This document shows, piece after piece, positions 1 through 33,015 of a DNA stretch of 33,015 bases. The translations under genes were made by a program, and so were the position numbers. Where the stretch lies: positions 1 to 33,015 of the forward strand of contig JAGUVT010000039.1 of assembly GCA_020062745.1 (NCBI GenBank). Reading direction: 5' to 3'. Under the pieces are notes generated by a model. It searched no databases, had not been told where the DNA came from, and worked only from the letters and a program-made list of their open reading frames with translations. Source of the DNA: Deltaproteobacteria bacterium. GTDB lineage: Bacteria > Bacillota > Desulfotomaculia > Desulfotomaculales > JAGUVT01. How positions within the stretch are numbered: the stretch's first letter is position 1; each line of letters starts with the position of its first letter.

Positions 1-2
1 AC

Positions 3-209
3 CTGTTTGAAAAACTCTTTGTCACTTGGCATGATGAAGTGGATATAAGATGCCCCGGGTGCCGGTCCGGTTCCTTCGAACGGGTAATTAGCAGGACCAG
101 CCATATCATCGGGGCTGGAAAAGGCGGCCAAAAACCAAAGCTCACAACCAAATCCTGCAGCCGGGGAAGCAGTTGTACGACCCTGGAAATCCCGGGGCCG
201 GGCGAGTGA
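3..209 (+). CDS. FmdB-like zinc-ribbon protein, 3' end only
   Basis: An open frame enters from the left edge and stops with TGA at 207-209, leaving the last 68 residues. It holds a CPGC pair (residues 17-20 of the fragment), the stretch SFERVISRTSHIIG, and two further cysteines (52 and 58), so a zinc ribbon is likely. The pattern resembles FmdB-type small regulatory zinc-ribbon proteins, but the start is missing and I cannot assign the family firmly. The stop lies 10 nt before the next plus-strand gene, so the two are probably co-transcribed. Both converge on the dsr cluster. Confidence 0.5.
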   Translation: MFEKLFVTWHDEVDIRCPGCRSGSFERVISRTSHIIGAGKGGQKPKLTTKSCSRGSSCTTLEIPGPGE

Positions 210-219
210 GACGGTAAGC

Positions 220-1320
220 GTGAAAGATAATCAAAGCCCTTTCGGACGCAAGCTTACGCAAAGGCCGGCCTGTCCTTTTTGCGGAATGCCTGTTGAAAGG
301 CCAAAAAAATTGAAGACGCGGAGGCCGGGAGATATGCCCGTGGGGTCCTGTTCCTGCGGTGCGGTATATGCCTTCGACGCAACCGGGCACAACCTGGGAT
401 CGGCTTTTATCGAAGCCCTTGTCTTCGGATGCAATATGGATTGGGATCTGGCATGGGGTCTTCTGCCCGAAGAAGACTACCTGGAAAAAGTGGTGGAAAA
501 CTACGACTATGAAAAAAATCTCATTGTTTCAGGTGGATTTTATGAGGGCAGGAGAATATCCGGAGCCCTTTACTTCATCAGGCTGCACCGGGACATTCGG
601 GAAGTCACCAATCAAGGCGTGCGAAAAACTCTGGAGCAAGCCGTGCCCGCCTCACCCGCATCATCTGCTGGGGCAAACCGGGGAAAAGCCCTCACTAAAA
701 AAGAAGTCGAGGATCTGATAAGAAGTTATCAGATTGATCCGCTGCTAAGCATGGCCGGTCAGGATAAAAGAATTATCACGGACCTGCTGCGCCTCCTTTA
801 TTCCGGCGATGAACTGGTCCGTTTAAGGGCAGCGGAAATGCTGGGAAAGGTAGCGGATGTGATCGCTCAAAAAGAGCCTGAAGCCGTGTCCAACCTCCTC
901 CAGAGATTATTTACCGCTGTCTCGGATACCGGCGCGTCAAGCTGGGGGGCCATGGACGCCATAGGAGAAATTATCGGCCACTCGGCAGAAATCTTTGCCG
1001 GGTATATCCCCGCGCTGTATCAGTTCCTGGAGAACGAGGCGCTCCGGGCAAAAGTCCTGAGAGCCGTCGGCAGAATCGCCGGGGCCAGACCGGAACTAAT
1101 CCGGAAATCAGCCTTCCGTTTCACCCCTTTCCTCCACCACCCCGAACCCGAAACCAGGGGCTATGCGGCGTGGCTCCTGGGCCATCTGGGCATAGCCGCC
1201 GCAAAAGAAGACCTGACGCGCCTCAAAAATGAAGATCAAAAAATCGGCCTGTACGAAAACGGCACAATAGTAATAAAGACAGTAGGTCAATTGGCGTCTG
1301 AAGCATTGGAAAAATTATAA
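220..1320 (+). CDS. Zinc-ribbon plus HEAT-repeat protein (possibly DVU0298 family)
   Basis: A 366-residue soluble protein starting with GTG. The N-terminus has four cysteines in two pairs (CPFC at 18-21 and CSC at 44-46), which looks like a zinc ribbon, followed by the conserved-looking stretch YAFDATGHNLGSAFIEAL. From about residue 180 to 345 there are alpha-helical HEAT/PBS-lyase-like repeats, such as LVRLRAAEMLGKVADV and LRAKVLRAVGRIAGA. From memory, this architecture matches the DVU0298 family seen in sulfate reducers; that name is tentative. The repeats suggest protein-protein contacts and no catalytic motif is visible. The ribosome binding site is weak (GAGACGGTAAGC). Its stop is 16 nt from the stop of the convergent TPR gene, with no clear terminator between them. 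Confidence 0.7.
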   Translation: MKDNQSPFGRKLTQRPACPFCGMPVERPKKLKTRRPGDMPVGSCSCGAVYAFDATGHNLGSAFIEALVFGCNMDWDLAWGLLPEEDYLEKVVENYDYEKNLIVSGGFYEGRRISGALYFIRLHRDIREVTNQGVRKTLEQAVPASPASSAGANRGKALTKKEVEDLIRSYQIDPLLSMAGQDKRIITDLLRLLYSGDELVRLRAAEMLGKVADVIAQKEPEAVSNLLQRLFTAVSDTGASSWGAMDAIGEIIGHSAEIFAGYIPALYQFLENEALRAKVLRAVGRIAGARPELIRKSAFRFTPFLHHPEPETRGYAAWLLGHLGIAAAKEDLTRLKNEDQKIGLYENGTIVIKTVGQLASEALEKL

Positions 1321-1335
1321 ACTCAATTAAGTCTT

Positions 1336-1956
1336 TCAACGGTAGGGTTCCAATTCTTTCAGGAATTCCGGATGAACTTTGAAACCAAGGGCAACAGCCC
1401 GGTCAATATGTTTAACGGCCTTGGCGAAATCCCTGTTTAAATAATAAGCATAAGCAAGATTATTGTGCCCGAGAGGAAAGTCGGGCGCCAGTTCAACCAG
1501 TTTCTGACCGATCTCAATCGCCTTTCCTACATCCCCCTTCTGCAGATAAGCATTGGCCAGATTATTCCACGCCTGCACAATATCCGGGTTTAGCTCGAGG
1601 GCCTTCGTTAGCGCCTCAATAGCCTCATCGGTCATGATCATCTGTAAATATGCAAAACCGAGGTTTGCATAGCCGCGCGCGTACCGCGGTTCTATTTCGA
1701 TAGCTTTTTTATTAACCTCCGCCACCTTTTCTATCTCCCCCAGCTTGAAGTAGATGTAGCCCAGGTTGACGTAGGCCTCAAACATCCGGCCGCTGTCGGC
1801 GATAGCCCCCTCAAAGAACTCGACGGCCTCCGCAAACCTTTTTTGCTGCATAAGCAGAACACCCAGGTTATATTGGGCATTGGCGCACTCAGGGTTTTCT
1901 TTCAAGAGCCTTACCTGCTCCGCAATAAAAGTTTCCGGGTCTTGCGGCGTCTGCAC
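1336..1956 (-). CDS. TPR-repeat protein downstream of dsrD
   Basis: A 206-residue protein built almost wholly of tetratricopeptide repeats (five or six, for example NAQYNLGVLLMQQKRFAEAV, GYANLGFAYLQMIMTDEAI, AWNNLANAYLQKGDVGKAI). No signal peptide or membrane segment is visible, so it is probably a cytoplasmic scaffold. The start is the GTG at 1956, because the upstream sequence GAAGGAGGTG is a full Shine-Dalgarno; a longer reading frame to 1992 would place that site inside the gene. It follows dsrD by 74 nt on the same strand and is probably the last gene of the dsr transcript. A role in DsrAB assembly or interaction is inferred from position only. Confidence 0.8.
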   Translation of the reverse strand: MQTPQDPETFIAEQVRLLKENPECANAQYNLGVLLMQQKRFAEAVEFFEGAIADSGRMFEAYVNLGYIYFKLGEIEKVAEVNKKAIEIEPRYARGYANLGFAYLQMIMTDEAIEALTKALELNPDIVQAWNNLANAYLQKGDVGKAIEIGQKLVELAPDFPLGHNNLAYAYYLNRDFAKAVKHIDRAVALGFKVHPEFLKELEPYR

Positions 1957-2030
1957 TTTATTCACCTCCTTCAGATGAAAAGAGGCCGCCACCCCGCACA
2001 GGACGGCAACCCCTCCAGATATTGCCCGGC

Positions 2031-2264
2031 TTACTCCGGATCTTCCGTTATGCCCCTTCCTTTCAGGCCGTACATGGTGCTGCTGCCGGTGGAAAAATAA
2101 ATCAATGTCCCTTCATTGACCAGTTCAGTGGCAGCTTTTTTAATCTCCCTTGATTTGGCATCCGGAAGAAGTTTTTGCACAGCCTTCTCCATGTCCTTAA
2201 AGTAAAACTTTGATTTCTTACTATCCGAGGCAAACTCGAGGATTGCTTTTTTAATATCTTCCAT
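2031..2264 (-). CDS. dsrD: Dissimilatory sulfite reductase-associated protein DsrD
   Basis: A 77-residue acidic/basic protein matching DsrD in length and sequence, with a winged-helix-like pattern (KAILEFASDSKKSKFYFKDM near the start, LVNEGTLIYFSTGSSTMYGL near the end). DsrD sits beside dsrAB in sulfate-, sulfite- and thiosulfate-reducing bacteria and has been reported to stimulate DsrAB; it is usually absent from sulfur oxidisers, so its presence supports a reductive Dsr pathway. The start ATG is preceded by AAGGAG 6 nt upstream. It follows dsrB by 26 nt and is in the same operon. Confidence 0.95.
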   Translation of the reverse strand: MEDIKKAILEFASDSKKSKFYFKDMEKAVQKLLPDAKSREIKKAATELVNEGTLIYFSTGSSTMYGLKGRGITEDPE

Positions 2265-2290
2265 AACAATCTCCTTTATATCCGGTAAAT

Positions 2291-3478
2291 TTAGTCAATA
2301 CCTCCCGCCGCCCTCGAAACTTCCCATGCTGCTTCCGTAAATTTAAACTGTGTGCTGGTCCGGTAGGTGTCATATGCCAGACGGTAATCATCAATGAGGT
2401 GCTCGGTAAAAGGCAGCCCGCACTTCTCAAAGAATTTTTCCCAGCCGATCCGCTCGGCCCAGTCCCCGACCCGCTCGTACTTCCTGGCGTCCGCAGCGTA
2501 GACCTCAACGATTTTCTTGACGGTTTCCACCACCTCCGGAAACCGGGGGAAATTATTCGGCAGGCAGGGAACAACCACCTTGGAGAACTTGGGTTCGCTG
2601 ATCCGGTTGGAGATCTTCCCGCCGGCCAGAATCGTCACACCATCCCCTTCCTTGTCGGAAAGCGGTAGGGCCATGCACATGGTATAGCAATTGCCGCAGA
2701 ACATACAGCGGTCGTTCTTGATCTTTACCGTTTTCTTTCCGCTTTCGGTTTTTGCCGGTGAAATTGCGCCCACGGGGCAGGCGGCAATGGCCAGGGGTAT
2801 CTCACATACAGATTCGATAACCTCATCGTCCACAATGGGAGGTTTCCGGTGATAACCCAGGAGGGCGATGTCCGAACAATGCACGGCGCCGCACATATTC
2901 AAACAGCAGGCCATGGAAATCCTCACCTGGGCCGGGAGGGTCATGCTGGTAAAATACTCGAAAAGCTCATCCATAACCGCCTTGACCATCGAAGACGCGT
3001 CGGTGGCCGGAGTATGACAGTGGATGTAACCCTGGGTATGAACGATATTGGTGATACCCGCGCCGGTCCCCCCGATGGGGAACTTGTAACTGCCGGAAAC
3101 ATGCTTCCGGCTTAAGAGATCGTTTTTCAACGGCTCCACCTTGTCATAACTGTCGACCATGAATTCGATGTTGTTGCGGGTGGTAAAGCGGACATAGCCG
3201 TTACAATGTTTGTCGGCAATTTCACAAATTTCCCGCACGTGTTCAACCGTCATAAACCGGGGTCCGCCGCATCTCACGGTAAATACTTTGTCTCCCGTTT
3301 CGGAAACGTGTACTAAAATACCGGGTTCCAGTATATCATGATAGGCCCACTTGCCGTAATTCTTCTGGATGACAGGAGGTAAATACTGCCAGAAGTGACG
3401 CGGGCCGAGGTCCGTCAGCCGGTTTTCCATCGGCTTTTCCGGGTTATACCTGCCAAGTTTTTCTGTAGATAATGCCAT
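2291..3478 (-). CDS. dsrB: Dissimilatory sulfite reductase, beta subunit
   Basis: A 395-residue subunit of the siroheme enzyme that reduces sulfite in the cytoplasm. Cysteines at 154, 191/192 and 196 (in [10 protein letters not shown] and [15 protein letters not shown]) are in the siroheme/[4Fe-4S] binding region. An inserted ferredoxin domain follows, with ACPVGAIS at about 233-240 and [11 protein letters not shown] at 258-268. Length and domain order are those of a complete DsrB. The ATG is preceded by AGGAGG at 10 nt. It lies 14 nt behind dsrA, so the two subunits are made from one transcript. Nothing indicates decay, so the enzyme should be functional. Confidence 0.97.
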
Positions 3479-3492
3479 GATTTAAAAACCTC

Positions 3493-4911
3493 CTATCTCT
3501 TATGCCTTGCCCGATATTCTTTGATATCCCGGGTCCATCCGCCCGGCACATCTTCTTCCTTCCAGAAGATGTACGGGTTGGAGCGAGGCGCCTTGACCAT
3601 CTGCGGAGCAGGCGGCAGTCCGATTACTTCCAGGAACTTCTGCAGGCTGTAGCGCTGGATAAGCTCTCCCAGACGCTCGCGGTTCTTGCCTTCCTCCATC
3701 CACCATTCCCAAACCTTTTCAATGAATTCTTTAATATTATCATAAGGCGGTTCCGCTTTCATAAAAGGAACAATCAGTGTCGACATCTGCGCACCTTCCA
3801 GAATGGGCGCCTTGGCGCCGCAAAGGATACTGACGCCGGTATCTGTTCCCGGCCGCAGGGCCCTCGGCATAACGCTGAGACAGTGCATGCACCGGGTACA
3901 TTCCTTGTTATCGATCTGCAGCTTGCCGCCTTCCATCCACATGCATTGCGTGGGGCAGAGTTCGATTACTTCTTTTTGGATGTCGAACTTGCCCCAGTCT
4001 CTTCCCTTGTGGGCACCGCCGTTGGGTATTATTTCACCCCCGATATAAGCCTTGACCGCCTCCTGGTCAACCCGGATATCGTCCCGCCAGGTTCCGATAA
4101 AGGACATGTCGGCCCGGGCAATGGAAGCCACACAGCCGTTCGGGCAACCGTCAAACTTGAACTTGAACTTATAAGGGAAGGCCGGCCGGTGCAGCTCGTC
4201 CTGATAGTAATTCGTCAACTCGTAGGACATATCCATGGTATCGATACAGGCCCACTCACAACGGGACTTGCCCATGCACTCGGAAGGCGTGCGCAGGTTC
4301 GAGCCGGAACCCCCAAGATCCTGATCCAGTTCGTGAGTCAACTCAAAAAATATCGGTTCCAGTTGTTCGGTGAAAGTCCCCAGGAAAATTATATCCCCGG
4401 TGGAGCCGTGCATGTTTAAAAGGCCGCTTCCCCGGTATTCCCAGAGGTCGCACAGGGACTTCAAGAAGTTTGTATCATAAAATTTACCACCGGTTTGATT
4501 GACCCGGATGGTATGGAAATGAGCAATGGAAGGGTACTTCTCCGGAACGTCGGAATATCTGCCGATGACGCCCCCGCCGTAACCGAAAACCCCAACGATG
4601 CCGCCGTGCTTCCAATGGGTTTCCCCTTCGTCAAAGGATAGTTGAAGCTGGCCGAGCATATCCTCGACTACATCCCGCTCAATCAACATCCGGTCGGGAG
4701 CAAGTTTCCTTCTGTGCAGGGCTTCCCGCTTGGCGTCGGCCACAAAGCTGGGCCACGGACCTTTTTCCAGTTCATCTAAATCAGGAATGTCGTGCTTGAT
4801 TTTGAAATTCTTCAGTTCTTCTTCTGTGTAGTTACGCAATTCTTCATCGGAGTAAATGCGCATTTCTTCGTACTTTATTTCTTTCTGCGGCCGCTTAGGA
4901 TCTAAAGCCAT
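3493..4911 (-). CDS. dsrA: Dissimilatory sulfite reductase, alpha subunit
   Basis: A 472-residue catalytic subunit pairing with DsrB in an alpha2-beta2 enzyme. The siroheme/[4Fe-4S] motif is intact: C212 and C218 in CMGKSRCEWAC, then C256 and C260 in CPNGC. A ferredoxin domain follows (CPTQC at 319-323 and CTRCMHC at 338-344). The ATG at 4911 has GGGGGAGG about 9 nt upstream. It is first in the dsrA-dsrB-dsrD-TPR operon and is preceded by a 247-nt AT-rich intergenic region with a strong promoter. Whether the electron-supply genes (dsrC, dsrMKJOP) exist cannot be told here. The gene lies far from any sulfate-activation gene within this window. Confidence 0.97.
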   Translation of the reverse strand: MALDPKRPQKEIKYEEMRIYSDEELRNYTEEELKNFKIKHDIPDLDELEKGPWPSFVADAKREALHRRKLAPDRMLIERDVVEDMLGQLQLSFDEGETHWKHGGIVGVFGYGGGVIGRYSDVPEKYPSIAHFHTIRVNQTGGKFYDTNFLKSLCDLWEYRGSGLLNMHGSTGDIIFLGTFTEQLEPIFFELTHELDQDLGGSGSNLRTPSECMGKSRCEWACIDTMDMSYELTNYYQDELHRPAFPYKFKFKFDGCPNGCVASIARADMSFIGTWRDDIRVDQEAVKAYIGGEIIPNGGAHKGRDWGKFDIQKEVIELCPTQCMWMEGGKLQIDNKECTRCMHCLSVMPRALRPGTDTGVSILCGAKAPILEGAQMSTLIVPFMKAEPPYDNIKEFIEKVWEWWMEEGKNRERLGELIQRYSLQKFLEVIGLPPAPQMVKAPRSNPYIFWKEEDVPGGWTRDIKEYRARHKR

Positions 4912-5043
4912 TTAATCAATCCTCCCCCTTTTGCTAAACGCAAGGTTAATACCCAAGAAACTCACTCTTTTTAATAGTTCAACTTCACCTCTTTTCAAAA
5001 AATAAAAAACTTATTATTCTTGATAACTATTTGAAAACATTAA

Positions 5044-5061
5044 GAATTAGTTAATTAATTC
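5044..5061. promoter_or_regulatory. Palindrome at the dsrA transcript start, candidate operator
   Basis: On the minus strand GAATTAATTAACTAATTC has perfect 6-bp arms (GAATTA and TAATTC) around a 6-nt centre. It falls about 4 to 21 nt downstream of the predicted transcription start of the dsr promoter, a typical repressor position. The region is AT-rich, so chance symmetry is possible. The binding protein is unknown. Confidence 0.4.
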
Positions 5062-5071
5062 ACTTTTAATA

Positions 5072-5100
5072 AATATATAAAAACACAAAGAGGTTGTCAA
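5072..5100 (-). promoter_or_regulatory. Strong sigma-A-type promoter of the dsr operon
   Basis: TTGACA (5095-5100) and TATATT (5072-5077) are separated by exactly 17 nt, a near-consensus vegetative promoter. Transcription should start near 5065, giving a leader of about 150 nt before dsrA. No terminator is visible after murA, so some read-through from murA may add to it. Confidence 0.8.
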
Positions 5101-5158
5101 TAAAAAAATTTTTACAAAAAGCAAGTATCACGGGAATCATAACTATTTTCGACTCAAC

Positions 5159-6412
5159 TCAAACACTTCGAATATCCGCGCCAAGCTCTCTCAGCCTTTC
5201 CTCCAGACGGTAATAACCCCGGTCGATGTAATGCGCATTGCAGATCACTGTCTCCCCGTCAGCCACCAGGCCGGCTACAATCAGAGCCGCCCCGGCCCGC
5301 AGGTCGGAAGTTTTCACCCTGGTACCCTGCAATCCCGGCACACCTTCAATAACAGCCATCCGCCCTTCCACCTTAACCCGGGCGCCCATTCTTTTAAGCT
5401 CGTTTACCACCATAAAACGGTTTTCAAAAATATTTTCCACAATTATACTGGTGCCAGGTATAATTGAAAGCAGTACCATCATCTGCGACTGCATATCGGT
5501 AGGAAAACCTGGATAGGGCATGGTTTTTATATCTATTGAACATAAGGGCCGGGTTACCCGCACCCGCAAGGTATCCCCTTCTTCCTCCACCTCCACATTT
5601 GCCTCTCGTAATTTCGCCCGCAAGGGCTCCAAATGCAAGGGGATAACATTTTCCAACAGTACATCTCCTCCAGTAGCAGCAGCAGCCACCATAAAAGTCC
5701 CGGCCTCAATCCGGTCGGGAATAACTGAATAGCGAACTCCTCCTGGTAGAAATGAGACCCCTTCAATCTTAACCACATCAGTTCCAGCCCCCCGCACTTT
5801 CGCTCCCATGTTGTTTAAAAAGTTTGCCAGGTCCACAACTTCCGGCTCCTTGGCCGCATTTTCAACCACAGTCTGTCCCTCGGCCAGGCAGGCAGCCATC
5901 ATAATATTCTCGGTAGCGCCGACGCTGGGGAAATCAAGGTAAACCTGGGCGCCATGCAACCGCCCGCTGTCCGCCCGAATATAGCCGTGCTCAAGAGAAA
6001 CTTTCGCTCCCAAACCGGTTAGCCCCTTAAAATGAAGATCCATCGGCCGCACGCCGATATTACAGCCACCCGGCAGAGCAATGTGAGCCCGGCCAAACCT
6101 CGCCAGAAGCGGACCCAGGAGCAGATTCGAAGCCCGCAGTTTTTTAAAGAAGCGATGGGGCACCATATCATCAACTTGCAACGGAGGAGAAACACGCAAA
6201 ACATCCACGTCCTCCCACACCGTTTCGCACCCAAGTCTGTTGATAATTTCAACCATTGACAACACGTCGCTAATCATCGGAACATTTTCCAGGATAACTT
6301 CATTCTGAGCAAGTACAGTCGCACAAAGTATGGCCAGCGACGCGTTTTTCGCCCCGTTTATTCTTACCCGCCCCTGCAGCCTTTTACCACCCTTAATAAA
6401 AAACCGCTTCAT
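5159..6412 (-). CDS. murA: UDP-N-acetylglucosamine 1-carboxyvinyltransferase
   Basis: A 417-residue cytoplasmic enzyme for the first committed step of peptidoglycan synthesis (enolpyruvyl transfer from PEP to UDP-GlcNAc). The substrate-binding Lys22-Asn23 (NGAKNAS) and the catalytic cysteine, C117 in LPGGCNIGVRP, are present; Cys at this position predicts normal fosfomycin sensitivity. Length is typical. The ribosome binding site is modest (AAGGCGG). It is preceded by a sigma-H-like promoter (6451-6478). Firmicutes often have two murA copies, and I cannot tell which one this is. The upstream gene encodes an HExxH peptidase, so the neighbourhood is cell-envelope related. Confidence 0.95.
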   Translation of the reverse strand: MKRFFIKGGKRLQGRVRINGAKNASLAILCATVLAQNEVILENVPMISDVLSMVEIINRLGCETVWEDVDVLRVSPPLQVDDMVPHRFFKKLRASNLLLGPLLARFGRAHIALPGGCNIGVRPMDLHFKGLTGLGAKVSLEHGYIRADSGRLHGAQVYLDFPSVGATENIMMAACLAEGQTVVENAAKEPEVVDLANFLNNMGAKVRGAGTDVVKIEGVSFLPGGVRYSVIPDRIEAGTFMVAAAATGGDVLLENVIPLHLEPLRAKLREANVEVEEEGDTLRVRVTRPLCSIDIKTMPYPGFPTDMQSQMMVLLSIIPGTSIIVENIFENRFMVVNELKRMGARVKVEGRMAVIEGVPGLQGTRVKTSDLRAGAALIVAGLVADGETVICNAHYIDRGYYRLEERLRELGADIRSV

Positions 6413-6450
6413 TACCGTACCGCCTTAATCCGACAAATTCTTAAATTTTT

Positions 6451-6478
6451 ATTCGTGGTCGAAGGACCTTTTTCCTGC
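6451..6478 (-). promoter_or_regulatory. Candidate sigma-H promoter of murA
   Basis: On the minus strand GCAGGAAAA (6470-6478) fits the Spo0H (sigma-H) -35 consensus RNAGGAWWW perfectly. After a 12-nt spacer, CACGAAT (6451-6457) fits the -10 consensus RNNGAAT at six of seven positions. The predicted start is about 33 nt upstream of murA. A second site of this kind precedes parA. Confidence 0.6.
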
Positions 6479-6535
6479 CCGTTTTGCAAACAGCATGTTT
6501 TTTTATAACGCTTAATATTTTAGATTATTGCCTAA

Positions 6536-7447
6536 TCAACTAAATAATTCTATGTTCTTTTCCAACCATTTACGCCATTCCCACTCAAATGTCTCAAAAT
6601 CCAAACCCGTAACATCTTTTACAGCCTGACCCATTTCCATTCCCTTTCCCAGGTTTTCTACTATTGCCCGCAGGGAATCCTCTCCATAAACTGCCACAAT
6701 ATAACAAACCACGGCAAAGGACTCCTGGTATGCCAGCGACTGGTCGGGCAGGAGATCAAAATCACGGCTCATTCGGGCAAACGAATAGAGGGAGCGGCGC
6801 AAGTTCCCCCCCTTAAACCGGAAGCCGGTATACTTAAACTCTTCATACTGGGCCACCCCTTCCGTAAACCAGCGGGGATAATTGCCTCCGCTCAGGTAGT
6901 CCACCGCCAGATGCGCCAGTTCGTGAGCAACCGGCCCGTTGGTCACAAAAATTTCCTTTCGCAGATCGTCATCCGGGGCAGAAATCCAGGCTCCCGGAGA
7001 TAATACCTTGATTACCCCGGCCCAGTAGATACCCACCGCGCTTTCACCAGATCCCCAGCCCAGGCTCCTGTTTAGATCTTCCTTGTTGGAATAAAGGACG
7101 ATGGGAATTTTGAAGGAGGGATAAAAATTGAGATCGCCGGTCACCGGATGATAAAAACGTTCTGCTGTTTTCAGGACCAGTTCGGCCTCAGAACGCTTTC
7201 CCGAAGGAAACCTAACATAAAAATGCTCACCGGCAACACTGTCCAATCTCCAGGCGCTCATCAGCACGTATGTTTTAAAAACCTCCCGCACTACCCTGTA
7301 GCCGCACGCCCTGGCGACACCGGAAGTTTTCAGCATAAAAAGAAAAAGGGGAACCAATGCCAGCAGGAACAGAACAAAACCGCTCAATATTTCTTGTTTC
7401 CTACTCTTTAATTTTTGCTCTCCACTCACTAATTTTTTGCTTTGCAT
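6536..7447 (-). CDS. Membrane-anchored HExxH peptidase (peptidase MA-like)
   Basis: A 303-residue protein with one N-terminal membrane anchor (about residues 22-39) and an extracytoplasmic gluzincin-type zinc peptidase domain. HELAH (H175, E176, H179) supplies two zinc ligands and the catalytic Glu, and WFTEGVAQYEE contains a likely third ligand (E196). This fits the peptidase MA-like group; the substrate is unknown. The start is set at the ATG at 7447, with GGAG 6 nt upstream; the open frame extends to 7561, but that part lies inside the TPR gene. The two genes still overlap by 47 nt. The first 20 residues (QSKKLVSGEQKLKSRKQEI) are low-complexity. It is the last gene of the M23-TPR-peptidase operon. 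Confidence 0.8.
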   Translation of the reverse strand: MQSKKLVSGEQKLKSRKQEILSGFVLFLLALVPLFLFMLKTSGVARACGYRVVREVFKTYVLMSAWRLDSVAGEHFYVRFPSGKRSEAELVLKTAERFYHPVTGDLNFYPSFKIPIVLYSNKEDLNRSLGWGSGESAVGIYWAGVIKVLSPGAWISAPDDDLRKEIFVTNGPVAHELAHLAVDYLSGGNYPRWFTEGVAQYEEFKYTGFRFKGGNLRRSLYSFARMSRDFDLLPDQSLAYQESFAVVCYIVAVYGEDSLRAIVENLGKGMEMGQAVKDVTGLDFETFEWEWRKWLEKNIELFS

Positions 7448-7985
7448 TTTCCACTCCGGGGCCGGCTGGCGCCAGTTCAATAAATTTCTCCATCTCCCGG
7501 ATGCCACCTGCATAGTCGCCTTTACCCTCGGCCAGAACCAGTCCGTAAAGGTAACGGGCATTCTTATCTTGCGGATTCTGCTTTAACAATTCCTCCAATT
7601 GTCCGGCAGCAAGGTCATATTTATCAATTAAGTAATAAATATTGGCTAAACTCAAGCGCACCTGGACATTCTCCGGCTCCAGGGCCAGTACCTGCTCATA
7701 CTCTTTTATCGCCTGATCAACTTTCCCGGCGGAAAGATAAGCTTCTGCCAGTTTCAACAAAATTTTTGTATCACCCGGGCTTTCCTTCTTCTTTCCTTCC
7801 AGTTCGGCCATTTTCTCTTGCGGGGTCTTCTTGTCCGCATCATTATCAGTTATCCCATTCGGAACCTGACCCTGGTTGCTAAAAATACCCAACAAAGGGA
7901 TTACCAGACCGATAGAAAGCAAAACCGTAATCACTATAAAAATCGTTTTTTGTAATTTCTTTGCCCTGGTCTTCCGGATAGCCAC
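7401..7985 (-). CDS. Membrane-anchored TPR protein
   Basis: A 194-residue protein with a basic N-terminus (MAIRKTRAKKLQK), one transmembrane segment (about residues 14-35), a polar linker, and three or more TPR repeats (for example AEAYLSAGKVDQAIKEYEQV, LANIYYLIDKYDLAAGQLEE). The repeats should face the outside of the membrane. It sits 17 nt after the M23 peptidase gene and overlaps the HExxH peptidase gene by 47 nt, so translation is probably coupled. An adaptor role for the two peptidases is inferred from the arrangement. Confidence 0.8.
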   Translation of the reverse strand: MAIRKTRAKKLQKTIFIVITVLLSIGLVIPLLGIFSNQGQVPNGITDNDADKKTPQEKMAELEGKKKESPGDTKILLKLAEAYLSAGKVDQAIKEYEQVLALEPENVQVRLSLANIYYLIDKYDLAAGQLEELLKQNPQDKNARYLYGLVLAEGKGDYAGGIREMEKFIELAPAGPGVENAKQKISEWRAKIKE

Positions 7986-8002
7986 TTTATTAAGCCCACT
8001 CC

Positions 8003-9022
8003 TTAAAATATATACCCGGCGGGATTACGCTGCCGGCCGTTGACGATTACCTCAAAATGCAGGTGGGGACCGCTGGCATTACCGGTAGCGCCGGCCAGGC
8101 CGATTAACTCTCTTTCGGACACCGCCTGCCCAACACTAACCTTAATTGATGACAGGTGGGCATACCTGGTCACCAGGCCGCCGCCGTGGCTGATTTCTAC
8201 TATCTTGCCGTAGCCGTCTTCCCATCCGGTATTTGTTACCGTGCCGCCAGCAGCAGCAACTACCGGGCTCCCTACCCCGGCAGCCAGGTCGACTCCTTCA
8301 TGCATTCTCCCATCACGCCAACCGTAAGGAGATATAACGCCGCCCGGTACCGGCTGGTACAGACGGACAACGCTTCCCCGAGACGCCAGCATTACCTGTG
8401 AACCCCTGGTAACAACTGCCGGTACAACCTCCTGCACCATTTCCTCCGCCACTGCCACCCGCCCGGTTTCCAGGCCATTTTCTCCAGTCACCTGATAAGT
8501 TACTATTTTCTCTCCGGGAGCCCCCTTTCGAACGACTTTCTGCTCGCCCCGGGGCAATTGGCTATCCTTCCTGACCTCTACCAGGAAAGGAACTTCCTCA
8601 CGGACGGCGACTCTGAAAGAAAATGTAACCGTAACAAGCGGCTGGATTAAACTTTTAGCCGTATCGAAATCAACTGCTTCCCGTCCACTGATTATTACCT
8701 CAGTCAACTCAACAGTTTCCTTAAAACCGACCACTGCATCCGGTTCAGCAGGATAAACAGTTTTTAGCCACGTTATAAGGTTTTCCGCTTCTGCCCGGCT
8801 TTTTAAGACCAGTTTTTCCTCACCATCTACTATTACCGCAACACCTTTTATCCCGGAATCAGATAGTCTTTCTTCAAGCAAAACGGTCCGGCTGTTGCCA
8901 TCAGCTATCAGACATATTGCCGGGGCTAAAACCAGAAAAACTATAAATGCAATTATCCCCACAACCCGCTGTTTTCCCCTGTCTTGTGTCGGCAGACCGG
9001 TCAACTCCTTCCCTTCTATCAC
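8003..9022 (-). CDS. G5-domain M23 metallopeptidase
   Basis: A membrane-anchored cell-wall peptidase of up to 339 residues. In order: a short cytoplasmic tail, a membrane segment (about 21-40), a variable region, a G5 domain (about 135-207), and a C-terminal LytM/M23 domain. The zinc site is complete: H241 and D245 (MHEGVD), H289 (YAHL), and H320/H322 (PHLHFE). The fold is that of DD- or cross-bridge endopeptidases and of SpoIIQ-like proteins. The GTG at 9022 lies almost on the predicted transcript start and has no ribosome binding site. A better one (AAGGAG) lies inside the frame, so translation may begin at a CTG near residue 10 or a GTG near residue 21. It leads a three-gene envelope operon. 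Confidence 0.88.
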   Translation of the reverse strand: MIEGKELTGLPTQDRGKQRVVGIIAFIVFLVLAPAICLIADGNSRTVLLEERLSDSGIKGVAVIVDGEEKLVLKSRAEAENLITWLKTVYPAEPDAVVGFKETVELTEVIISGREAVDFDTAKSLIQPLVTVTFSFRVAVREEVPFLVEVRKDSQLPRGEQKVVRKGAPGEKIVTYQVTGENGLETGRVAVAEEMVQEVVPAVVTRGSQVMLASRGSVVRLYQPVPGGVISPYGWRDGRMHEGVDLAAGVGSPVVAAAGGTVTNTGWEDGYGKIVEISHGGGLVTRYAHLSSIKVSVGQAVSERELIGLAGATGNASGPHLHFEVIVNGRQRNPAGYIF

Positions 9023-9029
9023 GTGACGT

Positions 9030-9059
9030 ATTATAGCACAACACGTGCAACCTCGTAAA
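9030..9059 (-). promoter_or_regulatory. Probable promoter of the M23 peptidase operon
   Basis: A consensus TATAAT (9030-9035, minus strand) has a weak -35 (TTTACG, 9054-9059) at 18 nt. Transcription would begin around 9023, right at the annotated GTG. Confidence 0.45.
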
Positions 9060-9072
9060 CCGGATTAGGCAA

Positions 9073-9097
9073 TAAAAAAATAGCCCGTGGAGGCTAT
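9073..9097 (-). terminator. Rho-independent terminator after the SCIFF maturase gene
   Basis: On the minus strand a hairpin with arms ATAGCC and GGCTAT and a 6-nt loop is followed directly by a run of seven T. It separates the SCIFF operon from the M23 operon. Confidence 0.8.
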
Positions 9098-9143
9098 AAT
9101 CATCATATTTAACCGTTTTTGGCTTTATTTAGTTCCTAAGCAG

Positions 9144-10484
9144 TCATACAGCCGGCACCGCCTCCTGCACCTTCAGATAAAGCGCACACTCAAGTCTTTT
9201 ACGGGTCAATACACAGCCCAATTCGTACGGCTGGAATATAGTGCCGTTAAAGGCTTGTGCATTAGCATGACAGCCTCCGCTGCAGTAAAACTTTGCCCAG
9301 CACCCGGGGCACTGCTCTTTGTTATAGAGGTGCGCCCGGCGAAACAATCCCATCAGTTCCCGGTTAAAATCCCCGCTGGTAACATCACCCATCCGGTAAT
9401 CTTTTCTCCCAACAAACTGATGACAGGGATAAAGAGCACCGTCAGGAGCAACAGCCAGATATTCATGCCCGGCTCCGCAACCGGACAACCGCCTGGCCAG
9501 ACATGGCCCGCCCGATAAATCAACCTTAAAGTGGTAAAAGTCAACCGGCCGCCCGTTGCGGGCACGCTGTAACAATTCCCGGGTTAACCGTTCATATTCG
9601 TCTAAAACAACCGGAATGTCTTTCAGTTGCAAGGCAAAATCATCCTCTTCGGACGCCACCACTGGTTCCACGGAAAGCCGCTCAAAACCCAAATCAGCCA
9701 GATGCGAGACGTCGGCGCTGAAGTCCAGGTTGTGCCTGGTAAAAGTGCCGCGCAGGTAATAATCATATCCTTTCCGCCCGGCCAGAAAACGGCGGATGCT
9801 GTCCAGCACCGCCGTGTAGGAGTTGGAGCGCATGGCGTTGTGCACCGCCGGGCGCCCGTCGATGCTTAAGATCACGCTGATACCGTTTTGCTCCAGGTAA
9901 TCAGCCACTTCCTCCGTCAGCAGGAGGGCGTTAGTGGTAAGGGTAAACCGGAGGTTTTTCCCCGCCCGTTCCCCCTGACTGCGCCCGTAGTCCACTATTT
10001 CGTTGAGTACCGGAAAATTCAACAGCGGCTCACCGCCGAAAAAATCTATCTCCAACCGCCGTCGGCGCCCGGAACCGGCAATTAAAAAATCAACAGCGGC
10101 ACGCCCAACAGACGCCGGCATCAGTTCATCTTCCCCCCCGAACCGGCCTTGGCCGGCAAAACAATAGCGGCAACGCAAGTTGCACTTATGGGCCAGGTGC
10201 AGACAGAGGGCCTTGAGCACGCTCTCGCCGGTACGGTTATAGCCTTCCGGGTAAGGGTCCGGGCTGTAAAGCAGCCCTTCTTGCATCAGGCGCTCAATTT
10301 CCGCCAGGGCATCCGCTATTTCCCCGGAATCATAACGGCCTTCATATTTCGCCACCAGTTCGGGCAGTTTCAGGCGAGGGTAATCCTCAATCAATGCCCA
10401 GGCCAGGTCGTCCACCTCATGGACGGCACCGCTGTGCACATCCAGCACAATTTTTACCCCGTCAAAGATAAACCGGTGAATCAT
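9144..10484 (-). CDS. scfB: SCIFF peptide thioether maturase, radical SAM/SPASM
   Basis: A 446-residue radical SAM enzyme that installs a thioether cross-link in the small SCIFF peptide. The N-terminal ~75 residues look like the PqqD-type peptide recognition domain. The radical SAM cluster motif CNLRCRYC is at 101-108. The C-terminal SPASM region has the expected auxiliary-cluster cysteines (GCGAGHEYLAVAPDG, YPCHQF, EQCPGCWAKFYCSGGCHAN). Length is normal for the family. Its ATG overlaps the stop of the precursor gene as ATGA (10481-10484), so the two are translationally coupled, and a terminator follows at 9073-9097. The mature product's role is not established in any organism. Confidence 0.92.
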   Translation of the reverse strand: MIHRFIFDGVKIVLDVHSGAVHEVDDLAWALIEDYPRLKLPELVAKYEGRYDSGEIADALAEIERLMQEGLLYSPDPYPEGYNRTGESVLKALCLHLAHKCNLRCRYCFAGQGRFGGEDELMPASVGRAAVDFLIAGSGRRRRLEIDFFGGEPLLNFPVLNEIVDYGRSQGERAGKNLRFTLTTNALLLTEEVADYLEQNGISVILSIDGRPAVHNAMRSNSYTAVLDSIRRFLAGRKGYDYYLRGTFTRHNLDFSADVSHLADLGFERLSVEPVVASEEDDFALQLKDIPVVLDEYERLTRELLQRARNGRPVDFYHFKVDLSGGPCLARRLSGCGAGHEYLAVAPDGALYPCHQFVGRKDYRMGDVTSGDFNRELMGLFRRAHLYNKEQCPGCWAKFYCSGGCHANAQAFNGTIFQPYELGCVLTRKRLECALYLKVQEAVPAV

Positions 10485-10624
10485 TTCTTAGCGCAGGACT
10501 GGTTGCCTACCGTTATGGAAGTTTTACAGGCGGACTGGCAGGAAGTCTGGCACTCGCCGCACCCCTCTCCCTTGGTACCGACAGACAACCGCTTGGTGTT
10601 AACCGTTTTGATATGTTTACCCAT
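10481..10624 (-). CDS. scfA: SCIFF ribosomal peptide precursor, five-cysteine variant
   Basis: A 47-residue peptide beginning MGKHIKTVNTKRLSVGTKG and ending TVGNQSCAKK. The family name means six cysteines in forty-five residues. Here cysteines are at 22, 25, 29, 33 and 44 (GCGECQTSCQSAC), and the usual fifth one (KTSC) is isoleucine (KTSI, residue 37). In the Clostridium thermocellum pair CteA/CteB the cross-link joins a Cys to a Thr five residues later; C33 and T38 keep that spacing, so the cross-link remains possible. A strong ribosome binding site (AAAGGGGG) and a promoter lie upstream. The gene overlaps its maturase gene by 4 nt. Confidence 0.93.
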   Translation of the reverse strand: MGKHIKTVNTKRLSVGTKGEGCGECQTSCQSACKTSITVGNQSCAKK

Positions 10625-10646
10625 GAACACCTACCCCCTTTAGCCC

Positions 10647-10675
10647 ATTATAAAAGATTAAAAAAGACGGCGCAA
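10647..10675 (-). promoter_or_regulatory. Promoter of the SCIFF operon
   Basis: A perfect TATAAT (10647-10652) lies 17 nt from TTGCGC (10670-10675) on the minus strand. The predicted start is near 10640, giving a leader of about 16 nt that carries the ribosome binding site. The -35 touches the left arm of the long inverted repeat at 10675-10728. Confidence 0.6.
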
Positions 10676-10728
10676 CAAGAAAAGCGTTTTACCGCCTTTT
10701 TGCTAGAACAAGGAAACGCTTTTCTTGT
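10675..10728. repeat. Perfect 15-bp inverted repeat upstream of scfA
   Basis: ACAAGAAAAGCGTTT (10675-10689) and AAACGCTTTTCTTGT (10714-10728) are exact reverse complements around a 24-nt loop. It lies between the methyltransferase stop (10807) and the SCIFF start and overlaps the SCIFF -35 box. In the minus direction it is not followed at once by a T run, though TTTTTT comes 14 nt later. It could terminate the methyltransferase transcript, act as an operator for scfA, or do both. Confidence 0.6.
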
Positions 10729-10806
10729 CCGCACAGCATAGTTTCCTATTCAACAAAAAAGAATACTTAAGACTTTGCTTGCTGATCGTTTGATAACAAT
10801 CGTTGC

Positions 10807-11670
10807 TTAACTGGCATTTTGCTCTTCGTCCAGGGGGCTTTCCCAAATCGCTACTACCATCCGGGTGAAATATTCTGGGAGCAGGTGGGATAAAGGACTC
10901 AACACTTCTCTCAATGGCACCGTGAAAAAGTGTTTGAGTTGTAAGGGCGCGTTTTTGGCGATACTCTTAAAACGCTTAATCGTCATTTTATTGATGTACG
11001 TGAAGCATTCCGCATTTTGATCGTTTCGCCCAATTTTTAAAGACAATCTGTGTCCGGCATCCGGAGAACCGGCAACCAGGTGCCGATAAGCCTCCACTAA
11101 TGTTTTCTCGCTGCAGAAACAGTGCACCCAAGGGATTCCAATCACATCGGTCAGGTGAGCACCAAAAGGGTGCCAGTAAGGTGGAAAGTTAACGTACAAC
11201 CTGCCCCCGGGTCGAAGAATCCGGCAGGCCTCCCTGAGCCACGCCTTGGGTCCGGCTATATGCTCTATGAAATCATTGGCAATTATTCGGTCAAAACTCC
11301 TGTCACGAAAGGGGGTGTTTACAGCGTCTGCGGTAAGAAACACCGCTTTATCTGAAAGGCCCAGCTTTTCTGCCAGGATGTTGGCCTCACGGGCGTAGGA
11401 GGGCACCGTGTCAATCCCCACAACTCTCCTAGCGCCGGCTTTGGCGTAAAAAAGAGCTTTGCCGCCAGCGCCACACCCGACGTCCAGGATATCTCGACCC
11501 TGCAAAATCTCTTCCATCGACTGCACCCTGACAAAATAGGCAAGGGTTTCTGCCCCTTTTTCATACTGCCACTCCCCATAACTCTTGCCTCCCGAAGCAG
11601 CAAGGTTAAAAGGATGGACCGGCTTAGGGAAAAAGCGGTTGAGAAAAAGCAGGAGGCTTGTGCTGATCAT
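10807..11670 (-). CDS. Class I SAM-dependent methyltransferase
   Basis: A 287-residue protein of the UbiE/methyltransferase-11 type. Motif I is ILDVGCGAGGKAL, an acidic motif II follows (VVGIDTVPSY), and motifs near IIANDFIEH and ILRPGGRLYVNFPP complete the SAM fold. The C-terminal half (about 190-287) is not recognised and probably sets the substrate, which is unknown. The ATG at 11670 has AAGGAG 7 nt upstream; a TTG six nt earlier is possible but poorly spaced. No good promoter lies between it and the tRNA terminator at 11703-11730, so it may depend on read-through from the tRNA transcript. Confidence 0.8.
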   Translation of the reverse strand: MISTSLLLFLNRFFPKPVHPFNLAASGGKSYGEWQYEKGAETLAYFVRVQSMEEILQGRDILDVGCGAGGKALFYAKAGARRVVGIDTVPSYAREANILAEKLGLSDKAVFLTADAVNTPFRDRSFDRIIANDFIEHIAGPKAWLREACRILRPGGRLYVNFPPYWHPFGAHLTDVIGIPWVHCFCSEKTLVEAYRHLVAGSPDAGHRLSLKIGRNDQNAECFTYINKMTIKRFKSIAKNAPLQLKHFFTVPLREVLSPLSHLLPEYFTRMVVAIWESPLDEEQNAS

Positions 11671-11702
11671 TGCCAATCTCCTTAAATATTAAAACGCCTA
11701 AA

Positions 11703-11730
11703 TAAGAAAAACTTGAGTTTGTTGCTCAAG
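11703..11730 (-). terminator. Terminator after the tRNA cluster
   Basis: On the minus strand CTTGAG and CTCAAG form a 6-bp stem with a 7-nt loop, followed by TTTTTC and TTATTT. It lies 30 nt after tRNA-Gly. Confidence 0.75.
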
Positions 11731-11761
11731 CTTTAGCGCAGGTTCATCCTCCTAAAAATAC

Positions 11762-11836
11762 TGGAGCGGGTGAAGGGGATCGAACCCTCAACCCTCAGCT
11801 TGGGAAGCTGATGCTCTACCATTGAGCTACACCCGC
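11762..11836 (-). tRNA. tRNA-Gly (anticodon CCC)
   Basis: A 75-nt cloverleaf with acceptor GCGGGTG/CACCCGC, D-loop sequence TAGCTCAATGGTAGAGC, T-arm GGTTCGATCC and an encoded CCA. The anticodon loop TTCCCAA reads CCC, decoding GGG. It has its own likely promoter just upstream. Confidence 0.95.
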
Positions 11837-11852
11837 AGATCAATTAAGAAGT

Positions 11853-11881
11853 ATTATAACATCACCGTCTGGAAAACACAA
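11853..11881 (-). promoter_or_regulatory. Promoter in front of tRNA-Gly
   Basis: TATAAT (11853-11858) lies 17 nt from TTGTGT (11876-11881). The start would be about 10 nt before the tRNA, so tRNA-Gly can be expressed apart from tRNA-Glu and tRNA-Lys. Confidence 0.5.
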
Positions 11882-11898
11882 GGTTTATTAAAAACTAA

Positions 11899-11974
11899 TG
11901 GTGACCCCACCGGGATTCGAACCCGGGTTACCGCCGTGAAAGGGCGGTGTCTTAGACCGCTTGACCATGGGGCC
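11899..11974 (-). tRNA. tRNA-Glu (anticodon TTC)
   Basis: A 76-nt cloverleaf with acceptor GGCCCCA/TGGGGTC, T-arm GGTTCGAATCC and an encoded CCA. The anticodon loop CTTTCAC reads TTC. Confidence 0.95.
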
Positions 11975-11982
11975 AAAGAAAC

Positions 11983-12058
11983 TGGTGAGCCATGCTGGAC
12001 TCGAACCAGCGACACCCTGATTAAAAGTCAGGTGCTCTACCGACTGAGCTAATGGCCC
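11983..12058 (-). tRNA. tRNA-Lys (anticodon TTT)
   Basis: A 76-nt cloverleaf with acceptor GGGCCAT/ATGGCTC, D-arm TAGCTCAGTCGGTAGAGC, T-arm GGTTCGAGTCC and an encoded CCA. The anticodon loop CTTTTAA reads TTT. It is the first tRNA of the cluster. Confidence 0.95.
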
Positions 12059-12079
12059 ATTAAGACCCTGCAATGCAAT

Positions 12080-12109
12080 ATGATACTATAAGATAATAAC
12101 CGGAGTCAA
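12080..12109 (-). promoter_or_regulatory. Promoter of the tRNA cluster
   Basis: TTGACT (12104-12109) and TATCAT (12080-12085) are 18 nt apart on the minus strand, beginning at the base next to the aminotransferase stop codon. Confidence 0.6.
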
Positions 12110-12991
12110 TTATTTTTTATTTGTTAAATCAAGGCTTTCGGCTACCAGTTTCCGGTAAGCATCAAGAAGCAATCCGGTAACCGGGCCGGGCCGGCCGCTG
12201 CCGACGGGAAAACCGTCCACCGTCACTACCGGAAGCAGTTCCCAGGAAGAATTGGTGAGAAACATCTCTTCTGCGGCATAGAGTTCGCCCGGGCCAAAAA
12301 GCGTTTCAACCGCCCTGATACCCATTCCCCCGGCCAGTTCAAGTACGGTGTTACGGGTAATTCCGGGCAAAATACCTGCCTCCGGCGCCGGGGTAAGCAG
12401 TACCCCCCGGCGCAAAAGAAACAGGTTGCTGACCGTCCCTTCCGCCACCTGACCGCTGGAGTTAAGCATAATACCTTCGTATGCGCCGGCGGCATTTGCC
12501 TCGATTTTAGCCATGATGTTGTTTAAAAAGTTAAAAGTTTTGGCAGATGGATCCAGCGCCTCTACCGGTATCCGCCTGGTACATACAGTAACAGCCTGAA
12601 CCCCCCGGCTGTAAAGCACCTCCGGGTGGCCGGCAAGGGCACGGGCCGTACAAACCACCGTCGGCCCGGCACAGTTCAGCGGGTCGATACCCAGGGGGCC
12701 GGCGCCCCGGGAGACACTGAGCCGGATATAAGCACCGGGCAGGTTGTTGCGCTGAATCGTTCCTTCCACTGCTGCCGCCAGTTCCTCTATCCGATAAGGA
12801 ATAACAAGCGAAATAATCGCCGCCGAACGGTACAAACGCTCCAGGTGTTCGGTAAGCATAAAAACCCGGCCGACATAAGCGCGCATGGTTTCAAACACGC
12901 CGTCGCCGTACAGGAACCCGTGGTCGAACACCGAAACTTTTGCGTCTTCCGCCGGCACGTAATCGCCGTTTAAATAAACGAAGGCCGACAT
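12110..12991 (-). CDS. Class IV PLP aminotransferase (branched-chain or D-amino acid type)
   Basis: A 293-residue cytoplasmic PLP enzyme. The N-terminal signature VYLNGDYVPAEDAKVSVFDH and the phrase FLYGDGVFETMR are typical of fold-type IV. The Schiff-base lysine is in SAKTFNFLNNIMAK (about K151). The family includes branched-chain transaminase (IlvE), D-alanine transaminase (Dat) and aminodeoxychorismate lyase (PabC); the NFLNNIMAK form favours a branched-chain-type enzyme, but I do not assign a gene. The ATG at 12991 has AGGAG 5 nt upstream and is preferred over the GTG at 12997. It is the last gene of a seven-gene operon, 8 nt after purA. Confidence 0.85.
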   Translation of the reverse strand: MSAFVYLNGDYVPAEDAKVSVFDHGFLYGDGVFETMRAYVGRVFMLTEHLERLYRSAAIISLVIPYRIEELAAAVEGTIQRNNLPGAYIRLSVSRGAGPLGIDPLNCAGPTVVCTARALAGHPEVLYSRGVQAVTVCTRRIPVEALDPSAKTFNFLNNIMAKIEANAAGAYEGIMLNSSGQVAEGTVSNLFLLRRGVLLTPAPEAGILPGITRNTVLELAGGMGIRAVETLFGPGELYAAEEMFLTNSSWELLPVVTVDGFPVGSGRPGPVTGLLLDAYRKLVAESLDLTNKK

Positions 12992-12999
12992 AAGCACTC

Positions 13000-14283
13000 C
13001 TAAAACAGTTCCGTCATTACTATGGTCTGCGAGCGCTTGCTTCCCACACTGATGAGGGCTGTCGGCGCTCCGGCTACCGCACTGATCCGCTCGAGATAAC
13101 GGCGAGCGTTAACAGGCAAGTCCTCAAAACACCTGGCTGTAGAAATATCCTCCGCCCAGCCCGGATGTTCTTCATAAATGGGCTCACACTCGCTTAAAAC
13201 CTTCAGGCTGGCCGGGAACTCATTAATTATCTCACCGCGGTAGCGGTACCCGGTACAAAGCATGATTTTCTCCAGCCCGCTCAAAACATCCAGCTTGGTT
13301 ACGGCCAGGTAGTCCAGCCCATTGATCCGCACGGCATAGCGGACCGCCACGCCATCAAACCAACCGCAGCGGCGAGGTCTGCCGGTTGTGGTACCATACT
13401 CGCATCCCTGCCGGCGGATACATTCGCATAGCTCGCCAGCCAGTTCAGTAGGATATGGTCCTTCGCCAACCCTGGTAGAATAAGCTTTGGTTACCCCGAT
13501 CACCCGGCCGATTTTAGCCGGGCCGATACCGGCCCCAAGGCAGGCAGCGCCGGCTGTTGGATGAGACGAAGCAACAAAAGGATAAGTACCGTGATCGAGA
13601 TCCAGAAGGGTCCCCTGGGCGCCTTCAAATAACACGTTCTTACCCGCGCTGAGAGCGTCGTTGATAATCAACGAAGTATCCGCTACATACCTCTCTAACC
13701 TCTCCCCATAACTGCTGTAAAGAGCAAGCATTTCTTCAAAATCAATCTTTTTTTCCCCATAAATATTTTCAAGAATACTGTTTTTTTCTCGCAAGTTTCG
13801 TTCCAGCTTGACCGCCAACTCCTCCCGGTCAATCAAATCAATCATTCTAATTCCAATCCGGGCGGATTTATCGATATACGCCGGGCCGATACCGCGGCAG
13901 GTGGTGCCGATTTTACTGTTCCCTTTTCTTTCTTCATCCAGTTGATCCAGCCGACGGTGATACGGGAAAATAACATGAGCCCGCTGACTGATCCGGAGAC
14001 CGGAAGTATCTATATCGCGTTTTGATAGAGAATCTAATTCGCCAATCAGCACTTCCGGGTCAATTACCACCCCGCTGCCAAGCAGGCAAAACCTGCCGGG
14101 ATAGAGGATACCCGACGGGATGAGGTGCAGCCGGAACTCCTGATCGCCTACCACCACCGTATGGCCGGCGTTATTCCCGCCCTGGTAGCGAACCACCAAG
14201 TCGGCCTTTTCGGCCAGAAAATCTGTAACCTTTCCCTTTCCTTCATCGCCCCACTGGGCGCCAACCAGCACAACTGCAGCCAT
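13000..14283 (-). CDS. purA: Adenylosuccinate synthetase
   Basis: A 427-residue enzyme joining IMP and aspartate with GTP on the way to AMP. The GTP loop WGDEGKGK carries catalytic D13, and H41 is in GGNNAGHTV. The IMP-site segment GTTCRGIGPAY and C-terminal GTTTGRPRRCGW are intact. The ATG directly follows the stop codon of the FAD-protein gene (TAA then ATG), with GGGAGG 7 nt upstream, so translation is coupled. Length is full. purA next to dnaB and rplI is a common Firmicute arrangement. Confidence 0.97.
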   Translation of the reverse strand: MAAVVLVGAQWGDEGKGKVTDFLAEKADLVVRYQGGNNAGHTVVVGDQEFRLHLIPSGILYPGRFCLLGSGVVIDPEVLIGELDSLSKRDIDTSGLRISQRAHVIFPYHRRLDQLDEERKGNSKIGTTCRGIGPAYIDKSARIGIRMIDLIDREELAVKLERNLREKNSILENIYGEKKIDFEEMLALYSSYGERLERYVADTSLIINDALSAGKNVLFEGAQGTLLDLDHGTYPFVASSHPTAGAACLGAGIGPAKIGRVIGVTKAYSTRVGEGPYPTELAGELCECIRRQGCEYGTTTGRPRRCGWFDGVAVRYAVRINGLDYLAVTKLDVLSGLEKIMLCTGYRYRGEIINEFPASLKVLSECEPIYEEHPGWAEDISTARCFEDLPVNARRYLERISAVAGAPTALISVGSKRSQTIVMTELF

Positions 14284-15681
14284 TTATAAACCTCCCAGAC
14301 TATCTAATACGGCCCGGGCAACTACCACACCGGATGCCGAAGCCTGAACCAGTCCCCTGGTTATACCGGCTCCATCCCCGGCCGCAAAAAGATTCTTAAC
14401 CTTGGTTTCCAAGGCACTCGACAGGGCCAGCCGGGAAGAATAAAACTTTACCTCCACACCGTAAAGCAAAGTGTAACGCGAGAACACACCGGGCGCGATT
14501 TTGTCCAATGCTTCCAGCATCTCTACAATCCCCACCAGGTGACGGTAGGGTAAAACCAGGCTCAAATCACCGGGAGTAGCTTCTGTTAAAGTAGGTATGG
14601 TCATGCATTTGGCCAGCTTTTCCCTGGTTGAGCGATGACCGTCTACAAGGTCCCCCAGAGTCTGAATAATTACCCCCCCGCCAAGAAGGTTAGCCAGGCT
14701 GGCAATATATTTACCATAAGCAATCGGGTCTTTAAAAGGTTCGGTAAAGGTTTTGCTCACCAGTACAGCAAAATTGGTATTTTCGGTTTTTTTATAAGCA
14801 TGGGTATGGCCGTTTACCGTAACCAGGCCGTCGTTATTCTCCAGCACTACTTCACCGTATGGATTCATGCAAAACGTACGAACCTTATCATTGAACGTTT
14901 TTGAATAATAGACAAACTTGGCCTCGTAAAAAACGTCCGTCAGGCGTTCCATTACCGCAACCGGCAACTCCACTCGCACTCCAATATCCACCGGGTTAAT
15001 TGAAGTATCCAGTTTTAAACGGCGGGCTTCCTTTTCCAGCCACTCGGCTCCTTCCCGACCAGGAGTGACCACCACAAAAGAAGCGTCTAAATCCTGGCCG
15101 CCGGCAGTTTTAACTCCCTGGACAACATCGTTTTCGACAACCAACTCTTCCACCCGACAGGAAGTTCGTATCTCCACTCCCTGCGAAAGCAGGTAATCAC
15201 GCATCTGTTTGAGAATTTCCTGACAGCGGCCGGTTCCCATATGCCGGATGCTAACCGGAATCAGCTTTAACTCAGAGAGTACCGCCTGCTTCTGTATTTT
15301 TTGAATTTCCCCCTCGTTTTCCAATCCGAAAACCTGTTCCGGAGCGCCAAACTCCAGGTAAATCCGGTCAACATAATCAACCAAAACAGCCAGCGGCTTC
15401 TCCCCGATATATTGCTCCAGGCTGCCGCCAATTTCAGTGGAAAGAGTGAGTTTTCCATCACTAAAGGCCCCGGCCCCACCCCAGCCGCAAATAGTCGAAC
15501 ACGGGTTGCAATGGAAGCAGCCAGCTTTTTTTTCCCTGGAGTAGCAGACTCGTTTTTCAATATCCTGCCCTTTCTCAACAATTAAAACTTTTAGGCCCGG
15601 CTTACCCCTAACCAGTTCCAGGGCGGCAAAAATACCGGCTGGCCCGGCTCCAACTACAATTACATCATACTTTTGGCCCAC
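14284..15681 (-). CDS. FAD-dependent oxidoreductase (COG2509-like) with a four-cysteine motif
   Basis: A flavoprotein of about 465 residues. The N-terminal dinucleotide fold has VIVVGAGPAGIFAALEL, and the C-terminus has FAAGDGAGITRGLVQASASG, as in HI0933/COG2509-like FAD enzymes. After about residue 46 there are five cysteines; four form CX2CX2CX3C (CFHCNPCSTIC), just before GWGGAGAFSDGKL. This could bind an iron-sulfur cluster, but that is inference. The substrate is unknown. Both the TTG at 15684 and the GTG at 15681 are possible; GTG gives better spacing from the GGGGGG ribosome binding site. It lies between dnaB and purA in the same operon. Confidence 0.8.
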   Translation of the reverse strand: MGQKYDVIVVGAGPAGIFAALELVRGKPGLKVLIVEKGQDIEKRVCYSREKKAGCFHCNPCSTICGWGGAGAFSDGKLTLSTEIGGSLEQYIGEKPLAVLVDYVDRIYLEFGAPEQVFGLENEGEIQKIQKQAVLSELKLIPVSIRHMGTGRCQEILKQMRDYLLSQGVEIRTSCRVEELVVENDVVQGVKTAGGQDLDASFVVVTPGREGAEWLEKEARRLKLDTSINPVDIGVRVELPVAVMERLTDVFYEAKFVYYSKTFNDKVRTFCMNPYGEVVLENNDGLVTVNGHTHAYKKTENTNFAVLVSKTFTEPFKDPIAYGKYIASLANLLGGGVIIQTLGDLVDGHRSTREKLAKCMTIPTLTEATPGDLSLVLPYRHLVGIVEMLEALDKIAPGVFSRYTLLYGVEVKFYSSRLALSSALETKVKNLFAAGDGAGITRGLVQASASGVVVARAVLDSLGGL

Positions 15682-15704
15682 CAAACTACCCCCCGCCGCT
15701 TGAC

Positions 15705-17030
15705 TTAATCAACATTTTTAACCAGTGAAACAAACCTGGTATACTCCTTAAAAAACCCCAGTTCAACCTTACCTACCGGCCCGTTACGGTGCTTGGCTAT
15801 AATAACTTCGGCAATCCCTTTCTTTTCCGTATCAGGGTTATAATACTCATCCCGGTAAATAAACATTACAATATCCGCATCCTGCTCGAGGCTGCCGCTT
15901 TCCCGCAGGTCAGACATAATCGGGTGCTTATCCTGGCGCTGTTCAACCAGCCGGCTGAGTTGGGACAGAGCCAGCACCGGCACATTCAATTCTTTAGCCA
16001 GCCCTTTTAAAGAACGGGATATCTCGGCAATCTCCTGCTGACGGTTTTCCGCCCGCCGGCTGCCCTGCATCAGTTGAATATAGTCGATAACCAAAAGGCC
16101 CAGACCACGCTCCGCTTGCAGTTGTTTGGCCTTGGCCCGCATCTGACGCACCGAAATAGCCGCCAGATCATCAATAAAAATCGGCGCCTTGATTAGCTTT
16201 TCGGCAGCCTCGTGCAGCTTCAACCAGTCTGCCTCATCCAGCATGCCGGTACGCAGGCGATGCTGGTCAACCATGGCTTCGGCACTAAGAAAACGTTGGA
16301 CCAACTGCTCTCTGGACATCTCCAGGCTAAAAATAGCCACCGGCACCTCATGCCTCAAGGCAGCATTACAGGCAATGCAAAGACCGAGGCTGGTTTTACC
16401 CATACTGGGCCGGCCGGCCAGGATGATAAAGTCGCTGGGCTGCAAACCACAACATATCCTGTCCAGATCGCCAAAAAAAGTGGGTACCCCGGTAATCTTA
16501 CCCCGGTTGTTATAAAGAAACTCCAGGTGAGCAAAAGTGCCTAGCAGAATTTCCTTAATCGAGCTAAAAGCACCAATCACATGCCGGCTTCCCAGGTCAA
16601 GGATTAGCCGCTCAGCCTCAGCCATCAGCTTTTCCGGTTCTTCCGTCCCTTCATAAGCCATGCCGGCAATCCTGGTAGAAAGCTGGATCAGCATACGCAG
16701 GAGCGCTTTTTCTTCCACGATGCGGGCATAATATTCGACATTGGCCGCAGTAGGCACCACGCTTGCCAACAAAGCAATATATGCTGCCCCGCCGGCTTTT
16801 TCCAACTCGCCTTGCTGCCTCAGTTGTTCAGTAACGGTAACCAGGTCTGCCGGCTCACCAGCTTCATTTAAACGGACAATGGTATCAAAAACAATGCGGT
16901 GCGCATCCCGGTAAAAATCCTCCGGGTGCAGTTGTTTAATGGCCTTATAGATAGCTTCCTGATCCAGAAGCATGGCTCCCAGCACAGACTGTTCGGCATC
17001 TATACTATGGGGAGGAACTCTCTCAGACAC
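15705..17030 (-). CDS. dnaB: Replicative DNA helicase
   Basis: A 441-residue hexameric helicase (DnaC in Bacillus naming). The N-terminal domain begins VSERVPPHSIDAEQSVLGAM. The RecA-like domain has Walker A GRPSMGKTS, Walker B LLVIDYIQL, and the arginine-containing segment SDLRESGSLEQDADIV. I place the start at the GTG at 17030, because AGAGGTG lies 6 nt upstream and family members begin at this point; a GTG at 17039 overlapping the rplI stop is the alternative. With the chosen start, only 5 nt separate it from rplI. Confidence 0.95.
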   Translation of the reverse strand: MSERVPPHSIDAEQSVLGAMLLDQEAIYKAIKQLHPEDFYRDAHRIVFDTIVRLNEAGEPADLVTVTEQLRQQGELEKAGGAAYIALLASVVPTAANVEYYARIVEEKALLRMLIQLSTRIAGMAYEGTEEPEKLMAEAERLILDLGSRHVIGAFSSIKEILLGTFAHLEFLYNNRGKITGVPTFFGDLDRICCGLQPSDFIILAGRPSMGKTSLGLCIACNAALRHEVPVAIFSLEMSREQLVQRFLSAEAMVDQHRLRTGMLDEADWLKLHEAAEKLIKAPIFIDDLAAISVRQMRAKAKQLQAERGLGLLVIDYIQLMQGSRRAENRQQEIAEISRSLKGLAKELNVPVLALSQLSRLVEQRQDKHPIMSDLRESGSLEQDADIVMFIYRDEYYNPDTEKKGIAEVIIAKHRNGPVGKVELGFFKEYTRFVSLVKNVD

Positions 17031-17035
17031 GGTAA

Positions 17036-17497
17036 TCACCTCTGGATCATTTGCCCGGCAACCACTTCCACCTGCAGTTCAACCTGCACACCGGGATAGA
17101 GCCTGGCTGCCACAAAGTGAACGCCCAGTCTTTTAATCGGTTCCTTCAATACCAACTTCTTTTTATCAATCCTGACGCCATGCTGCTCAAGAAAGGCATC
17201 AACAATATCTTTACTGTTAACCGAGCCGAAAAGCTTGCCCCCCTCACCAACAAGAGTCATTATTTGTACAGAGATATTGCTAAGTTTTAAAGCCAACTCC
17301 CTGGCTTCATCTTCCAGTTTCTCCTTCTGCTTTTTTACGGCTCTTTTTCGCTCTACCAGTTCTTTCATCTTGCCTTTAGAGGCCTCATCAACCAGACCCC
17401 GGGGTAAAAGATAATTTCGCGCGTAGCCTTCTGCCACCTCGACCACATCACCTTTTCTGCCCAGACTGGAAACGTCCTGTAACAAGACCACTTTCAT
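17036..17497 (-). CDS. rplI: 50S ribosomal protein L9
   Basis: A 153-residue two-domain protein joined by a long helix. The N-terminal rRNA-binding domain shows the L9 signature (GRKGDVVEVAEGYARNYLLP), the charged helix runs about 45-75, and the C-terminal domain covers 80-148. It sits between yybS and dnaB, as is usual in Firmicutes. The ATG follows yybS by 14 nt. Confidence 0.97.
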   Translation of the reverse strand: MKVVLLQDVSSLGRKGDVVEVAEGYARNYLLPRGLVDEASKGKMKELVERKRAVKKQKEKLEDEARELALKLSNISVQIMTLVGEGGKLFGSVNSKDIVDAFLEQHGVRIDKKKLVLKEPIKRLGVHFVAARLYPGVQVELQVEVVAGQMIQR

Positions 17498-17511
17498 TCT
17501 TTAAAACACCC

Positions 17512-18474
17512 CTATTTTTCTTCTGAAAGACTGCGCAAGTTAACCAGGGTATCAACCACTCCCAACAAAAAAAGAATCACCATACTCATCGGAAAATAAA
17601 AAACAACCAAAAAGAAAAGCAAGAACTTGGTCCATACAGCCAGGTTCAGCCGGCGATAATAATAAATTGCCACGGACAGGCCCAGGGTAAGAAAAACATG
17701 AAAAAGAACAAAAAGCAAATTTTTACCGGTTTTACTCAACCATGAAACAAAAAGCAAATCTCCCAACAGGGCAAGGCTCAGTCCGGCAATCAACCCCCAC
17801 ACCGCATACCAGGGAAAGCGCATTTTACTAAAAGATGGTACAGGCGCCACCTGGTAATGCCAACCGACAAAAATCCGGTGGGCCAATAAATAAGTAATAC
17901 AGGCATATGCAATAACAACTACAACCAACTGACCAGGTATAAATAGTTCAATAATACCAACTGTTTTATTGATCAACTCCGCCTGTACTTCTGCCGAAGT
18001 TCCTTTAAGCACCCCAGTCCGTCGGTAATCCTCCATACTTTGCAGCATAAGGGTACGAGTCTCTTGATCCAGATTAAAAAGACTGCTGCCCGTTGCCGTG
18101 AAAACAATAAAAACCGCCAGAAGAACCAGCAATGACGCGCCACAGGCGCCAATAAAAATACTCCTTCCCGCCGGTATATGGTTCTTAAAGAGCAACCCGT
18201 AAAGGAGCCCCAACCCATTAAAATAAATAATTAAAATCCAGGCAGAAGACAGCTCCGGCGCCAGTCCAAATATAACCGTATCAGCAATCAAAAGTGCCAA
18301 CAAGCCATATTTTATATGATACCGTCGCACAAAAATGATAAGCGGCAATGGTATAAACAAGAAGACAATAAAAAACAAGGGCGGGAACGAAAGGCCAACC
18401 ACTCCTAAAAACACCATCATGGCAGTTAAAAAAGTGCTTTCCGCTATAACCCGGGTTTTTTCACCGGCCGGCAA
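17512..18474 (-). CDS. yybS: YybS family (DUF2232) membrane protein
   Basis: About 320 residues with eight or so membrane segments and a soluble loop near residues 135-170. Sequence and position (mazG-like, yybS, rplI, dnaB) match the YybS/DUF2232 family of multi-spanning proteins with unknown function. I choose TTG at 18474, because AAGAGGTG lies 6 nt upstream; the GTG at 18483 falls inside that binding site. The end of the upstream mazG-like gene (18480) is 5 nt away. The gene is co-transcribed with rplI and dnaB. Confidence 0.85.
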   Translation of the reverse strand: MPAGEKTRVIAESTFLTAMMVFLGVVGLSFPPLFFIVFLFIPLPLIIFVRRYHIKYGLLALLIADTVIFGLAPELSSAWILIIYFNGLGLLYGLLFKNHIPAGRSIFIGACGASLLVLLAVFIVFTATGSSLFNLDQETRTLMLQSMEDYRRTGVLKGTSAEVQAELINKTVGIIELFIPGQLVVVVIAYACITYLLAHRIFVGWHYQVAPVPSFSKMRFPWYAVWGLIAGLSLALLGDLLFVSWLSKTGKNLLFVLFHVFLTLGLSVAIYYYRRLNLAVWTKFLLFFLVVFYFPMSMVILFLLGVVDTLVNLRSLSEEK

Positions 18475-18479
18475 AAAGA

Positions 18480-18797
18480 TCACCTCTTTTTATCTGCCAG
18501 GTAATTTAAGAGGGTGGACAGGTCTTTATGCCATTTCTCCACTTCATGATTATCGTCAATACCCTGCCGCAATTTAGATTCTATTTTTAAATCCAAGCGG
18601 GAAAAACTTATTCCCAGCCTCCTGCTCAAAACATAGCTTGTAATTATCACGCTGGCAAGCGCATCCAACAAAACCTCCTCTCTCCCTTTCAGCGTGGCTT
18701 TAAAAAGAGCCGCGAGAGAAGTAAGGAGATCAGCTTTTAACCATTCGATAATCTTAATGTTTTTAGCAATATCTACTTCCTGGTTGCTTTGTAACAT
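18480..18797 (-). CDS. MazG-like family protein
   Basis: A 105-residue all-alpha protein. The helical pattern (IKIIEWLKADLLTSLAALFK, ALASVIITSYVLSRRLGISF) and the place upstream of yybS match the MazG-like family common in Clostridia. True MazG hydrolyses nucleoside triphosphates with an EExxD-type magnesium site. I see only partial acidic residues (REEVLLDALAS), so activity is uncertain. The ATG at 18797 has GGGGG 9 nt upstream. It is the first gene of the operon reaching to the aminotransferase. Confidence 0.75.
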   Translation of the reverse strand: MLQSNQEVDIAKNIKIIEWLKADLLTSLAALFKATLKGREEVLLDALASVIITSYVLSRRLGISFSRLDLKIESKLRQGIDDNHEVEKWHKDLSTLLNYLADKKR

Positions 18798-18887
18798 TCG
18801 GGGCAACCCCCATTTAACTAATAGAGCATTTCAAGATTACTTCGCTTATTTATAATGAGATCTTTCTTTATTCTCCTTTAATTGAAA

Positions 18888-18916
18888 AGTATTCTCTTAC
18901 AGAAATACACTGCCAA
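18888..18916 (-). promoter_or_regulatory. Promoter of the mazG-like to purA operon
   Basis: TTGGCA (18911-18916) and AATACT (18888-18893) are 17 nt apart on the minus strand, immediately downstream of the rpsR terminator. The leader would be about 85 nt. Confidence 0.5.
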
Positions 18917-18920
18917 GCGT

Positions 18921-18952
18921 AAAAATAAAGGGGAACCCTTACTTCGTTCCCC
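18921..18952 (-). terminator. Terminator after rpsR
   Basis: On the minus strand GGGGAAC and GTTCCCC pair around a 9-nt loop, followed by TTTATTTTT. It starts within 3 nt of the rpsR stop codon. Confidence 0.9.
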
Positions 18953-18954
18953 TC

Positions 18955-19185
18955 CTACTCGGCAGTAAATGGTATAAGAGCAATAATACGGGCTCTTTTA
19001 ATTGCTGTAGTCAACATGCGCTGGTGGCTGGCACAATTACCCGAAATGCGGCGGGGCAAAATTTTTCCTCTCTCAGTGATATATTTTTTCAAACGAGGCA
19101 CATCCTTGTAGTCAATATCTGCCATTTTATCTACACAAAAACTACAGATGCGTTTCCTGCCCCTGTGTCCTTTTTCACGCTTCAA
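18955..19185 (-). CDS. rpsR: 30S ribosomal protein S18
   Basis: A 76-residue protein with the S18 core [19 protein letters not shown] and ATAIKRAR-like motif ([15 protein letters not shown]). Cysteines 14, 17 (CSFC) and 51 indicate the zinc-associated form. S18 pairs with S6 on the 30S platform. The start is TTG with AGGAGG 7 nt upstream. It closes the rpsF-ssb-rpsR operon. Confidence 0.97.
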
Positions 19186-19205
19186 AATCTAACCTCCTGC
19201 CTTGC

Positions 19206-19631
19206 CTAAAAAGGAATATCGTCGTCTTTAAAGTCAATTTCACTGCCAAAACCCGGGCTCCCCCCAGAAGTACCGGCATCGTGCGGTGAAGTCCCATCGC
19301 CAGCGCCTTCTTTGGCACGATCGAGGAACCGTACCGTATCTGCTACTATCTCCGCAGCCTTCCTCCGAACTCCCTGGCTATCATCATAAGAACGAATTTG
19401 CAACCTTCCGTCCACGGCTACAAGCCGGCCCTTACCAATATAATTGGCACATGTCTCCGCCAGTTTCTGCCACACTACAATATCAATAAAATCAGTTTCT
19501 CGTTCACCCTGCCGGTTGGTAAAGGATCGATCCACGGCTATAGTAAACCTGGCCACTGCTGTCCCATTTGGCGTATAACGCAGTTCGATATCCCGGGTTA
19601 ATCGTCCGATTAAAATCACTCTGTTCAGCAT
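19206..19631 (-). CDS. ssb: Single-stranded DNA-binding protein
   Basis: A 141-residue OB-fold protein beginning MLNRVILIGRLTRDIELRYT. The disordered Gly/Ser-rich tail ends in the acidic tip DFKDDDIPF, which recruits replication and repair partners. The position between rpsF and rpsR is the standard one. Confidence 0.97.
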   Translation of the reverse strand: MLNRVILIGRLTRDIELRYTPNGTAVARFTIAVDRSFTNRQGERETDFIDIVVWQKLAETCANYIGKGRLVAVDGRLQIRSYDDSQGVRRKAAEIVADTVRFLDRAKEGAGDGTSPHDAGTSGGSPGFGSEIDFKDDDIPF

Positions 19632-19664
19632 CTTCCTACCGCCTCCCGGTACTCTTAGCTTTAC

Positions 19665-19952
19665 TTATCCGTCCTGTCGAACAATCAGGTGACGCAACAC
19701 CTCGTCTGTAATTTTCATAACCCGATCCACCTCGCGCACTACCGAAGCATCAGCATTCATCTGCAAAATAATATAATAACCCTCTTTTAAGTCCTTTATC
19801 TCATGGGCCAGCCGGCGTTTGCCCCATTTGTCAAACTTGACCACTTCTCCCCCGTTACTTTCAATCAGGGCCTTTATCTTTCCGGTAACTTCCTCACTTT
19901 TTTCTTCATCCATATCCGGACGAAGAATAAAGACCAACTCATACTTTCGCAA
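19665..19952 (-). CDS. rpsF: 30S ribosomal protein S6
   Basis: A 95-residue protein beginning [17 protein letters not shown] with the S6 core [19 protein letters not shown]. It binds S18 and 16S rRNA helix 22/23. The start is TTG with GGAGGTG upstream. It leads the rpsF-ssb-rpsR operon and is preceded by a structured leader that may bind S6:S18. Confidence 0.97.
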
Positions 19953-19962
19953 AACTTCACCT

Positions 19963-20006
19963 CCCCCTATGGACTAAAATCGGCTCTAATATATAGAGCA
20001 GGGTGG
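19963..20006 (-). promoter_or_regulatory. Candidate S6:S18 autoregulatory leader of rpsF
   Basis: In the predicted transcript a hairpin with arms GCTCTA/TAGAGC (19994-19999 and 19983-19988) is followed at once by CCG (19981-19983, counting the last stem C). An outer helix can form between CCCT (20000-20003) and AGGG (19965-19968), which is part of the ribosome binding site. Rfam-described S6:S18 leaders use a CCG bulge that imitates the rRNA site. The match here was judged by eye only. Confidence 0.45.
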
Positions 20007-20014
20007 ACTTTTAG

Positions 20015-20043
20015 ATTATAGCACGCAAGATATTAAATGGCAA
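20015..20043 (-). promoter_or_regulatory. Promoter of rpsF-ssb-rpsR
   Basis: TTGCCA (20038-20043) and TATAAT (20015-20020) are exactly 17 nt apart. The predicted start is near 20008, leaving a leader of about 55 nt. The -35 box lies just before the DUF951 stop codon. Confidence 0.75.
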
Positions 20044-20048
20044 TAGTT

Positions 20049-20243
20049 TCACAGTCCCCTTTCCTGCTTTACCACTGTTTTTACCGTCTTTTCAAATTTA
20101 AGCCGGGAAAGCATCATCACTCGACCACATTTTAAACATTTGACCCGAAAATCCACACCGGTGCGCATTATCTCCCATAACTCGCCGCCACACGGGTGCG
20201 GCTTGCGCATTTTTACCGTATCGCCAACCTGGTACTTGAGCAA
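20049..20243 (-). CDS. DUF951 domain protein
   Basis: A 64-residue protein matching DUF951, a small family found beside rpsF in Firmicutes. It carries the family core VKMRKPHPCGGELWEI and a CLKCGR pair, which suggests zinc binding (Cys in PCGG plus CLKC). The function is unknown. TTG at 20243 is chosen because GGGAGG lies 8 nt upstream; a TTG at 20249 is too close to it. Confidence 0.85.
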   Translation of the reverse strand: MLKYQVGDTVKMRKPHPCGGELWEIMRTGVDFRVKCLKCGRVMMLSRLKFEKTVKTVVKQERGL

Positions 20244-20337
20244 AAGCAAAGCCTCCCAAATTTAGCCACGAAGAGCACCAAAAATTAAAGGGGGGATCGT
20301 CTGATGCCACCTTAAGCTAACTGCTGACAGCTATTAG

Positions 20338-20795
20338 CTATTTTGACTCCAGGAACGTTTTGTATGCCTTATACGCCATGTAAATGTCAGCAAAGAGGCG
20401 ACGGATTAGCCCTATAAACTCAGCATGAGCATCACTGGAAGCATACTTGCCCTTACTGCCGGTATACTTGGTCAAAACCACGCCGCATCCCAGACGGGCC
20501 GTGTTTGTTTTTTCAGTAACATCTGATATCAGGATAGCTTCACCATCATTTTTAACTACCGTGCCATGCAGGGACAGGGAAATTGCCAGCCACTGATATT
20601 TTTTTACCCCGCCGTAGTAATGTGTTTTTAAATTGCTTCTACCGCTTCTCGCTCCGTCTTGACCTTGTTGAGGAAACTCTTATATTCGCTGGCAAAATCC
20701 CATATACGGTTCTTTTCTTCTTCATCCACATAATCCCAAACAACTTTCCTGTTATAACACAAGCCTTCCAGGGTTTTTCGACCAGAAGATGACAT
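20338..20795 (-). pseudogene. M18 aminopeptidase remnant with internal deletions
   Basis: An intact start with a strong ribosome binding site (GGGGGAGGGG) opens a 55-residue fragment (20628-20795) ending KTEREAVEAI, which resembles the N-terminus of clostridial M18 aminopeptidases. After a stop and a frameshift, a second fragment (20338-20622, 94 residues) begins HYYGGVKKYQWLAISLSLHG and joins DVTEKTNTARLGCGVVLTKY, TGSKGKYASSDAHAEFIGLI, RRLF and ADIYMAYKAYKTFLESK. These are separate family blocks, in the right order, fused by deletions. The parent is about 460 residues, so roughly two thirds is gone, including the zinc-binding HIDSPR region. The bases from 20250 to 20337 hold only repeat-like sequence. 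Confidence 0.85.
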
Positions 20796-20842
20796 AAAAC
20801 CCCTCCCCCTCTATGCCTTAGCATCCTTTCAAAGTATAATAA

Positions 20843-21538
20843 TTACCTCCCGTTACTCTTCTGATACTCCCCCAAAACAGACGCAATATCCGGCAAATGT
20901 AATTTAAAAACCGGCACCAAAGGCAAGAGGTAAGGCGCAAGTCTCGATTCTTGGAGGGCTTTAGTAGCCCAAAAATATTCCCCGGACGTCGAAACCGGCA
21001 ACTGAAAAGGTGTCAGCAAAGCCAGAATAATAACTACTATAACCAATCCTCTAACAAGCCCGAAGACCAGCCCTCCCAGACTATTAACCGGACCCAACAA
21101 ACTGAGATTAACAACCCCGGTAAGCATACGGCCAACAGCATTAGCCAGAAAAGTAACCGCCACGAAGAGCACCAAAAAACTGATCACATCCAAAAAACCG
21201 GTGGTTATCGTTTGGACGACAAGATCAGTTATGCCCGCTACAGGTGAACCGCCCGGCATCACAGGAACAGCAGTCAAGCTGGTTATGCTTCCTGCCGGCC
21301 CAATATCCTTTGATGGCAACCACTTCTGAATCCCCTCTTTTACCACTGGCACTATTCTTTCGTCCAAATGCAGACGGTTACTTAAAAAACTGGACAGTGT
21401 CCAGTAATAATTAGCTGCCACAACCAGTCCCACTACCACTCCCAAAAGGCGGGTCAGGCTGGCCACAAGGCCAAAACGCAGTCCCTGCATCGTTGAAAAA
21501 CCTACTACCAGCAGAATAGTCCAATCAAGCCAGTTCAT
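20843..21538 (-). CDS. CvpA family membrane protein
   Basis: A 231-residue protein with four main membrane segments (about 5-50, 105-130, 140-180) and the family start NWLDWTILLVVGFSTMQGLRFGLV. CvpA-type proteins affect colicin V export in E. coli and envelope stress tolerance; the precise activity is unknown. The ATG has GGAGGTG 5 nt upstream. The dead M18 gene follows on the same strand, so the pair was probably one operon. Confidence 0.85.
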   Translation of the reverse strand: MNWLDWTILLVVGFSTMQGLRFGLVASLTRLLGVVVGLVVAANYYWTLSSFLSNRLHLDERIVPVVKEGIQKWLPSKDIGPAGSITSLTAVPVMPGGSPVAGITDLVVQTITTGFLDVISFLVLFVAVTFLANAVGRMLTGVVNLSLLGPVNSLGGLVFGLVRGLVIVVIILALLTPFQLPVSTSGEYFWATKALQESRLAPYLLPLVPVFKLHLPDIASVLGEYQKSNGR

Positions 21539-21550
21539 AAAAACACCTCC

Positions 21551-21640
21551 AAGGAATTCAGGGGCCAGGAGTCAGAATTCAGAAGAAGTATAAAATCTGA
21601 CTACTGTATTCTGTCTCCTAATTCTATGTATTCTGTTTTC
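21551..21640. repeat. Imperfect inverted-repeat element upstream of cvpA
   Basis: Two arms of about 16 bp, CAGGAGTCAGAATTCAG (21566-21582) and a diverged inverse copy with CTGTATTCTGTCTCCT (21604-21619), can fold into a hairpin; further TATTCTG/GAATTC units lie outside. A related fragment, GACTCCTGAATTCTATCTCC, occurs at about 24279-24298 before larC. This looks like a small dispersed intergenic repeat (REP/MITE-like). Confidence 0.55.
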
Positions 21641-21676
21641 ACCCTAAAGAATTATACATCAGTCCAAAAAACTCCT

Positions 21677-22747
21677 CTATCTTTTTTGGGAAAATCTGAC
21701 CAAAGGCGTTATAAGCAGGGATACCAGCAAAATTAGACCGGCATAACCAAAAAAAGGGTAGAAAACCTGTACCAACCTGGCAAAACCAAAATTGGCCAGC
21801 GGTAAAACCAGAAGACAGGCTCCGATGCCGAACAACCGGTAGCGTATCCCGCCATTGGGAGACAGACGGCTGGCAAACCCGTGGGCATCAGCAATGGCAG
21901 TAGTAAAGATAGCCAGCCAGATCAACATGCCCAGCACCCATTGAAAAACACTGCCAAGCCGGCCGGCTACAAAAAGCAAAGGCACCTGATAACCTGTTAT
22001 CTCCGGATAGAAGGAAAGGTTAACTAAAAAAATTAAGGCTGCCGCCAGCCCAAGGCCCAGACCTCCCAAAGCGCCTCCGGTCACCCCTATTCTTAAGGAC
22101 ACAGTACGACCCAGGGATGACAAAACAGCAACAGGGACAACCATATTATAAGAAACATAAAGAATACTGGCCCAGAGCCAGTGACCGGCCACCCCTGCAG
22201 TTGCAGGCGCAGACTGCGCAGACTGCAAAGAAGAGAAACCACCCTGATAAACCAGAGCCATAATAGAAACAAACACTATAACCAAAAATTTTAATGGGAC
22301 TAAAAAAACATTAACAGTTAAAACTCCATTTAATCCGCCCAGGATTACGATACACGTCAACAGAGCCACCAACCACACCCCAAAAAAAGAGGGCAACCCG
22401 AGGAACTCAGAAAAAACTGCTCCGCTCCCGGCCAGCATAACACCAAGGCCGCCAAGCAGCATAAGCATGTTAAAAATATCCATAATCCTTCCTGCCCGAA
22501 AGCCCATAAGATAGAAGAGGAGCTCGCGATAGCTTGAGGTGTTCATCTGCACAGCCAAGAACATAACCAATGATCCGAGATAAGAAAATAAACCGGCAGC
22601 AATTATCACCCCTAACAGACCATTCCAGCCATACAAAGAAAAAAACTGCAAGATTTCTTGTCCCGAAGCAAAACCGGCGCCAATCACCGCACCAATATAA
22701 GCAGTAACCACCTTAGCCAACTGCCAGTAACCATTACCCAAACACAT
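21677..22747 (-). CDS. YkvI-like membrane transporter
   Basis: A protein of about 356 residues with ten or so membrane segments. Near the N-terminus AYIGAVIGAGFASGQEI is the hallmark of YkvI-type proteins, distant relatives of the amino acid/polyamine/cation (APC) transporter superfamily. The substrate is unknown. The start is uncertain: ATG at 22747 is 3 nt from GGAGG, TTG at 22741 is 9 nt from it, and a TTG at 22762 precedes it. Its upstream region is shared with the divergent yyaC gene. Confidence 0.75.
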   Translation of the reverse strand: MCLGNGYWQLAKVVTAYIGAVIGAGFASGQEILQFFSLYGWNGLLGVIIAAGLFSYLGSLVMFLAVQMNTSSYRELLFYLMGFRAGRIMDIFNMLMLLGGLGVMLAGSGAVFSEFLGLPSFFGVWLVALLTCIVILGGLNGVLTVNVFLVPLKFLVIVFVSIMALVYQGGFSSLQSAQSAPATAGVAGHWLWASILYVSYNMVVPVAVLSSLGRTVSLRIGVTGGALGGLGLGLAAALIFLVNLSFYPEITGYQVPLLFVAGRLGSVFQWVLGMLIWLAIFTTAIADAHGFASRLSPNGGIRYRLFGIGACLLVLPLANFGFARLVQVFYPFFGYAGLILLVSLLITPLVRFSQKR

Positions 22748-22822
22748 TATCCTCCAGTCCAAAAACAGTCAAGCAATGCTCTATCCTGAAAATTACCCTT
22801 TAGTGTGTCATTTTCATCCTTT

Positions 22823-22851
22823 ACGCCGGTGCCGCAACGCGGCATGGGCGT
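22823..22851. other. Strong stem-loop between ykvI and yyaC
   Basis: ACGCC-gg-TGCCGC-aac-GCGGCA-tg-GGCGT folds into an 11-bp stem with a 2x2 internal mismatch and a three-base loop. No T run follows on either strand, so it does not look like a terminator. It lies in the 5' region of ykvI and upstream of the yyaC promoter. Confidence 0.6.
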
Positions 22852-22866
22852 CTAATAAAAAAATAA

Positions 22867-22896
22867 GAATAAGAATCACTATAAAAGGGAATAAAT
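22867..22896 (+). promoter_or_regulatory. Candidate sigma-F promoter of yyaC
   Basis: GAATA (22867-22871), a 15-nt spacer and GGGAATAAAT (22887-22896) match the published sigma-F consensus GYWTA-N15-GGNRANANTW at most positions (mismatches at Y and at the T). The predicted start is about 30 nt before the ATG. Confidence 0.5.
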
Positions 22897-22931
22897 ATAT
22901 TAATTGTTTCTATTTTGGGGAGGCCAAAATT

Positions 22932-23534
22932 ATGACCGCGATCAATCAGGTAGAGACTTCTATCGCCCCGTCAAAAACTAAAATCCACTCCGACGATCCC
23001 CTGGCAGTAGCAAAATTTAGCTGGGATTTTATGCTCCGCCTGGAACAACACGGGGTAAAAAGCACAACCCCAAAAATATTACTTTGCATTGGCACTGACC
23101 GTTCTACTGGAGACTGTCTGGGACCACTGATAGGAACAAAGATTTCTAACATTAAGCAACATTTTTTTACTGTTTATGGCACTCTTGATCATCCCGTTCA
23201 TGCCAGCAATTTGCAGGAAAAACTAAAGGAGGTTTCGCATCTTTACCATAAGCCATTTATTATTGCCATAGATGCCTGTCTTGGAGAACTGGAAAACATT
23301 GGGTGCATAAGTCTGGGCAATGGCTCCCTCCAACCCGGCGCCGGCGTCAACAAGGCGCTGCCCCCGGTTGGAAACATCCACATTACAGGCACAGTAAACG
23401 TGGGGGGGTTTATGGAATATGTAGTATTGCAAAATACCCGCCTCAATTTAGTGATGCGTATCGCCAATATTATTGCAGAAGGACTATCTACCGCCATTTC
23501 AGGCTACCAAAAACAAACCGCCCAGGGCTATTGA
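22932..23534 (+). CDS. yyaC: Spore protease YyaC family
   Basis: A 200-residue protein of the YyaC/DUF1256 family, sporulation-linked proteins with a germination-protease-like fold. The conserved block LCIGTDRSTGDCLGPLIGTK (about 55-74) and the later IDACLG and GNIHITGTVN blocks are present. The ATG at 22932 has GGGGAGG 8 nt upstream; the longer open frame from 22776 has no binding site and includes the promoter, so I reject it. It is one of the few plus-strand genes here. The stop codon TGA lies in the loop of the terminator hairpin. Its presence indicates a spore former. Confidence 0.88.
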   Translation: MTAINQVETSIAPSKTKIHSDDPLAVAKFSWDFMLRLEQHGVKSTTPKILLCIGTDRSTGDCLGPLIGTKISNIKQHFFTVYGTLDHPVHASNLQEKLKEVSHLYHKPFIIAIDACLGELENIGCISLGNGSLQPGAGVNKALPPVGNIHITGTVNVGGFMEYVVLQNTRLNLVMRIANIIAEGLSTAISGYQKQTAQGY

Positions 23535-23541
23535 CCCTGGG
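23521..23541. terminator. Shared terminator hairpin between yyaC and the phosphoribosyltransferase gene
   Basis: CCCAGGG (23521-23527) and CCCTGGG (23535-23541) form a 7-bp stem whose loop CTATTGA contains the yyaC stop. T-rich tails follow on both strands (TTTACTCTGTC and CGGTTTGTTTTTGG), so it may serve both convergent genes. Confidence 0.65.
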
Positions 23542-23556
23542 TTTACTCTGTCTTGA

Positions 23557-24192
23557 TTATCTTTTTAGTTCTCTCAAGATATTAATCACTTCATCATCAC
23601 TGGTTTGCTCAAAATCTCGGTAAAATTGTCCAACCGCATAAAAATTCTCTGGCACCAAAAGGCACACCACGCGACTTACTTCACCCTGCAGCATGGTAAG
23701 TGTATCGGGCGGAGCCACCGGGACAGCCAGGGTGATTTCTTCTGGCTCAAACTTTTTCAAAGAACGAAGAGCCGCCAGCATTGTATAGCCGGTAGCAATA
23801 CCATCATCGGTAATAATTAACTGTTTATCCTTACAATCAGGATAATCTTCACTGCCCCGGTAGAGAATCATCCGCCGTTTTATTTCTTTAATCTCCCGCT
23901 CGATTACATATTGTAACTCCTTATCCTCCAATTGCAAAAACCCAGACAGCCCGCGATTAAGTATTGTGGTGCCATCCTGTGTCACTGCTCCCAAAGCAAG
24001 TTCCGGATTGTGCGGCGCTCCCAGTTTGCGAGGAATAATCAAATCTAATTTTAAGCCCAAGCTCCGGGCCACCTCTGCCCCAATCACTACTCCACCTCTG
24101 GGAACTGCTATCACTAGTCCATTCGGGAAAGCCCATCTGGAAAGTTCTGCTGCCAGCCGTTTCCCAGCTTCTGTCCGATCCTTAAAAACCAT
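23557..24192 (-). CDS. Type I phosphoribosyltransferase (COG1926-like)
   Basis: A 211-residue protein with the PRPP-binding motif LIITDDGIATGYTM (about 124-137) and the N-terminal pattern IAVPRGGVVIGAEVARSLG. This matches a stand-alone family of predicted phosphoribosyltransferases of unknown base specificity. The ATG has GGAGGGG 7 nt upstream. A TATAAT (24239-24244) with a weak -35 lies upstream, so it appears to be a single-gene transcript. Confidence 0.85.
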   Translation of the reverse strand: MVFKDRTEAGKRLAAELSRWAFPNGLVIAVPRGGVVIGAEVARSLGLKLDLIIPRKLGAPHNPELALGAVTQDGTTILNRGLSGFLQLEDKELQYVIEREIKEIKRRMILYRGSEDYPDCKDKQLIITDDGIATGYTMLAALRSLKKFEPEEITLAVPVAPPDTLTMLQGEVSRVVCLLVPENFYAVGQFYRDFEQTSDDEVINILRELKR

Positions 24193-24319
24193 CGAAACAC
24201 CCCTCCGTTAACTCAGAAGCAATAAAGATCACAGAGAAATTATATACGGTTTGAAAACCATACCGGTTCTCATTCCGACTCCTGAATTCTATCTCCTACT
24301 ATTTTCTTTGGAAACGTGA

Positions 24320-24325
24320 TATAAT
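24320..24325 (+). promoter_or_regulatory. Likely -10 element of larC
   Basis: A consensus TATAAT lies 42 nt upstream of the larC start. No convincing -35 is seen at the normal distance. The repeat fragment at about 24279-24298 lies just upstream. Confidence 0.4.
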
Positions 24326-24367
24326 ATCCCCGGAAACAACCCCTTCAGACCAAAAAGGTGATTATTC

Positions 24368-25552
24368 TTGAAGATCTTATATATTGACTGTTTTGCCGGC
24401 ATTAGCGGCAATTCGTTTCTGGGCGCCCTGCTTGACGCCGGCTTTGACGAAACTATTTTACGCAAAACACTGCTCGGAACCCCGCTCGGCGGGTATTCCA
24501 TAAAGATTAGCCGGGAGAAAATTTTGGGAATTGATGCCACCCATTTCGACCTGCAACTGTTCGAGGAGCAACCCGCAAAAAGCATAGACGGCGTCCTAAC
24601 CTTGATCAACAAAAGCAACTTGCCCAAAAAAGCAAGGGACAGTGCTGTTTCCATCCTGACGCATCTGGCTGAAGCCAAGGCCAGAGCCCAAAACATTCCT
24701 TCGGAAACAGTCAGTTTTTCTGGCAAAGACACCCAGAAATACATTATTACCGTTATCGGATTGTCTGCTGCCCTCAATTTTTTTGCTGTTGAGAAGGTAA
24801 TTGTTTCACCTGTCACGCTGGAACTGCTGAAGGAAGTGCCGGCCGAAACCAATTCCTCATACCAAAAAGAAGTTTTAATAACCGAACTCGGCGCAGCCAT
24901 AATAAAAACCTTAGCATTCAAACATAGTTCTTTCCCCGCCATGACTATCGAGAAGGTGGGTTATGGTATTGAAAAAAGCCCTGGTTCTTTCTCCAAAGGG
25001 CTCCGGCTCATTATCGGCACAACAACCGGAAAAGAGCCCTTCACCGACAACACGCCCCCTGAAAAAATAACTGTTCTGGAAACAAATATTGATGATATGA
25101 ATCCGGAACTTTACCCTTACTTGATAGACCGACTTCTAAAGGCCGGCGCCCTGGATGCATTTATTACCCCGATAATAATGAAGGGTGGGCGGCCAGCTAC
25201 AACTTTAACCGTCCTGGGGGGAACAGGGGACAATGAAAGGCTGGCAGACATAATCTTCCAGGAAACCACTACCCTGGGCATTCGAACGAGAGAAGAAAAA
25301 AGAATAACAGTCACCCGGCATATTTTTGCAATAACAACGGGGTATGGTGTGGTGAAAATAAAAACAGGTCTCTTAAATAATAGAATAATTCAAGCAGCGC
25401 CAGAATATAAAGACTGCCGATCCCTGGCAGAAAAAAACGGGGTTCCCTTAAAAGAAGTATACGCGGCAGCCCAGCAGGCTGCCAGAGATCTTCTTGTTTC
25501 ACGTGAAACATCATGCCCTGTTACCCAACATGATGGACAGAATCCTTCTTAG
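24368..25552 (+). CDS. larC: LarC-type nickel-pincer cofactor protein, divergent N-terminal domain
   Basis: A 394-residue homologue of LarC, the CTP-dependent enzyme that inserts nickel into the pincer cofactor of lactate racemase-type enzymes. The C-terminal LarC2 half is well conserved (LETNIDDMNPELYPYLIDRL at 237-256, TPIIMKGGRP, ETTTLGIRTRE, APEYKDCRSLAEKNGVPLKE). The N-terminal half is not: canonical HFHEVGxxDSxxD is replaced by SFSGKDTQKYIIT, TPTGAA by TELGAA, SGDM by SGNS, and the HGxLPVPAPAT stretch is missing. It may be a new subfamily or a gene losing its original function. The start is TTG with AAGGTGA upstream. Its last 42 nt overlap parB on the opposite strand and contain parS just before. 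Confidence 0.8.
   Translation: MKILYIDCFAGISGNSFLGALLDAGFDETILRKTLLGTPLGGYSIKISREKILGIDATHFDLQLFEEQPAKSIDGVLTLINKSNLPKKARDSAVSILTHLAEAKARAQNIPSETVSFSGKDTQKYIITVIGLSAALNFFAVEKVIVSPVTLELLKEVPAETNSSYQKEVLITELGAAIIKTLAFKHSSFPAMTIEKVGYGIEKSPGSFSKGLRLIIGTTTGKEPFTDNTPPEKITVLETNIDDMNPELYPYLIDRLLKAGALDAFITPIIMKGGRPATTLTVLGGTGDNERLADIIFQETTTLGIRTREEKRITVTRHIFAITTGYGVVKIKTGLLNNRIIQAAPEYKDCRSLAEKNGVPLKEVYAAAQQAARDLLVSRETSCPVTQHDGQNPS
25495..25510. promoter_or_regulatory. parS centromere site (perfect 16-bp palindrome)
   Basis: TGTTTCACGTGAAACA is the consensus parS bound by ParB/Spo0J. It lies in the larC coding sequence (codons for V-S-R-E-T) and ends at the base before the parB stop codon on the other strand. 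Confidence 0.95.
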
Positions 25553-26377
25553 GTCTGCTACATCAAGATAGCCGATCTCGACCTTCCCCCCACCGCCACG
25601 ATTCTCCCTTACTTTTACCTTTGCCTCCAAAAAATTTTTCAGCTTCTCCTCCAGTTCTAAAACAAATCTCTCCTTAACAACCTTTTTCTTTTTGGTTCCT
25701 TTCTTTCTGGTTATCTCCTTGATCATTTCTTCTGTCTGCCGTACGCTCAGTTGTTGTTCTGCTATTTTGCCGGCAACAGCTATTTGTTTTTGGCTATCCT
25801 GGACAGCAAGTACCGCCCGTGCATGACCAGCCGATAAAATACCGCCGACCACCATTTCCTTTACTTCCTTCGGCAGGTTTAGCAGCCTGATAGTATTAGC
25901 CACAAAAGACCTGCTTTTGCTAACCCGGCTGGATACTTCTTCCTGGCTTAAACCAAACTTTTCAATTAATTGCTGGTAGGCCAGGGCTTCTTCCAAGGGG
26001 TTTAAATCCTGCCTTTGAATGTTCTCAATTAAAGAAATTGCCACCGCATCTTGTTCATTATACTCCCTTACCAGCGCCGGTATCGTTTCCATGCCCAGAT
26101 GCCGGCAGGCTCTTAAACGTCTTTCCCCAGCAACCAGTTCATACTGTCCGTCTTCTAATGACCTCACCATAATTGGCTGAACCACGCCATGTTCCTTGAT
26201 CGAGCCGGCCAATTCAGCCAGCTTCTCTTCGTCAAAAACCTGCCGGGGCTGGCGCGGATTCGGGCGAATTAATTGAATTGAAATTTCTCTTATCTTCTCT
26301 TTTTCAAGAGTCTCCTCCTGGAGCACCGGAATCAATGCTTGAAGTCCTTTCCCTAACCCCCGGCGCTTACTCAACAC
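25511..26377 (-). CDS. parB: Chromosome-partitioning protein ParB (Spo0J)
   Basis: A 288-residue CTP-dependent clamp protein. In order: the N-terminal basic motif RRGLGKGLQALIP (ParA-contact type), the CTP-binding box GERRLRACRHLG, the ENIQRQDLNPLEEA motif, a helix-turn-helix (LSQEEVSSRVSKSRSFVANTI) that reads parS, a lysine-rich linker, and a C-terminal dimerisation domain. The GTG start overlaps the end of parA by 11 nt, so the two are coupled. Its stop abuts parS. Confidence 0.96.
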   Translation of the reverse strand: MLSKRRGLGKGLQALIPVLQEETLEKEKIREISIQLIRPNPRQPRQVFDEEKLAELAGSIKEHGVVQPIMVRSLEDGQYELVAGERRLRACRHLGMETIPALVREYNEQDAVAISLIENIQRQDLNPLEEALAYQQLIEKFGLSQEEVSSRVSKSRSFVANTIRLLNLPKEVKEMVVGGILSAGHARAVLAVQDSQKQIAVAGKIAEQQLSVRQTEEMIKEITRKKGTKKKKVVKERFVLELEEKLKNFLEAKVKVRENRGGGGKVEIGYLDVADLRRILSIMLGNRA

Positions 26378-27128
26378 CCATCACTTCCCTTGCCAATTCA
26401 TGATACACCTCGGCTCCGCGCGAGCGCCTGTCGTAAACCATTACCGGCTTGCCGTAGCTGGGCGCTTCACTCAAGCGAACGTTCCTGGGTATTATTGTAC
26501 GATACACCTTGTTCTTAAAAAATTTCTTTACTTCATCAACCACTTGAATAGATAGATTGGTTCGCCCATCAAACATGGTCAGCAGCACCCCTTCTAGTTC
26601 GAGTTTCTCATTTAAGTTCTTCCTGACCAGTTTAAACGTATTCATTAACTGTCCTAATCCTTCCAATGCATAATACTCACACTGGATCGGGATAATAACG
26701 GAGTCGGCTGCTGCTAAAGCATTTAAGGTCAAAAGGCCGAGTGACGGTGGACAGTTAATGATTACAAAGTCATATCTGCTTTTAATACCGGCAAGCGCTT
26801 TGCGCAAAACCCCTTCCCTCTCCTCAGAAGCTACCAGTTCGATTTCTGCTCCAGCCAATTCCATCGTTGCCGGTACCAAATCGAGACCATCAACCCCGCT
26901 TTTTACAATAACCGATTGTAAAGAGTCCTTGTTAATTAAAACATCGTATATACACTTATCCACCCTTCCTTTTTCCACACCCACACCGGTCGTCGCGTTA
27001 CCCTGAGGGTCTATGTCGATCAACAATACTTTTTTCCCCATTAAAGAAAGCCACGCCCCCAGGTTAACTGCGGTGGTGGTCTTAGCCACACCCCCTTTTT
27101 GGTTGGCAATGGCAATGACCTTTCCCAC
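26367..27128 (-). CDS. parA: Chromosome-partitioning ATPase ParA (Soj)
   Basis: A 253-residue ATPase with the deviant Walker A motif KGGVAKTTTAVNL and switch motif LLIDIDPQGNATTG. It works with ParB in origin segregation and, in Bacillus, in control of DnaA and sporulation. I place the start at GTG 27128, which has AAGGAG 8 nt upstream; the frame extends to 27149 without a binding site. A sigma-H-like promoter precedes it (27173-27200), so parA-parB can be transcribed apart from rsmG. Confidence 0.96.
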   Translation of the reverse strand: MGKVIAIANQKGGVAKTTTAVNLGAWLSLMGKKVLLIDIDPQGNATTGVGVEKGRVDKCIYDVLINKDSLQSVIVKSGVDGLDLVPATMELAGAEIELVASEEREGVLRKALAGIKSRYDFVIINCPPSLGLLTLNALAAADSVIIPIQCEYYALEGLGQLMNTFKLVRKNLNEKLELEGVLLTMFDGRTNLSIQVVDEVKKFFKNKVYRTIIPRNVRLSEAPSYGKPVMVYDRRSRGAEVYHELAREVMGVE

Positions 27129-27172
27129 AAAGCTCACTCCTTGAGCCATTTCTTCTTTGCTAGTTTTACATT

Positions 27173-27200
27173 ATTCAACAACAACCTTTCCATTTCCTGC
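27173..27200 (-). promoter_or_regulatory. Candidate sigma-H promoter of parA-parB
   Basis: GCAGGAAAT (27192-27200), a 12-nt spacer and GTTGAAT (27173-27179) fit the sigma-H consensus RNAGGAWWW-N11-12-RNNGAAT at every position. The predicted start is about 38 nt upstream of the parA GTG. Confidence 0.65.
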
Positions 27201-27255
27201 TATCCCGCGATTATTCTCAATAAAATATTAAATTATTCGCCTAAACACCAATTCC

Positions 27256-27984
27256 CTATAAGGGTCTTTTTAGAGGAATCCCCGTCCTCCTCGGGTATCT
27301 CAAAGGTGTCGGTCTCACTTTTTCGATCAGTACCAGGTTACGATCTTCCCCGGTAAAAGGCAGGTTTAAATGAAAAACTTCTTTAACGACCCCGCCCAAC
27401 TCCATTATTGCTTTACCGGCCTCCTCTATCTCTCCTTCCGGTGCCGCCCCCTTCATGGCCACAAAAAAACCTCTCTCCTTTACCGCCGGCAGACAGTATT
27501 CGGCCAGCACGCTCAACCTGGCCACAGCCCTTGCCACTACCCGGTCAAACTCCTCCCTGTGCCCCTTCCCTCCCCCAAAGTCTTCCGCCCGTGCCCGTAT
27601 TACTTCCACCCCCGCCAGGTGCAACTCGCGGATGACCTTTCCCAAAAACCCGGCCTTCTTCTCTATTGATTCCAGCAAAGTAACCATTAGTTCCGGCCGG
27701 CATATTTTCAGCGGTATACCAGGAAAACCCGCCCCCGTACCCACATCCAGGACTTTCATCCGACCTTCAAAAGGCACAGCCCTCAGACAACTCAAAGAAT
27801 CCAAAAAATGTTTTATGGCCACCTCTTTCGCTTTAATTACAGTCGTAAGGTTTAAGTGCTTGTTTTCTTCTCTCAGAAGATCAAAATAAAGTCGAAAGCT
27901 TTTCATCTGCTCCGCTGTTAAATAAATTCCCATCTCATCCGCTCCTGCCTTCAGGATACCGGTCAGAACCCCCAGTTGATTCAC
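27256..27984 (-). CDS. rsmG: 16S rRNA (guanine-N7) methyltransferase
   Basis: A protein of up to 242 residues (GidB), with the SAM motif [17 protein letters not shown] and the conserved blocks EENKHLNLT and [18 protein letters not shown]. It methylates G527-type guanine in 16S rRNA; loss gives low-level streptomycin resistance in other bacteria. Family alignment favours a start upstream of GIYLTAEQ, near the GTG at 27984, which overlaps mnmG by 50 nt. An ATG at 27933, 1 nt after the mnmG stop, has a better ribosome binding site (AGGAG, 8 nt), so the true start is open. Confidence 0.93.
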
Positions 27985-29866
27985 CTCCTGCAGCCTTTCG
28001 TCTTCTTTTCTCCAGGTAAATCAAAAGCACTGAGATATCGGCTGGTGTTATGCCGGCTACCCGCCCGGCCTGACCAACTGAAAGCGGGCGAAGTCTGGCC
28101 AGTTTCTCCCTGGCCTCTGCGGAAAGACCCCTTATTTCCTCATAACAAATATCTGCCGGCAGACGCTGGCTCTCCAAGCGCTCAAACCTTTCTACCTGTG
28201 TCACCTGTTTTCTTATATAGCCTTCATATTTGACCTGTATTTCTACCTGCTCTTGCACCTCCTCGGGCAACTCAGAACCCTCCCCCAACAAAGGCAGCAG
28301 GTCTTTATAGTGAACTTCCGGCCTGCGCAGCAAGCCCGCCAAGGTGGTTCCCGGTTGCAAGTCACTTATACCGACTCCCGCAAGTATTTTTCTTGTTTCC
28401 TCCGTTACCGGCAAAACAGTACGGGTTAGCCTTTCCCTCTCCTCTTCGACAAAACTCTTCTTTTTTTCATAAGCCTCGTATCTTTCTGCAGACACTATTC
28501 CTAATCGGTACCCTTTTTCAGTCAGCCTCAAGTCGGCGTTATCTTGCCTGAGCAGAAGGCGGTACTCTGCCCGGGAGGTGAGCATACGATACGGTTCATC
28601 TATTTCCTTGGTAATCAAGTCATCTATTAAAACCCCGATATATGCTTCGGAACGGCTTAAAACAAAAGGTTCTTTTTCTTTTGCCAAAAGCGCAGCATTA
28701 ATACCAGCCATAATACCCTGAGCCGCTGCTTCTTCATATCCGGAAGTGCCGTTAATCTGTCCGGCCGCGAACAAACCCTTAACCGTACGGATTTCCAGTG
28801 ATTGCTTTAATTGATCAGGGGTCAGATAATCATACTCTATAGCATAGCCTGGTCTCATCATTTCCGCCTTTTCTAATCCTGGAACGGTACGCAGGATGCT
28901 TAACTGGACATCCTCGGGAAGGCTTGTGGACAATCCCTGAACATACATTTCGGCTGTATCACGCCCTTCCGGTTCAATAAAAATCTGGTGGGCTGCTTTA
29001 TCGGCAAAGCGTACTATTTTGGTTTCAATAGACGGGCAGTAGCGTGGCCCGGCACTTTTTATGGTTCCCGTAAACAAAGGCGCCCGGTGCAAGTTTTCCT
29101 TGATGGTTCGGTGAGTAGCCTCAGTAGTATAAGTCAGCCAGCACGATACCTGTTCTCTTCGGATAACGGGCGAGACAAAAGAGAGTTTAAGCGGCTTTTC
29201 ATCACCAGGCTGCTCCACCATCCGGCTGAAGTCAATACTATTCCGGTTAATCCGGGGAGAGGTACCAGTTTTAAAACGCTTTAGGCACAAACCCAGTTCT
29301 TTCAAGCTTTTAGAAAGCCCTTCAGCCGGAAATTGCCTGTTAGGCCCCCCGGAAAAAACCTCTTCGCCAATAATAACTCGCCCCTTGAGGTATGTCCCGG
29401 CAGTAACTACCACGGCCCGTGCCGTAAATTTTGCACCCCCGCTGGTAATAACTCCCCGCACCTGATCTCCCAAAACAATTATTCTTTCTACCACCGCCTG
29501 CTTCAAATCTAAACCCGCCTGGTTTTCTAAAACTTTTTTCATGCCCGACTGGTAACATCTTTTGTCAGTCTGAGCACGCAAGGCACGTACTGCCGGCCCC
29601 TTGCCGGTGTTCAACAACCGCATTTGCATAGAAGAACGGTCGGTATTTAAACCGATTTCACCGCCCAGGGCATCCACTTCTCTAACAAGCTGCGCTTTAG
29701 CCGGTCCGCCGACAGCAGGGTTACACGCCATTAAAGCCACATTATCCATATTTAGAGTTAACACCAGGGTGCGGCAGCCCATTCTGGCTGCCGCCAGACC
29801 AGTCTCGCAACCGGCATGGCCTGCTCCAATAACGATCACATCATATTCTCCACCCAGGTATTCCAT
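27935..29866 (-). CDS. mnmG: tRNA uridine-5-carboxymethylaminomethyl enzyme, FAD subunit
   Basis: A 643-residue FAD protein (GidA) that, with MnmE, modifies the wobble uridine of certain tRNAs; the tRNA-Lys(TTT) and tRNA-Glu(TTC) in this window would be typical substrates. The FAD fold is [20 protein letters not shown], followed by [19 protein letters not shown] and the family block [20 protein letters not shown]. The second of two adjacent ATGs is preferred, with AGAGGTGG just upstream. It lies 60 nt behind mnmE. Confidence 0.96.
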
Positions 29867-29926
29867 CATCCCACCTCTAATCTTTCAATCCGCTAAACAA
29901 GAGTCCGCAGCAACAATCTCCCATCT

Positions 29927-31312
29927 TTATTTGCCGACACAAAAATCCGCAAATATACGGTTAACCAAATCCTCCGTTACACTGGAACCAGTAATCTCCC
30001 CAAAAGACTCCCATGCACTGCGCAGATCGATGGCAACCAGGTCAACCGGCGCACCCCTTATTATTCCTTCAACTGCATCACCCAAAAACCTCTTCGCTTT
30101 CTCCAAAGCCTGCTTATGACGAACATTAGTAACCAGTACCGCATCAGAAGATATTACTTTTCCCCCTAAGACCATTTCAACAATACTTTTTTCTAAATCT
30201 TCCATGCCAGTACCTTCTTTTACCGATATTCTAAGAACTGGTTTGCCGCCGGTTTTCTCTCTTAGCTTATCCTCTGAGACGTTTTTACCATTAAGGTCAA
30301 TTTTATTTATTAAGATAATGCCCTTCTTTTCTTTTATCAGTTCCATAGCTTCCAAATCTTCATCAGTTATTCCGGTAGCTACATCCAGTACCAACAAAAC
30401 CAGATCCGCCCTGCCGACCGCTTCCCCGGTCTGTTCTACCCCAATCTTTTCCACAACATCCTCGGTATGACGTAAGCCGGCTGTATCCATTATTTTTAAA
30501 GGAATGCCCTGGATATTTAGCATCTCCTCGATAATATCCCTTGTGGTACCGGGAATATCTGTAACAATCGCTCTTTTTTCCCTCAAAAGAGCATTCAGCA
30601 AGGATGATTTTCCAACATTGGGTTTCCCAATTATAGCAACCCCCAGGCCCTCCCGGTAAACCCGCCCCGTTTCCGCACCCAGGATCAGATCTTCTACTTT
30701 CTTCAGCAAAACCCTAAAAGAAGCCAGCAGTTCCTGTCGGGAAGTTTTTTCGATATCTTCTTCTGGAAAATCAATGTTTGCTTCTATTAAGGCCAACAAA
30801 CCCAGCAGTTCCTGTTGCAGCAAAGCTATTTCCCGGGACAATCTTCCGCTTAATTGATTTACAGCCAGACACAGTCCTGCATCCGTTCGGGATCGAACCA
30901 GGTCGATTATTGATTCTGCCTGAGCTAAATCAAGCCTCCCGTTTAAGAAGGCCCTTTTAGAAAACTCCCCCGGCTCGGCCAGCCTCGCCCCGGCTGCCAA
31001 CGTCAATTCCAAAACCTTCTTAAGCGGCCTAATCCCTCCATGGCAATTGATTTCGACTACATCTTCCCTGGTATAAGTGTACGGTGCCTTCATGTATCCA
31101 AGTAAAACCTCGTCTATCATCACGCCGCTTTCCGGATCAAACACATAGCCATAAACCAAGCGGTTCCCGGTCCTCACCGCCCATTCGCGTTTCTTTTTGG
31201 GTTGAAATATCTTCCGAGCTATATTAACAGCATCAGAGCCGCTCATCCGCACTATGCCTATGCCGCCTTCACCCGTTGGAGTAGAGATTGCCGAAATAGT
31301 GTCAGTAAACAT
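29927..31312 (-). CDS. mnmE: tRNA modification GTPase
   Basis: A 461-residue GTPase (TrmE), partner of MnmG. In order: an N-terminal folate-binding domain ([19 protein letters not shown]), a helical domain, an inserted G domain (G1 [10 protein letters not shown]2 region GTTRD, G3 DTAG, G4 NKID), and the C-terminal CVGK, whose cysteine is the family hallmark. The ATG has AAGGTG 7 nt upstream. It has its own promoter with an inverted repeat. Confidence 0.96.
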
Positions 31313-31333
31313 CTTTCCACACCTTACTAAAAC

Positions 31334-31376
31334 ATTATCGAGAATTTCTGCCTTATCACAAGAAAACAGAAATTCT
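31334..31376 (-). promoter_or_regulatory. mnmE promoter overlapped by a 10-bp inverted repeat
   Basis: TTGTGA (31356-31361) and GATAAT (31334-31339) are 16 nt apart on the minus strand. The exact repeats AGAATTTCTG (31341-31350) and CAGAAATTCT (31367-31376) frame the -35 box, one in the spacer and one upstream. This could be an operator. Confidence 0.5.
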
Positions 31377-31394
31377 TAATAGCATAATTTCCTA

Positions 31395-31437
31395 TACAAA
31401 AAAAGTTTTTTAAACCCAGCACCATGGCTGGGTTTAA
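31395..31437 (-). terminator. Terminator after jag
   Basis: On the minus strand TTAAACCCAGC and GCTGGGTTTAA form an 11-bp stem with a 6-nt loop, followed by AAAAC and TTTTTTT. The outer AAAAAG/CTTTTT bases can lengthen the stem. It separates yidD-yidC-jag from mnmE. Confidence 0.85.
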
Positions 31438-31464
31438 CTTTTTAAGTATGTTTTAAGACGATCC

Positions 31465-32088
31465 TTACTTTTTAGGCGAAATTATAATTTTTCGATAGGG
31501 TTCTTCTCCTTCACTAAATGTGTAAATATCATTCCTTTCCTGTAAAGCAGTGTGAATAATTCTCCTTTCCTGGGCATTCATCGGTTCCAGAATTACACTC
31601 CGACCATTCTGTCGGGCCTTGTCAGCCAATTTTGACGCCAGTTTCCGCAGCGTCTCACATCTTCTTTCCCGGTAACCCTCAATATCAATAACGATTTTTT
31701 TCCTTTGCTCCCTTTTCCTGTTTACCGAAAGATTTATTAAATATTGCAAGGCGTCCAGTGTTTCTCCTCTTCTCCCAATTAATATACCCAAATCCCGCCC
31801 CTGTAATTCCATCACCAACTCCTTGTCCTTTTCTCTTACATTTACTTGCGCTGGCAGTTGCATAGCTCCTAATACGTTTTTTATCAGTCCCTGCGCCTTT
31901 TCCATAATACTATCTTCCCTCAATGAAACCTTTACCTTCGCTGGCTTGCCTCCAAAAAATCCCAGTATTCCTTTTGAAGGCTCATCCAGTACAACGACAT
32001 CAACTTCATCTATGCTCACACCCATTTCCTGTAAAGCTATTTCAACCGCCTCTTCGACCGTTCTACCGGTTTTTTCGATTGCCTTCAC
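31465..32088 (-). CDS. jag: RNA-binding protein Jag/KhpB (SpoIIIJ-associated)
   Basis: A 207-residue protein with the three expected domains: Jag_N (about 1-50, with VVVLDEPSKGILGFFGGKPA), a KH-like domain with the GRRG loop (LIGRRGETLDALQYL, about 108-122), and an R3H domain at the C-terminus (PMNAQERRIIHTAL). It links RNA binding to cell-wall and division control in Gram-positives. The GTG start overlaps yidC by 26 nt. Confidence 0.95.
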   Translation of the reverse strand: MKAIEKTGRTVEEAVEIALQEMGVSIDEVDVVVLDEPSKGILGFFGGKPAKVKVSLREDSIMEKAQGLIKNVLGAMQLPAQVNVREKDKELVMELQGRDLGILIGRRGETLDALQYLINLSVNRKREQRKKIVIDIEGYRERRCETLRKLASKLADKARQNGRSVILEPMNAQERRIIHTALQERNDIYTFSEGEEPYRKIIISPKK

Positions 32089-32752
32089 TCTTCACCAACC
32101 CTTCCTCTATAACTGCAAAACGCCTGTTAATAAAAAACTGCTGAACAATACCAGCCAGGTTAAAAGCCACCCAGTAAAGCGCCAAACCCGCCGGCAGCGT
32201 GCTTGCTATCCAGCCAATAAAGAGCGGCATGGTAATCAACATCATGCGCTGCGTAGGGTCGGTAGTCGAAGTAGTCATTTTCGACTGCAGATAAGTTGTG
32301 ATACCTGCCAGAATAGGCAAAAGATAGTAAGGATCGGCTTTGCTTAAGATTGGTACCCAAATGAAGCTGGCATGCGCTTGATTAACAAAAGGAAAATTAT
32401 AGAGCGATTTGTACAAAGCAAAGAGTATTGGCATCTGAACCAATAAAGGCAAACACCCGGACATAGGGTTAACCTGATGTTCCTTGTATAACTCCATGAT
32501 TGCTTGCTGCATTTTTTTAGGATCCTTCTTCTTGTATTTATCCTGGATTTCTTTTACCTTTGGCTGCAGCTTCTGCATCGTCATCATAGAATGCATTTGT
32601 TTAGCTGTCAAGGGATAGAGTACTATCTTAATTAAAACAGTCAGTAAGATAATTGCTATTCCGTAGTTTGCCACATCAAGTTTTACGGTTAATTGATACA
32701 GCCAGTTCAATAAAAAAGTCATCCCGTTGACAAGTGCATCAAAAAGGGGCAA
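32063..32752 (-). CDS. yidC: Membrane protein insertase YidC (SpoIIIJ type)
   Basis: A 229-residue Gram-positive-type YidC with five predicted membrane segments and the cytoplasmic helical hairpin (KLQPKVKEIQDKYKKKDPKK). The hydrophilic-groove region includes LTVLIKIVLYPLTAKQ. No lipobox cysteine is seen at the N-terminus. It inserts membrane proteins alone or with Sec; in Bacillus SpoIIIJ also supports sporulation. The start is TTG with GGAGG 10 nt upstream. Confidence 0.95.
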   Translation of the reverse strand: MPLFDALVNGMTFLLNWLYQLTVKLDVANYGIAIILLTVLIKIVLYPLTAKQMHSMMTMQKLQPKVKEIQDKYKKKDPKKMQQAIMELYKEHQVNPMSGCLPLLVQMPILFALYKSLYNFPFVNQAHASFIWVPILSKADPYYLLPILAGITTYLQSKMTTSTTDPTQRMMLITMPLFIGWIASTLPAGLALYWVAFNLAGIVQQFFINRRFAVIEEGLVKSEGNRKNR

Positions 32753-32771
32753 TTAACATTCGCCTCCAAAC

Positions 32772-32978
32772 CTAAACAGGATCGTAACCACCGGGGTGAA
32801 ATGGGTGACACTTCAATATCCTAATCAGGGAAACCTTTAGACCTTTGAATAATCCGTACTTTTTAACTGCCTGGCAGGCATACTGCGAACACGTCGGATA
32901 AAAACGGCAGGAAGGTTTTTTAAAAAGAGAAATATATTTTTGATAAAAGCCTATTAGAAAAAGAACTGTCTTTTGCAA
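32772..32978 (-). CDS. yidD: Membrane protein insertion efficiency factor
   Basis: A 68-residue amphipathic protein with the family core [20 protein letters not shown] (cysteines 23, 30 and 34) and the ending [12 protein letters not shown]. It supports YidC-dependent insertion and lies 19 nt upstream of yidC. The start is TTG with AAGGAG 9 nt upstream. By synteny rnpA should come next; the last 37 bases contain a possible stop (TAA, minus strand, 32999-33001) for it, but too little is visible to annotate. Confidence 0.95.
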
Positions 32979-33015
32979 TAAACGGCTCTCCTTAAATTTT
33001 ACCCTAATCTTCTTA

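Follow-up and report, generated by a model that had tools for sequence, protein, structure and literature searches.

The fifth cysteine of SCIFF peptides looks, in the genomes compared here, like a two-state site (residue 37) that is occupied either by cysteine or by a few aliphatic residues (isoleucine, leucine, and rarely valine). The window, which is the whole stretch of 33,015 nucleotides that was analysed, carries what is, judging from its genes, an ordinary two-gene SCIFF ranthipeptide system whose peptide has isoleucine where the fifth of the six cysteines usually stands. This system probably makes a working SCIFF with one thioether formed from Cys33, in which residue 37 would be neither donor nor acceptor but a cysteine or a small aliphatic residue.

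The SCIFF locus

The precursor peptide translates as MGKHIKTVNTKRLSVGTKGEGCGECQTSCQSACKTSITVGNQSCAKK (47 residues, minus strand, 10624..10481). It contains five cysteines (Cys22, Cys25, Cys29, Cys33, and Cys44) and isoleucine at position 37, and the candidate residues for the thioether of a ranthipeptide, which joins cysteine to a non-alpha carbon, are all present (Cys33, Thr35, and Thr38). The peptide passed both SCIFF models, with 76.3 bits against NCBIfam TIGR03973 (cut-off, 50) and 75.3 bits against Pfam PF13165 (cut-off, 27), which confirms the original prediction of a 47-residue SCIFF with five cysteines and Ile37. The family is named for six cysteines in about 45 residues, and the window peptide has five in 47; its gene adjoins that of a SCIFF maturase (TIGR03974). 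By these models, it is classed as a five-cysteine variant of SCIFF because the curated model already accepts such members, with 13 further examples among the genomes of the class. The two open reading frames (ORFs) overlap by ATGA at 10484..10481 (Table 1).

Table 1. Features of the SCIFF locus in the window
Feature	Position	Strand	Basis
scfA, SCIFF precursor peptide, 47 aa	10481..10624	minus	Translation; TIGR03973; PF13165; sole copy in the genome
Codon 37, ATA (Ile); TGY (Cys) in most relatives	10514..10516	minus	Read from the sequence
scfB / rSAM_six_Cys, SCIFF maturase, radical SAM + SPASM, 446 aa	9144..10484	minus	TIGR03974; CteB structure match
Likely leader region of scfA: -10-like TATAAT and G-rich AAAGGGGGTAGG ribosome-binding stretch before ATG	10625..10660	minus	Direct reading

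The -10-like TATAAT upstream of scfA was absent from the list of the promoter consensus scan. A strong hairpin with a stem of approximately 16 pairs (GACAAGAAAAGCGTTT / AAACGCTTTTCTTGTT) lies at 10672-10740, between a methyltransferase gene and the SCIFF gene. The hairpin is followed by T-rich DNA and a -10-like TATAAT, and its fold has a z-score of -2.7; it probably serves the methyltransferase gene as a terminator. Elsewhere in the window, two adjoining NIR_SIR-domain genes (2291-4911) resemble the subunits of dissimilatory sulfite reductase; therefore, the organism probably reduces sulfate or sulfite.

The genome is a draft of 148 contigs, in which no second SCIFF, six-cysteine copies included, was found. 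Its draft state would favor reading Ile37 as a sequencing error or as a mark of a decaying gene, which is nevertheless extremely improbable. The ATA codon is three substitutions away from TGT or TGC, and a single sequencing error cannot account for it. Moreover, the same kind of replacement is fixed in whole clades, including genomes assembled as single contigs. These three base changes, together with the recurrence of the replacement in many genomes, rule out sequencing error as the source of Ile37. Decay is opposed by the scores of the peptide and the maturase, which lie far above the model cut-offs, and by the core of the window peptide (residues 28-42), which is otherwise unchanged. A broken maturase, as a sign of decay, was not seen at the window locus.

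Residue 37 across genomes

The family HMM detected a SCIFF in 103 of the 113 genomes of the class to which the window genome belongs. Position 37 was cysteine in 89 of them, isoleucine in 7, and leucine in 7; the fifth cysteine, which the original prediction had regarded as normally invariant, was thus replaced in 14 of the 103. Synonymous codons encoded these residues (ATT, ATC, and ATA for isoleucine; CTN and TTR for leucine). Cys22, Cys25, Cys29, Cys33, Cys44, Thr35, and Thr38 were identical in all 103 peptides, and within residues 28-42 variation occurred at positions 37 and 40 only.

The phylum was surveyed in a sample of 399 genomes with the motif QSACKTSxT, where x is position 37. The motif was found in 311 genomes, and the census covers only peptides that keep these flanking residues. 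An NTN codon was present at x in 26 of the 311 (isoleucine in 14 and leucine in 12); valine, methionine, and phenylalanine did not occur among these 26 genomes. VVN and TMN codons were each found in 0 of 311. The remaining 285 genomes had TGN, a class that takes in TGG (Trp) unseparated from the cysteine codons, and all of the matches listed were TGY (Cys). Phe, Ser, Tyr, Arg, and Gly, the one-step neighbors of cysteine, were absent from position 37 in the 311 motif-bearing genomes, and isoleucine and leucine, which are two or three base steps from cysteine, recurred there.

A species-wide scan for the same replacement in a slightly longer motif (one genome for each of 84,980 species) returned 37 stretches, of which 36 were genuine SCIFFs with isoleucine, leucine, or valine. 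The other match (L158, from Aestuariibacter) had no SCIFF frame and was rejected as a chance hit. The carriers include Moorella thermoacetica, M. mulderi, M. stamsii, M. sulfitireducens, Thermanaeromonas, Desulfovirgula thermocuniculi, Vulcanibacillus, and Tepidibacillus. The peptides with valine came from metagenome-assembled genomes (MAGs) of Defluviitaleaceae and Oscillospiraceae. The original prediction would have given way to isoleucine being common across related genera, and this is what was observed: the 13 genomes sampled from the Moorella family all have isoleucine at position 37, as do three genera of family f15, which is in the same class as the window genome, and others have leucine. 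We found no earlier description of a cysteine/aliphatic site in the review literature, although one may already exist elsewhere.

SCIFF is usually treated as a clostridial peptide, and it is retained in most Clostridia. Two Bacilli, Vulcanibacillus modesticaldus (L152) and Tepidibacillus decaturensis (L159), have a SCIFF together with a maturase-like ORF, and both peptides contain Ile37.

A cysteine gained elsewhere in the peptide was considered as compensation for the one lost. It was rejected as a general rule, as an extra cysteine was present in only 3 of the 46 distinct non-Cys peptides (L069, L088, and L142).

Repeated origin of the replacement

A tree was built from 154 different maturases, leaving out the peptide sequence. 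The state of position 37 (Cys or non-Cys) required 10 changes on the best tree, at least 8 of them on strongly supported branches, compared with 37 changes on average for shuffled labels. The window maturase was grouped with 13 six-cysteine maturases from another family of the same class (support, 96), and it was the sole carrier there. On this tree, the window lineage went from cysteine to isoleucine independently. The original prediction presented the loss as informative. It is one of at least eight independent changes; therefore, the window genome is not special. The further suggestion that the fifth cysteine is dispensable is supported at the evolutionary level by its recurrent replacement. 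Because the change recurred at least eight times, the fifth cysteine is, on the evidence of tree and census, replaceable, but by a few aliphatic residues only.

In the Moorella family, the residue is uniformly isoleucine and is spelled ATT, ATC, or ATA. A constant residue with three codons suggests that this isoleucine is kept under selection while its codon drifts.

Several carriers of the replacement are thermophilic (Moorella, Thermanaeromonas, Desulfovirgula, Vulcanibacillus, and Tepidibacillus), which would fit an adaptation to heat whereby thermophiles exchange a labile cysteine for an aliphatic residue. Carriers also have a slightly higher IVYWREL share in their maturases (0.415 vs 0.401). 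However, a comparison of independent pairs gave 3.3 in the same direction against 0.8 in the opposite one, which is not significant (median p, 0.375). Composition proxies for heat or GC showed no significant association with the replacement. Moreover, thermophilic relatives with a six-cysteine SCIFF are known, and the carriers of the valine type are the MAGs of Defluviitaleaceae and Oscillospiraceae. Adaptation to heat is therefore a very unlikely explanation.

The maturase

The window maturase scored 581.8 bits against TIGR03974 (cut-off, 425). Its nearest solved structure is CteB (5wgg/5why; E, 3.5e-152), to which residues 1-441 were aligned. Twelve cluster cysteines (94, 101, 105, 108, 328, 336, 354, 392, 395, 401, 405, and 424, with Met as residue 1) were constant over the 154 maturases, whatever the type of the peptide, in an alignment in which a few sequences have gaps toward the C-terminal end. 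The original prediction that the cluster cysteines are all kept thus holds. Cys101, Cys105, and Cys108 form the radical SAM motif CxxxCxxC, and the nine further cysteines, including those of the SPASM cluster, are kept as expected for ScfB.

No significant compensating residue was found in the maturase when 103 residue states were compared over 8 independent pairs. The most promising candidate for a contact is maturase residue 205 (9870-9872, minus strand), which is located just before LSIDG. Isoleucine for valine at this residue accompanies the replacement in about four of the eight pairs and almost never runs against it, but the association is not significant. In the peptide, a change of Gly40 to Ser was rejected as a partner of the replacement, with a difference in only about two of the eight pairs. 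Nine loci of the class (L024, L032, L055, L058, L070, L075, L079, L087, and L089) have a clear SCIFF with no maturase-like ORF directly downstream in the examined stretch, which may reflect a different gene order or too short a stretch.

The thioether and the possible role of residue 37

The six-cysteine peptides CteA and Tte1186a each form one thioether from the fourth cysteine (PMC8326336), and for CteA this single thioether was found both in vitro and in E. coli (PMC8326336, PMC8172795). The acceptor was first reported as Thr37, and in CteA produced in E. coli it was later placed at the gamma carbon of Thr34 (Hudson 2019, cited in the reviews PMC8326336 and PMC8172795). In the numbering of the window peptide, Cys32-Thr34 of CteA corresponds to Cys33-Thr35, Thr37 to Thr38, and Cys36 to position 37. 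The literature is therefore divided between Cys33-Thr35 and Cys33-Thr38, and both threonines are kept here. Cys33 and Thr38 are retained as originally predicted; their designation as the CteA pair follows the first report only, which was followed by the re-assignment to the equivalent of Cys33-Thr35. Residue 37 adjoins the candidate acceptor Thr38 and lies two residues past Thr35.

A probable course of maturation can be outlined. The RRE domain of the maturase would bind the N-terminal leader of the peptide, and the enzyme would then form one thioether from the fourth cysteine (Cys33) to a threonine, with Thr35 (gamma carbon) as the most likely acceptor and Thr38 as the alternative. Residue 37 would neither donate nor accept the sulfur, and it would not be essential as an iron-sulfur ligand. 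The fact that cysteine, isoleucine, leucine, or rarely valine is allowed there suggests a hydrophobic contact; the side chain probably packs on a hydrophobic surface that belongs either to the maturase or to a partner acting later, such as a protease, an exporter, or a receptor. No measured product of a five-cysteine SCIFF was found in the review literature. A search for a solved structure of a SCIFF peptide returned none; the sole match, epoxyqueuosine reductase (E, 0.64), was at the level of chance.

The fifth cysteine may have some role in most lineages because it is strictly kept there. It could serve a second step in the six-cysteine lineages (another thioether, a disulfide bond, or a site for metal binding or redox chemistry), which the lineages with isoleucine or leucine would have dropped, so that they make a different product, an outcome that the original prediction also considered. 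The strict retention and the lack of intermediate residues agree with such a step, as does the count of free thiols: after one thioether, five remain in a six-cysteine peptide and four in a five-cysteine peptide, so that by arithmetic the two cannot pair their thiols alike. However, only the one thioether from the fourth cysteine is known for CteA in vitro and in E. coli, no maturase residue tracks the replacement, and mere loss of the cysteine should yield varied residues, not just isoleucine, leucine, or valine. We regard a lost second step as unlikely.

Position 37 might also be a functional switch. Cys-type and aliphatic-type SCIFFs would then be two different signals or redox products, between which lineages have crossed at least eight times with no other residue seen, perhaps together with a receptor or partner. 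A quorum-sensing role and a link to sporulation in solventogenic clostridia have been reported for SCIFF peptides (Chen 2020, cited in PMC8326336 and PMC8102284), which leaves room for a switch. We consider it quite improbable, and nothing in the present data favors it over a tolerant site.

The natural five-cysteine peptides single out the fifth cysteine as the one that a general model of the mature peptide must not require. The residues on which such a model may depend are the other five cysteines and Thr35/Thr38, constant throughout the class. The in vivo form and role of SCIFF are still debated. The peptides of Moorella and Desulfovirgula are ready natural variants for locating the thioether.

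Comparison with known systems

CteA/CteB (thermocellin) from Clostridium thermocellum and Tte1186a/Tte1186 from Caldanaerobacter are described by the same family models as the window pair. The fourth cysteine and both candidate acceptor threonines of CteA and Tte1186a are kept in the window peptide, and the maturase aligns with CteB (5wgg) almost from end to end. In contrast, the fifth cysteine of CteA (Cys36) is isoleucine in the window peptide. In the PapA/PapB (freyrasin) system, the maturase likewise belongs to this superfamily of radical SAM/SPASM ranthipeptide enzymes (the match reached 246.5 bits, short of the cut-off of 340), but six Cys-Asp cross-links are formed in a different precursor (PMC8172795), and the pair is not in the same family as the window SCIFF system.

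The SCIFFs of the Moorella family have five cysteines and isoleucine at the same place as the window peptide. However, they represent a separate change on the maturase tree, and they differ in the leader and in the residues around the first two cysteines (CGNCHV against CGECQT). Desulfovirgula thermocuniculi, Peptococcaceae SCADC1_2_3, and BRH_c8a belong to the same class as the window genome, and their SCIFFs also combine five cysteines with an aliphatic residue 37, but this residue is leucine instead of isoleucine, and their maturases are located elsewhere on the tree.
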